From: Fusobacterium ulcerans
Lineage (GTDB): Bacteria > Fusobacteriota > Fusobacteriia > Fusobacteriales > Fusobacteriaceae
Reading direction: 5' to 3'
Length of the DNA: 64,000 nucleotides
NCBI RefSeq assembly: GCF_003019675.1
Contig: NZ_CP028105.1
Location: forward strand, 3,240,282 to 3,304,281
Within the stretch, counting starts at the first letter, position 1. Each line of letters begins with the position of its first letter. The notes under the pieces are model-generated. The model had not been told where the DNA came from and did no database searches. It saw only the letters and a program-made list of their open reading frames with translations. The position numbers and the translations under genes were made by a program. Positions 1-64,000 of this stretch are shown in pieces.

Positions 1-1775
1 GATATATCAGAAAATTCCTTTCCTTCAAAAGTTACATTTTTATCAGAAGCACCTATCATGATAGAAGAATTTTCTTTATCTGAAAAATCATGATTTACCA
101 AGCCATTAATAGAAGTTTTTCCTGCTTGTACATAATTATTTTGTGGAACATCAGCTTTTGTTATATATATACCATCTGTTTTAGTCATACTTTGATCTTT
201 ATCCTCTGGAGAGATATCCAGAATATATGTTCCTCCACTTCCAGTTGCATTATCTATGAGTACATACTGGCTTTCATCTACAGTTTCTCCTTTATGGTTC
301 TGTGTCATATCTACTATCCCATTTTCCATGTCAAGCTTTGATACTCCACTTGCTGATAATACATACCATACTGCTTTATTTTTTAATCCTAAATCAAATA
401 TCCCTCCATTACTTTTATATGTTGCCCCTTCTAAATATGAATCATTAGTATCTAATAGAATACTTGTTACCCCTTTTGAATTTATTGTTCCTTGTATTTT
501 TTTGGTATATCCTTCATCTTGAATTAATACATTTCCACCAGTGTTAAATATTGCATATTTATCTGAATATATATTAGTTCCACCATTAAAAGTAGTATTT
601 CCATTATTTAGATTATATATAGCTATTGTGAAGTTATTGTTTTTTCCAAAAGCATTTATATTACTTCCATTCCCAATAGTAGTCTTTGCATCAGATGTAT
701 ATATACTACTTGCAGTAGAAATATTATCTCCATCAACCGTTATTGTAGCTCCTTCTCCGATAGTTAAAGTAGAGTTATTTCCATTATAGAGAGTTGTTGT
801 TGTTGCTGAATTTTTTCCTCTTGCCTCTATATAGGCATTATCTCCTATAGTCAATTCAGAATTTTTATTATTTACAATAGCATAATTACTAAATTTTCTA
901 GCTTCAGAAGTAAAATCAGAAGTAATAATTGAACCATTTCCAATTTTAATTTTTCCTCCATTTAAATTATTTATTGCTTCACTAGAAACTTCTTTACTTT
1001 CTTTTGTTCCAATTGCAGATACTCCTAATACTAATCCATTTCCAGCAGTTATTGTCTCCCCATTTTGATTATTTATTGCTATTGCCCAGCTCTTACTTGT
1101 ATGTGTATTATTTACATCTAATAATTCTGCTTTAATTTTTACATTATCTCCTATTGTAATTTTACTTGTATTTTCATACATAGTTGCTGTACCAATACCA
1201 TTTATTCGCCCCATAGATGAGCTTACATTTATTTCACTATTACTTCCAATTTCAGTATTAGTATTAGCAGATACATTTATTCCATCTAGTGCTAAGGATT
1301 CAAAATTTCCTAGAGCTTCTACATTTATTTCTGTTCTTTCCCCTATTTTTAAATCTCCCCTTGTTGTATTATTTATTCCAACTATCCTTCCTGTATTAAA
1401 ATCTCCTTCTATTTTTGCATTTACTTTTAAACCACTTGATAAATTAGTTTTATTAGCATAATTTGTTAATCCAAATACCGTTGCTCCTTTTTTCGTATCC
1501 GTTGTCTCATCAACTTTCACTGTTGTTGTTATAGAATCAATTTTTACTGTTATATTTTCAGAGGTTTCTATTCCTAATCCTAAAGCTACTTGTGAGGATT
1601 CTTTTTCTATATTTTCTATTTTTAAAACTGTATCTTTATCCTTACCTGTTATTATTTTCTCATAGTCTTCTCCAAAAGCAAAATTATTTAATAAAAAAGT
1701 AATTATTGCTATTAGAGTTATATTTTTTCCCCTTTTTTTATTAGTTCTTTTCACCATTTTCATTAATTTTTCCAT
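1..1775 (-). CDS. Autotransporter adhesin, N-terminal part (runs off the left edge)
   Basis: The frame is open from an ATG at 1775 down to base 1 (about 591 codons) with no stop, so the C-terminus and presumed outer-membrane beta-barrel lie outside the window. A signal peptide is visible: a Lys/Arg-rich start, a hydrophobic stretch around residues 19-33 and a likely cut after AFG. The rest is a Ser/Thr/Asn/Gly-rich passenger with many short repeats of the type 'TIGDNAxI' or 'KIGNGSxI', typical of a beta-helix. Near the left edge 'YVLIDNATGSGGTYIL' resembles pertactin-like passengers. The SD sequence GGGGAGAT lies 8 bases before the ATG. Upstream is a promoter between inverted repeats that points away, suggesting phase-variable control. 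The function (surface adhesin) is inferred from architecture; the exact family is uncertain. Confidence 0.85.
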   Translation of the reverse strand, partial: MEKLMKMVKRTNKKRGKNITLIAIITFLLNNFAFGEDYEKIITGKDKDTVLKIENIEKESSQVALGLGIETSENITVKIDSITTTVKVDETTDTKKGATVFGLTNYANKTNLSSGLKVNAKIEGDFNTGRIVGINNTTRGDLKIGERTEINVEALGNFESLALDGINVSANTNTEIGSNSEINVSSSMGRINGIGTATMYENTSKITIGDNVKIKAELLDVNNTHTSKSWAIAINNQNGETITAGNGLVLGVSAIGTKESKEVSSEAINNLNGGKIKIGNGSIITSDFTSEARKFSNYAIVNNKNSELTIGDNAYIEARGKNSATTTTLYNGNNSTLTIGEGATITVDGDNISTASSIYTSDAKTTIGNGSNINAFGKNNNFTIAIYNLNNGNTTFNGGTNIYSDKYAIFNTGGNVLIQDEGYTKKIQGTINSKGVTSILLDTNDSYLEGATYKSNGGIFDLGLKNKAVWYVLSASGVSKLDMENGIVDMTQNHKGETVDESQYVLIDNATGSGGTYILDISPEDKDQSMTKTDGIYITKADVPQNNYVQAGKTSINGLVNHDFSDKENSSIMIGASDKNVTFEGKEFSDI

Positions 1776-1833
1776 TAAATTATCTCCCCTTAATTTTATT
1801 TTTATTATATTTTTTAACGCAGAAAAAATAAGT

Positions 1834-1859
1834 GTTCTTGTTTATGTATAAAAGCGAAT
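1834..1859. repeat. Inverted repeat, left copy, of a candidate invertible promoter
   Basis: Bases 1841-1858 are the exact reverse complement of 1977-1994 (18 bp, core TTTATGTATAAAAGCGAA). Over 26 bp (1834-1859 against 1976-2001) 22 positions agree. Each copy is itself an imperfect dyad. The copy lies between the autotransporter start (1775) and the promoter at 1933-1961. Confidence 0.75.
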
Positions 1860-1932
1860 AGTAATGGCTTTACTTTAGGCAATTTTTCCAATCTCATTTT
1901 TTTAATCTCTATTTTTTTAATCAATTTTTTTC

Positions 1933-1961
1933 TTGACTTTTTTAAATTTAAAGATTATAAT
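1933..1961 (+). promoter_or_regulatory. Consensus sigma70 promoter inside the inverted repeats, facing away from the autotransporter
   Basis: TTGACT at 1933-1938, a 17-base spacer and TATAAT at 1956-1961. Three T-tracts spaced about 15 bases apart lie just upstream and could act as an UP element. The promoter reads rightwards into a stretch with no gene that ends at a terminator at 2116-2157. Inverting the segment between the repeats would point it at the autotransporter, with a predicted start near 1867. Confidence 0.7.
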
Positions 1962-1975
1962 CGTATAAGAGAAAA

Positions 1976-2001
1976 GTTCGCTTTTATACATAAATGCGAA
2001 C
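1976..2001. repeat. Inverted repeat, right copy, of a candidate invertible promoter
   Basis: A 26-bp imperfect palindrome with outer arms GTTCGC and GCGAAC and a central non-palindromic AC dinucleotide. Its partner at 1834-1859 carries GT at the centre on this strand, so the two sites are in inverted orientation. The 26-bp size with a central dinucleotide recalls the crossover sites of serine invertases such as Hin; this is an inference from form only. Confidence 0.75.
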
Positions 2002-2115
2002 AATAGTAAGTTGTTTAGTTTTATAGATATTTTTCAGAGCACTTCAAACTATGCTCCTTTGCTATCTTTTATCAGTTGATTTAAAAAAAGATTTTTCTAA
2101 ATCAGTTTTCAAAAT

Positions 2116-2157
2116 AAAAATCCCCAGCAAATTTATACTGAGGATTTTTTTGTTTTT
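2116..2157. terminator. Bidirectional terminator
   Basis: AAAAATCCCCAG (2116-2127) pairs with CTGAGGATTTTT (2138-2149) with one mismatch and is followed by a T-run. It can stop the rightward transcript from the 1933 promoter and the leftward transcript of the replication module that ends at 2171. Confidence 0.65.
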
Positions 2158-2170
2158 TGTAGGTTTAAAT

Positions 2171-2410
2171 TTATTCCAGTAAAAAAATCAAGCTCCTTGT
2201 GTAGATTAAAATACTTGTTCCCATTCTTCTGTGAAGAATGTCTCCCTCTTCCACTTTGTTGTAAATAGTATTTCTATGCTTTTTAAAATATTTTGCCACC
2301 TCGTTTATTGTGGTCCACTCTCCCAGTTCTTTCACTATTTCATCTGCTAAAGTTTTATTCATTGGGGATAGATTTCCAAGTTTTTTAAAAATATATTCCT
2401 CTCTCTCCAT
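2171..2410 (-). CDS. Small helix-turn-helix DNA-binding protein
   Basis: 79 residues. The middle (about residues 30-55, 'TTINEVAKYFKKHRNTIYNKV') fits the helix-turn-helix of excisionase/MerR-like small DNA-binding proteins, with the usual 'EGDILHRRMGTSILIYT' wing after it. It is the last gene of a three-gene minus-strand set with a helicase loader and a replication protein and ends 14 bases before a terminator. A phage or mobile-element regulator or excisionase-like factor is the likely role; no specific target can be read from the sequence. Confidence 0.6.
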   Translation of the reverse strand: MEREEYIFKKLGNLSPMNKTLADEIVKELGEWTTINEVAKYFKKHRNTIYNKVEEGDILHRRMGTSILIYTRSLIFLLE

Positions 2411-2432
2411 ACATCAGTCTCCCTTTTTAGTT

Positions 2433-3251
2433 TTAATACATAAATTCAAAAAACTTCTGCTTTGTCATCCCTCTTTTGCTCTTCCCTGTTACCTGTACAG
2501 GAAAGCACATGTCAATTATCCTGTCTCTTATTCTGTTCTGTCCATGACTTGAAAACTTCTCGCTTATCTCGCACTTTTCCTCATCTTTGCTGAAATTCAA
2601 ATTTGTAGATATTATCAAAGGTTTTTCACTTCTGTATCTTGCGTCTATGAGATTATATATTTTTTCTCCTCTCCATCCAGTTTGATTTTTATCCAATCCC
2701 TTTTCTCCACCAAAATCATCTATCACCAGAAGATCGCATTTTTCCACCTGCTTCAGAATATCTCTTTCAGCTGCTCCCCACTCTATTGTGAGCTTATTGA
2801 GATACAGCCCCAGATTCATTACCAGTACTGTCTTTCCTCTCTCCATGAGGTAGTTTGCTATACAGGCAGTAGTGAAAGTCTTTCCTGTTCCCACCCCTCC
2901 ATAGAACAACAGCCCTTCCTGCTTCTCTTTTTTCATAAAGCTTTTTACATACTGCTGTGCCAGCTGCATTTGTTCGCACTTTATATCAGCATTTTCAAAT
3001 CTGCTGTTTTGAAATTTCTTGTCTATTACAGAGATATCCTTGCATTTCTGCATTTTTTTCTCTATATTTTCTCTGGTTCTTTTTCTTTCCAACTCTTCCA
3101 GTTCTCTTTCTTTTTTCTTTTCCAGACAGTCGCATGTTGGAAGATACTCTAAATTTTTTCTAAAAGTTTCAGAAAGGTTTTTAAGATAATCACTCTCATT
3201 CTTCACATATTCTTTTCCGCAGTATTCACACTTCTTCATCTTCAATTCCAT
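2433..3251 (-). CDS. DnaC/IstB-like AAA+ helicase loader
   Basis: 272 residues. An N-terminal Cys motif (CEYC near residue 8 and CDC near residue 40) may bind zinc. The AAA+ core follows: Walker A GGVGTGKT, Walker B LLVIDDFGGE, a sensor-1-like IISTNLNF and an arginine-rich C-terminal stretch (NRIRDRIIDMC). This is the layout of DnaC/DnaI loaders, which place the replicative helicase on DNA. The frame overlaps the upstream replication gene by 26 bases. A second in-frame ATG at 3239 (MKKCEYC...) could be the true start, because the SD-like GAGG abuts the first ATG. The pairing with a replication protein points to a phage or element origin. Confidence 0.8.
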   Translation of the reverse strand: MELKMKKCEYCGKEYVKNESDYLKNLSETFRKNLEYLPTCDCLEKKKERELEELERKRTRENIEKKMQKCKDISVIDKKFQNSRFENADIKCEQMQLAQQYVKSFMKKEKQEGLLFYGGVGTGKTFTTACIANYLMERGKTVLVMNLGLYLNKLTIEWGAAERDILKQVEKCDLLVIDDFGGEKGLDKNQTGWRGEKIYNLIDARYRSEKPLIISTNLNFSKDEEKCEISEKFSSHGQNRIRDRIIDMCFPVQVTGKSKRGMTKQKFFEFMY

Positions 3252-4056
3252 CCTCTTTTGCTATTTTATTTAAAAGCTCCTTGATAAAGTTCCCTGTAGA
3301 ATCCTCATATACCGGTCTCACGAATTTTTTCTTAGATTCCTTTTTCTCTTTGCTCTTTTGTTCTTTGTCCTTAAAGTTTCCATTCAAGGCTTTCTTTAGG
3401 TTCTCTATCTTGAATATGCTGTTGATGCTCATATTGTTTTTAACAAACTCTGACTTTGACATTAGTGTCAGTGCTTCAAAAAGTTTTACAGCGCCAAGTT
3501 CTCTCCACACTCCCAAGAGTACATAGTTGTCTGGGCGATAGTTATATTCTGGTAGCCCTAGCTCCTTATATTTTTTTAATATATCCTGTATCTCCATAGG
3601 TGCATCGCTGAGTTTTTCTTTTTCCTCTTCTCCTGTGTGTGTATTATTTATATCTTTTACTCTTTTAATATCTTCTAAATAAGAACTATCTTCTGATGGC
3701 TCTAAAAATTCAGTAATGGTTTTATCAGGAATGATATTTTCAGGAGTGAATATTAATCTTTTCCCTTTAAACTTTCCCTTGCTTCTTTCCTCCACCAGCT
3801 GTATCACTTTTAACTTTTCAAATATTTTTAATCCTTTAGGAATCCAATCCTTGCTTAAACTACTATATTTGGCTATTGTTTGAGTGTAGTATTTGATATC
3901 TCTCCCATTAAAATCACTGTAGATTTCAGTAAGAGTTAAATACAGATTTCTAAGCTTGTCATGTTCCTTTCCCTCATACTGACATCTCAATAATCGCAGT
4001 ATCTTTTTTTCCTGCCAGCAGAATGGTTGATTCTTTGTGTTTCTTTTGTTCTCCAT
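3226..4056 (-). CDS. Phage-type replication initiator / DnaD-like protein
   Basis: 276 residues with a basic start. Residues 1-110 look like a winged-helix initiation domain (regular helices, 'KGLKIFEKLKVIQLVEERSKGKFKGKRLIFTP' as helix plus wing). A charged Glu/Asp/Lys linker and a C-terminal basic region follow, as in phage replisome organisers placed just before a DnaC-type gene. I infer the function mainly from gene order; the primary sequence shows no decisive motif. SD AAAGGAGTG lies 5 bases before the ATG. Upstream (4057-4110) is AT-rich with TATATT boxes that could form the promoter. Confidence 0.5.
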   Translation of the reverse strand: MENKRNTKNQPFCWQEKKILRLLRCQYEGKEHDKLRNLYLTLTEIYSDFNGRDIKYYTQTIAKYSSLSKDWIPKGLKIFEKLKVIQLVEERSKGKFKGKRLIFTPENIIPDKTITEFLEPSEDSSYLEDIKRVKDINNTHTGEEEKEKLSDAPMEIQDILKKYKELGLPEYNYRPDNYVLLGVWRELGAVKLFEALTLMSKSEFVKNNMSINSIFKIENLKKALNGNFKDKEQKSKEKKESKKKFVRPVYEDSTGNFIKELLNKIAKEDGIEDEEV

Positions 4057-4387
4057 TGTTCACTCCTTTAATTTCATAGTAATATATACTAACTTATTTA
4101 TATCTAATACCTTTTTTTTAATATTTTTTAAAGCTATTTAAAATTTTTATAAATATAACGATTCATATACTAGCATAACATTCTATTTTTGTATATCAAA
4201 AAAATAAAATCTGGAATAAATACACAAATAAAAAAAATTTTGAAATTCTTCTAACATTGCTCTTAATCAATTTATTCTTTTAGTGTTTTTCAAGGCATTT
4301 TTTTAATAAAATTTTTTTTGTTTTTTTCATTTCAAAAAGTTCATCATTTTCATCACAATTTCAAGAAATAAACTACCAAAACAAAAA

Positions 4388-4428
4388 ATCACCCACAAGG
4401 TAAAATTACCTCACGGGTGATGATTTTT
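4388..4428. terminator. Stem-loop with T-runs on both strands in a 650-base gene-free stretch
   Basis: ATCACCC (4388-4394) pairs with GGGTGAT (4415-4421); an inner AGGTAA/TTACCT can extend it, and T-runs follow on both sides. It sits in the gap 4057-4713, in which I see no open frame with a ribosome site. It may be a relic terminator of a lost gene. Confidence 0.5.
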
Positions 4429-4663
4429 TTATTAAAATAAGTTTTTTATGTGGATTTAGTCTCGTTAAGTTTTTTGTCCTTATTTTTCAATATTTTCTCT
4501 ACTGATTTTTGTCTACCTTTTATAGTTTTACAACATTATAGGCAGATAATTTCCTATGATAATTATTATATTACATTCAAATAATATAATTATATTATTT
4601 CTCTTTATCTTTATAAATGTTTTCTACAAATTTTTTATATATTCAAATTATTAATGATTCTCC

Positions 4664-4700
4664 CAAAAAAAAGAGATACCTAGTTGTAACAGATATCTCT
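4664..4700 (-). terminator. Terminator of the 4714-5913 regulator gene
   Basis: AGAGATA (4672-4678) pairs with TATCTCT (4694-4700) and is followed on the minus strand by a run of eight T. Confidence 0.7.
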
Positions 4701-4713
4701 CTACTTAATTTAT

Positions 4714-5913
4714 TTAAAATTTAAATTTATATACCTTTTTAGGTCGCCCTCTTGTTATCTTTTCAATAGAATAATCTGCCATTTTACTGTCTTCAAGTTT
4801 AAGAAGTATTCTGCTTGTTGTTCTTTCAGTAGTATTCAGATATTTTGCCAGTTTATCTATTGTTACTTCTTCCCCTCTTTTGTATAGTTCTATAAGCTCT
4901 CTTGCTTTTTCTCCAGATATATTTATTTCTTTTAATCTTTCTATTATATCCAGATCTTTTTTACTCTCTTCTGAAGTACCAGTAAGTATTGTTGTTCCTC
5001 CAGCTTCTACCAAGCACAGTACCTCTCCATTAGATTCCACATTTTTTCTATATGATTCATCAGCATAGAATCTAGCTTCACTGATACTAGCTCCCCCACC
5101 CCATCCAATATTCACTTTTGATTTATATTCTTTTTTAATTATCTCCTTAGGATTAATATTAATAAACTCTTTCTTCAGCATAAACACTTCTACATAATCC
5201 TCTACACTTTGAGTGATGAAATTTTTAAAATCATATCCAAGCCTGTTTTTCAATTCATTTATATTTCCATCGGAAGTTATTTTTCCCATTACTATTTCCT
5301 TACTGTCAGCTTTAGAAGCTTTGATATCTCTTATGGCAAATTCAACAGTCTCTTTTATAGTATTTTTAGATGGAAACAGGAATATATGAGGTACATCTAA
5401 AGTATCTAAAAACGAAAGCATATTACTTATTCTTGTTAAAATCAAATCAACTTTATTCTCAGCTATTAATCTAAGATATTTTTCTTTAAAATTCTCATAT
5501 AGTCTTACATCACTGTAGTCCAATGGAAGAAATATCGGCTCTTTTCCTTTGGTAAAAGTGTCTTCCAGCCAGTATTCTTTTTCAGCTTCAGATACAAAAT
5601 CTATATAGACTCTTGAAAAATCTATTCCCGGATTTTCAGACAGTACCTGAAAAAGACACTTGTATAATTCATATTTAGCAATTTCTATATAGTATACAGG
5701 TGTAGTTATTTTTGTATTTTTCCTTATAATCTCAAAACCAATAGGTCCGCTGGTAACTACTCCATCAAATTTATGAGCATTTTCTCTGTATATATCCTTT
5801 AATTGATTAAGATTATCATAAAAAATATATTCCTTTTCTCCCTCTACATCTTTCAAAGCATCTCTCACATATGAATAAGAATTTTTGGGAGTTAAAATCG
5901 CTATTTTTATCAT
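4714..5913 (-). CDS. Transcriptional regulator: sensory N-terminus, degenerate GGDEF-like domain, C-terminal winged helix
   Basis: 399 residues. The first 200 have alternating alpha/beta structure similar to the PrpR N-terminal sensor type ('FDGVVTSGPIGFEII'). Around residues 270-290 'NIGWGGGASISEARFYADESY' resembles the degenerate GGDEF-like segment found in CdaR/PrpR-type regulators. The C-terminal 70 residues form a winged helix ('TIDKLAKYLNTTERTTSRILLKLE') ending in a basic RGRPKK tail. It is divergent from an AbrB-family transporter 150 bases away, so I infer that it controls that gene in response to a small ligand. The ligand cannot be read. It could also act on distant targets. Confidence 0.6.
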   Translation of the reverse strand: MIKIAILTPKNSYSYVRDALKDVEGEKEYIFYDNLNQLKDIYRENAHKFDGVVTSGPIGFEIIRKNTKITTPVYYIEIAKYELYKCLFQVLSENPGIDFSRVYIDFVSEAEKEYWLEDTFTKGKEPIFLPLDYSDVRLYENFKEKYLRLIAENKVDLILTRISNMLSFLDTLDVPHIFLFPSKNTIKETVEFAIRDIKASKADSKEIVMGKITSDGNINELKNRLGYDFKNFITQSVEDYVEVFMLKKEFININPKEIIKKEYKSKVNIGWGGGASISEARFYADESYRKNVESNGEVLCLVEAGGTTILTGTSEESKKDLDIIERLKEINISGEKARELIELYKRGEEVTIDKLAKYLNTTERTTSRILLKLEDSKMADYSIEKITRGRPKKVYKFKF

Positions 5914-6062
5914 AAACTTTTCCTTTCATTCGTTTTTTATCATTCACTTTAATTATACCACATTTTTAGAAAATTTATGATTTTGATTTTATTTCTATAA
6001 GTTTTGAGCTATAATATGTCTATAAATATTTCAAAATTTCTATCTTAAAGGGGGAGAGTGTT

Positions 6063-7136
6063 TTGTGGTTTTTTATTACTTTTTTCGTTGGTTTAATAGG
6101 AGCTGGTATTGCTTTAAAATGCAAAGTTCCTGCTGGGGCTATGATAGGTTCATTGTTTGCAGTTGCTATTTTCAGTATTGTTACTGGAAAGGCTTATCTT
6201 CCACAAAGTTATAAGGTGATAGCTCAAATATCTACTGGGGCATTTATAGGGGCGCGTATTAAATACAATGATATTGTTGAGCTGAAAAAGGTTTTCAAAC
6301 CTGCTGTTATAATGGTAATTCTTATGGCTCTCATTAATTTTGTAATGGGATATTTCCTCTACAAATCATCTGATATGGATATGAAGACAGCTCTTTTCTG
6401 TACTGCTCCTGGGGGAATAATGGACATGACATTGATAGCATATGACTTTGGAGCTGATACATCTAAAGTTGCTGTTATGCAGATGATGCGTCTGGTTTCT
6501 GTTATGTGCCTTATCCCTGTTCTAATAAAAGGAGTTATCAGATATTACAAGGCTAAATCTCCTGCTGATAATATTGATACAGCAAAAACAGCTGAAGAGA
6601 AAGTTATCAAGAATGAAAAGGAAAAAACTCCTTTTATGGTAAATTTCAAGAAAATAGCTATAACAATGATAATTGGAACTATCTCTGGTTTTATTGGATA
6701 TTTTGCTGGAATCCCTGCTGGAGCTATGAGTGTGTCTATGGCTGGAGTAGCAGCATATAATATAAAAAGCAATAAAGCTTTTATGCCAATAAAATTAAGA
6801 CAGTTTATTCAGGTATTAGGAGGAGCTTTAATTGGGGCTAAAATGACAATGGGTGATCTTCTTGGATTAAAAACAATTGCAGTTCCTGTGCTTATAGTTA
6901 TCAGTGGTTTCTGCCTTATGAATCTTATACTTGGGATAATGGTATACAAGATAAGCGATTTTAATATTCCCACATCTATGTTCTCAGCTGCTCCTGGAGG
7001 AATATCAGATATAGCTATAATAGCTGGTGAGTTAGGAGCTGATACTCCTAAGGTTGCTGTTATGCAGTTTATCAGATTAGTATCTGTTATTGCTTTCTAT
7101 CCTATTTTGATTAAAATTATAATTCAATATTTCTAA
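6063..7136 (+). CDS. AbrB-family (PF05145-type) inner-membrane transporter
   Basis: 357 residues, about ten membrane segments in two similar halves. Each half ends with a matching motif: 'APGGIMDMTLIAYDFGADTSK' in the first and its near copy with 'APGGISDIAIIAGELGADTPK' in the second, both followed by VAVMQ and RLVSV. This duplicated pattern is typical of the AbrB/'ammonia monooxygenase' putative permease family. A charged loop (residues 165-200) links the halves. The start is TTG at 6063, placed by the strong SD AAAGGGGGAG 8 bases upstream; no ATG fits. A TATAAT box lies at 6010-6015. The divergent regulator is its probable controller. The substrate is unknown. Confidence 0.75.
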   Translation: MWFFITFFVGLIGAGIALKCKVPAGAMIGSLFAVAIFSIVTGKAYLPQSYKVIAQISTGAFIGARIKYNDIVELKKVFKPAVIMVILMALINFVMGYFLYKSSDMDMKTALFCTAPGGIMDMTLIAYDFGADTSKVAVMQMMRLVSVMCLIPVLIKGVIRYYKAKSPADNIDTAKTAEEKVIKNEKEKTPFMVNFKKIAITMIIGTISGFIGYFAGIPAGAMSVSMAGVAAYNIKSNKAFMPIKLRQFIQVLGGALIGAKMTMGDLLGLKTIAVPVLIVISGFCLMNLILGIMVYKISDFNIPTSMFSAAPGGISDIAIIAGELGADTPKVAVMQFIRLVSVIAFYPILIKIIIQYF

Positions 7137-7154
7137 TATAGTTTACTACTAAAA

Positions 7155-7204
7155 AATAGCTTTCTATGATAAAATAAATCTTCTCATAGAAAGCTATTAT
7201 TCTT
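7155..7204. terminator. Strong bidirectional terminator between convergent genes
   Basis: A perfect 15-bp stem (7155-7169 with 7184-7198) flanked by A-rich and T-rich tracts. It serves the transporter gene ending at 7136 and the convergent exporter gene ending at 7265. Confidence 0.8.
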
Positions 7205-7264
7205 TTGTACTACACTTTTCTTTTACAGTCTCTTACAGATAAAAACTTCTGACATTTTTATTTT

Positions 7265-8155
7265 TTAACTTTCTACATATTTTTTATTAAAAAATTTCAA
7301 TTCTGTTTCTGCTATGACAACTGAAGCAAATATCAGTAATCCTCCCATAACAGTCTTCATTGTCACTGGATCTCCCAAAAGAATAACAGAAGTTATAGCT
7401 CCAAAAAGTATCTCTGTTGATAATATAAGGGAAGCTGTTGAGGATTCCACATATTTTTGTGCTGTTGTCTGAACCAAATATGCTATCAAGGTATTAAATA
7501 TTATCAAAAATCCTACTGCCACTACCTGTACAGTTGTAAGTCTAGTAGTCACAATAGAAAAATTTTCATAAGTTATATTTAGCAAAAGAGTCAGCAGCCC
7601 CCCACTAAACATTTGAAAAGCATTTATAACAACTGGGTTCATCTTCCCTATCCTTGCTCCTATAATAGATATTTGAAGAGCAAAGAAAAAAGCACAAATC
7701 AATGTCAATACATCTCCGTAATTCATTGACAGATCTCCATCCAGAGATAAAAATCCTATCCCTGTAAAACATATTATAGAGGAAATATAAGTTATCAATT
7801 TAGGTCTCTTTTTAGTAAGCATCCACAGCATAAATGGTACGCATACTACATAAGCTCCAGTTATGAAAGCATTCTTAGAAGAAGTTGTATGCATAAGACC
7901 TACTGTCTGCAATGAGAAAGCAGTTCCCAATACTAACCCAGCCCCTAATCCGAGTTTCATTTCTTCTTTTGTTATCTTCACTTTTTTTATAAAAAGGAAT
8001 AAAAATATGAGGAGAGAAGCTATTAAAAATCTTAAACTCATAATAGCATTTGGTGCCATACCACTATCCAAAGCTATTTTAGTTATAGGAAATCCCCCAC
8101 CCCAAGTTGCTGCTACACATACCAGCGCAATTTTACATACAGTCTTTTTCTGCAC
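7265..8155 (-). CDS. DMT superfamily (EamA-type) membrane exporter
   Basis: About 296 residues with ten hydrophobic segments in two EamA repeats. The N-terminal half carries the typical 'CVAATWGGGFPITKIALDSGMAP' region, and the second half ends with 'STEILFGAITSVILLGDPVTMKTVMGGLLIF'. Proteins of this type export amino acids, nucleosides or drugs; the substrate cannot be read here. I place the start at GTG 8155, because SD AAGGAG lies 8 bases before it, while the GTG at 8164 overlaps the SD itself. It stands alone between a convergent terminator and the PqqB-like gene. Confidence 0.8.
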   Translation of the reverse strand: MQKKTVCKIALVCVAATWGGGFPITKIALDSGMAPNAIMSLRFLIASLLIFLFLFIKKVKITKEEMKLGLGAGLVLGTAFSLQTVGLMHTTSSKNAFITGAYVVCVPFMLWMLTKKRPKLITYISSIICFTGIGFLSLDGDLSMNYGDVLTLICAFFFALQISIIGARIGKMNPVVINAFQMFSGGLLTLLLNITYENFSIVTTRLTTVQVVAVGFLIIFNTLIAYLVQTTAQKYVESSTASLILSTEILFGAITSVILLGDPVTMKTVMGGLLIFASVVIAETELKFFNKKYVES

Positions 8156-8237
8156 AATTATCACTCCTTATATCTATTCTGCTCTTATATAATACTCTAT
8201 ATTTCAAATAAAATCAATTTAAATAATATTATAGCAC

Positions 8238-9098
8238 TTAAAGAGTGATTTTCATTCCATCTTCTGATATCATTATTTCTGATTTTTCCACTTTTTCTCT
8301 CAGTTCTTTATTAGTAAATAATAGGTTTGTATGATTAAAATGAGTCAGTATAATTTTTTTATCTTTTAAATTCCAGTTGTTTTCCTCTATAAATTTTATT
8401 GTTTCCTCTACAGTAGGATGAGGTATCTCTTTAAAATTTCTTCCTCTTATATTTCCAATTTCTTCCTTTGTATAAAATGTAGCATCTACAGCTAAATAAT
8501 CACACTGTTTAAAAATGTCATTTAATTGATCTTCAAATCCTTCCCAGCTGTCTATGTCAGGTACAAAGAAAAAACTTTTCTCTCCTTTTATTATAAATCC
8601 ATGTGTATCAGCAAACTCATTTCTATGAGGAACTTCTACAGGGATTATTTTTATATCATTATCCAATACTAATTCTTTTCCGCTTTCAAATTCTACCAGC
8701 TCTATATTTTTAAGTTTTACTAATTGACTCCAAGGAGCATTATTTCTTAAAAATTCTGCCATTTTTTTACTCACATATACTTTTACTTCTTTTGAATTAA
8801 GAGCTTCTCTCCCTAAAAACATCAATCCTGTATAGTGTCCCATATGTGCATGAGTTAAAAATATTCCATCTAGTTTACCATTTTCATCTGCTATAAAACT
8901 TTGGTATTGTTTGGAAAAGCTAGGTGTTGCCTCTATCATATACCTATTTCCTGTTTCAGTATTTTCTATTCCAATGGCTGCTTGCAATACTTCTTTTCTT
9001 TTTCCTGCTCTTATCTCTGTACACATCTCACATTTGCAGCCAATTTGTGGAATCCCTCCATCCTGTGCTGTTCCCAAGAATTTTACTACTACACTCAT
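8238..9098 (-). CDS. PqqB-like metallo-beta-lactamase-fold hydrolase
   Basis: The N-terminus after the chosen start, 'MSVVVKFLGTAQDGGIPQIG', followed by CKCEMC, is characteristic of PqqB-like proteins, where the Cys pair binds a structural zinc. The metal-site motif HAHMGHYTGL is near residue 100, with further ligands in VPHRNEF, PDID and ILTHFNHT near the C-terminus. The start at 9098 is set by SD AGGAGG 5 bases upstream; the frame is open 20 codons further up but without a ribosome site. No other pqq genes are nearby, so it is unlikely to serve PQQ synthesis here. A general hydrolase role is inferred; the substrate is unknown. Confidence 0.75.
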   Translation of the reverse strand: MSVVVKFLGTAQDGGIPQIGCKCEMCTEIRAGKRKEVLQAAIGIENTETGNRYMIEATPSFSKQYQSFIADENGKLDGIFLTHAHMGHYTGLMFLGREALNSKEVKVYVSKKMAEFLRNNAPWSQLVKLKNIELVEFESGKELVLDNDIKIIPVEVPHRNEFADTHGFIIKGEKSFFFVPDIDSWEGFEDQLNDIFKQCDYLAVDATFYTKEEIGNIRGRNFKEIPHPTVEETIKFIEENNWNLKDKKIILTHFNHTNLLFTNKELREKVEKSEIMISEDGMKITL

Positions 9099-9273
9099 CA
9101 TTTCCTCCTGTTTTACATTCTCTATGTATATATTATCTAATAAACTATTTTTATACAAGTTATTTTAATAGCGGAATTATTTTTTCGAATACTTTATATT
9201 CATTTCTGGATTATTTTTTAATCATATTTATATAAAAAATCTATTTCATATAAACTATGAATTGATTAAAAGA

Positions 9274-9302
9274 TTGACTATGGTTTTATTGTATGATATT
9301 AT
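9274..9302 (+). promoter_or_regulatory. Consensus-like promoter in an intergenic gap
   Basis: TTGACT at 9274-9279, a 17-base spacer, TATTAT at 9297-9302. It reads right into a region with no gene but with several stem-loops that ends at a terminator at 9517-9560. Confidence 0.55.
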
Positions 9303-9308
9303 AAGGAG

Positions 9309-9560
9309 GTAGAACAATGACAGTTTGTTTCTAATACCCATAGTTCACTCATGTGAACAACCCATATAACCCTGACTTACATAGGTTGGGGTTTCCCTTA
9401 TTTAATAAATAAAATATATTTCAAATAAATATTTTTGTTTAATTTATGACCAATAAATAAACTTTGTGATTGGGGTTTATTTATTAACCATACAATTTTA
9501 GGATATTCCTAGTCCTAAAAAAGACAGAAGCTATAGATAACTCTATTTTCTGTCTTTTTT
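9309..9560 (+). ncRNA. Candidate small RNA, about 250 nt, of unknown class
   Basis: The stretch between the promoter at 9274-9302 and the terminator at 9517-9560 has no open frame beyond a five-codon ATG ACA GTT TGT TTC TAA at 9317. It contains GTTCAC/GTGAAC hairpins near 9344-9357, an AACC/GGTT pairing near 9368-9390 and an 11-bp stem (9452-9462 with 9475-9485). It may instead be a relic of an IS200/IS605-type end, which also carry such hairpins. Transcription is predicted only. Confidence 0.35.
9517..9560. terminator. Bidirectional terminator
   Basis: A perfect 13-bp stem, AAAAAAGACAGAA (9517-9529) with TTCTGTCTTTTTT (9548-9560). It lies 114 bases after the stop of the minus-strand Toprim-like gene and also ends the predicted rightward small RNA. 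Confidence 0.75.
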
Positions 9561-9673
9561 AATTGCTTGTTTATATTTTAATTAATATAAATATTTTCAA
9601 TCTTTGAATTTTGAATCATAGTGTAGAAATTCTAATAAAGATCCAAAATAGCTACCAAAAGCTTCTCACATCA

Positions 9674-10321
9674 TTATAACGTTTTTATTTTCTCTATCCA
9701 AGAAGAAAAATGTTTGCACTCTTTAAGTATTATATCAATTCCCATTTTTTTTGATACCAATGTTCCATTTGTTATTTTAGCATAATTAGGTATAAGAGAT
9801 TCTAACCTTTTAGAAGGTGCTGTTTCTGGAGAATTATTTATATGTTCTGGTGATGTAGCTTCATCACGCATATGTTGAATTTTAGCAACTATATTATCAT
9901 TAGCTATTTCTGAAAATGATGTTGGTGAAGAAAAAAGCAATCCTTCAAATTCATGAAGTATAAAATTGAAAAAGAAGTTATTCTCTCCAATATCTTTGTT
10001 AATAGCTTTTTCAATAATATCCATTCTTTTATAAATGTCAACTTCTGTACAATTAATCTCTGGTGTATTTACAGGCATAGCATAATAATCAAACATTGTA
10101 GTTATAATCGCATTTTTATGCTGTCTACAAAGAATTTGTACCTCATTTTTAATTTTATTATAGTCGCTGACTCCACCACGATGCTTAATTGAGGCTGTCC
10201 TTTTAGTTGTACAAACTATAGGAACAGCAAATATCATAATATTTGCTAAATATGGAGCTAATACTTCATTTATAAAAGATTCTTCTGTTTGTCCTTCGCA
10301 ATAAATATATACTATTTTCAT
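9674..10321 (-). CDS. DUF4276-type Toprim-like protein (AriB-like partner of the ATPase)
   Basis: 215 residues from ATG 10321. The start forms an ATGA overlap with the stop of the ATPase gene and has SD GGGAGGGAG 9 bases upstream; a longer frame to 10357 has no ribosome site. The first strand 'MKIVYIYCEGQTEESF' holds the EGxTE motif of Toprim-like DUF4276 proteins, followed by 'MFDYYAMP' and 'ILHEFEGLLFSSP', the conserved acidic positions. Such proteins pair with SMC-like ATPases in phage defence (OLD- and PARIS-like layouts), where they act as the nuclease or effector. Defence is inferred from family and coupling; the canonical PARIS effector is a different DUF (DUF4435). Confidence 0.7.
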   Translation of the reverse strand: MKIVYIYCEGQTEESFINEVLAPYLANIMIFAVPIVCTTKRTASIKHRGGVSDYNKIKNEVQILCRQHKNAIITTMFDYYAMPVNTPEINCTEVDIYKRMDIIEKAINKDIGENNFFFNFILHEFEGLLFSSPTSFSEIANDNIVAKIQHMRDEATSPEHINNSPETAPSKRLESLIPNYAKITNGTLVSKKMGIDIILKECKHFSSWIEKIKTL

Positions 10322-11418
10322 TTTGAAAGTCTCCCTCCCAAAATATTTTTCTTCCAAAGGTCCCCTAAAGCATAATCACTTTCAAGCCACGCTTCTAAGC
10401 CATTGATATCTAATCTTTTAAAAATAGAACCCTCTTCACTACGATTAACAACTATAACATCTTCTACATCAAATTCATTCAACAATTCTACAGATTGAGT
10501 AGATATAATTATCTGCTTTTCATCTGGAAGCTGTTTAACCATTTCTGAAAAAATAGTAATTGCATAAGGGTGCAGTCCTAATTCTGGTTCATCCACTACA
10601 ATTGTTGCTGGCTGTAGTTCAGGCGGCTGCAATAATAAAGCTGCAAGACATATAAATCTTAAAGTTCCATCTGAAAACTGAGAAGCATTAAAAATATCAT
10701 CACAGCCCCTTTGTTGCCATTTCAAAATAATCAGCTCATTATTTGATTCTTGTGGTTCCAAAATAAAGTCTTTAAAATAAGGAGCTATTAATTGGATTGT
10801 ACCTACTATTTCATTATAATTTTTTTCATAATTATTTTTTAGACGATATAAAAATGCAGCTAAATTCCCTGCATCATATGATAAAACTTTATTATTAGAA
10901 ATATTGTGTTCTTGCTTAACTTTTGCACTTTTTCCAGTGTCATGAAAATGATATACCCTCCAATTTTGTTTTGAGAGAATTGGCTTAATATAGTCATCAA
11001 GTTTATTATTTGACCCTATTTCCCACAATGATTCAATATGTCCTTTTGAAACAGTGCTTTCATTTTCCCATTGCCCATGGTACCCGAAATATTCTTTTTT
11101 AAAAATAATTCTATTATCATCAGTTGGTATCAAATCAAAACCATATGAATTATTCCCAAAAAATACTTCAAATGATATTTCATCTGTTACTTTTCTGCCA
11201 TTGTAAAATAAAGAATTTAAACCTCTTTGTGCCACTGAAACTTGTAAATTTTTTCCTAAAATATTTTGAAGCAATGCAAAAGCTGAAATAAAATTTGATT
11301 TCCCTGCTCCATTACTTCCAATCAAAACATTTATTTTATTAAGTTTTATACTACATTTTTTTATTGATTTATATCCTGAAATATCAATTCTACTAAGTTG
11401 ACCAGCAGATAGCTCCAT
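10318..11418 (-). CDS. SMC/RecF-like AAA ATPase (AriA-like), defence module
   Basis: 366 residues. Walker A GSNGAGKS lies at residues 34-41. The ABC-type signature is in 'FSDGTLRFICLAALLL' and Walker B is 'ATIVVDEPELGLHP', followed by the switch region IIISTQS and 'LLNEFDVEDVIVV'. This is the layout of AAA_15/AAA_21 ATPases such as OLD, RloA and AriA. No nuclease domain is fused; the next gene supplies a Toprim-like protein with translational coupling. SD GGAGGT lies 5 bases before the ATG. The two genes stand alone between a HAD phosphatase and a gene-free gap, as a compact accessory insertion would. Anti-phage function is an inference. Confidence 0.75.
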   Translation of the reverse strand: MELSAGQLSRIDISGYKSIKKCSIKLNKINVLIGSNGAGKSNFISAFALLQNILGKNLQVSVAQRGLNSLFYNGRKVTDEISFEVFFGNNSYGFDLIPTDDNRIIFKKEYFGYHGQWENESTVSKGHIESLWEIGSNNKLDDYIKPILSKQNWRVYHFHDTGKSAKVKQEHNISNNKVLSYDAGNLAAFLYRLKNNYEKNYNEIVGTIQLIAPYFKDFILEPQESNNELIILKWQQRGCDDIFNASQFSDGTLRFICLAALLLQPPELQPATIVVDEPELGLHPYAITIFSEMVKQLPDEKQIIISTQSVELLNEFDVEDVIVVNRSEEGSIFKRLDINGLEAWLESDYALGDLWKKNILGGRLSK

Positions 11419-11557
11419 TGCATACCTCCATTAATATCATTTACAATTATTAAGTTTATTACATTATATTTTAAAATATAGAAAAACACAAGATTATATT
11501 TTCATACGTTTTAACACTATTATTTTGATTACAAAGCATCTATTCACTCTTTTTTTA

Positions 11558-12250
11558 TTAAAGTATTCCTACTAACTTTCTTAATTCCAAAAGATCTTTT
11601 ATTTCATAATCAGGTTTTATATTTTCTATGCTGCTTTCACCATTTGGATTATACCAGCACGTTATTATTCCAGCATTTTTCCCACCTTGTATATCAGCAG
11701 TGAGAGAATCTCCTACCATCATTATTTTCTTTTTTGGTATGTCCTCTATTTTTTGAAATATATGTTCAAAATATTCTTTGTGAGGTTTATTGTAGCCAAT
11801 CTCTTCTGATACAAACATATAATCAAGATATTTATCCAGCCCTATCTTTTTTATTCTTCTTATTTGAATATCATTTCCTCCATTGGAAGCTACTCCCAGT
11901 TTTATCTTATTTTCATGAAGCTCCTGACATATTTCCATAGCATTATCTAAAAGATAAGCACCTTCTTTTAATCTGTTTCTATATTTAAAATTAAATGTAT
12001 CTATATCAGTTTCTATTCCATATTCTGAAAATAGCTGCTCATATCTTTTGTAAGCCAGCTGTTTTTTATCAACAAGACCTTTCTCCAGCTGCTTCCAATA
12101 GAAAATATTTATTTCATGGTATCTATTCAGAATCTCATCATTGCAGATAAAATTATACTCATTTAATGTATCTGCCAATGCATTTTTTTCAGCTAAATCA
12201 AAGTCAAGAAGTGTTCCATCTATATCAAATAATATCAAATCAAATTTCAT
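11558..12250 (-). CDS. HAD-superfamily phosphatase, YjjG-like
   Basis: 230 residues with all HAD motifs: motif I DIDGTLLD at residues 9-16, motif II in GVASNGG, the Lys of motif III in 'YNKPHKEYF' and motif IV VGDSLTADI. An alpha-helical cap lies between motifs I and II. The pattern 'FDIDGTLLDFDLAEKNAL' and 'RRIKKIGLDKYLDYMFVSEEIG' matches the YjjG branch, pyrimidine nucleotidases that remove non-canonical nucleotides. SD AGGGGAAAAG precedes the ATG. It is a single-gene unit; the exact substrate is not certain. Confidence 0.8.
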   Translation of the reverse strand: MKFDLILFDIDGTLLDFDLAEKNALADTLNEYNFICNDEILNRYHEINIFYWKQLEKGLVDKKQLAYKRYEQLFSEYGIETDIDTFNFKYRNRLKEGAYLLDNAMEICQELHENKIKLGVASNGGNDIQIRRIKKIGLDKYLDYMFVSEEIGYNKPHKEYFEHIFQKIEDIPKKKIMMVGDSLTADIQGGKNAGIITCWYNPNGESSIENIKPDYEIKDLLELRKLVGIL

Positions 12251-12392
12251 CTTTTCCCCTCACATTATAAGTTTATACTATAATTATATCATATATAAAC
12301 CCTAAAAATATATTCAAAGTATTTATTTAAGTGGAAAAATCTTATTAAAAATGTTAAAATTTATTGAAATATTTTTTATAATTGGAGGAGAA

Positions 12393-13319
12393 ATGGCTGT
12401 TTATACAGTTCTTAATATAGAGGACATCACTACTATTTTAGCTAAATATAATCTTATCCCTCTGCATTACGAAGGTATAAAAGATGGGATACTCAATACT
12501 AATTATCTTGTTTTTACTTCAAAAGGGAAATTTGTATTGAGAGTTTTAGAAGGTCACCGCAGCTATGAAGCTGAAAAAGAGGAATTGGATTTTCTTCTGG
12601 AATTAAATACAATAATTCCATGTTCTGTTCCATGCAGTACTGTAGATGGTGAAGTATTAATAAAATATAATGGAAGAATGATGAGTCTTTTTTATTTTAT
12701 TGAGGGAGAAAAACTTACTGAAATAAATGAAAATTTTCTGACTCAAATTGGAAGATTACTTGGAAAAATGCATCTTTTTTCTAAAAACAAGGTACTGAAC
12801 AGAAAAACAAGAATAGATGAAAAGTACTATTTTTCAAAAATAAATATGGAACAGGTTCCAATAACAGAGGAAGAGAGAAAAAATCTTTTATCTCTCTATG
12901 AAAAAATTTCTATGATAGATTTTTCTTCTCTTCCCTGTGGTGTAATTCATAATGATATTTTTCCAGATAATATCTTTGTCAAAGATGGAGTTGTTTCTGG
13001 AATTATTGATTTTAATGATTCTACCTTTGCTCCTTTTATCTTCGATCTTGGAATAGTTATCAATTACTGGATAAGAATAAATAATTTCCCTCCAGAGATT
13101 GAAAAAAGATATGTTGAGATATTTTTAAATTCTTATGAAAGCGTGAGAAAACTCACTCCAGAGGAAAAATCTCTTTTGGATATGGGAATACTCAAAATGG
13201 CCCTTGCCTTTATTTTCCTGAGAATAAACAAATTCTCTGTAGAAGATAATCATAATATTTTAATAGAAGATAAAACTTATTATGAACTTTTGCCACTGCT
13301 AAAATACTATCATATATAA
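12393..13319 (+). CDS. Homoserine kinase type II / APH-family phosphotransferase
   Basis: 308 residues from ATG 12393, chosen because SD GGAGGAG directly precedes it; the frame opens 14 codons earlier without a ribosome site. The start 'VYTVLNIEDITTILAKYNL', the 'GILNTNYLV' strand and the kinase motifs 'GVIHNDIFPDNIFV' (catalytic loop Asp) and GIIDFND (metal Asp) match the ThrB2/MdsA branch of the aminoglycoside phosphotransferase fold. It probably phosphorylates homoserine or a related amino alcohol in threonine synthesis. No other thr gene is adjacent, so the substrate remains an inference. Confidence 0.7.
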   Translation: MAVYTVLNIEDITTILAKYNLIPLHYEGIKDGILNTNYLVFTSKGKFVLRVLEGHRSYEAEKEELDFLLELNTIIPCSVPCSTVDGEVLIKYNGRMMSLFYFIEGEKLTEINENFLTQIGRLLGKMHLFSKNKVLNRKTRIDEKYYFSKINMEQVPITEEERKNLLSLYEKISMIDFSSLPCGVIHNDIFPDNIFVKDGVVSGIIDFNDSTFAPFIFDLGIVINYWIRINNFPPEIEKRYVEIFLNSYESVRKLTPEEKSLLDMGILKMALAFIFLRINKFSVEDNHNILIEDKTYYELLPLLKYYHI

Positions 13320-13389
13320 GAAATATAGAATTATAGAAAAAAATAATTGACACTTATTATATTTTATGATACCATATCTTAGTTCAAAA

Positions 13390-13464
13390 GCCCCGTTCGT
13401 TCAGTGGTAAGGACATCAGATTTTCACTCTGGCAACAGGGGTTCGATTCCCCTACGGGGTACCA
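13390..13464 (+). tRNA. tRNA-Glu (anticodon TTC)
   Basis: A full cloverleaf: 7-bp acceptor GCCCCGT/ACGGGGT, D-arm with TTCAGTGGTAAGGAC, anticodon loop TTTTCAC giving TTC, T-arm AGGGG-TTCGATT-CCCCT and an encoded CCA end at 13462-13464. The first acceptor pair is G-T. Confidence 0.95.
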
Positions 13465-13475
13465 TTGTGTACTTT

Positions 13476-13507
13476 AACTCAAAACTAATTGTTTTGAGTT
13501 TTTTTAT
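13476..13507 (+). terminator. Terminator of tRNA-Glu
   Basis: AACTCAAAAC (13476-13485) pairs perfectly with GTTTTGAGTT (13491-13500), followed by five more T. Confidence 0.8.
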
Positions 13508-13617
13508 TTGCCTTCTTTATTTCTATCATTTATCTCAAATATATCTATTAGTTACTAATATCATTTTCATTCTCACAATTAAATAACCAATCATTAGACT
13601 TTTTTAATTGAGCGTAA

Positions 13618-13652
13618 TGTAAAAAAGAGACCAGCATAATACTGATCTCTTT
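13618..13652 (-). terminator. Terminator of the pcp operon
   Basis: AAAGAGA and TCTCTTT enclose a loop with a further CAG/CTG pairing; a T-run follows on the minus strand, ten bases after the pcp stop. Confidence 0.7.
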
Positions 13653-13662
13653 CATATTTAAA

Positions 13663-14307
13663 TTAGAATTCTTTTCCACCAGATACAACGATATCTTTCT
13701 CATAAGCTTTAACAGCTTTTATTGATACTTCTAAAGCTTTTGTAATTCTAGATAATTCCATGTATGGTGTATTTTTCTTGTCTATTACCTGCTCAGGTAT
13801 ATATGGAACATGGATAAATCCACCTCTGATATTATCTAATTTATTTTTGTTTAGATAATAAAGAAGAGAGTACATGATATGGTTGCATACATATGTTCCT
13901 GCTGTATTAGATACTGCTGCTGGTATAGAAGCTTTTTTCAATTCCTCTACCATTCCTTTGATAGGAAGAGAAGTGAAATATGCTGTATCTCCATCTTCAA
14001 ATACAGGAGTATCCACTGGTTGATATCCGTCATTATCAGGAATTCTTCCATCGTCTAAGTTTATAGCTACTCTTTCTACACAGAATTCATATCTTCCTCC
14101 AGCCTGACCTACACATATAACTACATCAGGTTTTACAGAGTCTATATTTTCAAATAATTTCTTTGCTGATTTTTTAAATACAGTTGGTATTTGAAGTTTT
14201 ATAACTTCTATTCCATCAATATTATCTGGCAACGCTCTTACTGCTTCCCATGCTGGATTTATTTTTTCTCCTCCAAATGGATCAAAACCAGTTATTAATA
14301 CTTTCAT
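13663..14307 (-). CDS. pcp: Pyroglutamyl-peptidase I (pyrrolidone-carboxylate peptidase)
   Basis: 214 residues, the usual length. The start '[22 protein letters not shown]' is diagnostic, and the triad regions are visible: Glu in '[11 protein letters not shown]', Cys in '[11 protein letters not shown]' and His in [11 protein letters not shown]. This cytosolic cysteine peptidase removes N-terminal 5-oxoproline from peptides. It is the third gene of an operon after DUF969 and DUF979 membrane proteins, which suggests that those two import pyroglutamyl peptides or 5-oxoproline. SD AGGAGG lies before the ATG; a terminator follows the stop. Confidence 0.93.
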
Positions 14308-14352
14308 AATATTACCTCCTAAGTTTTTCTTTTATCTATTTAAATTGCCGAA

Positions 14353-15276
14353 TTAGAAAGCAAATAAATACATGATGATGATATGAATTATAAGCATTAC
14401 TATAGCTATTGGAGCTTGAACAAATATAACACTGTTCTTATTTTCCATTTCCAAAATAGAAGCTGGAACAATATTAAAGTTAGCCGCCATAGGTGTCATT
14501 AAAGTTCCGCAATATCCTGCTGTCAATCCAAGTGCTCCAACTAATGCTGGGTTAGCTCCTAAATTAATAACAAATGGAACTCCTATTCCTGCTGTAATAA
14601 CTGCGAAAGCTGCAAAGGCATTTCCCATTATCATTGTAAATACTGCCATAGCCACACAGTATCCAATTACTCCTAGAAGTCTGTTTCCATCAGGGATAAC
14701 TCCTCCCATTAATGAAGCAATAACTTCTCCTACTCCAGCTTTAGCAAATACTGATCCTAATGCACCAAGAAGCTGAGGCAGTATAACAGTTGCTCCCATT
14801 TGCTGTAATATTCTTGATGACTCATGTGGTATCATAGCAGGTGATTCTTTAGTTACTATTAAAGATATAACAAGAGCAGCTAATGCTCCTCCTCCCAGCC
14901 CTACAAGTCCTCCTAACGGAGTAAACTGAGCTATGGCAAAAGCTACTATTCCTATTGATAAAGCAGGAAAGAATATAAGGTTTCCTAATTTAGCAGCTTG
15001 CTTTTCTCTAAATTCTTCACTACTGTTAGCAAGTGATCCGATTTTTATATTTTTAGTAGCTGTAATTAATCCCATTACAAGCAAAGAAGCTCCAACTATA
15101 ACTGGATTGATATATGGTCCTAATATAAATACAAGTCCAAAGATTATCCAGAAAGCAGCACTTCCTATTCTTTTATCATTTTTTTGATCTCTCAAAGCAT
15201 ATATTCCACATAGTATAGAGATTATTCCGCAGATGACATACATTATCTCTAAAATTAAATTTATAGTTTCTTTCAT
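14353..15276 (-). CDS. DUF979 family membrane protein (probable transporter subunit)
   Basis: 307 residues with about nine hydrophobic segments. Conserved-looking stretches 'GALGSVFAKAGVGEVIASL', 'VFTMIMGNAFAAFAVITAG' and 'GYCGTLMTPMAANFNIVPA' are like those of short-chain fatty acid or Gnt-type carriers and match the DUF979 family. It follows the DUF969 gene by 14 bases and precedes pcp by 45. The constant association of DUF969, DUF979 and pcp in many bacteria supports a role in uptake of a pyroglutamate-containing substrate; direct proof is not in the sequence. Confidence 0.8.
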   Translation of the reverse strand: MKETINLILEIMYVICGIISILCGIYALRDQKNDKRIGSAAFWIIFGLVFILGPYINPVIVGASLLVMGLITATKNIKIGSLANSSEEFREKQAAKLGNLIFFPALSIGIVAFAIAQFTPLGGLVGLGGGALAALVISLIVTKESPAMIPHESSRILQQMGATVILPQLLGALGSVFAKAGVGEVIASLMGGVIPDGNRLLGVIGYCVAMAVFTMIMGNAFAAFAVITAGIGVPFVINLGANPALVGALGLTAGYCGTLMTPMAANFNIVPASILEMENKNSVIFVQAPIAIVMLIIHIIIMYLFAF

Positions 15277-15290
15277 TTAGCTCTCCCCCA

Positions 15291-15953
15291 TTATCTCTTA
15301 GTATTTCTTAAACTCTTATCGAACATATAGTTTCTTATAACAGAAACAACTATTGAAATTACTGCAACTGGAATACTGCATTTTGCTACTGCATAAGGTT
15401 CAACATTTGTTATTTCAAGTTCTTTTAGAGTTCCAACTATCAACAATACTCCCGATGAAGCTATAAATACATTTTGTCCATAGAAGTTTCCATAGTTTTC
15501 CATACTTGTAGCAAGAGCTTTTAATTTTTCATCAGTCTTAGCATCTACTGTTCCTTCTTTTTCAGCTGCTCCCTTTACCATTGGATAAACAAGTGGTCTG
15601 ATGAACTGTACGTGACCGCTTAATCTAAGTGAAAACGCTGCTGCTATTGTTCTTACAATAACATATATACTTAAAACTTTTCCACAAGTAGCTCCTTTTA
15701 ATTCAGAGATACATTTTGCTGCTCTTTCTCTAAGTCCGTTTCTCTCCAAAATTCCTACTACTGCTAGTGTTAGAAGAAGAAGTGTCATATATCTTGTACT
15801 TACAAATGCTTTCCCCAACACTTCAAGAATCTCAACAAACCCCATATTTGCAACCAATCCTGTTGCTACTCCAGCTATAAGTACAACAGCTATGGTATCA
15901 AACTTTAATACAAATCCTAAAAGTATTATCAATACTCCTATTAACTTAATCAT
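15291..15953 (-). CDS. DUF969 family membrane protein (probable transporter subunit)
   Basis: 220 residues with about six membrane segments, beginning 'MIKLIGVLIILLGFVLKFDTIAVVLIAG'-like (two hydrophobic helices) and containing 'LRLSGHVQFIRPLVYPM' and 'NYGNFYGQNVFIASSGVLL'. These are features of DUF969, always partnered with DUF979. It is the first gene of the DUF969-DUF979-pcp operon. SD AAGGAGGAAA precedes the ATG, and a TATAAAAT box lies about 60 bases upstream. The two proteins probably form one carrier. Confidence 0.8.
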   Translation of the reverse strand: MIKLIGVLIILLGFVLKFDTIAVVLIAGVATGLVANMGFVEILEVLGKAFVSTRYMTLLLLTLAVVGILERNGLRERAAKCISELKGATCGKVLSIYVIVRTIAAAFSLRLSGHVQFIRPLVYPMVKGAAEKEGTVDAKTDEKLKALATSMENYGNFYGQNVFIASSGVLLIVGTLKELEITNVEPYAVAKCSIPVAVISIVVSVIRNYMFDKSLRNTKR

Positions 15954-16217
15954 AATTTCCTCCTTGAATATTTTAATCTATAAATATCATTATCCTATTT
16001 TATAGCATATTTTATTAAAATTTAAAAGGAATTTTTTCATTTAGATTCCTCTTTAATTGCATTTAAAACATTATTTTGCAAAAAGTAAAAAAATGGAAAA
16101 AAAATTTCTCAACAATTTATTATTTAAGATATTTTTAAAAGTTTTTTTAACTTATAAGCTAAGAGTTTAATCAAAACCATATTTATATAAAATGATTTAT
16201 TTATTCATACAAAAACA

Positions 16218-16288
16218 ACAGGTGACTAAAAATTAAAATTAAATTTTAGAAATTCCTAAAATTATATTTTCAATTATCAGCCACCTGG
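16218..16288 (-). terminator. Long stem-loop terminator of the MORN-repeat gene
   Basis: On the minus strand CAGGTGGCTGA (near 16288-16278) pairs with TTAGTCACCTG (near 16228-16218) with one mismatch, followed by TTGTTTTTG. Its outer arm CAGGTGNC is shared with the repeat element at 62459-62590. The rest of the gap 15954-16297 is AT-rich promoter DNA with no gene. Confidence 0.55.
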
Positions 16289-16297
16289 TTTAAAGTT

Positions 16298-16654
16298 TTA
16301 ATTATTTTCTATTTTTTCCCCGTTTTCATATTTTTCTATTCTCTCAAGAGAACCATTTTTTGAATAAAATTTCCATTCTCCATCAAGGAGTCCATTTTTG
16401 TAAAAACCATCACTGGCAATTGATCCATTTTCATAAAATGATATATAATTACCTTCTAATTTGAAATCATGATAATTTCCTATAGTTGATATTTTGCCAT
16501 TTTCATAGTAAATTTTAAATTCCCCTTTTCCGCTTAGTTCATGCATATTCTTTAGTTTTATTTTTTCTTTTGGACTGTGCAAAGAAACTTTCTTTTTGAA
16601 ATTTATTAAATTAAAGACTGCAAAAAAAACTAAAATTGCTAATCCTATTTTCAA
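16298..16654 (-). CDS. MORN-variant (MORN_2) repeat protein with N-terminal membrane helix
   Basis: 118 residues. A hydrophobic N-terminus (residues 3-19) acts as signal or anchor. Three to four tandem repeats of the MORN_2 type follow: 'GEFKIYYENGKISTIGNY', 'GNYISFYENGSIASDGFY', 'GEWKFYSKNGSLERIEKY'. Such proteins are common surface or periplasmic small proteins in Fusobacterium; some act as antitoxin-like or structural modules. The start is a TTG at 16654 with a weak SD (GTAGGT). A long terminator follows. No function can be given. Confidence 0.65.
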   Translation of the reverse strand: MKIGLAILVFFAVFNLINFKKKVSLHSPKEKIKLKNMHELSGKGEFKIYYENGKISTIGNYHDFKLEGNYISFYENGSIASDGFYKNGLLDGEWKFYSKNGSLERIEKYENGEKIENN

Positions 16655-16942
16655 ATTTGATACCTACTTTCACTTTTATCTTTAAAACTTGTTCTCTCTA
16701 TTATTTTACATGATAAATTAAATAGCTGCAACTATTTTTATCTTCTCTCTTTCAAAAATTTAAAATATCTTTCTTCGTAGACATTAATATAATAACAATA
16801 ACTATGTTAAATTTTTATAAAAATATAATTTAAAATTTATATTTTCCATTTTTTGAACAACTATAAATCTACTTCATTGTAATTCATATAAAAAAATGGT
16901 AAAATAATTATCATAATTAATTCTAAAAATTGAGGTCACTTT

Positions 16943-17932
16943 ATGGAAAAAAATTCCACTTTTCTTAAACACAAAAAAATAATATTGATAGATAAGACAA
17001 ATTTCGAGTCTTCTATAGCTCTTATCTTGAGAGAACCAGATATAGATTATTTGATATTCTTAATTTTCAGAAATAATATTGAAGAAAATCTTGAACTCCT
17101 TAAAGAGCTTAAAAGATACTTTTTTAATCCTTCTAAAAGTGAATATCTATCTAATACAATAATTTTTACTGAAAGAGAATATCTAGCTAATGATATGGGT
17201 GTCAAAGCTGTGCTTACAGCTAAGGATATCCAGAATTTTGATATTGCCTCTTTAAATTCAGTGTATGAAAAATATAATTTTTCAGAAAAAACACTGGAAA
17301 ATTTCCTTGTGGAAAATTCAGCAGAATTTTCATATAAGATAGATATTTATGATGAACATGATCCCTGGATTACTTCTATTAATGGTATAGGGCTTCTTTT
17401 TATCAGTGATACTACATATGACAAAATTATGTGCAATTATCATAAAGTAAAGAATCTTTATCCTGATGTTACTATTGTTACATTCAAAGGAAAAGATGAC
17501 AGTAAACCTCTTGGCCTCCTTAAATTGATTGGAGCTGATGCTCATATCACTTTGGGGATTACCAGTACAAAACATATTGAATATACTAAACGGATTGATG
17601 CTTTGGTATATAATAGAAGTCCTTATTCTGAAAGTAATCTTAAAAAATTTGTGATGGAAATATTAAGAGAGAAAAATTTTAAAAATAATTTATTCTATTT
17701 TAGAGATTTTCTTGGAATACCTGAAAAAAATTTCGATGCTGATCTGTTTTATGATGAAGAGGAAGAAATGAATAAAAAGGAAGAAAAGTATTTTAGATTA
17801 AAAGTAATTACTGCAAATAAGGAAGATAATCAAAAAACTTATATAGAAAAAGACTGTATATATTTATGCAGAGAAAAAGAAAAAAATAAAAATGAAATAT
17901 ATCATTTTGAAAGAATTGATAAAATAGATTAG
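16943..17932 (+). CDS. Uncharacterised protein, 329 residues
   Basis: I do not recognise this protein. It starts with a charged N-terminus and has alternating strands and helices (for example 'IDYLIFLIFRNN', 'VTIVTFKGKDD', 'DALVYNRSPYSES'), suggesting a cytosolic alpha/beta fold with a response-regulator-like or Rossmann-like core, and ends in a Lys/Glu-rich tail (from residue 270). There is no signal peptide, membrane helix or clear catalytic motif. SD GAGGTCAC precedes the ATG, and a strong terminator follows the stop, so it is a single-gene unit. Confidence 0.6.
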   Translation: MEKNSTFLKHKKIILIDKTNFESSIALILREPDIDYLIFLIFRNNIEENLELLKELKRYFFNPSKSEYLSNTIIFTEREYLANDMGVKAVLTAKDIQNFDIASLNSVYEKYNFSEKTLENFLVENSAEFSYKIDIYDEHDPWITSINGIGLLFISDTTYDKIMCNYHKVKNLYPDVTIVTFKGKDDSKPLGLLKLIGADAHITLGITSTKHIEYTKRIDALVYNRSPYSESNLKKFVMEILREKNFKNNLFYFRDFLGIPEKNFDADLFYDEEEEMNKKEEKYFRLKVITANKEDNQKTYIEKDCIYLCREKEKNKNEIYHFERIDKID

Positions 17933-17945
17933 TCTTGTATGTTAA

Positions 17946-17977
17946 AAATCCTCCTAGTTCTTAGGAGGATTTTTTTA
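17946..17977 (+). terminator. Terminator of the unknown 16943-17932 gene
   Basis: AAATCCTCCTA (17946-17956) pairs with TAGGAGGATTT (17962-17972), followed by a T-run. Confidence 0.85.
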
Positions 17978-18082
17978 TAAAACATCTTGGGGAAAGATTT
18001 TATATGTTTAATATATCATCTTTTTGTGACAGTTGTGTGTCGAAAATCCTTCATATTTTTATTTTATGAAATTTTTTTATCA

Positions 18083-18127
18083 CAAAAAAACAACTCCTTA
18101 TTTTTAATTCCACAAGAAGTTGTTTTT
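18083..18127 (-). terminator. Terminator at the end of the cobalamin operon
   Basis: AAAAACAACT (18086-18095) pairs with AGTTGTTTTT (18118-18127), with a T-run on the minus strand directly after the cbiJ stop. Confidence 0.75.
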
Positions 18128-18130
18128 AAT

Positions 18131-18877
18131 TTATAATTTTATATTTTTTATTAATTCATCTATATTGTTGTAACAGTTAGGATATTGAATTTTAGGCTTA
18201 TCTAAAAGTATTACTTCTATTCCTTTTTCATTACAGGCATCTATTTTTTCCTTTTCTCCCCCTGTATCTCCACCTTTTTTAGTCACTAAATATTTTATAT
18301 TCAGCTGTTCTATCATGGCTTTATTCATATTCAAAGAGAAAGGTCCCTGCATAGCTATTATATTCTTTGGAAGTATTCCGTTATCTTCACATTTTTTTAC
18401 CATATCCCATTTAGGAAGTATTCTAAAGTAGAATTTTTTCAATTCCTTCACTTCAGCAAAATGCTCTATATTGTTGCTTCCTAATGTTACCAGAATATTT
18501 CCTTCCAGCCCATCACAATATTTTACCAGATCATCTATATTTTCAAACTCACTAAATCTGTCAGGAATAATATGTATCTCTTCCCTCTCAAATCTATAGT
18601 AAGGAATGGAAAATTCTTCAGCAGCCCTCATAGCATTTTTAGATACTTCAAAGGCATAAGGATGGCTCATATCTACAATTATATCAATAGAATTTTTTTC
18701 TATAAACACTCTCATAGTTTCTAAAGGAAGCTTTTCAGATATCACTTTCACAGGAAGTCCTTCTAAAAGTTTTCCTCCATATTCAGTAGCTGTTGAAACA
18801 ATGATATTTTTATCAGCAGATGCAAATTTTTCTAAGAAATCTCTTGAATCCTTTGTCCCGCCAATAACCCAGATCAT
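18131..18877 (-). CDS. cbiJ: Precorrin-6A (cobalt-precorrin-6A) reductase
   Basis: 248 residues. The start 'MIWVIGGTKDSRDFLEKF', the middle 'DIIVDMSHPYAFEVSKNA', 'VTLGSNNIEHF' and 'KYLVTKKGGDTGGEKEKIDA' are typical of CbiJ/CobK, which reduces the corrin macrocycle with NADPH. It is the last gene of the cobalamin operon, overlapping cbiH by four bases (ATGA). A terminator follows. Confidence 0.92.
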   Translation of the reverse strand: MIWVIGGTKDSRDFLEKFASADKNIIVSTATEYGGKLLEGLPVKVISEKLPLETMRVFIEKNSIDIIVDMSHPYAFEVSKNAMRAAEEFSIPYYRFEREEIHIIPDRFSEFENIDDLVKYCDGLEGNILVTLGSNNIEHFAEVKELKKFYFRILPKWDMVKKCEDNGILPKNIIAMQGPFSLNMNKAMIEQLNIKYLVTKKGGDTGGEKEKIDACNEKGIEVILLDKPKIQYPNCYNNIDELIKNIKL

Positions 18878-19608
18878 AACTTATATCCTCTAGGTGTAAT
18901 CATTTTATTGTCCTTTACATAAGACTTTGAATTTCCTATTATAACCACTGTAAACATATCTATTTCATGGTCTAGGAAATGCTCAAGGTCAGTCAAAGTA
19001 TAGTTCTGATCCTCTCTTCCCACATGTCTTAACAATGCTACTGGAGTAGTTGGAGCTTTATGTCTCATCATTATTTCTCTTGCTTCTACAATTTGTGTAG
19101 TTCTTCCATTACTTTTTGGATTGTATAGAGAGATTACAAAATCTCCCTCACTTGCTTTGTCTATTCTCTTAGTAATTACATCCCAGTCAGTTAAAAGGTC
19201 ACTCAAACTAATAACAGCCTGATCGTGCATTATAGGAGCTCCTACAAGGGCTGCTCCTGCTACTGATGCAGTTATTCCTGGTATTACTTCTACTTCTATT
19301 CCACTGTCAGCTGCTACTTCTATCATGATTCCTGCCATTCCATATATTCCAGCATCTCCGCTGCTGATTAATGCAACAGTTTTTCCTTCTTTTGCCAGTT
19401 CAAGAACTTTTTCACATCTGTCTATCTCTTTTTTCATTCCAGATACATAAAATTCTTTCTCTTTAAATTCATCTCTTACTAAATCCACATAAGTTGTATA
19501 TCCTGCAATTATATCAACATTTTTAAGAATGTTGTAGGCTCTTACACTGATATCCTCCATATTTCCAGGACCTATTCCCACTACATATATTTTTCCTTTA
19601 TTCATCAT
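18874..19608 (-). CDS. cbiH: Cobalt-precorrin-3B C17-methyltransferase
   Basis: About 244 residues of SAM-dependent tetrapyrrole methylase type, with 'KIYVVGIGPGNMEDIS' at the start, 'ALISSGDAGIYGMAG', 'VIPGITASVAGAALVGAP' and 'VISLYNPKSNGRT', the last specific for CbiH/CobJ (ring contraction). The longest frame starts at 19623, but the SD GAGGAG lies within its first codons, so the ATG at 19608 inside the end of cbiG is the better start. Its neighbours cbiG and cbiJ are pathway partners. Confidence 0.92.
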   Translation of the reverse strand: MMNKGKIYVVGIGPGNMEDISVRAYNILKNVDIIAGYTTYVDLVRDEFKEKEFYVSGMKKEIDRCEKVLELAKEGKTVALISSGDAGIYGMAGIMIEVAADSGIEVEVIPGITASVAGAALVGAPIMHDQAVISLSDLLTDWDVITKRIDKASEGDFVISLYNPKSNGRTTQIVEAREIMMRHKAPTTPVALLRHVGREDQNYTLTDLEHFLDHEIDMFTVVIIGNSKSYVKDNKMITPRGYKL

Positions 19609-20584
19609 TAAAACTCTCCTCATAAATAGATACTGTCATTCCATTATAAATAAATTTATTTTCAATAAATTTCCCTTTTCCATTTGAAGCTAAAAGTGCA
19701 CAAGGTTCAGATACACAAGATACCCCAATCTGTCTTTTTACAAATTCCGAGCCTTCAAATCTGTCTTCTACTTTCTTTATATCTTCTCTGGAAACTATGA
19801 CCAACTCTTTTTTCAATAATTTACTGCTTTCTATGATTCCAGCTTCATCAGCTTTCAAATCAACAGTAGCTATTTTCTTTATGCTTTTAATAGAAAGATT
19901 ATGAGCCTCCATAGCTTTTCTTATTCCTTCCATTATAATTTCTGTTTCTATCCCTCTTCTGCATCCTATACCTAGAATCAGATTTTTAGGATATATTCTT
20001 ACAGTCTCTATTTTTTCTCTATTAGAAACTACTATTATTCCCTCTTCATTTGCATCACTGTTAAATTTTACATTTTTAGGAAGAAGAATATTTACCTCTT
20101 TTCCATCAACTATAAGGGAAGTAACATTTTTTGCCTTTTCAAGACTTTCCAGTTCCCCCTGCATTTTTTGAGAAAGAGTGTCCACAGCTATCTTTCCTGT
20201 TACATCTGAACTGGTAGTAATTATAGGAAGAAGTCCAAGTTTTTCAGCAGCTTCATTAGCAAGGTCATTTGCTCCTCCTAAATGTCCAGAAAGAAGAGAG
20301 ATAATAAAATTCTCTCCTTCATCTGCAACTAATACTGCTGGGTCTATATCTTTACTTTTTATCAAAGAAGCTATTTTTCTTATAACAATCCCTGTAGCCA
20401 TAATAAATATATGTCCTTCATATTGGCTGAACTTTTCATTTAAAACACTTGTAAAGTCATCCATTTGGATAGTATCTTCTATCTGAAATTTTTTCAATGT
20501 AAAAACATCAGCTTTTAATATCTCTCCATATTTCTTTCCTAAATGACCTGCTCCTCTTGTAACAGTCCACACAGCCAGTTTCAT
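19598..20584 (-). CDS. cbiG: Cobalt-precorrin-5A hydrolase
   Basis: 328 residues. The N-terminal domain has 'HIFIMATGIVIRKIA' and 'DPAVLVADEGENFIISLLSGHLGGANDLA', and the C-terminal domain 'LILGIGCRRGIETE' with 'SIKKIATVDLKADEAGI', both diagnostic of CbiG. The enzyme opens the lactone and releases acetaldehyde in the anaerobic pathway. It lies one base after the cbiF stop and overlaps the cbiH start. Confidence 0.94.
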   Translation of the reverse strand: MKLAVWTVTRGAGHLGKKYGEILKADVFTLKKFQIEDTIQMDDFTSVLNEKFSQYEGHIFIMATGIVIRKIASLIKSKDIDPAVLVADEGENFIISLLSGHLGGANDLANEAAEKLGLLPIITTSSDVTGKIAVDTLSQKMQGELESLEKAKNVTSLIVDGKEVNILLPKNVKFNSDANEEGIIVVSNREKIETVRIYPKNLILGIGCRRGIETEIIMEGIRKAMEAHNLSIKSIKKIATVDLKADEAGIIESSKLLKKELVIVSREDIKKVEDRFEGSEFVKRQIGVSCVSEPCALLASNGKGKFIENKFIYNGMTVSIYEESFNDE

Positions 20585-20585
20585 T

Positions 20586-21344
20586 TTACTCTATCCCTTT
20601 TCTGAATTCATGTGTGAAAGTTTTATCATATAGTTTAGATTTTTCATATTCATTTCCTAAGAAATCTCCAACTAATATTTGAGCTGTCTTAGATATTCCA
20701 GCTTCTTTCACAAGTTCCTCTATTGTTTCCAATGTTCCCATTACTACTTTTTGATCTTCCCAAGTAGCTCTTTGTACTACTGCAATAGGAGTAGTCATTG
20801 GATAAGAAGTAGCAAGTCTTTTTACTACATCTCCTATCATATGTACAGAAAGGAATATTGCCATAGATGCTCTGTGAGCTGCAAGACTTTCCAATGATTC
20901 TTTTTCTGGAACTGGTGTTCTTCCTTCTAATCTTGTACAGATTACTGTCTGTGATACAGATGGAAGTGTAAATTCTTTTTTTACTGCTGCTGCTGAAGCA
21001 AGGAATGAGCTTACTCCTGGAATAACTTCATATTCTATTCCATTTTCATCTAAGACATCCATTTGCTCTCTATGTGCACCAAATATAGCAGGGTCTCCAG
21101 TATGGACTCTGGCAACTTTTTTCCCAGCTTTTATTCCTTTTACAGTTACATCCATAACTTCTTCCAATGTCATAGAAGCTGAGTTATATATCTCTGCTCT
21201 CTCTTTATGACATTCTATTACCTCTCTTGGTACTAAAGAACCAGCATATATAATAATATCCGCTTCTTTTACTATTCTTTGCCCTTTTATAGTTATTAGT
21301 TCAGGATCTCCAGGTCCTGCTCCTATGAAATAAACTTTTTCCAT
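20586..21344 (-). CDS. cbiF: Cobalt-precorrin-4 C11-methyltransferase
   Basis: 252 residues with the methylase motifs 'VYFIGAGPGDPELITIKG', 'ADIIIYAGSLVP', 'RVHTGDPAIFGAHREQMD' and 'VIPGVSSFLASAAA', which together mark CbiF/CobM. It overlaps the upstream cbiL by 22 bases. SD GGAGGAATTG is within the end of cbiL. Confidence 0.94.
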   Translation of the reverse strand: MEKVYFIGAGPGDPELITIKGQRIVKEADIIIYAGSLVPREVIECHKERAEIYNSASMTLEEVMDVTVKGIKAGKKVARVHTGDPAIFGAHREQMDVLDENGIEYEVIPGVSSFLASAAAVKKEFTLPSVSQTVICTRLEGRTPVPEKESLESLAAHRASMAIFLSVHMIGDVVKRLATSYPMTTPIAVVQRATWEDQKVVMGTLETIEELVKEAGISKTAQILVGDFLGNEYEKSKLYDKTFTHEFRKGIE

Positions 21345-22045
21345 TGTTCAATTCCTCCTTTTTTTAATAACATTGTAGAGAAATAATGAATATCATCTTT
21401 TTCCAAATGAGAAATATCAAAATATACTTCCTGATTTTCTTTTCCACAGTTAGAAACCAGTATTACATTTTCCATATTTCCTGTTTTTTCCAAAGCAGCT
21501 TTTAATCTGTCAAAGTTTCTGCTGACTTTCATAAATACAAGGTTATCGCTTCCTTCTATCTCTTTTTCTATATCAGTAGTTTCACTCAGACCGATTATTT
21601 TCAATGACTCATCTCCCATTACTATTGGCAGATTAAATCTTGAAGAGATATCAGCAAATGAAGAGATTCCTGGAATAGTTTCCACTTCATATTTTTTATC
21701 AAGATGCTCTAATATATATACATAAGTACTGTATGTCATAGTATCTCCTATAGTAAGGAATCCTACATTTTTACCTTCATCAAGTAATTTTTCTACAACT
21801 CTTGTATTAGCTTTTCTTCCCTCTACTCTGTCTAAAGGATTTTTCAGCATTGGAAATTCCATAAATACAAGTTCTACATCCTCTTTCAAATATTCTTTAG
21901 CTATTGTATAAGCTGTACTCCCCATATCTTTTTTTGCTTCTGGTAATATTACTACATCTAATTTCTTTAACGTCTTTATTGCTTTTAATGTGATTTGGTC
22001 AGGGTCTCCTACTCCCACTCCAATCCCATAAAATTTGTTATCCAT
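21323..22045 (-). CDS. cbiL: Cobalt-factor II (precorrin-2) C20-methyltransferase
   Basis: 240 residues: 'FYGIGVGVGDPDQITLKAI', 'VVILPEAKKDMGSTAYTIA', 'GFLTIGDTMTYSTYVYILE' and 'VETIPGISSFADIS' are CbiL/CobI features; the enzyme is the first methyltransferase after the siroheme branch point. It overlaps cbiT by eight bases, with SD GGAGGAAATTG before the ATG. Confidence 0.94.
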   Translation of the reverse strand: MDNKFYGIGVGVGDPDQITLKAIKTLKKLDVVILPEAKKDMGSTAYTIAKEYLKEDVELVFMEFPMLKNPLDRVEGRKANTRVVEKLLDEGKNVGFLTIGDTMTYSTYVYILEHLDKKYEVETIPGISSFADISSRFNLPIVMGDESLKIIGLSETTDIEKEIEGSDNLVFMKVSRNFDRLKAALEKTGNMENVILVSNCGKENQEVYFDISHLEKDDIHYFSTMLLKKGGIEQWKKFIS

Positions 22046-22616
22046 TTACAATTTCCTCCTTCACAGCTGTTATTATATAGATCGGATTTTCTCCATACAT
22101 CATAGTATATGGACCGACTTTCTTTCCTCTTGATACTGACATATTTACAACTTCTATATTATTAAAACCTTTTTCTTTCAATATAGTCATAGCACTATTT
22201 AGTGTTTCAAGTGTTATTGCATTTATAACCAATCTCGAATCAGGTTTAGAATACTTTATAAAATGTTCCACTATCTCTTTCATTCCACCTGTAGAACCTC
22301 CTATGAACATTCTGTCATAGTGTGTCTCTGGAATATCCTGTGGTGCTCTTCCATGTATAAGATAATAATTTTCCAAGTTAAATTTCTTTATATTTTCTCT
22401 TATTACTTCAAGCCCTTTTTCTTCCTTTTCTATACCTATTACTTTACCATCTTTTAAATATGTAGCGGCTTCTATTCCAATAGTTCCTGTTCCAGCTCCC
22501 ACATCTATCAATACAGAATCTTCTTTTAATCTAAGTTTAGCAATTGATACTGCTCTCACTTCCTGTTTAGTCATTGGAAGTTCTCCATGTACAAATTCAT
22601 CATCATAGATGTGCAT
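22038..22616 (-). CDS. cbiT: Cobalt-precorrin-6B C15-methyltransferase (decarboxylating)
   Basis: 192 residues of a Rossmann-type methyltransferase: 'HGELPMTKQEVRAVSIAKL' and the SAM loop 'DVGAGTGTIGIEAA', then 'RMFIGGSTGGMKEIVEHF'. These mark CbiT, which methylates C15 and decarboxylates the C12 side chain. It overlaps cbiE by 14 bases; in many organisms the two are fused as CobL, which fits the order here. Confidence 0.94.
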   Translation of the reverse strand: MHIYDDEFVHGELPMTKQEVRAVSIAKLRLKEDSVLIDVGAGTGTIGIEAATYLKDGKVIGIEKEEKGLEVIRENIKKFNLENYYLIHGRAPQDIPETHYDRMFIGGSTGGMKEIVEHFIKYSKPDSRLVINAITLETLNSAMTILKEKGFNNIEVVNMSVSRGKKVGPYTMMYGENPIYIITAVKEEIVNG

Positions 22617-23247
22617 AATTTTCTCCTTTTTTCAATATTACAATATTCATCTTAAATTCTCTGTTCAATTCTTCAAATTTTTCTATATTTACTCTTGTTA
22701 TTATTTCATCAGGATAAGAAAGTCTTTCACCCACTATTATTTCTACCCCTCTTATTCCAGAGTTGTAGACATTTTTTCCAATAGTATAAGGAGTATTTTT
22801 TTCATCTGTAAGGAGAACTACTCCATCTTTTTCATCTATTGCCTTTACATAATCAAAATCTCTTCCGTGAGCACTTGCCAGAATAAAATTCTGCCAGCAC
22901 TCTCCTATTTTTGAAAACATATATTGATAAGAGGAAATTCCAGGAATCACTTCCAGTTCTTCAGTTGAAAAATATTTCTTCAAAAATGGAAGAAGGCTGT
23001 AAAATCCAGTATCTCCTGATACAACTACTGTTATTTTCTTTTCTCTGTTATCTTTTATATAATCAATCAACTCCAGAAGTTTTCCTAAAGTATATTTCTC
23101 ACAATTTTCTGGTAAAAGTACACCTATTTCTTCCAGCTGTCTTTTTCCTCCAATGGCGATTTCACACTCTTTTATAGCTCTCACTCCAGCTCCAGTAAGA
23201 TAATCTAAATTTCCTGGTCCTAGTCCAACTACTCTTATCTTATTCAG
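22603..23247 (-). CDS. cbiE: Cobalt-precorrin-7 C5-methyltransferase, probable CTG start
   Basis: The conserved CbiE N-terminus (I-R-V-V-G-L-G-P-G-N-L-D-Y-L-T) is encoded from 23238 on, but no ATG, GTG or TTG precedes it before a stop at 23250. The first usual start codon, GTG 23184, would delete the SAM-binding GLGPG motif. CTG at 23247 overlaps the cbiD stop and has AGGTGAGG just upstream, so I place the start there (214 residues); ATA at 23238 is an alternative. The remaining motifs 'VVSGDTGFYSLLPFL' and 'EVIPGISSYQYM' are normal. Confidence 0.85.
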   Translation of the reverse strand: MNKIRVVGLGPGNLDYLTGAGVRAIKECEIAIGGKRQLEEIGVLLPENCEKYTLGKLLELIDYIKDNREKKITVVVSGDTGFYSLLPFLKKYFSTEELEVIPGISSYQYMFSKIGECWQNFILASAHGRDFDYVKAIDEKDGVVLLTDEKNTPYTIGKNVYNSGIRGVEIIVGERLSYPDEIITRVNIEKFEELNREFKMNIVILKKGENYAHL

Positions 23248-24361
23248 CTACCTCACCTGCCAATTCATAGAATCCATCACTATATCCCAATGTATCTCCT
23301 TTGAATGAGAATATCAAAGCTTCACATCTTAAATCATCTGCTCTGCTGTATTCCATAACTTTTTTCTTTACTTTTTCTGCTATTACTGTGAAAAGCTCTC
23401 TTTTCTCTACATAGTCGCAAGCTTCTTCCACTGTATTAGCTTCCAGTATTTTTCTTATATTTTCATAGCTTTCTCCAACAAGAAAAGCATTTGCTCCCAT
23501 TATTTCCATTCTTGCATCTGCTACTCTGCTGTGAGTATTAAATATTCCTCCAGCTATTTTTACAGCTTTTCCTATATGTCCTAGGAGTATTATTCTTTTG
23601 AACCCAAGCTTAACAGCAGAATCTACCATAAATCCCACAAAGTTGCTTATAACAATCATCTGTTCTAAGTCTAATCCCAGTCTTTCACAATAGTTTTTCC
23701 CATAATTTCCAAAGGCAAAAACTACCCAGTCTCTGTCTTTATCCATTCTTAATACTTTCAATTCAGCATACATTGAATCTTTCAAAGCTTCTTCACTCAT
23801 AGGTTTTACTATTCCAGTAGACCCAAGTATAGATATTCCACCTTTTATTCCAAGTTTCGGATTAAAAGTTCTCAGGGATTTTGCTTTTCCCTCTGGAACA
23901 TATATAGTTACTACAGCTTTTATATCTTTATCTTCCAGCAGTTCATTTACTACTTCTGATATCATCTTTTTAGGTCCAGGATTTATTGCTGATTTTCCTA
24001 AGGGTACTTGTACCCCTTTTTTTGTTGCTACACCTACTCCTCTTCCACCTACCAAGACAAATTTATCAAAATAATGTCCCTTTTCTATTTGGGGAAGTTC
24101 TTTTACTAGCTCCACCTTTGCACATATTCTAATACCATTAGTTACATCTGGATCATCTCCAGCAAATTTTACTATGGCACAAGTTGCAAAATTATTTCTT
24201 ACTCTTAACTTAAACACAGGAATAGTCAAATCTACTCCATTAAGAGTAGTTATATCTATTTCAGAAGCTTCCTTTCCATAAAGAAGAGCTTCAAGTGCTG
24301 CTTTTGTTCCAGCTGCTGCACAAGTTCCAGTAGTATATCCGCTTCTTAATTCTTCTTCCAT
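23240..24361 (-). CDS. cbiD: Cobalt-precorrin-5B C1-methyltransferase
   Basis: 373 residues: 'LRSGYTTGTCAAAGTKAALEAL' at the start (CbiD signature), 'FVLVGGRGVGVATKKGVQVPLGKSAINPGPKKMI'-type glycine-rich region and 'ILLGHIGKAVKIAGGIFNTHS' follow. The gene begins one base inside the end of cbiC (TAATG), which suggests translational coupling, and its end overlaps the start of cbiE. Confidence 0.95.
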   Translation of the reverse strand: MEEELRSGYTTGTCAAAGTKAALEALLYGKEASEIDITTLNGVDLTIPVFKLRVRNNFATCAIVKFAGDDPDVTNGIRICAKVELVKELPQIEKGHYFDKFVLVGGRGVGVATKKGVQVPLGKSAINPGPKKMISEVVNELLEDKDIKAVVTIYVPEGKAKSLRTFNPKLGIKGGISILGSTGIVKPMSEEALKDSMYAELKVLRMDKDRDWVVFAFGNYGKNYCERLGLDLEQMIVISNFVGFMVDSAVKLGFKRIILLGHIGKAVKIAGGIFNTHSRVADARMEIMGANAFLVGESYENIRKILEANTVEEACDYVEKRELFTVIAEKVKKKVMEYSRADDLRCEALIFSFKGDTLGYSDGFYELAGEVAE

Positions 24362-25008
24362 TAGAATCCCTCTCTTTGATACATCTGATAAAGTATACCA
24401 TGAAGAATAGAAACTGCTACTGTACTTCCTCCTTTTCTTCCATTTATCGTTATATATGGAACTCCTAATGATTTAAAAGCCTCTTTTGACTCAGCAGCTC
24501 CGACAAATCCTACAGGAACTCCAACTACAAGAGCAGGTTTTTCTATTTCATTTCTTTCTATCATCTCTTTTAATTGATACAGAGCAGTAGGAGCATTCCC
24601 AATAAGGAATATTTTTGTAGAAGGATCTTTAGCTGCTTTTTCCATTCCTACTATTGATCTTGTAACTCCTCTCTCCTTTGCTTCTTTTGCTACTTCGCTG
24701 TCTGCTACAAGACAGTAAGCTTCGCAGTTGAATTTAGAGAGTACCATTTTACTTGCTCCATTAACTATCATATTTGTGTCGCAATATATTTTACACCCAT
24801 TTTTAAGAGCTTCTTTTCCACTGTTTATTGCATCATTCATAAATTCTATCAAGTCTGCATATTCAAAATCCGCAGTAGTATGTATTACTCTTTTTATAAC
24901 AGGAAGAGTTGTTTCATCAAATTTATTGATTTTATCTCCTAGTTCCTCTCCGATTATTTCAAAACTTCTTTTTTCTATATCTTGTGGTACTTTTATATAA
25001 GTATTCAT
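24361..25008 (-). CDS. cbiC: Cobalt-precorrin-8 methylmutase
   Basis: 215 residues. 'KRVIHTTADFEYADLI' holds the catalytic His near residue 44, followed by 'IYCDTNMIVNGASK', 'IFLIGNAPTALYQLKEMI' and 'LVVGVPVGFVGAAESKEAF', all characteristic of CbiC/CobH, which moves a methyl group from C11 to C12 to give cobyrinic acid. It lies directly after cbiA with no gap. Confidence 0.95.
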   Translation of the reverse strand: MNTYIKVPQDIEKRSFEIIGEELGDKINKFDETTLPVIKRVIHTTADFEYADLIEFMNDAINSGKEALKNGCKIYCDTNMIVNGASKMVLSKFNCEAYCLVADSEVAKEAKERGVTRSIVGMEKAAKDPSTKIFLIGNAPTALYQLKEMIERNEIEKPALVVGVPVGFVGAAESKEAFKSLGVPYITINGRKGGSTVAVSILHGILYQMYQREGF

Positions 25009-26334
25009 TTATTTACCTTCCTTTTCTAATATATCTTTCAACAGATCAAAGCTAGTAAAGAAATGGATATGAGGATATCCTCCTTTTAATCCCTTTTCTT
25101 CAAATATACAGTTCCACTCTCTTCCATCTTTTTTTACAGCAGTATATTTTCTTGTATCATTTCCTATCTCTTTTATCTTTGAGTAATGAAATTCATGTCC
25201 TCTTCCAATAGCTTTATTTTCTTTCAATAGATTTATATAGCCAAATCTTGAGATATCAAGTCTGTTTCCCATTTTTATACTGCAATCTATTAAATTGCAC
25301 ATTGGAAATTTCGCTCCATCTAATGTCTCTATCTCTTTAGATAAAAACATAAATCCTCCGCACTCACCGAATATCTTTCCATTGTTATGATAAAATTCTC
25401 TTACAGATTCTATCATGCTTCTATTTTCAGAAAGCTCCTTTGCAAAGTTTTCAGGATACCCTCCGCCAAAGTATATTACAACTGCATTTTCAGGTATCTT
25501 TTTATCAGCCATAGGGGAAAAATATTCTATCTCTGCTCCTAAATATTCTAATAATTCTATGTTGTCGTTATAGTAAAAACTAAAGCCTCTGTCCTTTGCT
25601 ATCCCTATTTTCAATCCTTTGTATCTGTCTTTTTCATTCTTAAAAGGATTTTTTACTGGTTCTATTTCTACTTTAGATGCTATTTCCAGCAAAGCATCTA
25701 CTTCTATTGTTTCTTTTAATACTTCAGCAAGAGATGATATCTTAGACTTTAGATCTCCAATTTCTTCTGCCTGTAATAGTCCCAAATGTCTGCTATCTAT
25801 ATGAAGAGTTTCATCTTTAGGTACATACCCCAGACATTTTACATCTGTGTACATCTCTATTGCTTCTTTAAATATATCATATGTTTTTTTACTTGAAACT
25901 TTATTTATAATAACACCAGCTATATTCACTCTTTTATCTAATAATTGATATCCAAGCACTTGAGCAGCTATACTTGTACTTTTTCCCACTCCATCTACTA
26001 CTAATATCACAGGAATTCCAAGAACTCTTGACAGATGTGCCGAGCTGTTGTTATCTAAAGAGTTATCTATTCCATCATAAAGCCCCATTACCCCTTCAAC
26101 TATTGAGATATCTTTTTGGTGGTTATAGAAACTATACTTTACACCCTCTTCTCCCATCATAAATAGATCCAGATTGTAGCTTTTATTTCCTGTTATAAAC
26201 TGATGAAATCCGGGATCTATATAGTCAGGTCCTGTCTTAAACGGCGATACATTTTCAAAAAGAGACATAAGTCCCATAGAAACTGTCGTTTTTCCTATCC
26301 CGCTGCTTATTCCTGCAAGCATAAAGGCTTTCAT
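25009..26334 (-). CDS. cbiA: Cobyrinic acid a,c-diamide synthase
   Basis: 441 residues. The N-terminal BioD-like domain has the P-loop 'GISSGIGKTTVSMGL' at residues 8-22 and 'FKTGPDYIDPGFHQ'; 'GVMGLYDGID' is typical of CbiA. The C-terminal class I glutamine amidotransferase domain has the catalytic Cys in 'IFGECGGFMFLS'. It amidates the a and c side chains using ATP and glutamine. It overlaps the cobD-like gene by four bases. Confidence 0.95.
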   Translation of the reverse strand: MKAFMLAGISSGIGKTTVSMGLMSLFENVSPFKTGPDYIDPGFHQFITGNKSYNLDLFMMGEEGVKYSFYNHQKDISIVEGVMGLYDGIDNSLDNNSSAHLSRVLGIPVILVVDGVGKSTSIAAQVLGYQLLDKRVNIAGVIINKVSSKKTYDIFKEAIEMYTDVKCLGYVPKDETLHIDSRHLGLLQAEEIGDLKSKISSLAEVLKETIEVDALLEIASKVEIEPVKNPFKNEKDRYKGLKIGIAKDRGFSFYYNDNIELLEYLGAEIEYFSPMADKKIPENAVVIYFGGGYPENFAKELSENRSMIESVREFYHNNGKIFGECGGFMFLSKEIETLDGAKFPMCNLIDCSIKMGNRLDISRFGYINLLKENKAIGRGHEFHYSKIKEIGNDTRKYTAVKKDGREWNCIFEEKGLKGGYPHIHFFTSFDLLKDILEKEGK

Positions 26335-27389
26335 GCCATCACCTCTTTAAGAGCCTGTAACACTTTTATATTATTTTCTCTATTTTTTATTGCAAGTCTT
26401 ATATACTGCTCATTTAAAAACATAAAGTTAGAAGCATCTCTTACTACTACACCTTTTTCTATCATTTCATCTCTTACTACAGATGAATTTTTCTTCAAAA
26501 GTTTTACTAGGATAAAGTTCACATTAGTTTTGAAAGTTTTTATATTTTCAATTTTACAGCTTTCTTCATAGAACCATTTCTTTTCTTCCTCTATCCAATT
26601 TTCAGTTGCTTCTATATATTCCTTGTCCCACAGCATAATTTTACCAGCTATATCAGCAAAACTATTTACACTCCATGGCTCTTTATATTTCTCCATCTTT
26701 TTCATTATCTCTTCATCATAAGTTATTCCATACCCTAATCTTACTCCTGGTACAGCAAAAAACTTAGTCAGTGCTCTCATTACAAAAATATTTTTATCCT
26801 CTAAAAGTACACTTGTCATATCTTCCCAGCCTCTTATAAATTCTATAAAAGCTTCATCTATAAACAATTTTATTCCCTTTTCAGATAAAACATCATTTAT
26901 CTTTTTTATATTCTCCAAAGAAATAAAGCTTCCAGTAGGATTATTCGGGTTGCATATAACCACCAGATCACATTGAGGTACTTCTTTTAGAAAACTTTCT
27001 ATATCTAAATTATAATTATTTTCTTCCAATAGAGGATAGTGAATTATTTCACTTTCCACACTGTCTAAAGCTCTTTTATACTCAGCAAAACTTGGAGATA
27101 TTATCAATGTTTTTTTAGGCTTCATAGCTTTCATATACAAAAACAAAATTTCTGTTGCACCATTTCCAGCTATTATATTTTTAATATCAACTTTGTTATA
27201 TCTTCCTATATTTTCTCTTAACTCTACATAGTCAGGGTCTGGATACTTTTCAAGAATATCAAAGTTCTCTATTATTGCTCTTTTGAAAGATTCAGGCACT
27301 CCCAGAGGATTTATATTAGAACTGTAATCTAATAATTCTCCCTTTCCCTCTCTTTTCAATCTGTAGATATTTCCTCCATGCAGATCCAT
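26331..27389 (-). CDS. cobD: Threonine-phosphate decarboxylase (PLP aminotransferase fold)
   Basis: 352 residues. The start 'DLHGGNIYRLKREGKGELLDYSSNINPLGVP' region is the usual CobD beginning, 'VVICNPNNPTGSF' is the aminotransferase class I/II motif, and the PLP Lys is in 'RALTKFFAVPGVRLGYG'. It makes (R)-1-amino-2-propanol phosphate, the linker between the corrin ring and nucleotide loop. Its place among cbi genes separates it from histidinol-phosphate aminotransferase, the main alternative. Confidence 0.9.
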   Translation of the reverse strand: MDLHGGNIYRLKREGKGELLDYSSNINPLGVPESFKRAIIENFDILEKYPDPDYVELRENIGRYNKVDIKNIIAGNGATEILFLYMKAMKPKKTLIISPSFAEYKRALDSVESEIIHYPLLEENNYNLDIESFLKEVPQCDLVVICNPNNPTGSFISLENIKKINDVLSEKGIKLFIDEAFIEFIRGWEDMTSVLLEDKNIFVMRALTKFFAVPGVRLGYGITYDEEIMKKMEKYKEPWSVNSFADIAGKIMLWDKEYIEATENWIEEEKKWFYEESCKIENIKTFKTNVNFILVKLLKKNSSVVRDEMIEKGVVVRDASNFMFLNEQYIRLAIKNRENNIKVLQALKEVMA

Positions 27390-27401
27390 CTTTTTCTCCT
27401 T

Positions 27402-28370
27402 CTACATCTTTTTTAGTAATAAATCTAATAAATAAGTAATCACTGTAAATAATACTATTCCCACCCATGAAGATACATAGAGAAGCTTTATAGCTTTCAT
27501 AATATCTCTCAAATCAAAACTTTTCTTTTTATCTCCAATAGTTGGTTTTTCATATATCTTTCCAAAATAACTTGTCTTTCCTCCAAACTGCACTCCCAAT
27601 GCTCCAGCAAATGCTGCCTCTGAGTTTCCAGAGTTTGGACTTGAATGATTCAATCTGTCTCTTGAAAATATTTTCCAAGCACCTTTATAATCAAATCTCA
27701 ATATCATTGCTGCTAGAGGTATGATGAATCCCCCTGCTATTCTTGCAGGAATGAAGTTAACCACATCATCTGTTTTTGCAGAGACCATTCCAAAATCCAT
27801 ATATTTATCATTTTTGTAACCTACCATAGAATCAAGAGTATTTATTGCTTTGTATCCCATAGCAAAAGGAAGGGCAAGAGAAACTCCGTCTATATGTATA
27901 AAGCTTCCTAAAAAAGCAAAGAACATTGGCGCTATAACTCCATCTACACTGTTTTCGCTTATTGTTTCAAGAACGCTTCTTGTAATCTGACCAATATCCA
28001 TATTTCCAGTATCTCTGCTTACAAGATAAGAAAGTTCTTTCTTAGCCTTTTCCAGATCTCCCTCTGTAAGTATTTTACATACTCTGAATCCTTCATCTGC
28101 CAGACTTTTTGTAGCAAGAGTAGTGTACAGAAAGAATATCTCCAAAATATATGAAATAGCTGATATATAGTAAGATACAATAAATGTAACTCCCACTACT
28201 ATTATAGTAAGAAAAGCTCCTGAGATTTTTTTATTAGAAGTTTTATATAATATTTTTTCTAAAAAATTAATAAAGACTCCTATAATTCTCACAGGATGTG
28301 GAAACCAGTGGGGATCTCCAAATATTAAATCCATTACATATGCAATTCCATATTTCATTATAAAATTCAT
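27402..28370 (-). CDS. cbiB: Adenosylcobinamide-phosphate synthase, membrane protein
   Basis: 322 residues with about five hydrophobic segments. 'MDLIFGDPHWFPHPVRIIG' near the start, 'LSYLVSRDTGNMDIGQITRSVLETISENSVDGVIAPM'-type central region and 'NSGNSEAAFAGALGVQFGG' are CbiB/CobD family marks. The enzyme joins cobyric acid to aminopropanol phosphate at the membrane. It lies between cbiP (three bases away) and the decarboxylase that makes its substrate. Confidence 0.93.
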   Translation of the reverse strand: MNFIMKYGIAYVMDLIFGDPHWFPHPVRIIGVFINFLEKILYKTSNKKISGAFLTIIVVGVTFIVSYYISAISYILEIFFLYTTLATKSLADEGFRVCKILTEGDLEKAKKELSYLVSRDTGNMDIGQITRSVLETISENSVDGVIAPMFFAFLGSFIHIDGVSLALPFAMGYKAINTLDSMVGYKNDKYMDFGMVSAKTDDVVNFIPARIAGGFIIPLAAMILRFDYKGAWKIFSRDRLNHSSPNSGNSEAAFAGALGVQFGGKTSYFGKIYEKPTIGDKKKSFDLRDIMKAIKLLYVSSWVGIVLFTVITYLLDLLLKKM

Positions 28371-28373
28371 TTT

Positions 28374-29852
28374 CTACTCACCTAGTATTTCATATATTTT
28401 TTTCATATCTAAATTCTCTCTGAATATCTTTTCAAGCTTATCAAATTCCTGCTCTCTGTACTCATCAAAAGTTATTCCAGCTTCCATTTTCTCCAAGCCT
28501 TTTTTCTCTCTTATCTTATTTAGTATATTTCTTGTTACCTCTTCATTATCAAATATTCCATGAAGATATGTTCCAAATACATTATCTTTTACCACTGCAA
28601 CTGTATGGTCATCATCAGTCACTGATTTTTCATTTCCAGCAGTAACTCCCTGATGTATCTCATATCCTTTTATTTTTACTCCATCCAGTCCTGAAATGAT
28701 TCCAGCGGTATTTTTAAGCTCTCCAGAATACTGAGTAGTATTTTTTTCTTTTTCCATTATAGTTTCCATATCCAATATACCAAGTCCCGGTATCTCTTTA
28801 ATGTCACTTTCGATTCCATATGGATCTTTTACTTTCTCTCCAAGCATTTGGAATCCACCACAGATTCCTATTACTGCTGTTCCTTTTCTTGAAGCTTTTA
28901 TGATTTCAACAGCTATTCCTCTGTCTTTCAAATCTTTCAAATCATCTATTGTATTTTTAGAACCAGGTATGACGATCATATCCTCATCTCCCAATTCATC
29001 TGCTGAAGTCACATAATTTATGCTTACATCTTCCTGTATGCTTAGAGCATCTATATCTGTAAAGTTAGAAATATGTTTTAGTTTTATAACTGAAACTTTT
29101 ATTCCCTTAGTGTCTTTTGATTTTTTAAATTTATCTGTTAAGCTGTCTTCATCTTCTATATCTACATCACTATATGGAAGTACTCCTACTATTGGGACTC
29201 CTGTAAGTTCCTCCAGTTTTTTCAGTCCCGGTTTAAGTATCTCTACATCTCCCCTGAACTTATTTATTATTACACCTTTTACTCTGGCTCTCTCTTCTGG
29301 TGCCATAAGCATTATAGTTCCATATACAGAAGCAAATACTCCTCCTCTGTCTATATCTGCAACTAAAATTACTGGTGCATCTGCCATGGCAGCCATTCCC
29401 ATATTAGCTATATCTTCCTCTTTGATATTGATTTCTACTGGACTTCCTGCCCCTTCTATTACACATATATCAAAGTTTTCTCTGATTTTATTATATGAGT
29501 TCATTATTTCTGGCTTCAAAGTAAGTTTGAACTTTCCATACTCCATTCCGCTCATATTTCCAATAGATTTTCCATTTACTATAACTTGTATTTTTCTTGC
29601 AGTTGTAGGCTTTAATAAAATTGGATTCATGTAGGCTCTTGGTTCTATTTTTCCAGCCATAGCCTGAACTACCTGAGCTCTTCCCATTTCATCTCCATCT
29701 TTTGTTATAAATGAATTTAATGCCATATTCTGTGATTTGAAAGGAGCTACACTATATCCATCATTATAGAAAATTCTGCATAATCCTGTTACAGTTATAC
29801 TTTTTCCAGCTCCTGATGATGTTCCAACTACCATTAGATTTCTATGCTTCAT
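28374..29852 (-). CDS. cbiP: Cobyric acid synthase
   Basis: 492 residues. The BioD-like domain starts with 'MVVGTSSGAGKSITVTGLCR' (P-loop), then 'FKSQNMALNSFITKDGDEMGRAQ', a CbiP/CobQ mark. The glutaminase domain has Cys in 'VIGICGGFQMLGEKV' and His in 'GTYLHGIFDNEE'. It amidates four side chains of adenosyl-cobyrinate diamide. It is the first gene of the operon, about 380 bases after the riboswitch aptamer, with SD GAGGGAGTAGGT before the ATG. Confidence 0.95.
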   Translation of the reverse strand: MKHRNLMVVGTSSGAGKSITVTGLCRIFYNDGYSVAPFKSQNMALNSFITKDGDEMGRAQVVQAMAGKIEPRAYMNPILLKPTTARKIQVIVNGKSIGNMSGMEYGKFKLTLKPEIMNSYNKIRENFDICVIEGAGSPVEINIKEEDIANMGMAAMADAPVILVADIDRGGVFASVYGTIMLMAPEERARVKGVIINKFRGDVEILKPGLKKLEELTGVPIVGVLPYSDVDIEDEDSLTDKFKKSKDTKGIKVSVIKLKHISNFTDIDALSIQEDVSINYVTSADELGDEDMIVIPGSKNTIDDLKDLKDRGIAVEIIKASRKGTAVIGICGGFQMLGEKVKDPYGIESDIKEIPGLGILDMETIMEKEKNTTQYSGELKNTAGIISGLDGVKIKGYEIHQGVTAGNEKSVTDDDHTVAVVKDNVFGTYLHGIFDNEEVTRNILNKIREKKGLEKMEAGITFDEYREQEFDKLEKIFRENLDMKKIYEILGE

Positions 29853-29884
29853 ACCTACTCCCTCATGAATATTTTTATACTAAA

Positions 29885-30158
29885 AAAAGGTGCCATAAAT
29901 ACAGAAATATAATTTTAGAGTTTTTCCAGTAGAAATATTTATTATTAATTTTGTTCATAAAACGTAAAGAAGATAAGGATTACAACAGTTCCACTGTTGC
30001 ATCTCAGTAATTATGGCAGTTAAAATTAACTGCTTAATTACTGGAAACTCATTTCTCTCAAACATACTGTTTTCTACATTTTATTCACTTCATTAATTAC
30101 ACAAATCTTTCTAATTTCCAAATCTCTAAAACTTAATCTAGCTTCTTGGTCACCTTTA
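29885..30158. repeat. Two-hairpin structured repeat, copy A, in the cbi operon leader
   Basis: The core at 29975-30047 (plus-strand view) holds AAGGA, a CAACAGT/ACTGTTG hairpin (29983-29999), CTCAGTAATTA pairing with TAATTACTG (30005-30013 with 30035-30043), an inner GCAGTTAA/TTAACTGC stem, and then GGAAA. The same order and anchor sequences occur at 62480-62556 with different inner stems that still pair. On the minus strand the outer arms AAAGGTGACCA (from 30158) and TGGCACCTTT (to 29885) can close the element and are followed by a T-run, like a long terminator ahead of cbiP. Confidence 0.5.
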
Positions 30159-30229
30159 TCATTTTTAATATATTATTTTCAAGCACTTTTTTCTCCTCCA
30201 AATTTAATACTGGAGAGAAGTATAGTAAA

Positions 30230-30405
30230 TATACACTTCCCGTCCCCGCAGGATAGTTAAAAGTTTTTAAGGCAGGTCTCCTGACTCAGACTCATTCTAC
30301 TAACAGCCCTTCCCGAAATATTTCAGTGGTTAATCTGCTTTCGTCATCTTCACAGTGGCGGGACCGTGTAAGTTTTTCACTTAGCTTCCCTTTTAATTGC
30401 ACATA
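30230..30405 (-). promoter_or_regulatory. Adenosylcobalamin (B12) riboswitch
   Basis: Reading the minus strand: GGTCCCGCCACTGTG (30366-30352) contains the conserved GCCACTG box; then CGGGAAGG (30317-30310) and GAGTCAGGAGACCTGCC (30287-30271), the hallmark B12-box end of the cobalamin riboswitch. It lies between a consensus promoter and the cobalamin operon. It should repress the operon when adenosylcobalamin is abundant. A GAAGTGTATA/TATACTTC hairpin at 30237-30217 may be part of the expression platform. Confidence 0.93.
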
Positions 30406-30439
30406 TGCAAACCCTAAAAAATTTATTTTTCACACACCA

Positions 30440-30468
30440 ATTATACAAATTATTAATACTTTAGTCAA
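30440..30468 (-). promoter_or_regulatory. Promoter of the cobalamin operon
   Basis: On the minus strand: TTGACT (30468-30463), a 17-base spacer, TATAAT (30445-30440). The transcript would begin near 30433 and enter the riboswitch at once. Confidence 0.8.
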
Positions 30469-30551
30469 GCTTTTTAAATGGCTAAATCAGCAGGAACTAT
30501 GCAGAAAATAACTGTATCGAAAGATATTAATCTATTTTATTTATAAAGAGG

Positions 30552-32405
30552 TTACTTTAAAAAAGAAGATTTTTTATCAAAATATCCAACTTTCTCATAA
30601 AAATATTCTGGGTGCAAAAGATAGAGATAACTCTTACCTCTGCTGCAAGCTACATAAAATAATCTCTTCTCCTCTTCCAGATTTTTTTCTTCAATATTGC
30701 TGGGAAAAACGCCTTCCAAAAGTGTTGGTATAAATACCGCTTCCCATTCCAATCCCTTAGAGGCATGAACAGATAGAACAGAGACTTTATTTTTAGTTAT
30801 TTTTCCTTCAACAGCTAAAATACCTCTTAGCTCTCTAATATATATTTCTAAGCTTTTCTTTTCTTTTACACTACTCTTTATTGTTTTTAATTTCTCTACC
30901 TCTTCATTAGTAAAAATGGTTTTTTCCTTAATTATTTCAAACATTAGTTTTTCACATTTATTTAATATTTCACTTAAAGGGTAATCTGATATTTTATCAC
31001 TTATCCTTATTATTCGATTTAAAACTTTATTGTCTATATTCTTTCTTTTCATTATATTTAATACAGAATAGGAATAATTCCTTGGCAGTACCTTTACCAA
31101 TTCCTCCAGTTTTAAAATGTCTTCCTTATCATTCCATACTTCCAATATTTTTAAGTAAATATCTACAGGACTTCCAAAAGAAATCTCACTGTTCTTCTGT
31201 AAATTAAAAGGTATATTTTTCTCCTTCATTATTTTTTCCAACTTATTGATTATATATTTATTGCGATAGAGAATTGCCATTTCTTCATAAGGGATTCCTT
31301 TTTCTTTTAGCTCTTCTATCTTTCTGCAAATATATTCCCCTTGCTTTTCTTCATTTAGAAAGCCGATAACATGAGGTTTTTCTCCCTTCTTCATAGTTCC
31401 TTTTACATTTTTATTGTATTTCAAAAGGAACTTTTTAGATATTTTATTTGTATACTCTATTATTTCATCACTGCTTCTATAGTTTTTTTCCAATTTTATC
31501 ATCTGACTATTAGGAAAATCCTTTCCAAATCTAAGTATATTTTCAAAGTCTGCACCTCTGAATCCATATATACTTTGGTAGTCATCTCCCACTGCCATTA
31601 TATTTCCATTTGTTCCAGCCAGCATTTTTAAAAATTCCCTTTGAACAGAATTAGTATCCTGATACTCATCTACTATGATATATTTATATTTTTCTCTTAA
31701 TAACTCAAGAAAAACTTTATCTGTTTTTAATTTTCTCAATACTTTTTCTATTAAATCTTCAAAGTCATACATTTGAAACTCTTTTTTGAATCTCCTGTAC
31801 TTTATTTTTAAAAATTCCAGCTCCTCCAAATAACCTTTCTCTTTTTCATTTAAAAATTCTGACATATCTTTTTTTCTGCTTCTTGCAGCTTCAAATATTT
31901 CAATTACTCTTTTTTCAGAAAGAAAGTTACCCTTATTTTTATCTTTTAATGAATATTCACGAATAAGGAGGCTTATCACAGTACTATTTCTATTTTCATC
32001 TATTATATTTAATTTCTCTATCCCAAATATATTTTTATATTTAATGAGGAGTTCAGCACAAAGGGAATGAAATGTTGAAATTGACACTTTATTTTCTCTA
32101 TTTTCAGTAAGGTTTTCCAATCTCTCTTTCATTTCCAAAGCAGCTTTTTTAGTAAATGTAAGCATCAAAATATTTTCTTCTGCTAATCCCTTTTCTATCA
32201 TAAAGGCAGTCCTATATACTATAGTTCTTGTCTTTCCAGAGCCTGCTCCAGCTATCACCAAATATTGTCCTTCTATAAATGTCAGTGCTCTTAGCTGCTC
32301 TTCATTTAATTCTTTGGAATAGTTTATCCTATACTGCCCATTTAAAATATTTCTATCAAAGTCTTTTATCTCACGTTTTTCCAGTTTTTTTACAAGATAT
32401 TTCAA
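30552..32405 (-). CDS. UvrD/PcrA-like superfamily 1 DNA helicase, start uncertain
   Basis: 617 residues from TTG 32405. Motifs: Q-region 'LNEEQLRAL', Walker A AGAGSGKTR, Ia 'MLTFTKKAALEM', Walker B 'YIIVDEYQDTN', III 'VGDDYQSIYGFRGAD', IV 'LEKNYRSS', V 'SVLSVHASKGLEWEAVF', VI 'EEKRLFYVACSRGK'. It is shorter than typical PcrA (about 720) in domain 2B and the C-tail. The frame is open 35 more codons to 32510, where an AGGAGG at 32524-32519 points with 8-base spacing at an ATA codon; this may be the real start. The gene directly follows the oxidoreductase stop. Confidence 0.85.
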   Translation of the reverse strand: MKYLVKKLEKREIKDFDRNILNGQYRINYSKELNEEQLRALTFIEGQYLVIAGAGSGKTRTIVYRTAFMIEKGLAEENILMLTFTKKAALEMKERLENLTENRENKVSISTFHSLCAELLIKYKNIFGIEKLNIIDENRNSTVISLLIREYSLKDKNKGNFLSEKRVIEIFEAARSRKKDMSEFLNEKEKGYLEELEFLKIKYRRFKKEFQMYDFEDLIEKVLRKLKTDKVFLELLREKYKYIIVDEYQDTNSVQREFLKMLAGTNGNIMAVGDDYQSIYGFRGADFENILRFGKDFPNSQMIKLEKNYRSSDEIIEYTNKISKKFLLKYNKNVKGTMKKGEKPHVIGFLNEEKQGEYICRKIEELKEKGIPYEEMAILYRNKYIINKLEKIMKEKNIPFNLQKNSEISFGSPVDIYLKILEVWNDKEDILKLEELVKVLPRNYSYSVLNIMKRKNIDNKVLNRIIRISDKISDYPLSEILNKCEKLMFEIIKEKTIFTNEEVEKLKTIKSSVKEKKSLEIYIRELRGILAVEGKITKNKVSVLSVHASKGLEWEAVFIPTLLEGVFPSNIEEKNLEEEKRLFYVACSRGKSYLYLLHPEYFYEKVGYFDKKSSFLK

Positions 32406-32522
32406 TTCCTCTTCAATTTTATTTTTTTCATTATTACTGCTTTTCCTAAAAAATTTTATATCTTCCTTTTCTTTCTCCTTCTGAAATACCTTTAAAAATG
32501 TTTCAAATATTTTACTCTCCTC

Positions 32523-33482
32523 CTAGTTTTTATTAGCCAGATTCTCCATAATTTCAACTACTTTTCTTGAATTTTTATGGCTGTTTACATCAGATTCAAG
32601 TTTCTTTCCTTTGATAAGATTTATAAATTCCATTGCTTCATAAACCATATCATTTTTATGAATATCTATTTCTATTTTTTCTTCTCTTCCATCTCTATAT
32701 ACTATTTTTACATCTTTCACAGTGGAAAGTTTTCCAATTATTATTGATCCCTTTTCTCCCTGTATTTCTGAAGGTGTTTTTGAATCAGTTATTTTTGAAT
32801 ATGTAATGCTTGCTATTTTATCACTGTACTTTAAGATTATATTTCCATATCCATCTGCTCCGCTGCTTACCAGATAGTTTCCTCCCATATATTCCTCTGG
32901 TATTCCAAACATACCAATAGTAAAATACAATGGATAAACTCCTATATCGTATAACGCCCCACCAGAAAACTTAGGATCAAATATATTTGTAAGCTCCCCT
33001 TTTTTCAAATTGTCATATCTTGAAGAATACTGACAATAGCTGGCTGATATACCTCTTACTGGTCCTATTTTCTCCAAGCTCTCTTTTATTACATTAAAAT
33101 TTGGATTCAGTGTGGGTCTCATAGCTTCCATCAATACCACATTATTTTCTTTTGCTGTTTTTATCATTTCGTCTAATTCTTTTACAGTTGGAGCAATAGC
33201 TTTTTCACAAATTACATGCTTTCCATTTTCCATCATTTTTATAGCCTGTGATGGATGAAGTCCATTTGGAGAAGCAATATATACTGCATCTACTTTTTGA
33301 CTTTCAGCCATTTCCTCCAATGAAAGATATATTGTTTTTATATCATGTTTTGTAGCAAAATAATCCCCTTTTTCTACACTTCTTGAATATACTGCTGTTA
33401 CTTCACATTTTTTTATAGTTTTCAGTGCCTCTACAAATTTATCACTTATACAGCTTGTTCCTATTATCCCGAATCTTACCAT
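32523..33482 (-). CDS. Gfo/Idh/MocA family NAD(P)-dependent oxidoreductase
   Basis: 319 residues. The N-terminal Rossmann domain has 'RFGIIGTSCISDKFVEAL' and 'VDAVYIASPNGLHPSQAIKMMENGKHVICEKA', containing the conserved EKP-like segment as EKAIAP (Pro replaced by Ala, then shifted). The C-terminal domain has 'GGALYDIGVYPLYF', as in trans-1,2-dihydrobenzene-1,2-diol dehydrogenase-like members. The substrate is unknown, perhaps a sugar or inositol derivative. It is transcribed before the helicase (which it overlaps closely) and after the permease gene. Confidence 0.82.
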   Translation of the reverse strand: MVRFGIIGTSCISDKFVEALKTIKKCEVTAVYSRSVEKGDYFATKHDIKTIYLSLEEMAESQKVDAVYIASPNGLHPSQAIKMMENGKHVICEKAIAPTVKELDEMIKTAKENNVVLMEAMRPTLNPNFNVIKESLEKIGPVRGISASYCQYSSRYDNLKKGELTNIFDPKFSGGALYDIGVYPLYFTIGMFGIPEEYMGGNYLVSSGADGYGNIILKYSDKIASITYSKITDSKTPSEIQGEKGSIIIGKLSTVKDVKIVYRDGREEKIEIDIHKNDMVYEAMEFINLIKGKKLESDVNSHKNSRKVVEIMENLANKN

Positions 33483-33512
33483 TTTTTCCCTCCATGAATT
33501 ATATATTTGTTA

Positions 33513-35030
33513 TTAATCTCGATCTTTTAAGTATTCCCCTAAAATAAACAATGAAAATACTATTAAAAGTATCACTGAACTAAAGGCTGCACTTTCCAGA
33601 TATTTTTTATTGGATACCAGAGAATAGTTTACCAGTGAAGCAACAGGGACTATATCCCCTAACTGCATAGTGTACCCTATTGTAAATTCTCCAAATACAA
33701 TTGCGAATATCTGTAAAAATGCTGACAAAAAAATATTCTTTAAAATTGGAAACTCTATATATATAAATCTTTCAAATCCATTACTGCAATCCAATAGTGA
33801 ACTTTCAAGAAGATTTACAGGAAATTTTTTTATATATTGATACATAAAGGAATATCCTATTGGAATACTTACCAAAATATATCCTATTCCTAAAAGCACG
33901 AGCAGAGGAATATTAAAAAGTACATTGAGATAAAAAAGTGCCACTGCTAAGAAAGCTCCTGATATTCCAAGATTTGAAAAAATTATTACGTCTGTTATTC
34001 TGCTGTAGTTTTTTATTATAAAATAGATGACAATTATTGAAATAAAACTCACTGCTGCTGATATTCCTATAGAATTCATTATCCCTCTTATCACTTCATA
34101 ATCTTCATTAAAGCTCTTTGAGAATATTCTCATATATGCTTTAATTGAAAATTCTCCAGTATAATAATTATAGAAAGAAAAAAGAAAACTTGAAGCAACA
34201 ATTAAATATTGTAAGAATAGATAAACTATTGAATATCCTCTAAAAAATATATTCTGTTTTTTATATTCCTCTTCTCCTTCCAGTTCATATTCTTTTACAA
34301 ATACCCCAGTCAGATTAAGTATTATCAATATAAAAAACTGAATCATTCCAAATATCATTGCTTTTGAAAAATTAAGCTCTCCCATGAGGGTAGATGCTAT
34401 CTCCACTTCTAAAGTAGAAAATCTTATTCCTCCAAGAGACAGAATTATTCCAAATCCTGTAAAGCAATATGTAAATACTAAAATAAATCCTCGAAATATT
34501 TGTGGGAGTATCAAAGGAAGCTGTCCTGAAAAAAATATTCTTATATTTCCTGCCCCTTCCATTTTTAATGCCTCTGTGAGTTCCTTAGGCACTCTTTTCA
34601 GCCCTTCGCTGATGTACTTGATAAATATAGGCGAGTTGTAAAATACATTGGCTATTATGATAGCTTTAAGAGAGTACAGTATTCCCAGTCCTTTAAAAAA
34701 TTCCATATTAAAAATAATCGAAAATATTGTCACTGTAGATATTATTGGAAAAAAGAAGGGGATAAAAAGAAGACCATGAAGAAGCCTGCTTACTATCCCT
34801 TTTTCATAAGCTGCAAAATATGCTGGTATGATTGCTATAGCAAGAGCTGCCATTGTTGAATAGAATCCCTGCTTTATTGAAAATAAAACTATATCAAGAG
34901 TTTTCCTCTCAAAAAAAATACCTGTATCTTCTATTTTAAAAAAATCTCTCATAAAAAAATATAAAGGTATAAACCATACTAAAGCATAAAGTACATTTAT
35001 ATAAATTTTTGTTTTTTCTCTGTTTTTCAT
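33513..35030 (-). CDS. ABC transporter permease of the iron/thiamine type (two fused domains)
   Basis: 505 residues with about 12 hydrophobic segments in two binding-protein-dependent transport domains. Each has an EAA-like loop: 'ELTEALKMEGAGNIRIFFSGQLPLILP' in the first half and 'LLESSLLDCSNGFERFIYIEFPILK' in the second. The double-domain layout matches FbpB/ThiP-type permeases. I place the start at ATG 35030, because AAAGGA lies 8 bases before it; the longer GTG frame at 35054 lacks an SD. No ATPase or binding protein gene is next to it, which is unusual. Confidence 0.78.
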   Translation of the reverse strand: MKNREKTKIYINVLYALVWFIPLYFFMRDFFKIEDTGIFFERKTLDIVLFSIKQGFYSTMAALAIAIIPAYFAAYEKGIVSRLLHGLLFIPFFFPIISTVTIFSIIFNMEFFKGLGILYSLKAIIIANVFYNSPIFIKYISEGLKRVPKELTEALKMEGAGNIRIFFSGQLPLILPQIFRGFILVFTYCFTGFGIILSLGGIRFSTLEVEIASTLMGELNFSKAMIFGMIQFFILIILNLTGVFVKEYELEGEEEYKKQNIFFRGYSIVYLFLQYLIVASSFLFSFYNYYTGEFSIKAYMRIFSKSFNEDYEVIRGIMNSIGISAAVSFISIIVIYFIIKNYSRITDVIIFSNLGISGAFLAVALFYLNVLFNIPLLVLLGIGYILVSIPIGYSFMYQYIKKFPVNLLESSLLDCSNGFERFIYIEFPILKNIFLSAFLQIFAIVFGEFTIGYTMQLGDIVPVASLVNYSLVSNKKYLESAAFSSVILLIVFSLFILGEYLKDRD

Positions 35031-35187
35031 TCTAGAATTCCTTTCAAATTTCACTTTCTAATCTATTATATCATTATATCAAGTTTCTCTCAATCTCTCT
35101 TTAATAATCCCTTTATAATCTTTTTTTCTTATGATATACTTAACTATATGATAAATTTTTAATATAACTCATTTTCAAGGAGGAAAA

Positions 35188-36180
35188 ATGCTTTATTTTT
35201 TACATGGTGATACTTCCCCTCTTCAAATAAAATATGAAGAGTTGTTAAATAAAATTAAGAATGAATTTTCAAATATCCCTGAAAAATATTTTGATGCTTC
35301 ACAAAAAGAAGATGAACTGTTTCTTCAGGCTGTTTCTACAAATTCTATTTTCAATCCAAAGGAATTATTGATTTTGAGAAGAGCAGAAGATATAAAGAAT
35401 ATTGAAAGTTTTTTTAAATCTTTAAAGCTTTTCAATCTTTCCCAGAAAGAAATTATTATAGTATATGAAGAATTTCTGAATGACTATGGAAAAATTAAAA
35501 ATCCATTATCTAAAAAAGCTCTGGACTCTATTGGAGAAATAGCACAGATAATCTGCTATAGAAAAGAAAATGAAAAAAAAGCCATTACTTTTTACTTACA
35601 GCATGAATTGAATGTATCTGAATATGAAGCTGAAAAATTTGTAGAGATTATTGGAGATGATTTTTTCAAAATAAAAAACGAAGTTGAAAAAGTTAAAAAT
35701 TATTTAGATGGAGATATATTTAATTTAACTAAAGTTATGCCTATCCTTTCCATCACTAAAGAATATAATCACAGAACTCTTATAGAAAATTTTCTTTACA
35801 ATAGAAATGCTGCACCTCTTTTAGAATTTCTTCAAAAGGAAAAAGAATATATGGGATTCCTATATATGACTACAGAAGAACTTCTTCTTAATCTTAAACT
35901 TAATTATCTTTCAAAAGAATCAATAATAACTAAAAATACCTCTTACAAAAAATTTAATGATTCTATTTTTGAAAATACAAAAAAATATTTTAAAAAAGAT
36001 AATGGATTTATGCATCCCTATCAGATATTTTTAAAATTTAAGAATATAGATATATTTAAATCAGAATTTATAGAAAAAAAATTAGAAGAACTTTTACAGG
36101 CTGAATATAGTATAAAAAATGGTACCTTAGATGATGAAATAGCAGTGGAAACTCTTATATTAAATTTTTTTACTGATTAA
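35188..36180 (+). CDS. holA: DNA polymerase III subunit delta
   Basis: 330 residues, the usual length for HolA. 'MLYFLHGDTSPLQIKYEELLNKI' is the start of the AAA-like domain, 'QAVSTNSIFNPKELLILRRAE' and 'KALDSIGEIAQIICYRKENEKKAITFYLQHE' follow, with the clamp-loader middle and a C-terminal collar region ('FMHPYQIFLKFKNIDIFKSEF'). The subunit opens the beta clamp in the clamp-loader complex. SD AAGGAGGAA precedes the ATG. Divergent from the permease gene. Confidence 0.85.
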   Translation: MLYFLHGDTSPLQIKYEELLNKIKNEFSNIPEKYFDASQKEDELFLQAVSTNSIFNPKELLILRRAEDIKNIESFFKSLKLFNLSQKEIIIVYEEFLNDYGKIKNPLSKKALDSIGEIAQIICYRKENEKKAITFYLQHELNVSEYEAEKFVEIIGDDFFKIKNEVEKVKNYLDGDIFNLTKVMPILSITKEYNHRTLIENFLYNRNAAPLLEFLQKEKEYMGFLYMTTEELLLNLKLNYLSKESIITKNTSYKKFNDSIFENTKKYFKKDNGFMHPYQIFLKFKNIDIFKSEFIEKKLEELLQAEYSIKNGTLDDEIAVETLILNFFTD

Positions 36181-36245
36181 AAAGGAAAATTCTATTAAAT
36201 TCGAATACCTAAATTAGACAAAAAATTTTACTGGGAGGTAGTCTT

Positions 36246-36830
36246 ATGGCTAATGAAAAGTCTTATATTGATATGTTTGATTTAGGAGGTTCTTTAAAAA
36301 AGATATGGTATTACTATCTTATCATTGGTATTCTTCTTGCAATAACTGGATTAATTGGAATAGTTAATCCCCTTGGATTTTCAATTTCACTTATTTATGT
36401 TTTAAGCTGGAGTTTCTTATTGATAGGACTTCTTAATATCTATTATGCTTATCAAGGAAGAAAAAATAAATATTTCCATTGGGGAATAGTATTGGTAAGC
36501 GGTATAATTGATATCCTTGCTGCTGTCTCAATATTTTACAATCCCTTTGAAAGTGCTGTAATACTTCTTATATATTTAGGTATACTTATGTTGTTCAGAG
36601 GTTTCTCTCTTATATTTACTAGAGGAAAAGCTGTTGCAGATGAAATACCAGAAGTACATAGTATCAGATCTATTTTAATTGTAAGAGGCATTCTTGATAT
36701 CATCTTTGGTATCTTATTAGTTATATGTCCTCTTTTAATGGGATATATTCTTCCTGTAATCATTGGATTCTATCTTTTATTTATGGGAATATTATTTATA
36801 ATCTACAGTATTCAAGTAAAAAGAGCCTAG
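36246..36830 (+). CDS. HdeD-like (DUF308) membrane protein
   Basis: 194 residues with six hydrophobic segments in three pairs, e.g. 'YYLIIGILLAITGLIGIVNP', 'WGIVLVSGIIDILAAVSIFYNP', 'IRSILIVRGILDIIFGILLVICPL'. The repeated 'G.l.i..Gi..i..P' pattern is that of HdeD/DUF308. The E. coli protein is linked to acid resistance; here the role is unknown. SD GGGAGGT precedes the ATG, a strong terminator follows, and holA lies 66 bases upstream. Confidence 0.8.
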   Translation: MANEKSYIDMFDLGGSLKKIWYYYLIIGILLAITGLIGIVNPLGFSISLIYVLSWSFLLIGLLNIYYAYQGRKNKYFHWGIVLVSGIIDILAAVSIFYNPFESAVILLIYLGILMLFRGFSLIFTRGKAVADEIPEVHSIRSILIVRGILDIIFGILLVICPLLMGYILPVIIGFYLLFMGILFIIYSIQVKRA

Positions 36831-36836
36831 AAATAG

Positions 36837-36875
36837 AAAGAGACAGATTTAAATTTATAAATCTGTCTCTTTTTC
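36837..36875. terminator. Strong terminator after the HdeD-like gene
   Basis: A perfect 14-bp stem, AAAGAGACAGATTT (36837-36850) with AAATCTGTCTCTTT (36859-36872), followed by T on the plus strand. Confidence 0.85.
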
Positions 36876-36960
36876 AATTACATTACTTGTCTTAGAAATG
36901 CAATATACTCTTTATCTTTACCGTTAAACTCATAATTAGAGATAAAAAATATTTAATAGC

Positions 36961-37245
36961 TTATTTTTTATCTTGAATTTTGTCTTTTAGTTTGAATGAA
37001 GCATTAAATTTTACTTTCTTCATTTCAGTTGTCTGCATAAGCTCTCTTGTTTTTGGATTGCTTATAGTTTTAGGTTTTATATTTCCAACAGTAAATACTC
37101 CTTTGTTGAAGAATTGTACTTTACCATCTTTTTTTAAACCAGCTTCTATAATTTCCAAGATTGCTTCTACATCTTCTTTTGCTTCTGCAATTGTTAAATT
37201 ATTTAATTTTTTTCTGTATAGTTTAATAAAATCTTTCTTATTCAT
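36961..37245 (-). CDS. HU-family DNA-binding protein, copy 1
   Basis: 94 residues, HU length. N-terminal helices 'MNKKDFIKLYRKKLNNLTIAEA', 'VEAILEIIEAGLKKDGKVQFFNKGVFTV' and the arm region with 'ISNPKTRELMQTTEMKKVKFNASFKLKD', where the usual GRNP motif is replaced by SNPKT. It is likely to bend DNA like other HU/IHF proteins. It is the last of three genes, 9 bases after a second HU-like gene. Confidence 0.82.
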   Translation of the reverse strand: MNKKDFIKLYRKKLNNLTIAEAKEDVEAILEIIEAGLKKDGKVQFFNKGVFTVGNIKPKTISNPKTRELMQTTEMKKVKFNASFKLKDKIQDKK

Positions 37246-37254
37246 AGTACCCCT

Positions 37255-37536
37255 CTAGTCAACATTGATATTTTCTTTAAGTATTTTTCCCTGTCTGAAA
37301 ACCAATTTATTTTTAGGTAAAGTTTTCTTAATTTTCTTTATTCTTGGATCACAGTATTCTCTAGCTCTTACAGGTTTTATTTCAAATATTCCCCATCCTT
37401 TGAATACTAATTTTTTATCCTCTTGTAATATCTCCTCTACAGTTTCCCAAAAAGTTGAGATTCTATGTTGAGCTTCTTTCAAGTTTTTAAGATTTCTTTC
37501 ATCTTTATAAACTTTGATAAAATCCTTCTCTTTCAT
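37255..37536 (-). CDS. HU-family DNA-binding protein, copy 2
   Basis: 93 residues, related to the following HU gene in length and layout: 'KEKDFIKVYKDERNLKNLKEA', 'TVEEILQEDKKLVFKGWGIFEIKPVRAREYCDPRIKKIKKTLPK'-type arm, ending 'LVFRQGKILKENINVD'. The arm is more basic than that of its neighbour. Start and upstream stop overlap (TAATG), so it is coupled to the membrane-anchored protein before it. A diverged heterodimer partner is possible. Confidence 0.75.
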   Translation of the reverse strand: MKEKDFIKVYKDERNLKNLKEAQHRISTFWETVEEILQEDKKLVFKGWGIFEIKPVRAREYCDPRIKKIKKTLPKNKLVFRQGKILKENINVD

Positions 37537-37964
37537 TATTCCCTCCCTAAGTCGTTTTTCTCGCTTTCTTTTGAAAAATTATCTTCTGCTAGTGTTCTAG
37601 GAAGAAATTCAATAAACTTTTTAAATCTCTGATCATTTAATTTTAAATTCTTGATTATTACAGTTTTATTTTTAGCTGAGTAAATATTTATAATACTGCT
37701 TTCCTCTTTTTTCTCCAACAATATTATTATATTGGAATTCTCTTTATCTTCTACTGCATTTAAATATTTCATTTCCAAATATTTACCCATAAGTATCTGC
37801 TCTTTCAACCACTGTATATTACCTAAGAATTTATAATAGAATCTCACTCCAATTTTATTATTCAAATTTCTTATTGCTAAAACAGTTTTTAACTTAATAA
37901 AGATAAATACTATTAAAAATATAACTACCAAATACAAAATCAATTTCGAGTCTAAATAATTCAT
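37536..37964 (-). CDS. Unknown protein with an N-terminal membrane helix
   Basis: 142 residues. One hydrophobic helix (residues 8-24, 'LILYLVVIFLIVFIFIKL') is followed by a soluble domain with strands such as 'NSNIIILLEKKEESSIINIYSA' and 'KTVIIKNLKLNDQRFKKFIEFLP'. No known family is recognised. It is the first gene of the set with the two HU-like genes (coupled TAATG), which suggests a link with nucleoid or envelope functions, but this is only context. Confidence 0.55.
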   Translation of the reverse strand: MNYLDSKLILYLVVIFLIVFIFIKLKTVLAIRNLNNKIGVRFYYKFLGNIQWLKEQILMGKYLEMKYLNAVEDKENSNIIILLEKKEESSIINIYSAKNKTVIIKNLKLNDQRFKKFIEFLPRTLAEDNFSKESEKNDLGRE

Positions 37965-38010
37965 TTTTATATCCCACTTTCTCTATCTCTATTCAATCAA
38001 TGAGAGAGAA

Positions 38011-38068
38011 TTAAGAGCTAAAGCTCTTAACATCCCACTCATATAACTATACCTAAGAGGATATAGTT
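38011..38068 (-). terminator. Two stem-loops after the FadA operon
   Basis: TTAAGAGCT/AGCTCTTAA (38011-38030) and AACTATA/TATAGTT (38045-38068) lie just after the last fadA-like stop. No clear T-run follows, so it may be a processing or weak termination site. Confidence 0.35.
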
Positions 38069-38075
38069 AAACAAA

Positions 38076-38471
38076 TTACTCTGCTCTTAAACTTTTCAAT
38101 TGATTAAATTCGAATATTTTTCTTTCTTCTACTTTTGATTGTTTATCAATTTCTGTAAGGAATCCTTGGTATTGCTTTAATAAGTTTTTCATTTCATTAG
38201 AGTAAATGCTTCTTCCTTCCATAGAAGTCATGTAGTTGATTCTTTCTCCACATTTATTTCTAAGATTTGTAAGAGAGTTAAGATTATTTTGAGCTGATTT
38301 TGCTATTTGCTCCTCTTCTTTGAATCTCTCATTTTCTTTTTGCTCAAGCATTTTTAATTCTGCTTCTAATTGAGAGAATCTTGAATCCACTCCTGCTGCC
38401 GGTGCTGCTAATGATACGCTCGATACTAGTAATAATGCTGCTCCTAATAACATAGTTGTTTTTATTTTCAT
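38076..38471 (-). CDS. FadA-family adhesin, copy 1
   Basis: 131 residues. A signal peptide (MKIKTTMLLGAALLLVSSVSLAAPA) is followed by an all-helical hairpin rich in Glu/Lys/Gln: 'SRFSQLEAELKMLEQKENERF' and, after a short turn, 'MKNLLKQYQGFLTEIDKQSKVEERKIFEFNQLKSL'. This is the FadA pattern: length 129-ish, 'LE.EY..L...E..R..EE...A' heptads forming a leucine-chain filament that binds host cadherins. A single Cys (in 'LRNKCGERI') is unlike classic FadA. It is the last gene of the phase-switch operon. SD AGGAGGAAA precedes the ATG. Confidence 0.88.
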   Translation of the reverse strand: MKIKTTMLLGAALLLVSSVSLAAPAAGVDSRFSQLEAELKMLEQKENERFKEEEQIAKSAQNNLNSLTNLRNKCGERINYMTSMEGRSIYSNEMKNLLKQYQGFLTEIDKQSKVEERKIFEFNQLKSLRAE

Positions 38472-38520
38472 AATAATACTTTCCTCCTAGTTTTATTTTC
38501 TTTAGTAATTTAAACGCTTA

Positions 38521-38910
38521 TTATTTTCCTTCTTTTACAGCTTGTAATTGTTGGAATCTGTTGATGATACTTTCTTGCTCTTTCATTTGTCCTTCTAATT
38601 CTCTAAGGGCATCTTGATATTTTTTAGCTAATTCTCCATATTGCTCTTTGTAGAATTTAACATCCTTGATTTGTCCTAATTTTGCTGATTTAGTAGAGAT
38701 TTGATTATATAATTCTCTTTGTTTAGCTAAAGTTGCTTTTGCAGTTTCAGCTATTTGCTTTTCAGAGTTATATCTCTCATCCTCTTTTTGCATAAGCATT
38801 TTATATTCTTGCTCAAGAGTGTTGAAACGACTTTCAAATTCTGCTGTCACCCCTGTAGAAAATGCTGATGCTGATAATAAAATTGTTCCTGCTACTAATA
38901 GTTTTTTCAT
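38521..38910 (-). CDS. FadA-family adhesin, copy 2
   Basis: 129 residues from ATG 38910, chosen by SD GGAGGTAAAC; an upstream ATG 38922 has none. A signal peptide (MKKLLVAGTILLSASAFS) precedes 'EFESRFNTLEQEYKMLMQKEDERYNSEKQIAETAKATL', close to the FadA consensus, then a helical return arm ending 'QLQAVKEGK'. The mature length and heptads fit FadA filaments. It lies 50 bases before copy 1; the pair may assemble together. It is located in the operon behind the invertible promoter. Confidence 0.9.
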   Translation of the reverse strand: MKKLLVAGTILLSASAFSTGVTAEFESRFNTLEQEYKMLMQKEDERYNSEKQIAETAKATLAKQRELYNQISTKSAKLGQIKDVKFYKEQYGELAKKYQDALRELEGQMKEQESIINRFQQLQAVKEGK

Positions 38911-38963
38911 GTTTACCTCCAAGTTTATAATATAGTTTTGTTTAGAAAACTTTTTTAGCGTTA

Positions 38964-39497
38964 TTATTTGTTTAGTTTTTCCAATTCAGCAAGTCTTTTT
39001 TGCAATTCAGCAAGTCTTTCCTTACTTACATTTTTTCCATCCAGTTCATTATTTATCTCAATTATTTCTCTAAATATCTCTTCTCTAGACAATCTTTGAT
39101 CTTTAAGAGCCTGTTCTTTTGCTGCTGCATCTGCTGCTGCTTTTTCTTTAGCCTCTTGAGCTCTTAAAATTTCCTGTCTTTTTGCTTCTTCAGCTTTTTC
39201 TTTCATTGCAGCTTCTTTTTCTAAAGCCTTTTGTCTCATTTCAGCTTCTTTGATTGCTGCTTTTTCTTTCATTTCAGCTTCCTTTTGTTTCATCGCTGCT
39301 TCTTCTGCTAATGCTTTTTGTCTTAGCTCTTCTTTTTTAGCAGCTTCTTCTTTTTCTTGTCTCTCTATTGCCAATCTAACTAGTCTTTCTCTTTGCATAT
39401 CTCTTTCAGACATATTAGAAGTATTTGGGTTTCCTGTATTGCTGTTAGAGCAGCTTATTAATAGTAAAGAACTCAAAATTATAAGTAATTTTTTCAT
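38964..39497 (-). CDS. Lipoprotein with a long Ala/Glu/Lys coiled coil
   Basis: 177 residues. A lipoprotein signal peptide ends in LLISC (lipidated Cys near residue 16). A spacer is followed by about 110 residues of 'EEAAKKEELRQKALAEEAAM' and 'KQKEAEMKEKAAIKEAEMRQK'-type heptads, an uninterrupted coiled-coil rod. The C-terminus is 'RLAELQKRLAELEKLNK'. It is expected to be an outer- or inner-membrane anchored rod, perhaps spanning to the cell wall or helping FadA export. It overlaps the preceding gene by four bases. The family is not named. Confidence 0.75.
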   Translation of the reverse strand: MKKLLIILSSLLLISCSNSNTGNPNTSNMSERDMQRERLVRLAIERQEKEEAAKKEELRQKALAEEAAMKQKEAEMKEKAAIKEAEMRQKALEKEAAMKEKAEEAKRQEILRAQEAKEKAAADAAAKEQALKDQRLSREEIFREIIEINNELDGKNVSKERLAELQKRLAELEKLNK

Positions 39498-40027
39498 ATC
39501 TTTTCCACTTCCTTCCCATCAATTTTTTCAGCTTGTTCATCTTTAATGATTCCCTCTTTTTTTAAGATATCATTTAACTTATATTTTTCAATTATAGAAT
39601 TATAGTAATCTACTTGTGCCTGATTATATTTTTCTACAGCTAGACTTTTATATAGTATTGGAAGCATTTCCTCTAAAGGTTTATCATCAAATTGATCTTT
39701 ATGTCTTTTATAAAAATCTGCTGCTTCTTCATCGTTAATTTGTGTTTTGCTTTTTAATTCTCTTTCAATAAAATAATTTATTTTAAGTTGGTTTTGAGCT
39801 ATTTGAATATTTTCAAGCTCTTCTGGTGTAAATTCAGCTTTTTTTACCTCTTCTAACAATGCTTTATAAACCAGTATTCTTGCAACTTCATCTTTATCTT
39901 TTTGTTTTTCTTTCTCAGATAAAGTTATTTGTGTTGGAGCATTATTATTAGTTTTGTTTGTATCATTACAACCTGTTATCAGTATCCCTGCTGCGATAAT
40001 AGATACTATCCCGCAAATTTTTTTCAT
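39494..40027 (-). CDS. Lipoprotein related to the 41513-41941 protein, SurA/PpiC N-domain-like
   Basis: 177 residues with a lipobox (LITGC, Cys near residue 20), then an Asn/Thr-rich spacer and a helical domain: 'DEVARILVYKALLEEVKKAEFTPEELENIQIAQNQLKINYFIEREL', 'INDEEAADFYKRHKDQFDDKPLEEMLPILYKSLAVEKYNQ'. This resembles the helical chaperone part of SurA-like peptidyl-prolyl isomerases without the isomerase domain. The same arrangement occurs in the 142-residue protein at 41513-41941, on the other side of the invertible segment. A chaperone for the adhesins is an inference. Confidence 0.65.
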   Translation of the reverse strand: MKKICGIVSIIAAGILITGCNDTNKTNNNAPTQITLSEKEKQKDKDEVARILVYKALLEEVKKAEFTPEELENIQIAQNQLKINYFIERELKSKTQINDEEAADFYKRHKDQFDDKPLEEMLPILYKSLAVEKYNQAQVDYYNSIIEKYKLNDILKKEGIIKDEQAEKIDGKEVEKI

Positions 40028-40063
40028 TAAAATCCTCCCAGTATTTTGTTTTAAAGAAAATTA

Positions 40064-40306
40064 TTATTTCATTTCTTTAATTTTTTCTTTAATTCTCTGA
40101 ATTTCATACTCATTTCTTTCTTTTTCTGTCATTCTAGAGATTTCAGCAGCCTTTCTAGCTTGCTCTGCTTCTTTTTCCCTTTGTCTTTCTTGATATTCTC
40201 TTCTTCTCTGATTAAGAATATCTAAAGGGTCATCACTACTCTCTTTAGCATTTGAACAGCTAACAACTAAAATGGCTGATAGAAATAAAAAACTTAATTT
40301 CTTCAT
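40064..40306 (-). CDS. Small lipoprotein, first gene of the FadA operon
   Basis: 80 residues from ATG 40306, placed by SD GGGAGGGAATT; the frame is open 38 codons further up without an SD. Signal 'MKKLSFLFLSAILVVSC' with lipidated Cys 17, then a short acidic stretch and a helical Arg/Glu/Lys-rich rod ('QRRREYQERQREKEAEQARKAAEISRMTEKE'-type). It is the first gene after the invertible promoter, about 120 bases from the predicted start of transcription. A hairpin AAAAGGAT/ATCCTTTT (40349-40370) lies in its leader. The function is unknown. Confidence 0.7.
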   Translation of the reverse strand: MKKLSFLFLSAILVVSCSNAKESSDDPLDILNQRRREYQERQREKEAEQARKAAEISRMTEKERNEYEIQRIKEKIKEMK

Positions 40307-40391
40307 AATTCCCTCCCAAATCGATCTTATTCGTAATTTATAATGATTAAAAGGATCTGCAAATCCTTTTATTAAATTACGTTTTTTCATT

Positions 40392-40421
40392 AGGTAATAA
40401 AAATATCTTATATTAACCATT
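40392..40421. repeat. Left recombination site (inverted copy) of the FadA phase switch
   Basis: The 27-bp core at 40392-40418 is AGGTAATAAAA + ATATC + TTATATTAACC. The right arm is identical to that of the site at 41176-41202 read on the other strand, the left arm agrees at 8 of 11 positions, and the asymmetric 5-base centre ATATC is identical but inverted. Arm-spacer-arm with 11-bp arms is the form of tyrosine recombinase core sites. The site lies between the operon start and the promoter at 40432-40460. Confidence 0.78.
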
Positions 40422-40431
40422 TCTTTTTTTT

Positions 40432-40460
40432 ATGATATCGTATTTTTGAAAATAAATCAA
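40432..40460 (-). promoter_or_regulatory. Promoter of the FadA operon, inside the invertible segment
   Basis: On the minus strand: TTGATT (40460-40455), a 17-base spacer, TATCAT (40437-40432). Predicted start near 40425; transcription then passes through the left recombination site into the operon. Confidence 0.7.
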
Positions 40461-40515
40461 CTGTTTTTTTTAAATAAATTAACTATTTTCTTTCTATAAA
40501 CTTAAAAAATTGAAC

Positions 40516-41112
40516 TCATATCTTGAATTTATCGTATACTTTGTTAATCATTTCTTGCTCTATTCCTATATACTTTAATGTTTGTTCGGCAGAAGAGTGA
40601 TTAAATATAGACATTACCAGAGCTATATCTAAAGTTCCTCTATAAACTGTATGCCCCCAAGTTTTTCTTAGAGAGTGAGTCCCAATAGGATATGCAATGT
40701 TCAAATCTGCTTTAGCCTGATTCAAATACTTACTTATTGAAACCGTTGAAATAGGCTTGTCAAACAGTTCTTTTACATATTTTCTATTTAAAGATTTAAA
40801 TAAAAACCCCTTTTCTTTAGAATAACCCAATGTTTCATAATAGTTCTTTAATTCTTCAATTGACCTCTGACAAACTGTATTTAATTTAATCTCTCTCATC
40901 TTTTTAGTTTTCTTTTCTTTTAACTTTACTACATATTCACTGTTTATATCTTCAAATCTAATTTTAGACAAGTCAGAAATTCTTAGTCCAACATTTACCC
41001 CTATATTTATCAGTGCTAAAATTACTACTTTATCGTTTAATTTGAAATATTTTCTTAATTTTTTTAAATCTTCCTTACAGATGTATTTTACTTCTTGTCC
41101 TCTTTTGTCCAT
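40516..41112 (-). CDS. Small tyrosine recombinase (Fim/Xer-type site-specific invertase candidate)
   Basis: 198 residues, the size of FimB/FimE-type recombinases. All catalytic residues are visible: Arg44 in GLRISDLS, Lys near 68 in LKEKKTKKMRE, His146 and Arg149 in THSLRK, His172 in FNHSS, and the nucleophile Tyr181 in LKYIGI. There is no phage-type arm-binding domain. SD AAAAAAGGAG precedes the ATG. Its gene lies inside the invertible segment between the two inverted sites, and transcription may continue into the FadA operon. Its promoter (TTAACA, 18 bases, TATCAT near 41174-41145) touches the right site. It very probably inverts this segment. Confidence 0.85.
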   Translation of the reverse strand: MDKRGQEVKYICKEDLKKLRKYFKLNDKVVILALINIGVNVGLRISDLSKIRFEDINSEYVVKLKEKKTKKMREIKLNTVCQRSIEELKNYYETLGYSKEKGFLFKSLNRKYVKELFDKPISTVSISKYLNQAKADLNIAYPIGTHSLRKTWGHTVYRGTLDIALVMSIFNHSSAEQTLKYIGIEQEMINKVYDKFKI

Positions 41113-41172
41113 TTTTTTCTCCTTTTTTGATTTTTTTGAAAATTATGATAAATTCATCAATAGATCGTTGTT

Positions 41173-41205
41173 AATGGTTAATATAAGATATTTATATTAA
41201 CCATT
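41173..41205. repeat. Right recombination site of the FadA phase switch
   Basis: A near-perfect dyad: 14-base arms (41173-41186 and 41192-41205, AATGGTTAATATAA and its complement) around GATAT at 41187-41191. It corresponds to the left site at 40392-40418 in inverse orientation. Confidence 0.78.
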
Positions 41206-41446
41206 ATTTATTTGTTAATTCTTATATACTAGCTATTATAAAAAAAATACTTTTTTCCTTTTAAAAAAATATTTTTTTTGATAAAATACTATGAAAATTA
41301 TATAAAACTCGTTTTTAAACATTTTAAAAACTTTTTAAATTTTCTTTATATGTTTAAAAACGTATTATTACACAAAAACCTATTTTTTTATCTATTTTTC
41401 TAATCAATAAAAGTTCTGATCTAACAAGAAATCTAAATACTTTAAT

Positions 41447-41484
41447 AAAAAAACCTGACTAATTCTTTAAAGTCAGGTTTTTAT
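41447..41484. terminator. Strong bidirectional terminator beside the phase switch
   Basis: AAAACCTGACT (41450-41460) pairs with AGTCAGGTTTT (41471-41481), with T-runs on both sides. It ends the 41513-41941 gene and would block a rightward transcript from the inverted promoter. Confidence 0.8.
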
Positions 41485-41512
41485 TTTATAGTTTTAACCT
41501 AAATTTATTATC

Positions 41513-41941
41513 TTATTCTTTTGTTTCTATTTCCTGATTTTTCTCTTCACCAGTATACTCTTTTAAAATTTCATTTAATTTATGCTTTTCTATTATTTCA
41601 TTAATTGCTACAAGCTTACCTTCATTAATTTTTTGATTTATTAAAGCTTGTTGAAGTTGAGGATATACTTCCATTATAGTTTTATCTTTTAAAATTTCAG
41701 TATTATTTTTATATACTTCTAAAAGTTCATAATCAGATATTGTAATGTTGTTTTGTGCAATAGTAGTCAAATAAAACTCAATTTCCATATTTAATTTTAA
41801 TTCCTCCAGATGCTTTTCTTCTTCAGCAGTATATTTTTTTTCTTTCATTTCATTTAAAATGGCTTTTCTTACAAGCAGCTGTGCTATTGCATCCTTGTTC
41901 TCCCTTACATTTTCTAATTCTTTTTCTGTTAGTTTTATCAT
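41513..41941 (-). CDS. Paralogue of the 39494 lipoprotein without export signal
   Basis: 142 residues from ATG 41941, set by SD AAAGGAGAG; the ATG at 41989 has none. 'DAIAQLLVRKAILNEMKEKKYTAEEEKHLEELKLNMEIEFYLTTIAQNNITISDYELLEVYKNN' and 'IMEVYPQLQQALINQKINEGKLVAINEIIEKHKLNEILKE' align throughout with the lipoprotein at 39494-40027, but there is no signal peptide or lipobox. Its SurA_N-like helices suggest a chaperone-like module in the cytosol. It lies just outside the invertible segment and is separated from it by a terminator. Confidence 0.65.
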   Translation of the reverse strand: MIKLTEKELENVRENKDAIAQLLVRKAILNEMKEKKYTAEEEKHLEELKLNMEIEFYLTTIAQNNITISDYELLEVYKNNTEILKDKTIMEVYPQLQQALINQKINEGKLVAINEIIEKHKLNEILKEYTGEEKNQEIETKE

Positions 41942-42530
41942 CTTCTCTCCTTTAGATATTTTATTGTACAGATAATTTTTCTTTCCCAAAATGTTGTTTT
42001 TTTCTTTGATTAATTTAAAATATTATTTTATTTTTTTTAAACCACCACCTCTTTTGTTCATTATTTAGAATTTTATAAATACTTGTTTGTTTTTTGTGTG
42101 ACAATTTCAGTAACACATAGTTATTATAACATACAAAAAACAAAATAACATTTTTACAAAAAAATAATCAACTAAATAACATTCTATAACTTTAAAAAAT
42201 ATTGAATAAAATTTTTTTTATTTTTTTCCATACAACATTTGCCTAAAAAAACTATCTAAGCTTCTTTTTTATTTTCATTCAAATCAATTATATTTTAAAT
42301 TCTTTTTTTTATTTCCATTAGAATAGTAATCATAAAAATATAAAAAATTTTTTATTATAGCTTCATTTATGTGAAATTTTTGTCACAGAGATACTAATTT
42401 TTTTTATTTATATTTTATAAAAAATAAAATAATGTTTTATGAAGCATAAATATTTAATTAATATGTTTAAATACAGCAATAAAAATGTTATAATTTTATT
42501 ATAATATATTATAATATTAGAGGTGAGAAC

Positions 42531-42896
42531 ATGACAGAATTAGAAAAAAAAGAGTTATGTGAAAAGTTTGATGTAAATACTTTGATAAATTATCTTGAAG
42601 ATAACAATAACCTTGTAGTAAAGTTTTTGTTTAGTGAAAATGAGCACGACTTTCCTTTGGAAATATTTGATATTCTTCTTAGAGAAGTTCAGCTTTTAAA
42701 AAAAGTATGTGACAATATGGAAGAATGGAAAGATTTAATAAAAGTATATACAAAGAATATCATCTCTGTAAAAGAAGATTTAAAACTATTTTTTTTCATT
42801 CAAAATGGAGAAATTATGAGTATCCCTGTATCAGATGAAGTAAGAGAAAAACTCGAAAATAAAGTAAGTCTTTGGATTGATGAAAGTTTAATATAA
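42531..42896 (+). CDS. Uncharacterised small acidic protein
   Basis: 121 residues, strongly acidic, helical ('LEKKELCEKFDVNTLINYLEDNNN', 'FDILLREVQLLKKVCDNMEEWKDLIKVY'), with no signal peptide or membrane segment. I do not recognise a family. SD AGAGGTGAG precedes the ATG and TATAAT-like boxes are dense upstream. The gene stands alone, with a terminator after it. The 589 bases before it (41942-42530) are AT-rich, contain a TATAAT box for the divergent 41941 gene, and show no other gene. Confidence 0.6.
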   Translation: MTELEKKELCEKFDVNTLINYLEDNNNLVVKFLFSENEHDFPLEIFDILLREVQLLKKVCDNMEEWKDLIKVYTKNIISVKEDLKLFFFIQNGEIMSIPVSDEVREKLENKVSLWIDESLI

Positions 42897-42900
42897 CAGC

Positions 42901-42932
42901 AAAAAAGAGGAAACATAAATTTTCCTCTTTTT
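42901..42932. terminator. Bidirectional terminator between convergent genes
   Basis: AAAAAGAGGAAA (42902-42913) pairs with TTTCCTCTTTTT (42921-42932). Confidence 0.75.
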
Positions 42933-42935
42933 AAA

Positions 42936-43643
42936 TTACAATTCTGCTTCTTTTATTTTACCACTTATTTTTAGATAATTAGCAATATATACAAAAGGTG
43001 TATCAAAAACTGCTACTATAAATTTCATACAGTAAGTAGTGATGAATATTTCTATTAGCACCTCTCTTGGATAAACTCCCCAGAAAGCTATTAATGTAAA
43101 AATTGTATTATCAATAAGCTGGCTTATCATTGTACTCATATTATTTCTGATCCAGATATGTTTTCTTTCACTAAATTTTTTTCTCCACATTTCATAGGCC
43201 CATATATCATGACTTTGAGATATCCAATAAGAAACAAGTGAGGCTATTGCTATTCTCGGCATAAAATCAAATATTCTTTTTACACCATTAAAAGTAAGCA
43301 GTCCTTCTTCTACATTAGATGGAGTAAAAGCTACAGCTACCTGCATTATTAATGTCATTACCAGCAATGAAAAGAATCCTATTTTTACAGCTTTTTTAGC
43401 ATGCTCCTTTCCATAATTTTCTGCTAATATATCAGTTACTAAAAATCCTCCAGCATAAAGTATATTTCCCAAAGTAGTTCCGAAACCAAATAAATCAACC
43501 AGCATAACTACTTGAATATTAGCCAGTATTGTAGATATTGGTATCCAGATATACAGTCCTATTTTCCCAAATTTAGAATAAGCAAATATTATTGCTAAAA
43601 AGTTTATCAGCAGCATTACTGCCCATAAAAATTCATTTCTCAT
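42936..43643 (-). CDS. yhhQ: Queuosine-precursor transporter, YhhQ (VUT/DUF165) family
   Basis: 235 residues with about six membrane segments. 'NILYAGGFLVTDILAENYGKEHAKKAVKIGF' is the family hallmark; 'HDIWAYEMWRKKFSERKHIWIRNNMSTMISQLIDNTIFTLIAF' follows. The known family imports preQ0/preQ1 or queuine. It is the second gene after a preQ1 riboswitch, 20 bases after a radical SAM gene, which makes a role in queuosine salvage very likely. A terminator shared with the convergent small gene follows. Confidence 0.9.
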   Translation of the reverse strand: MRNEFLWAVMLLINFLAIIFAYSKFGKIGLYIWIPISTILANIQVVMLVDLFGFGTTLGNILYAGGFLVTDILAENYGKEHAKKAVKIGFFSLLVMTLIMQVAVAFTPSNVEEGLLTFNGVKRIFDFMPRIAIASLVSYWISQSHDIWAYEMWRKKFSERKHIWIRNNMSTMISQLIDNTIFTLIAFWGVYPREVLIEIFITTYCMKFIVAVFDTPFVYIANYLKISGKIKEAEL

Positions 43644-43663
43644 TTTTCCTCCTGTAAGTACAT

Positions 43664-44368
43664 TTATTGTTCAAAAACTCCTAAATCTTTATTATCAAGA
43701 AGTAATTCTACTCTGTCATCAGATGTTAAATATGAATATTTTTCAATAAACCATTTTACTAACTCATCATCTCTCTCTATTATTGTTCCATTGTTAATAA
43801 AAATATTTATTGTTACTCCTTTAAAATTCTTCAAAGCAATCTCTATATCCTTTTCTATCATTTCTCTAGTCTGCCCCTTTACACATACAAGCAAACATAC
43901 AGAAAATAATTTTTTACTTACTTCTGCTATTTCATCTTCTTTCATAACAAAATTTTTATTATATACTTTTATTCTAAATTCATTATCAAATGTTTCTACT
44001 CCCATTCTAAAGCGTATTTCTACACCTGAAAAATATTTTTTAATTTCCTCAAGCCTTTTTATATATCCATAATAAATTTCAAAATAAAGTACTTTTATAT
44101 TTTTTTCTATAACTACTCTTTTTATCTTTTCTAAAGTTTTGGGAGTCAACTCAAAAACTGATCCAGAATTTATCACTTCTAAAACTCCATACTCCCCTGT
44201 TATCTCTTTTAAAACTTCCATATTTACATTATCTATTTCTTTTTCATCCAAAGAATTATCTTCTATATAGTTACAAAAACTGCATTTCCCATATTTACAT
44301 GGAAAACTTTTTAGAAGAACTATCTCTCTTTGATGCTTGTCAGTAATTTTATTGTATCTTATTCCCAT
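43664..44368 (-). CDS. Radical SAM protein under a preQ1 riboswitch (candidate queuine lyase, QueL-like)
   Basis: 234 residues. The iron-sulfur motif is C24-x4-C29-x2-C32 (CKYGKCSFC), one residue longer than the canonical CX3CX2C; 'GVLEVINSGSVFELTPKTLEKIKR' and 'VEIRFRMGVETFDNEFRIKVYNKNFV' fit the following partial TIM barrel. Together with YhhQ and a preQ1 riboswitch, this matches the context of queuine lyase (QueL), known from Clostridioides difficile salvage. The call to QueL rests on context and size, not on a sequence comparison. SD AAGGAGCAAAA precedes the ATG. Confidence 0.65.
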   Translation of the reverse strand: MGIRYNKITDKHQREIVLLKSFPCKYGKCSFCNYIEDNSLDEKEIDNVNMEVLKEITGEYGVLEVINSGSVFELTPKTLEKIKRVVIEKNIKVLYFEIYYGYIKRLEEIKKYFSGVEIRFRMGVETFDNEFRIKVYNKNFVMKEDEIAEVSKKLFSVCLLVCVKGQTREMIEKDIEIALKNFKGVTINIFINNGTIIERDDELVKWFIEKYSYLTSDDRVELLLDNKDLGVFEQ

Positions 44369-44396
44369 TTTTGCTCCTTATATAAAATTTTTCAAT

Positions 44397-44421
44397 AAAA
44401 AAAGCAGAGCCCAACCTCTGC
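44397..44421 (-). terminator. Expression-platform terminator of the preQ1 riboswitch
   Basis: GCAGAGGTTGGGCTCTGC on the minus strand (44421-44404), followed by seven T, between the aptamer and the radical SAM gene. Confidence 0.85.
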
Positions 44422-44436
44422 ATAAATAAAAAAAGA

Positions 44437-44475
44437 CTAGTTTTTTATAGATGGTTGGTTCACGCTAGGACATCT
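44437..44475 (-). promoter_or_regulatory. preQ1-I riboswitch aptamer
   Basis: On the minus strand: P1 AGATG (44475-44471) pairs with CATCT (44453-44449); loop TCCTAGCGTG (44470-44461); an A-rich tail ATAAAAAACTAG (44448-44437) that can pair back to the loop. This is the preQ1 class I pseudoknot pattern. It stands before a terminator and the queuosine salvage genes. Confidence 0.85.
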
Positions 44476-44518
44476 CCCTCTTATAGAGGATTTAGTGATT
44501 TATTTAATTTAACAACAT

Positions 44519-44547
44519 ATTTTATATTTAATTTAATAAAAAGTCAA
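44519..44547 (-). promoter_or_regulatory. Promoter of the preQ1-regulated operon
   Basis: On the minus strand: TTGACT (44547-44542), 17 bases, TAAAAT (44524-44519); predicted start near 44512, shortly before the aptamer. Confidence 0.7.
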
Positions 44548-44624
44548 CAATAATTTTATAAAAAAGAATGGCTTTTAAACATAAACTAACTTAAATTTTA
44601 TATGTAATCATATAATCTAAATAT

Positions 44625-44850
44625 TTTTATTTGTTTTTTTACAATAACATCATATTTAAATATATCATAAAAATTTTATTTAATTTTTAACAGCAACACC
44701 ATACTTAAATTTAATTTTAAATATATCACAGAAATTTTTATTTAATCTTTTTTTGCAATAACATCATATTTAAATTTAACTGAGAAGCTCTCACTACTTA
44801 AAATTACCTCATAATCAGACTATAATTTTCATTTAAAGTGAGAAGCTCCT
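44625..44850. repeat. Degenerate direct repeats in a gene-free gap
   Basis: The gap 44550-44909 holds no gene. It contains three imperfect direct repeats of about 60 bases with the pattern ACARYAACAYCATAYTTAAAT, beginning near 44641, 44690 and 44756. A GAGAAGCTC motif occurs twice (near 44783 and 44844). The units are too diverged for a CRISPR array. Confidence 0.4.
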
Positions 44851-44909
44851 TCATTAAAAGTTGAATATATTAGAATTTTTATTAAAATTTTCTAAATCTT
44901 CTTTTCATC

Positions 44910-45458
44910 TTAAATACTTTTTAAGGCTTCTTCAAATTCTTCTTTAGATATTCCATATCTATTTAATCTTGATAGGAATTGTTTCCCATTAGAATATCCT
45001 ATTCCTAATTTTCCTCCAACTTTTTCTCTTCTGACACTAGCATCTCCACTTCCTACGAGCCCGCAATCCATCAGATAATCCATTGTAAAGGTTACAGCCT
45101 TATCTTCCAATACACTGCATCTGGCTTTCTCTAATGCCTTTATTATAGCTTCAGGAGAGGCGTTCTCTACTCCTACATCACCATCTTTTGTTCCTTCTAT
45201 TCTTCTGATATAAGCATCCTTAGCTTCTGGAAAAAATTTATGTATATATTTTCTGATTTCCTCTCCAGCATGATCTGGATCAGTAAGAATTATTATTCCT
45301 TTATTTTGATTTGCTACTCTTATTTTTTCAATAGTTCCCTGCTTTCTTACAGCAAATCCATTTACTTGTATAATTTCAGCATCAACAGCAGCTTTTACTG
45401 CTGATATATCATCTCTTCCCTCTACAACTATTATTTCTTTTATACTTTTTTTCATCAT
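44910..45458 (-). CDS. rnmV: Ribonuclease M5 (5S rRNA maturase)
   Basis: 182 residues, the usual RNase M5 length. The N-terminal Toprim domain begins 'KEIIVVEGRDDISAVKAA' (catalytic Glu) and has 'GIIILTDPDHAGEEIRKYI' (DxD). 'EGTKDGDVGVENASPEAIIKAL' is diagnostic. The C-terminal domain binds 5S precursor. The start may be the second ATG (45455), because the SD AGAGG is better spaced to it. The enzyme suits the rRNA operon 4 kb away, but it is a single gene here. Confidence 0.92.
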   Translation of the reverse strand: MMKKSIKEIIVVEGRDDISAVKAAVDAEIIQVNGFAVRKQGTIEKIRVANQNKGIIILTDPDHAGEEIRKYIHKFFPEAKDAYIRRIEGTKDGDVGVENASPEAIIKALEKARCSVLEDKAVTFTMDYLMDCGLVGSGDASVRREKVGGKLGIGYSNGKQFLSRLNRYGISKEEFEEALKSI

Positions 45459-45534
45459 TACCTCTCAAATATCTCTTTATCTTGATTTATCAACCTATAT
45501 ATTGTATCAGAAATACCAGAAAATTAATAGAGTT

Positions 45535-45580
45535 TAATAAAAAAACTCCTTGAAGATTTTTAATATCAACAAAGAGTTTT
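45535..45580 (-). terminator. Terminator of the esterase/asnS operon
   Basis: AAAACTCCTTG (45542-45552) pairs with CAAAGAGTTTT (45570-45580) with one G-T pair; the T-run is on the minus strand. Confidence 0.65.
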
Positions 45581-45586
45581 ATATAT

Positions 45587-46615
45587 TTACTTATTTATTT
45601 TTTCATTGAAAAATTTTAAAAAATTAGACATATCTCTAGCTACATAATCCCATGTATGAGTTTCTCCATCACATAGATAGCCTTTAAAATTATATTTATT
45701 TTTTTTCATTCTTCCCATTACATCCAACCATTGCTGAAGCATCAGATGATTTACTCTGTCTTCTATTCCAACACTGGCATAAAAATATTTATCATTTAAT
45801 TTTTCTGCTTTCATGTATTTTATCATACTGTATGGATCCTCTTTTAATATTTTGTATCCCCATGAACCAAAAACTCTTATAAACTGTTTTTTATCAACAC
45901 TGCTAAAAAGAAATTTTGGTATGTACATAAATTTAAATAACCTTATAACTCTTCTATTTACACTCATTCTTATAAGATTTATTGCACCAGAAAAACTTCC
46001 TATAACTCTAAATATATCTATGTATTTTAATCCTAACTTAAATGCTGCATATCCTCCCATAGAAAAACCAACTATTCCCAATGATGATTTTGGAAGCTGC
46101 GTTTTTATCTCTGGAATAAGTTCACCAATTATATAATCTTCATATTGATAACCTTTTTCTGTAGCAAAATTGGAATACCAACTTTGTCCTTCTCCACCAG
46201 AACCTGTCAAAATAAATATCATAGGTTTTATATCTCCTTTTTTCAGTAGAGATACATAGTTTTCTAATAATTTTCCTTTCTCTAACCAGTCTTTATTTTC
46301 ATCTCTCAGCCCATGAAGAAGAAAAAGGCAAGGAATATTATCTTTTATATTATTTTTAGGGGTAATAATAGTATATTTCATTTCTTCATTCACAAAAGAA
46401 CTTTTTATACTTCTTTCTTCTAAAACTACATATTCATTAATTTCATCTTGTGAAATATCTGAATAGTCTGTAGCTGAATTTTTTATAAATTCAATTTCTT
46501 CAAAGCTGTTAACTCTTTTCAATTTTCTGGCAAGTTTTGATTTATATGGATAAGTTATTATATAAAATATACCCAGCATAATCATTATCCAGAGTAAAAA
46601 AAACTTTAATACCAT
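45587..46615 (-). CDS. Membrane-anchored alpha/beta hydrolase, esterase D/tributyrin esterase-like
   Basis: 342 residues with an N-terminal membrane helix (residues 3-21). The fold is shown by 'IPCLFLLHGLRDENKDWLEKG', the nucleophile elbow 'GIVGFSMGGYAAFKLGLKY' (GFSMG), 'VIGSFSGAIN', and the His in 'DGETHTWDYVARD'. This is the esterase D/S-formylglutathione hydrolase type, acting on short acyl esters. The substrate is unknown; the anchor is unusual. It is transcribed after asnS (27 bases). Confidence 0.75.
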   Translation of the reverse strand: MVLKFFLLWIMIMLGIFYIITYPYKSKLARKLKRVNSFEEIEFIKNSATDYSDISQDEINEYVVLEERSIKSSFVNEEMKYTIITPKNNIKDNIPCLFLLHGLRDENKDWLEKGKLLENYVSLLKKGDIKPMIFILTGSGGEGQSWYSNFATEKGYQYEDYIIGELIPEIKTQLPKSSLGIVGFSMGGYAAFKLGLKYIDIFRVIGSFSGAINLIRMSVNRRVIRLFKFMYIPKFLFSSVDKKQFIRVFGSWGYKILKEDPYSMIKYMKAEKLNDKYFYASVGIEDRVNHLMLQQWLDVMGRMKKNKYNFKGYLCDGETHTWDYVARDMSNFLKFFNEKINK

Positions 46616-46642
46616 CTTTGATCCCCTTAATTAACATTATAA

Positions 46643-48034
46643 TTAAAATTCTGCGTTATTAGGTGTTCTTGGGAACGGAATTACGTCACGGATATTTGTC
46701 ATTCCAGTTACATACATAATCATTCTTTCAAATCCCAATCCATATCCTGAATGAGGGAAGCTTCCATATTTTCTTAAATCTAAATAGAATCCATAGTCTT
46801 CTGTATTCATTCCTAATTCATTTATTCTTCCTTCAAGAATTTCAAGATTATCTTCTCTTTGAGAACCACCGATGATTTCTCCAATTCCAGGAGCTAATAA
46901 GTCCATTGCTCTTACAGTTTTTCCATCTTCATTAAGTTTCATATAAAATGCTTTTATATCTTTTGGATAATCAGTAAGGAAAACTGGCTTTTTAAAATAT
47001 TCCTCAGCTAAGTATCTTTCATGCTCACTTTGAAGATCAATTCCCCATTTTACTGGATAATCAAATTTCTTTCCTGATTTTTCAAGTATTTCAATAGCTT
47101 CAGTGTATGTAAGTCTTCCAAAGTCACTATTTAATACATTGTTAAGTTTATCAAATAATCCTTTTTCAATAAATTGATTGAAGAATTCCATTTCTTCTGG
47201 ACATTGTTCTAAAACATATTTAATTATATATTTTACCATAGCTTCTGCAAGTTCCATATTAGCTTCAAGATCAGCAAAAGCTATTTCTGGCTCTATCATC
47301 CAGAACTCTGAAGCATGTCTTGCAGTATTAGAATATTCTGCTCTAAATGTAGGTCCAAATGTATATATATTTCTAAAAGCAGCACAATAAGTTTCTCCAC
47401 TTAGTTGTCCGCTTACAGTCAAGTTAGTTTCTTTTCCAAAGAAATCTTTAGAAGAGTCTACTTTTCCATCTTCGCCTTTAGGAAGATCATTTAAATCTAA
47501 AGTAGTTACTCTGAACATTTCTCCAGCACCTTCAGCATCAGACCCAGTTATTATTGGAGTATGTACATATACAAATCCATTTTCCTGGAAAAATTTATGA
47601 ATAGCATAGGCTATAACTGATCTTACTCTAAATACAGCTGAAAATGTATTAGTTCTAGGTCTTAAATGAGCTTTTGTTCTCAAGTATTCAAAAGTATGTC
47701 TTTTATTTTGTAAAGGATAATCTAAATCAGCCTTTTGATATATTTCTACACCATTTGCTATTATTTCTATATCTTGTCCAGCCCCTTGAGACCTTACTAA
47801 TTTTCCATTTACTCTTATTGAAGAAATTATAGATAAACGTGAAATTTCATCAAAATTATTTAATTTTGTATCAAATACTATTTGGATTCCTTTAAAAAAT
47901 GATCCATCATTAATTTCTATAAAACCAAAGTTTTTTTGAACTCTGATTTTCTTTATCCATCCTGATATTTCTATTTCTTGATCAATAAACTTTTCTTTGT
48001 CTCTGTATAGAGACTTAACTGTTACTTTTTCCAT
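46643..48034 (-). CDS. asnS: Asparaginyl-tRNA synthetase
   Basis: 463 residues. An OB-fold anticodon domain ('[27 protein letters not shown]') precedes the class IIb core: motif 2 '[34 protein letters not shown]', '[29 protein letters not shown]' and motif 3 '[29 protein letters not shown]'. The length and the FRAEYSNT motif, typical for AsnRS, distinguish it from AspRS. It lies after the DUF896 gene by 18 bases. Confidence 0.96.
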
Positions 48035-48052
48035 TTTTACCCCCGTAAAACT

Positions 48053-48253
48053 TTATATTATTTTTGTACTGTTTTCAACTTCGCCATCTACTATTGTTAT
48101 ATTATCTAAATGCCCTTTTACTTGAGCTCTAAATTGCTCCATATACATTTTTCTAAACAATTCTCTTTCTTTTTTTTCATCAAGAGTCAATTCTCTTTCT
48201 CTTGAAAGTTTTGTAAAATAATTTATTTTTTCTATTATTTTATTCATTTCCAT
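48053..48253 (-). CDS. DUF896 (YnzC-like) small protein
   Basis: 66 residues. 'IIEKINYFTKLSRERELTLDEKKERELFRKMYMEQFRAQVKGHLDNI' fits DUF896, small helical-hairpin proteins of unknown function common in Gram-positive bacteria. It is first in an apparent operon with asnS and an esterase. The second half (VDGEVENSTKII) is short and flexible. Confidence 0.8.
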   Translation of the reverse strand: MEMNKIIEKINYFTKLSRERELTLDEKKERELFRKMYMEQFRAQVKGHLDNITIVDGEVENSTKII

Positions 48254-48423
48254 ATTATTTATCTCCTCATTAATTCTTTTATTTTCTTTCCCTAAAAAAT
48301 GCTTAATTCTTGAAATAAAAAATTAATAATGTCATTATATCATATATAGGACTGGAATTAAAGCCCCTCTTTTACAAGTTATTCTTTTTTTACAAAAATC
48401 TATATCTAAATCTTAATATTTAT

Positions 48424-49644
48424 TTATTCTTCTGAGTTTATGTTTCTTATAATTCCAAAAGCTGAAAATATAGTTATAAGGGAAGTCCCACCATAACTGA
48501 ATATTGGCATAGGTATTCCGAATACTGGAAGCATACCAAGTGCAACATATATATTTATCAATACCTGTGTTATCAAGTAACCACCAATACCAATTGCCAG
48601 ATATTTTCCGAAATAACTTTTGCACTCCATAGCAGTTCTTTTTATAAGATTAAAAATCAAAAAGAAAAATATCATTATAATAAACATTCCAATAAAACCA
48701 AGTTCTTCTCCATATGAAGCTAAGATAAAGTCTGTTCTTATTTCTGGAAGATAACTGTATTTTTGTACTCCATTTGCATATCCTTTTCCTAAAATACCTC
48801 CGCTTCCAAAGGCTAAAAGAGATTGTCCTACTTGATAACCTATAGCATTGTCATATTCATTATTAAGAATTCCATTTAAAAAACTTCCTATTCTTCTCAT
48901 CTTATATCCCTTACCTGAAACATCTCCTAAATGATGAACATAGAGGCATATTCCAGTCATTCCGACTACTCCTGCTGTTATTACTGACACTATCCATTTA
49001 GTGTCTATTCTTGACATAAACAGCATAAAAAGCAGTATAGCTATGTAATGTATCATTGTTCCCAGATCATCTTGAAACATTATAAAAAATCCAAATAAAA
49101 CCATTATAGGCATAACAGAAAAAACTATTGAAAGATTTTTAGCTCCATCTCTTTCACATCTCTCTAAAATATGAGCAATAAGAATTATAAAAGGAAGTTT
49201 TAATAATTCCGCTGGCTGCAAACTAAACCCAAATAAACGTATCCATCCTATAGCTCCATTTATTCTGGGAACTATCCCAGGAAACATTTTGGCTCCTATT
49301 AAAATAAATGAAAATAAAGCCACAGTTATTATTAAAAGAAAAAGATTAAATCCATTTTTATTATAATGTTTATAATTTATACTCCCAGTAAATATCAAAG
49401 CAAAAAAAGCAAGGAACATATATATAAGATAATTGGTGAAAATTCCTATACCTCTTGTATATATAGTATAAAAACTTGCACTAAGCATATTTAGTACACT
49501 AAGTATTATTAAAATAAGAATACAACCCATCATAGTTAAACTTCGTCTTTTTTTTCTTTTTTTGTCTTCTTTTTCTTTTTGTTCCTTTTTGAGAATGTTT
49601 ATTTTGTGGTAAATATTTTTATCATCTATATTTGTATTAGCCAT
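48424..49644 (-). CDS. FtsW/RodA/SpoVE-family peptidoglycan glycosyltransferase
   Basis: 406 residues with about ten membrane segments and a basic N-terminal tail of about 40 residues. 'GAIGWIRLFGFSLQPAELLKLPFIIL', 'FQDDLGTMIHYIAILLFMLF', 'GKGYANGVQKYSYLPEIRTDFILASYGEELGFIGM' and 'FGIPMPIFSYGGTSLITIFSAFGII' are SEDS-family motifs, including the catalytic Asp region. The 'NGVQKYSYLPE' stretch and lack of a neighbouring PBP leave open whether it is RodA (elongation) or FtsW (division). The gene is a single unit between DUF896 and the 5S gene. Confidence 0.88.
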   Translation of the reverse strand: MANTNIDDKNIYHKINILKKEQKEKEDKKRKKRRSLTMMGCILILIILSVLNMLSASFYTIYTRGIGIFTNYLIYMFLAFFALIFTGSINYKHYNKNGFNLFLLIITVALFSFILIGAKMFPGIVPRINGAIGWIRLFGFSLQPAELLKLPFIILIAHILERCERDGAKNLSIVFSVMPIMVLFGFFIMFQDDLGTMIHYIAILLFMLFMSRIDTKWIVSVITAGVVGMTGICLYVHHLGDVSGKGYKMRRIGSFLNGILNNEYDNAIGYQVGQSLLAFGSGGILGKGYANGVQKYSYLPEIRTDFILASYGEELGFIGMFIIMIFFFLIFNLIKRTAMECKSYFGKYLAIGIGGYLITQVLINIYVALGMLPVFGIPMPIFSYGGTSLITIFSAFGIIRNINSEE

Positions 49645-49721
49645 TTGTCCTCCACTATAAACTCCAAAAAATAAAAAAATATTCCCCGAATGGAGAGTTC
49701 TAAAAAATGTTATAAAAAAAG

Positions 49722-49838
49722 CTTGGCAAGTTCCTATCCTCCCGGGAGGCTTCCCTCCAAGTACTTTCAGCGTTTACGGGCTTAACTTCTGGGTTCGGAA
49801 TGGGACCAGGTGTACCCCCGCAGCTATTCTTACCAAGC
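49722..49838 (-). rRNA. rrf: 5S ribosomal RNA
   Basis: About 117 nt. The minus-strand sequence has the usual CCGAACCCAGAAGTTAAGC loop and terminal complementarity (GCTTGGTA / GCCAAGC). It follows the 23S gene by about 70 bases. The ends are estimated. Confidence 0.93.
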
Positions 49839-49908
49839 TGTGTGTGTATTATTTCTAATAGACACTTGAAACTATATAGTAGCATACGCTTTCGCGCTTT
49901 CAATCTTT

Positions 49909-52822
<2,914 letters not shown>

Positions 52823-52935
52823 TTGTTTTTGTTTAATTTGATTGACAGCTAACTCTGTTTATATAAACAAGAGTTAAAATTGTATTTAATCTACTATATA
52901 GTTTCCAATGTCCATAAAAAAATCGAAAAAAAATT

Positions 52936-53011
52936 TGGTGGAGATAAGCGGGATCGAACCGCTGACCTACGCAGTGCAAGTGCGTCGCTCTCCCAACTGA
53001 GCTATATCCCC
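52936..53011 (-). tRNA. tRNA-Ala (anticodon TGC)
   Basis: Cloverleaf with GGGGATA acceptor, anticodon loop CTTGCAC, T-arm GCGGTTCGATCCCGC and encoded CCA. It lies in the 16S-23S spacer. Confidence 0.96.
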
Positions 53012-53019
53012 ATACTTAT

Positions 53020-53096
53020 TGGTGCGTTTGAGTGGACTCGAACCACCGACCTCACGCTTATCAGGCGTGTGCTCTAACCAGCTGAGCTACAAACGC
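53020..53096 (-). tRNA. tRNA-Ile (anticodon GAT)
   Basis: Cloverleaf with acceptor GCGTTTG/CAAACGC, anticodon loop CTGATAA, T-loop GTTCGAGTC and encoded CCA. It is the first tRNA after 16S, in the usual Ile-Ala order. Confidence 0.96.
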
Positions 53097-53159
53097 AACT
53101 GTGATAAAGTTGCACAAGAACATTATCAATAGAATAGAGAAAGAGAAATGATCTCCTTA

Positions 53160-54667
<1,508 letters not shown>

Positions 54668-54804
54668 AATCTATTTACTCAGTTATATAACTGATTGTTT
54701 ACACCTATTTATTGTTTGTTGATTTTTTCATCTCTCTCTATTCTGTTGTTAATGTCCTTTTTATTGTTTTTCTTTTCTGTCCCCTTTTCTCGTGGACAAG
54801 GATT

Positions 54805-54833
54805 ATAATACCATAATTAGCAATTCACGTCAA
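54805..54833 (-). promoter_or_regulatory. rRNA operon promoter
   Basis: On the minus strand: TTGACG (54833-54828), 17 bases, TATTAT (54810-54805), about 140 bases before 16S. Confidence 0.7.
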
Positions 54834-54908
54834 CAGTTTTTTTTATTTTTTTAAAAGTATTTTGTAATCTATTATATTACCCTTTGATTTTATTAGAATC
54901 TTTAAAAT

Positions 54909-54958
54909 AAAAAAACTGGCTTGAAGTTTTTTATTGCTAAATTCCAAGTCAGTTTTTT
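54909..54958 (-). terminator. Terminator of the mtnN-sepF operon
   Basis: AAAAAACTGGCTTG pairs with CAAGTCAGTTTTTT (one mismatch); T-run on the minus strand, directly after the sepF stop. Confidence 0.75.
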
Positions 54959-54963
54959 ATAAA

Positions 54964-55281
54964 TTATTTTTTGTATGATGGAATTATTTCTTCCTCTTCA
55001 TCATATCTTGAATCCATCACACTATTTCTATCTTTGTATTCAAAGACAAATTTTTTATTTTTAGGAATAGTGCAGAATACTTTTTCTCCCGGATTTACTA
55101 TCTGTCCCTCTTGAATATATACTGCCCCACTAATATAATCTAGTATTCTTTGAGAATCATTTGCATCTAAGTCAAAAAGATTTATGTGAACTATTCTATC
55201 TTTTTTTATATGTTCTATACATTTCATACAATCTTCAAATTTAGTTGGTTTAATAAAAACTATATTGACATCCATATCCAT
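54964..55281 (-). CDS. sepF: SepF-like cell division protein
   Basis: 105 residues. 'VVFIKPTKFEDCMKCIEHIKKDRIVHINLFDLDANDSQRILDYISGAVYIQEGQIVNPGEKVFCTIPKN' covers the SepF core (the first segment reads NIVFIKP), including the conserved D..D.QRILD..SG. The long N-terminal membrane-targeting tail of Bacillus SepF is absent, so membrane attachment would need another route. SepF ties FtsZ to the membrane in Gram-positives and archaea; its presence in an outer-membrane organism is notable. The gene ends the operon. SD GAGGAGATAAAAT precedes the ATG. Confidence 0.82.
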   Translation of the reverse strand: MDMDVNIVFIKPTKFEDCMKCIEHIKKDRIVHINLFDLDANDSQRILDYISGAVYIQEGQIVNPGEKVFCTIPKNKKFVFEYKDRNSVMDSRYDEEEEIIPSYKK

Positions 55282-55348
55282 ATTTTATCTCCTCTTATCA
55301 TTTAATACTTATACATTAAGGATACTATTTTATTTATATTTTTTCAAC

Positions 55349-56269
55349 TTATTTATTTTTTATTTTTACAATTCCAGGAACAGTGAAATTTTTTCCATCA
55401 TATCTTAAAGAGGCAGCCTCTTCTCCAATATAATTTGTCACTACTGCATTTCCTACTCTTTCTTCTTCATATCCTAGAATTTCTCCTCTATACTCTATTG
55501 GAGCTCCTATTTTATATACTTCCATTTCAGTTCCTAATTTTAAGTTGCTGTTAGCACCTGAATTTATTATTATTGTATTTCCAGATTTTTTTACAATACT
55601 TGCACTCCAAGGCATTGAATCCAGTTTTTTTACTATTTTCTCTACTCCTTGTATTACAGCAGCTCTAAATGCTTCTTCTTCTAAAGAAGTATACGATCCG
55701 TATGTTCCAGCTCCAAGTACAGTTCCAAATGTGACACTTGAACTTCCTTCACCTGTTTCTATCCATACTTTTCCATTAGTTACATCTATAACTTTTAACT
55801 CAATAACAACTTCTGCTTTCTGTTCCTTGCTTTTTGAAAATAATGATTTATTCCCAGTAGTATTCAACGCATATTTTGTTACACTTCCTATCACTACAAA
55901 ATCTGTATCTAAAAACTTTTGTCTGGATAACAATGATTTTTCACCTAAAGTATTAGAAAAGGCTAATTCTTCTATAACAGAATCTAAATCACTTCTTTCC
56001 AATACATTAAATCTTCCAGAGTTTGAAAATTCAGAGGCAAGAATATCTTTTGTTGTTATGTCTGTTCTTTGTGTTCCAAATCTCGAATAATTTTTTACCT
56101 TCCCAATAACTACTCTCCTCTTAGGAAGAGTATTCTCCTTCAAAGTATTATATTCTCTCAAGCTGACTACTTTGTCATCTTTTTTTATATTACTTTCTAC
56201 TCCTGTTTTTCCACAAGATAAAAGAAGAAGGGATATAAAAATCATTCCTGCAATATTCCTTGATTTCAT
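55349..56269 (-). CDS. CsgG/HfaB-family outer-membrane lipoprotein
   Basis: 306 residues. Lipobox LLLSC (Cys near residue 19). 'RRVVIGKVKNYSRFGTQRTDITTKDILASEFSNSGRFNVLERSDLDSVIEE' is the CsgG-type core, followed by 'VVIGSVTKYALNT', 'VVIELKVIDVTNGKVWIETGEGS' and a C-terminal SH3-like domain ('VYKIGAPIEYRGEILGYEEERVG'). CsgG forms the curli secretion pore; no csgA/B/E/F genes are here, so this copy may serve another outer-membrane export or assembly role. It sits in an operon with housekeeping genes. Confidence 0.82.
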   Translation of the reverse strand: MKSRNIAGMIFISLLLLSCGKTGVESNIKKDDKVVSLREYNTLKENTLPKRRVVIGKVKNYSRFGTQRTDITTKDILASEFSNSGRFNVLERSDLDSVIEELAFSNTLGEKSLLSRQKFLDTDFVVIGSVTKYALNTTGNKSLFSKSKEQKAEVVIELKVIDVTNGKVWIETGEGSSSVTFGTVLGAGTYGSYTSLEEEAFRAAVIQGVEKIVKKLDSMPWSASIVKKSGNTIIINSGANSNLKLGTEMEVYKIGAPIEYRGEILGYEEERVGNAVVTNYIGEEAASLRYDGKNFTVPGIVKIKNK

Positions 56270-56281
56270 TTTTCACTCTCC

Positions 56282-57232
56282 TTATAACTTTTCTAAAATT
56301 ATTTTAACTATTTCCTCAGCTGAAAGATTGCTTGTAAAACCAGAAGCTTTACGATGTCCTCCACCGCCAAATATCCCAGCTATAACATTTACATCTGTAT
56401 CATGTTTACTTCTCATACTTCCTTTAATAACACCTATTGCATCTTCTCTCAAAAATAAAGATACTTCTGCTTTTTCATATGATACTAAATTCTCTACTAT
56501 TTCTTCTGTATCTTCTTTTCTTCCACCATTTTTCATAAAATCCTTATTAGAAAGATAAAAATAAGCCAGTCTCTTTTTTTCATCAAATTTCATTTCATAC
56601 ATAGCCTGACCTAAAAATTTTATTGCTGCCATACTTTTAGTATTTAAAAATTCTCTAACTATTTTAGAATTATTAACTCCTATTTTAACCAGATGTCCTG
56701 CCATTTTAAATGTTTCTTCAGTAACATTATCGTGTTTAAAATTTCCTGTATCATTTACAAGTCCAGTGTATAGAGATTCTCCTATATTTATATCTATTTC
56801 AACATTTAAAAATTTTAAAAACTTATATATTATTTCACTTGTAGAAGAAATGTTTTCTACATAATTAATATCTCCATATTTTGGATTACTAATATGATGA
56901 TCTATATTTATTGTAAATATATTTTTTATTGCATTTTCCACATTGCCTATTCTGCTCAAAGCAGCACTGTCTACACATATAGCTAAATCTATATCATATT
57001 TTTTATTGGAATCATACATTTCTGCTCTTCTTTCTAATTCCAAAAATTTTACTCTGTCAGGAGTTTTGTCCTGAAGAACAAATCTTACCTCACACTTATT
57101 ATTAAATTTTTCAATTCCAGCTAAAAGAGCAAGCCCTGCTCCAATCGCATCTCCATCTGGATTTACATGAGAAGTGATAAGTATTTTTTTGCTTTCCATT
57201 ATCTTATTTTTTATATTTAAAAAACTTTCCAA
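56282..57232 (-). CDS. nrnA: DHH/DHHA1 phosphoesterase, NrnA-like
   Basis: 316 residues. 'ITSHVNPDGDAIGAGLALL' holds the metal Asp residues, the DHH motif is in 'FTINIDHHISNPKYGDI', then 'LYTGLVNDTGNFKHDNV' and the DHHA1 motif 'GIFGGGGHRKASGFTS'. Proteins of this type degrade nano-RNA and 3',5'-pAp. The start is TTG 57232 with SD GGAGGG. It follows the double HprK gene by 13 bases. Confidence 0.88.
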   Translation of the reverse strand: MESFLNIKNKIMESKKILITSHVNPDGDAIGAGLALLAGIEKFNNKCEVRFVLQDKTPDRVKFLELERRAEMYDSNKKYDIDLAICVDSAALSRIGNVENAIKNIFTINIDHHISNPKYGDINYVENISSTSEIIYKFLKFLNVEIDINIGESLYTGLVNDTGNFKHDNVTEETFKMAGHLVKIGVNNSKIVREFLNTKSMAAIKFLGQAMYEMKFDEKKRLAYFYLSNKDFMKNGGRKEDTEEIVENLVSYEKAEVSLFLREDAIGVIKGSMRSKHDTDVNVIAGIFGGGGHRKASGFTSNLSAEEIVKIILEKL

Positions 57233-57245
57233 AATTCCCTCCTGA

Positions 57246-59192
57246 CTATGCTTCCAAAATTTTTCTTTCCTCTTCAGTCATTCTTTTCATTCCTTCTTCA
57301 TAAAGTTTTTCAGGATCATGACCAAGCATTATTGCCATAAGATTCATAACAGCTATCTCTACCATTGCAGCTGCATTTCTTCCAGAAGATATATATAATA
57401 TTACTTTAGGTATTTTATTTCCTAATATTTCTGATGAAGTACTCTGATAATCTACTGATGTAAGATAATTATCTCTTTCCTGTTCTTTTAATTCTATTAT
57501 AATATCTAATTTTTTATTTATTCTTACAGCTCCCAATCCATACAGAGTTTTTATATCAATTATTCCCAATCCTCTTATCTCCATAAAATATGGAAGTTTA
57601 GCAGCTTTACCAATTATATCTCCACTTACATCTTTTACAAATTTTACCATATCATCTGCTATCAGTCTATGTCCTCTATGAATAAGTTCAAGTGCAGTCT
57701 CACTTTTTCCTATTCCACTTTTCCCTACAAGAAGCACTCCAAATCCATATAACTCTAAGAATACACCATGCAGTGACAAATTAGGAGTAAAATATGTTTC
57801 TAAAAATCCATTGAAGTTTGCTATCAGCTGTGAAGATTTTTTATATGGACTTCTGCAAAGTATAAGGTCTTTTTCTTTTATTAAGTCAAAGAAATATTGC
57901 GGCATCTCTGCATCAGATGTAAGTACAATTATTGGAAAATGAAATTCTAAATATCTCTTTAAATTCTCTATCCTCTTCTCCTCAGATAAACTTTCCAAAT
58001 ACTTGAATTCTACCTTTGAAAAAAGTTGAACTCCTGTATAACCTTCATCTTCATACATATCAACATACCCTGATAATGCTAGAGATGGTCTGTGTATTCC
58101 AGTAGTTTTTACATATGTACTGTCTAATTTATCTTCTCCATGTAAAACTTTTAAGTTAAATTCATTTTTTAATTTTCTAACTGGAAGCAGTTTATCGTTA
58201 TTCATATCACTATCTCCTTGTTTTACCCTATTTGCAGCTATTATTTTTTTAGATTCCTGCATGAAATATTCTGCTGAATTTACTCCCATCATTTTCAATC
58301 TATAATTTAAAGCTGCTGTTTCTAAAATTATTGCAAGATTTCTTCCTTTTCTTACAGGAACTGTAACTTTTGGAATTTTTTCTCCTAAAAACTCTTCATA
58401 TACCTCATCCAGCCCAAGTCTGTCATAGAATTTTTTTTCATCCCATTCTTCAAGTACTACAAGCATATCTATTCTTTTCATTTTTCTTGTTGCTTTGATT
58501 CCAAATTGAGTAGTTACATCTATTTTACTTCCATCTCTATTATTTACTATAAAGAAATGGCTGTCCATTATAGTTTTATCAAAACGATTATATCCTTCCA
58601 GGTCATTCTCTGCCATTCTTTTTATAATAAGATTATTGTCAGTTATAAGTTTATGTCCTCTTTCCAGCAGTTCTATAGTTACTCCTAATTTTGCATCTTC
58701 ATATCCTGTAAGCATTACTCCTACTCCAAGTATTTCAAGAAGCATATATCCATTAATCATCTTTTCTTCTGCCAATTCTTTAGATAAGAAAAATTTCATT
58801 TCTCTTATAGTTTTAGATGTTCTCATAGGACTTTTAAGAATAGTTTTATTATTCTTTTTTGCAGCCTCTACCATTTCTTTAGTAACTTTAGTTTCTCCTG
58901 TTATAATAAGTGCTGGAAAATTATAAGTGAAATATTTATTCCACATTTCAGATTTTTTTTCTGAAGATAACTTGTCCACATATATAGCTTCTTTTTTACC
59001 AAATATATGAAGATACTTATTTAATTCATCTCCATCTTCATCAAAAAATCCTATTAATTCATACCCTATCTGATATAAGCTTGGTGTATTTATTTCAAAG
59101 TCAAGATCACCTTCATTTACCAGTTCCATATTAAAATGTTCCATTATATCTCTTACAATAATACTTTCTTTATATTTTCTAACTCTATTCAA
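57246..59192 (-). CDS. hprK: Tandem HPr kinase/phosphorylase with an inactive-looking first half
   Basis: 648 residues, twice the normal HprK. The second half (about 330-648) is a standard HprK: 'LHGVFLELYGFGVLLVGKSGIGKSE' (His 475 and P-loop 490-497), HRLIADD, 'MEIRGLGIIDI'. The first half (1-325) keeps the fold pattern ('ILGVGVMLTGYEDAKLG', 'RGHKLITDN'), but the P-loop is TGYEDAKLG (162-170), the catalytic His position reads Asn (ING, 146-148) and the signature loop is lost. HprK phosphorylates Ser46 of HPr; the first half may regulate. The TTG start has SD AAGGGGGAA. It overlaps the next small gene by 8 bases. Confidence 0.88.
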   Translation of the reverse strand: MNRVRKYKESIIVRDIMEHFNMELVNEGDLDFEINTPSLYQIGYELIGFFDEDGDELNKYLHIFGKKEAIYVDKLSSEKKSEMWNKYFTYNFPALIITGETKVTKEMVEAAKKNNKTILKSPMRTSKTIREMKFFLSKELAEEKMINGYMLLEILGVGVMLTGYEDAKLGVTIELLERGHKLITDNNLIIKRMAENDLEGYNRFDKTIMDSHFFIVNNRDGSKIDVTTQFGIKATRKMKRIDMLVVLEEWDEKKFYDRLGLDEVYEEFLGEKIPKVTVPVRKGRNLAIILETAALNYRLKMMGVNSAEYFMQESKKIIAANRVKQGDSDMNNDKLLPVRKLKNEFNLKVLHGEDKLDSTYVKTTGIHRPSLALSGYVDMYEDEGYTGVQLFSKVEFKYLESLSEEKRIENLKRYLEFHFPIIVLTSDAEMPQYFFDLIKEKDLILCRSPYKKSSQLIANFNGFLETYFTPNLSLHGVFLELYGFGVLLVGKSGIGKSETALELIHRGHRLIADDMVKFVKDVSGDIIGKAAKLPYFMEIRGLGIIDIKTLYGLGAVRINKKLDIIIELKEQERDNYLTSVDYQSTSSEILGNKIPKVILYISSGRNAAAMVEIAVMNLMAIMLGHDPEKLYEEGMKRMTEEERKILEA

Positions 59193-59466
59193 AGACTATT
59201 CCCCCTTGAAATTCTTCTGGTATTTCATTTTCAGGTACAGTTTTTTTTAGTTTGTCAAAATCTTTTTGATAATCTTTATCTAAATAGAAATTATCTTTTC
59301 TCAATAAAAAAGAATCTCTTACTTCCTTATTGATAATTTTCTGACTATATTCAATATTTTTCTTACTTCTCTTATATTCCTCATACATCTTGTGCTCATA
59401 AAATATAAAAGCTCCTAACAATGAAACCTTTATTAAAATTCCTAAAGTACTTCTTTTTCTACTCAT
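59185..59466 (-). CDS. Small membrane-anchored protein between folC and hprK
   Basis: 93 residues: a basic N-terminus, one hydrophobic helix (about residues 9-24, 'GILIKVSLLGAFIFYEH') and a charged coiled-coil-like tail ('EEYKRSKKNIEYSQKIINKE'). The topology is like that of a bitopic division or septum-associated protein, but no family can be named. It overlaps folC and hprK by 8 bases each, so all three are translationally linked. The function is unknown. Confidence 0.6.
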   Translation of the reverse strand: MSRKRSTLGILIKVSLLGAFIFYEHKMYEEYKRSKKNIEYSQKIINKEVRDSFLLRKDNFYLDKDYQKDFDKLKKTVPENEIPEEFQGGIVFE

Positions 59467-60694
59467 TTATTTCCTCTTTAAATTTACTTAAAAGATAAAA
59501 TGATCCACATATAAGAATTATTTTTTTATTCATAGCTAAAGCATTTTTATAAGCTTTCATCAAATCATTTTCTACACTGCATCCTTTTGTATCTGAAAGC
59601 TGATTATATATTTCATCTCCAGAAGTTCCTCTTGGATTCTCAGCAAGAGATGTTAATATCAAAGTAGAAGAAACACTTTTTAATATTTCCAGCATACTTT
59701 TTACATCTTTATCTTTCAATATAGATACTATAGCTGCTACCTCTTCTGGTTTATATCCTTTTTCAACCACTTTTTTCAGCTCCATCATTCCATCAGGATT
59801 ATGAGCTCCATCTAATACTACAAGAGGATTAGTGCTGTATCTCTCAAATCTGCACTGCCATATTACTTTTTTACTGGCTTCTTTTATTATTTCTTTAGCT
59901 ATTCCTAATTCCAACGCTGCTTCATAGGCACAAAGAAAATTTTTAAATTGATAATCTCCAAATAGAGAAAATTCAAAAATATCTTCATCTATTTTTATCT
60001 CTGTTATAAATCTTTCAAAGTCAAGTTTCTCTTCAGCATTTTTATATTTTTCTAAAACATTAATCACTTCTACTTTTTCTTCATTTATAGCTTTCAAAAA
60101 TTCACTATCGCTGTCTGCCACTATTACTTTAGGACACTCTTTTATTATTCCTGCTTTTTCTCTGGCAATTTTATAGATAGTATCTCCTAAATATTCTGTA
60201 TGGTCTAAAGTTACATTAGTTATTATACATAGCTCTGCTTTTGTAATATTAGTAGCGTCAAATCTTCCTCCCATACCAGTTTCAAGCACTACATAATCTA
60301 CTTTTTTATCTTGAAAATATTTGAACATCATAGCAGTTGTCACTTCAAAAAATGTAGGTTTCACTCCTGCATTTTCTACAGCTTTCTTCACTTCTTCATA
60401 ATAATGTGCTATATCTTCATCAGATATATCTTCTCTGTCTGCTCTTATTCTTTCATTAAATTTCAATATATGTGGAGAAGTATATTTTCCTACACTATAA
60501 CCTGCTTCAAGCAGTATAGTTTCTAAAGTTGTAGCTGTTGACCCTTTTCCATTAGTTCCTGCTATATGAATTATTTTATAAGAATCCTGTGGATTTCCTA
60601 ATTCTTCACATATTTTTTTTATATTTTCCAAGCCTAATTTTATTCCATGCATTGAGTATGAATAGAGTTCATCTAATAATTCATTTATATCCAT
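59459..60694 (-). CDS. folC: Folylpolyglutamate / dihydrofolate synthase
   Basis: 411 residues from the ATG at 60694, spaced 8 bases from SD GGAG; the ATG at 60700 abuts the SD. 'IIHIAGTNGKGSTATTLETIL' is the P-loop, 'GKYTSPHILKFNERIRADREDISDED' the folate site, 'ETGMGGRFDATNI' and 'VLDGAHNPDGMMELKKVV' the further Mur-ligase-like motifs. The enzyme adds glutamate to folates. It lies 16 bases after mtnN and overlaps the small membrane protein gene. Confidence 0.94.
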   Translation of the reverse strand: MDINELLDELYSYSMHGIKLGLENIKKICEELGNPQDSYKIIHIAGTNGKGSTATTLETILLEAGYSVGKYTSPHILKFNERIRADREDISDEDIAHYYEEVKKAVENAGVKPTFFEVTTAMMFKYFQDKKVDYVVLETGMGGRFDATNITKAELCIITNVTLDHTEYLGDTIYKIAREKAGIIKECPKVIVADSDSEFLKAINEEKVEVINVLEKYKNAEEKLDFERFITEIKIDEDIFEFSLFGDYQFKNFLCAYEAALELGIAKEIIKEASKKVIWQCRFERYSTNPLVVLDGAHNPDGMMELKKVVEKGYKPEEVAAIVSILKDKDVKSMLEILKSVSSTLILTSLAENPRGTSGDEIYNQLSDTKGCSVENDLMKAYKNALAMNKKIILICGSFYLLSKFKEEINE

Positions 60695-60716
60695 TTTCAT
60701 CTCTCCAATAACTTCA

Positions 60717-61412
60717 TTAAAGTCTATTCAAAATACCTTCTATTATAGTTTTTGAATTTTTAGCTGCCAATTTTACAAATTCAGGGAAATCAACTTTTGC
60801 ATCATGGTTAGCTTTGTCCGATATTGCTCTTATGATAAGAAAAGGCATATTGAAAACATGACATACATGAGCCACTGCTGCTCCTTCCATCTCTGTACAA
60901 TCAGCTTTAAATGTATCTCTTAACCATTTAATTCTTTCTACTGATGCAACAAATTCGTCTCCGCTTACTATACGTCCTACACACACTTTAGATTTTCCAA
61001 ATTCTTTTTCTGCTACATCACAAGCTATATCGATTAACTGCTGATCTGCTTTGAATATATAAGTATCCATTCTTGGTATTTGTCCAAGTTCATATCCAAA
61101 AGCTGTACTGTCAAAGTCATGCTCTATGAGATCATTCCCTATAACTATATCTCCTATGTTAATATCTGGATTTACTCCTCCTGCTACTCCTGTAAAAAGT
61201 ACTTTGTCCACTTTGAAATGATTTATCATAAGTGTAGCACAAATAGCTGCATTTACTTTTCCTATTCCACCTTCAACTAATATTACATCTTTTCCTAAAA
61301 GTTTTCCATCAAAAAATTCAAGATTCCCCATATTTTCAGATTTTATGTCACTCATTACTGCTTTTAACTCTACTACTTCCTCATTCATTGCACCAATTAT
61401 ACCTATTTTCAT
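60717..61412 (-). CDS. mtnN: 5'-methylthioadenosine/S-adenosylhomocysteine nucleosidase
   Basis: 231 residues, normal length. 'MKIGIIGAMNEEVVELKAVM' start, 'VLVEGGIGKVNAA'-type strand, 'LFTGVAGGVNPDINIGDIVI' and the active-site 'CTEMEGAAVAHVCHVF' (catalytic Glu) with 'IIRAISDKAN'. It recycles MTA and SAH. It is the first gene of the 6.4-kb operon running through folC, hprK, nrnA, the CsgG-like gene and sepF. SD GAGGTGAAG precedes the ATG. Confidence 0.95.
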   Translation of the reverse strand: MKIGIIGAMNEEVVELKAVMSDIKSENMGNLEFFDGKLLGKDVILVEGGIGKVNAAICATLMINHFKVDKVLFTGVAGGVNPDINIGDIVIGNDLIEHDFDSTAFGYELGQIPRMDTYIFKADQQLIDIACDVAEKEFGKSKVCVGRIVSGDEFVASVERIKWLRDTFKADCTEMEGAAVAHVCHVFNMPFLIIRAISDKANHDAKVDFPEFVKLAAKNSKTIIEGILNRL

Positions 61413-61567
61413 TACTTCACCTCTATGATTTTAATTATTTTTTTATTTCTATTTTCTCTAAAATTATAACATATGAACTTATTCTAAGCAATTATAATAC
61501 CAAATTTTGATTTTTTGTGTTATAATGTTTCTGCTAAAAGAACAATTTTTATATAGGAGATAACTTT

Positions 61568-62452
61568 ATGATATATAGAATACAATATTGGATAATCATG
61601 TTTTTTAGATTTATTCTTCTTCTTTTCCCTGAAAATGCCAGATTTAAATTTGCAGAATTTTTAGGTTGGTTGGGATACCATGTAGTAAAAAAAAGAAGAG
61701 AAATCGCTCTTGCTAATCTTAAACTTGCTTTTCCAGAAAAAACTGAAAAAGAGAGAGAGAGAATTGCTCTTGAATCTTTTAAAATAATGCTGAAAGCTTT
61801 CTTATGTACTTTATGGTTTGGAAAATATCTTCATGATCCTGGCAGAGTAATTATAGAAAATGTAGAAATTCTGCACAAAGCTGCTGCTGAAAATAAAGGT
61901 GTTGTAGTTTCAACACTCCATCTTGGTAATATGGAAGCTACTGTAAAAGCTGGAGAGGGATATGATATTACTACTGTTGCTAAAAAACAGAGAAATCCAT
62001 ATCTTGATAAATTTATAACTGAAAGCAGAAAAAATGATCTGAATCTTACAATTCTAAAAAAGAGCAAAAGAACAAGCAGAGAACTTATAGAAAGACTTAA
62101 TAATAAAGGAATTATCGCTTTATTTAGCGACCATAGAGATAAAGGAGCTACTGTTACTTTCTTTGGTGAAACCACTAAAGCACCTACTGGAGCAGTTTCT
62201 CTTGCACTGAAATATGATATTCCATTTGTCTGGGGATACAATGTTATGCATGAAGATAATTCTTCTACAGTAAAAGTTGTAGAGCAGGTAGAGTTTATTA
62301 AAACAGATAATTTTAAAGAAGATGTACAGGTAAATACACAGCTTCTCATAAGTAAAATGGAAGAAGTAATAAGAGAATATCCAGAACAATGGATGTGGTT
62401 CCATGATAGATGGAATTTATACAGCAAACTTCATAAAAAAAAGAAAAAATAA
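61568..62452 (+). CDS. LpxL/HtrB-family lysophospholipid/lipid A acyltransferase
   Basis: 294 residues. An N-terminal membrane helix (residues 8-20) is followed by 'KRREIALANLKLAFPEKTEKERERIALESFKIM' and the acyltransferase motif 'GVVVSTLHLGNMEATVKAG' (HxxxxE-type, H...E). 'LIERLNNKGIIALFSDHRDKGATVTFFGETTKAPTGAVSLALKYDIPFVW' is the usual second part, and the C-terminus 'EYPEQWMWFHDRW' is a family mark. It adds a secondary acyl chain to lipid A, in keeping with an outer membrane. SD TAGGAGATAAC precedes the ATG. Confidence 0.9.
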   Translation: MIYRIQYWIIMFFRFILLLFPENARFKFAEFLGWLGYHVVKKRREIALANLKLAFPEKTEKERERIALESFKIMLKAFLCTLWFGKYLHDPGRVIIENVEILHKAAAENKGVVVSTLHLGNMEATVKAGEGYDITTVAKKQRNPYLDKFITESRKNDLNLTILKKSKRTSRELIERLNNKGIIALFSDHRDKGATVTFFGETTKAPTGAVSLALKYDIPFVWGYNVMHEDNSSTVKVVEQVEFIKTDNFKEDVQVNTQLLISKMEEVIREYPEQWMWFHDRWNLYSKLHKKKKK

Positions 62453-62458
62453 AAACTA

Positions 62459-62590
62459 TAAAAAATACAGGTGACCTGCAAGGAGTGCAACAATTTTAAT
62501 GTTGTAACTCAGTAATTACAGAAGTTAGAATTACTACTTCTTAAGATTACTGGAAATTTAATTCCGCTTTTTAGTCACCTGTATTTTTTA
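62459..62590. repeat. Two-hairpin structured repeat, copy B, closed by a 15-bp stem
   Basis: The outer arms at 62461-62475 and 62574-62588 are perfect complements (AAAAATACAGGTGAC). Inside are AAGGA, a CAACA/TGTTG hairpin (62488-62504), CAGTAAT pairing with ATTACTG (62510-62516 with 62546-62552) with an inner GAAGT/ACTTC stem, and GGAAA. It matches copy A near 30.0 kb in order and anchors. It lies between convergent stop codons (62452 and 62602), with T-runs on both sides, and so also works as a terminator. Confidence 0.6.
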
Positions 62591-62601
62591 TTTGCTAAAT
62601 T

Positions 62602-63813
62602 CTAAAAATTATATATATAGTCCATAATTATATTTCCAGCTATATCTAAGTCTTTTTCTCTGACATCCTCCACTGCATTATGGCTTATTCCATCTACACA
62701 TCTTACAAAAAGCATTCCCATTTCAGCAATATTTGCCATCTCCTGAGCATCATGCCCTGCACCGCTTGGAAGTTTAAAAACAGGAATATTCTGTCTTATA
62801 AAACTTTTCTCCAAAGCTTCCATCACTGATGGACTGCAAGCTGTTTCCATTATTTTATTTGTCATTTCAATAGAGTATGACATTCCTCTTCTTTCAACTG
62901 TTTCTTTTATAATATTTTCTATTTTTTCCATAGTATCTACTAAAATAGTGTTTTTCATAGCTCTTATATCAATAGTAAATTCTGCTTCTCCTGGTATTAC
63001 ATTTACTGCTCCTGGGAGAACAGATACTTTCCCAAATGTTAACACCATCTCTCCAAGCTCTTCTGCAAGTTTTGTACTTTTATATATTATTTCAGCCATT
63101 GCAGTTCCAGCATCTTTTCTCATTTTCATGGGTATAGTACCAGAATGTCCTGCCTGTCCCTTTATATTTACAAGATATCTGTTGCATGATTGAATAGCAG
63201 TTACTATCCCTACTACAAGATTTTCAAATTCAAGTACTGGCCCCTGCTCTATATGAATCTCTAAAAAAGTGTCTATCTCTTCTTTTTTCATTTTACATTC
63301 ATCCATTTTTTCAGGATCAAAACCACATTCCTTCATAGCATCTCTAAGTTTTTTACCTCTGTATTCCAATTCTAAAAGATATTCTTTAAAAGTCCCAGCC
63401 ACTGCTTTACTTGTTAAACAGGCTGCTCCATATGTAGTTCCTTCTTCATATGCAAATGATATTATTTTTACATTACAGTTTAATTCTCCATGTTCTTTAA
63501 GAAGATTTTTTATACATACTATTGGAAGTATTACCCCTAATATTCCATCAAATTTTCCACCATCTTCTACACTATCCTGATGTGATCCCAACACAAGAGT
63601 TTTTGCCTTTGGATTTTGGCTTTTATATTCTCCAATAAGATTTCCTACTCCATCTATTTTAGTTGCAAGCCCTGCTTCTTTCATCCAACCTTCTATAATA
63701 TCTCTAGCCTCTAAATATTCTTTTGTTAAATACAATCTTGTTACCCCTTTAGAAGGCTCACTTATCTTGCTCAATTCATTTAATTTATCCAGTATTTCTT
63801 TTCCTGTATTCAA
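62602..63813 (-). CDS. M20-family Zn amidohydrolase (N-carbamoyl-amino acid hydrolase / allantoate amidohydrolase type)
   Basis: About 403 residues from TTG 63813, placed by SD AAAGGGGGAG; the longer frame to 63873 runs through the lepA terminator. 'LVLGSHQDSVEDGGKFDGILGV' (metal His and Asp), 'SFAYEEGTTYGAACL' (Glu pair), 'FLEIHIEQGPVLE' and 'LPSGAGHDAQEMANI' (His) match the HyuC/allantoate amidohydrolase branch; 'SCNRYLVNIKGQAGHSGTIPM' is the lid domain. The enzyme frees an amino acid from an N-carbamoyl or ureido compound. The exact substrate is unknown. Confidence 0.85.
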   Translation of the reverse strand: MNTGKEILDKLNELSKISEPSKGVTRLYLTKEYLEARDIIEGWMKEAGLATKIDGVGNLIGEYKSQNPKAKTLVLGSHQDSVEDGGKFDGILGVILPIVCIKNLLKEHGELNCNVKIISFAYEEGTTYGAACLTSKAVAGTFKEYLLELEYRGKKLRDAMKECGFDPEKMDECKMKKEEIDTFLEIHIEQGPVLEFENLVVGIVTAIQSCNRYLVNIKGQAGHSGTIPMKMRKDAGTAMAEIIYKSTKLAEELGEMVLTFGKVSVLPGAVNVIPGEAEFTIDIRAMKNTILVDTMEKIENIIKETVERRGMSYSIEMTNKIMETACSPSVMEALEKSFIRQNIPVFKLPSGAGHDAQEMANIAEMGMLFVRCVDGISHNAVEDVREKDLDIAGNIIMDYIYNF

Positions 63814-63834
63814 AGTATTCTCCCCCTTTATTTC

Positions 63835-63867
63835 AAAAAAGAGCCCAGCTGATGCCAGACTCTTTTT
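63835..63867 (-). terminator. Terminator of lepA
   Basis: AAAAAGAG.. pairs with ..CTCTTTTT around a GC-rich centre (63836-63867); T-run on the minus strand. Confidence 0.8.
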
Positions 63868-63877
63868 ATTCAATTAA

Positions 63878-64000
63878 TTAATCATTTAATTTAAGAACTG
63901 AAACGAATGCTTCCTGAGGAATTTCAACATTTCCTATACTCTTCATTCTTTTCTTTCCTTCTTTTTGCTTTTCAAGAAGTTTTTTCTTTCTTGTGATATC
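63878..64000 (-). CDS. lepA: Elongation factor 4 (LepA), C-terminal end only
   Basis: The last 40 codons, open at the right edge and ending in TAA at 63880-63878. The translation starts [20 protein letters not shown] and continues [20 protein letters not shown], the highly conserved LepA C-terminus, an RNA-binding tail that reaches the peptidyl-transferase centre during back-translocation. Most of the gene lies beyond the window. Confidence 0.93.

Follow-up and report, generated by a model that had tools for sequence, protein, structure and literature searches.

Can the DNA segment in front of a lipoprotein-FadA operon of Fusobacterium ulcerans turn around in place, and does its orientation decide whether the operon is transcribed? 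FadA is a prominent adhesin of Fusobacterium, and the literature links it with cell invasion, colitis and colorectal cancer. We analysed a 64,000-nucleotide stretch of F. ulcerans DNA (the window), in which a tyrosine recombinase gene and a promoter-like sequence lie between two inverted sites beside such an operon, and compared it with three genomes of the same genus (G008, G009 and G010). We propose that the locus is a reversible promoter-inversion (phase-variation) switch for the lipoprotein-FadA operon, a reading to which we assign a probability of roughly 0.87. If it is true, a clonal gut population of Fusobacterium holds cells expressing the FadA operon as well as silent ones, and the switch affects adherence assays, strain comparisons and transcriptomes.

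Architecture of the segment and of the operon

A repeat search gave, as the best inverted pair of the window, the arms 40395-40421 and 41173-41199, complementary in 26 of 27 positions. Its score is 24; the best scores lay at 14-18 when the full 64-kb window was dinucleotide-shuffled 60 times. The remaining perfect 13-bp palindromes of the window resemble terminators. The pair belongs to the following set of elements:

40389..40421, minus strand: recombination site on the operon side (left), with the weaker outer arm, spacer AATATCT (plus strand), near-invariant in four genomes
40402..41192, no strand: segment that inverts, measured from spacer to spacer; G010 has it as the window does, G008 and G009 the other way round
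40432..40460, minus strand: promoter-like TTGATT-17-TATCAT, directed leftward into the operon (ON); a sequence match, activity inferred
40516..41112, minus strand: tyrosine recombinase, 198 aa, catalytic domain only (Pfam PF00589, E=7.8e-20)
41145..41174, minus strand: possible recombinase promoter TTAACA-18-TATCAT, an inference, only partly conserved
41173..41205, plus strand: far-side recombination site (right); 7-bp spacer AGATATT between perfect 13-bp arms
41449..41482 (about), no strand: bidirectional terminator beyond the far site; folding on both strands, z about -4

Both sites read as 13-7-13 structures. The left one is ATTAGGTAATAAA-AATATCT-TATATTAACCATT, with ATTAGGTAATAAA as outer and TATATTAACCATT as inner arm; the right one is AATGGTTAATATA-AGATATT-TATATTAACCATT, and its arms are perfectly palindromic. 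A 20-bp core, composed of the 13-bp inner arm and the 7-bp asymmetric spacer, is the same at both sites in opposite orientation, and the outer arms of the two sites are not alike. Exact copies of the core occur at only two places in the 3.54-Mb genome, namely at these sites. An earlier note, made from the sequence of this DNA, had described 27-bp sites at 40392-40418 and 41176-41202, which fall inside the full 33-bp sites.

The promoter-like sequence claimed there, TTGATT-17-TATCAT on the minus strand (40460-40432), is present and is kept, with small variations, in all four genomes. It lies downstream of the recombinase gene and is directed out of the segment. Across these genomes, the sites and the promoter block form conserved islands within drifting intergenic DNA. 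The promoter matches the consensus in 9 of 12 positions, and such matches are near chance frequency in the region (34 found vs 26 expected, sd 5). The minus strand has no promoter-like match in the interval from the left site to the first gene of the operon. A weak match on the opposite strand inside the recombinase gene could allow leaky expression in the OFF state. Inverted sites flanking an outward promoter, one mark of an inverton, are present here, with the promoter recognised by sequence alone. The terminator proposed at 41447-41484 could be reproduced as a hairpin at about 41449-41482, folding well on both strands. AGTTRATTTATTT occurs twice within 40455-40490, at a distance of about 22 bp. 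The two copies overlap and precede the promoter -35 and are kept in relatives; it is possible that they bind a regulator or act as accessory binding sites of the recombinase.

The recombinase belongs to the tyrosine recombinases (PF00589) by both its catalytic R-K-H-R-H-Y set and its fold. All the residues listed earlier for the reading frame 40516-41112 (R44, K68, H146, R149, H172 and Y181) are in place. The AlphaFold model has a mean pLDDT of 91.5, and its Foldseek matches are the catalytic domains of XerA, XerH, Tn1549 integrase and Cre, a Xer/Cre-type fold. Because the Pfam catalytic-domain match begins at residue 11, an N-terminal core-binding domain cannot be accommodated. The protein had been called FimB/E-sized, which is correct for its size; close kinship to these enzymes is not supported, as identity to FimB is 19% over 162 aa and the nearest solved folds are those of Xer, integrase and Cre. 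It does not qualify for the FimB/FimE subfamily, with which only the size and the missing N-terminal domain agree, nor for the Hin-type DNA invertases, being a tyrosine and not a serine recombinase.

The operon to the left of the segment, with the genes that may extend it, is composed as follows:

40064..40303, minus strand: first operon gene, predicted lipoprotein, 79 aa; ribosome-binding site GGGAGGG read from sequence
39494..40027, minus strand: predicted lipoprotein, 177 aa
38964..39497, minus strand: predicted lipoprotein, 177 aa, with charged repetitive body; weak lipoprotein-signal match, under the cut-off
38521..38910, minus strand: FadA-family adhesin 1 (PF09403 E=1e-29; solved FadA E=1.5e-19)
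38076..38471, minus strand: FadA-family adhesin 2, divergent (PF09403 E=2.2e-27; solved FadA E=3e-4, weaker)
37536..37964, minus strand: predicted membrane protein, 142 aa, possibly of the same operon; gene order alike in four genomes
36961..37536, minus strand: pair of HU/IHF-like DNA-binding proteins, at 37255-37536 and 36961-37245, which may belong to the same operon
36838..36871, no strand: terminator-like perfect palindrome 3' of the last operon gene (palindrome search)

The FadA identity of both adhesin genes, also claimed earlier, holds: they match PF09403 with 103.3 and 95.8 bits (curated cut-off 28.5), which meets family membership, as well as the solved FadA; their function in adhesion and invasion is inferred. 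A stable hairpin is predicted by folding in the gap 3' of the second FadA gene, and the 142-aa gene and the two HU/IHF-like genes are possibly on the FadA transcript. A reading frame of 118 aa with an alternative start within the left site was discarded, as it is not open in G008.

Some further observations concern the surroundings. HU/IHF-like genes recur in adjacent pairs near adhesin loci (window 36961-37536; L040 13947-14505; L042 5628-6201): they follow the FadA operon, follow an autotransporter gene of F. varium Fv113-g1, and lie beside a 73% identical recombinase in G008. The gene 41513-41941, beyond the far site, is a diverged relative of the 177-aa lipoprotein 39494-40027 without signal sequence; members of this lipoprotein's family are numerous in the genus, and several lie near FadA genes. 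At the palindrome ending the operon, G010 carries about 1.75 kb of extra DNA (window 36860-36871 vs L037 11377-13128).

Inversion of the segment among related genomes

Reversed order of the segment in other assemblies, proposed as a check of the switch, was found in two related species with collinear flanks. In G008, the window parts 36501-40421 and 41173-42896 align forward and 40395-41199 aligns reversed (805 nt, 92%). The segment is likewise reversed between collinear flanks in G009, and it is collinear with the window in G010. Both orientations, another mark of an inverton, are thus seen, between species only. In all four genomes the outer arms keep their own flanks, and the two ends of the segment, one with the promoter and one with the recombinase, exchange partners; the crossover is therefore placed within the 20-bp core.

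A tree of 12 nearby genes groups the window (ON) with G008 (OFF), and G009 (OFF) with G010 (ON), with 100% bootstrap; 130 informative sites favour this quartet vs 74 and 56 for the alternatives. At least two inversions are therefore needed among the four species. The conflicting sites may point to past exchange between lineages, which is possible on these alignments.

We surveyed 61 Fusobacteriaceae genomes for the site pair and the recombinase orthologue. The 20-bp core occurs in only four of them, as one inverted pair apiece, and these are the genomes with the orthologue. Loss of the pair in relatives that keep the recombinase would have refuted the switch; instead, the pair is kept in every such relative and is absent elsewhere in the survey. 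Neither the exact core (in genome_contigs and viral_contigs) nor the recombinase (in genome_contigs) gave any match in wider scans; near relatives are possibly absent from these collections, and the result has little weight.

The orthologues in G008 and G010 are 98% and 97% identical to the recombinase of the window. Among these three genomes dN is about 0.01-0.02 vs dS of about 0.5-0.8 (dN/dS about 0.02), and, as judged from these rates, the gene is under strong purifying selection in all three. The G009 copy is frame-broken, with 9 frame-breaking indels in 597 nt vs 8 in 14 other genes (about 8 kb in total). It is probably a decayed copy, with the reservation that neighbouring genes of the same assembly have frameshifts too. 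In G009 (C1:1140660-1141201, L038) intact sites flank a segment in the OFF orientation, which may represent a locked, decayed switch or a poor consensus within the segment; whether this genome is locked OFF is uncertain.

Expression of the operon and alternative explanations

We infer that the recombinase encoded inside the segment is the inverting enzyme. It would bind the 13-bp arms and exchange strands within the asymmetric spacer AGATATT; because the sites lie in opposite orientation, the 0.8-kb segment would invert. In the ON orientation of the window, transcription of the lipoprotein-FadA-FadA operon would come from the promoter and from whatever read-through the recombinase gene supplies. 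In the reversed, OFF orientation, both would face the terminator at 41449-41482 and leave the operon without promoter; silence of FadA in this state, and flipping within a population, are likewise inferred.

One published data set bears on the ON state. We take G010 to be F. varium Fv113-g1 (plasmids AP017969 and AP017970), whose assembly has the segment ON. The RNA-seq study of this strain describes the FadA pair FV113-G1_14340/14350 as highly and constitutively expressed (PMC5720691). Scaling of locus tags puts the pair near 1.60 Mb, and the FadA pair at the switch locus lies at 1.633 Mb; the sole other adjacent FadA pair of the genome is at 1.30 Mb, and three other FadA tags of the same paper fit the same scale. 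By gene order, FV113-G1_14340/14350 would then be the FadA pair of the switch operon. Its FadA genes are of the same PF09403 family and the same operon is present in the genome; the paper mentions neither inversion nor recombinase nor phase variation (PMC5720691). An ON assembly with strong FadA expression in the only genome with published expression is supportive, not proof. Promoter inversion as proposed in the earlier note is supported by the conserved site pair and the reversed relatives; that it controls FadA transcription agrees with the anatomy and with a single published RNA-seq statement, without being directly shown.

Chance or assembly artefacts could in principle produce a repeat and reversed orders in an AT-rich genome, where weak inverted repeats abound. 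This is scarcely credible: the repeat scores 24 vs a shuffle maximum of 18, the same site pair is in four genomes, and the reversed order is in two independent single-contig assemblies. A more serious objection is that the segment inverts rarely, over evolutionary time only, and is no working phase switch in a population. All the evidence is indeed between species, and one of four recombinase copies is frame-broken; strong selection on the recombinase in three genomes, near-invariant sites and the number of inversions (at least two among four species) speak against this reading, which we consider improbable. It is also improbable that the segment inverts with a main role other than switching FadA on and off, such as control of the recombinase or tuning of an operon that has another promoter. 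Nothing beyond its sequence identifies the promoter, and weak promoter-like matches are found throughout the region. Against such a role stand the lack of a minus-strand match in the stretch separating the left site from the operon, the conserved promoter downstream of the recombinase and directed out of the segment, and the high expression of the FadA pair in the ON genome Fv113-g1.

It has also to be considered whether another recombinase acting in trans mainly inverts the segment, the inner gene being redundant. An intact paralogue, 73-76% identical, is present in all four genomes; the copy of the window genome (75%) lies at 2.06 Mb, in a locus collinear in three genomes. In E. coli, a recombinase of one switch is known to act in trans on another (PMC6083910). 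Against this, genomes without the linked orthologue lack the 20-bp core, that orthologue is under strong selection, and the paralogue loci have no similar site; no site pair was found around the 75% paralogue, the plasmid-borne relatives or those of other genera. We regard this possibility as likewise improbable and retain the reading of a phase-variation switch served by its own recombinase. Relatives of the enzyme, 55-76% identical, also neighbour autotransporter operons, both chromosomal ones and those of plasmid AP017969 (L004 7858-10301 onward; L039; L040; L083 4686-8953); no site pair was detected beside them.

A larger scheme can be imagined, in which transcripts shared by recombinase and operon in the ON state, together with HU/IHF-like products acting on the sites, would make the rate or direction of flipping depend on the state, and the recombinases beside autotransporter operons would extend adhesin switching in Fusobacterium. 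We hold this self-coupled circuit to be unlikely as a whole; that the inner recombinase or the HU/IHF-like pair feeds back on the switch in a state-dependent way is speculative conjecture.

Relationship to known invertible promoters

The literature searched, which lacked most subscription papers, described no invertible promoter for Fusobacterium. In the Hin system of Salmonella, which controls fljBA and has relatives in Gin and Cin, the invertible segment carries a serine recombinase gene and an outward promoter, and an enhancer and Fis take part. The present locus resembles it in having recombinase gene and outward promoter within the segment, whose inversion connects or disconnects a surface-protein operon. 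It differs in its tyrosine recombinase, 13-7-13 sites and FadA target, whereas Hin is a serine enzyme with enhancer and Fis.

The E. coli switches fimS (FimB/FimE), hyxS (FimX) and ipuS (IpuA/IpuB) are served by tyrosine recombinases of about 200 aa; as here, an enzyme consisting of the catalytic domain alone is encoded next to an invertible promoter, with an adhesin operon or an autotransporter gene downstream (PMC6083910). FimB and FimE are, however, encoded outside fimS and the present recombinase inside its segment; the segment is 0.8 kb long vs about 0.3 kb, and the enzyme is only 19% identical to FimB. RecV of Clostridioides difficile is not known to be encoded inside the cwpV and flg segments, and control of cwpV works through a terminator that forms in the OFF state. 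The RecV-dependent cwpV and flg switches (PMC2784873, PMC5386303) share with our locus inversion by a tyrosine recombinase, control of surface structures and an AT-rich gut anaerobe as host. The Fusobacterium locus has the layout of Hin and the chemistry of the fim/ipu/RecV type, is a strict member of neither group, and stands out within invertible-promoter systems by having FadA as target, by its genus and by the proof of flipping that the genome comparison supplies.
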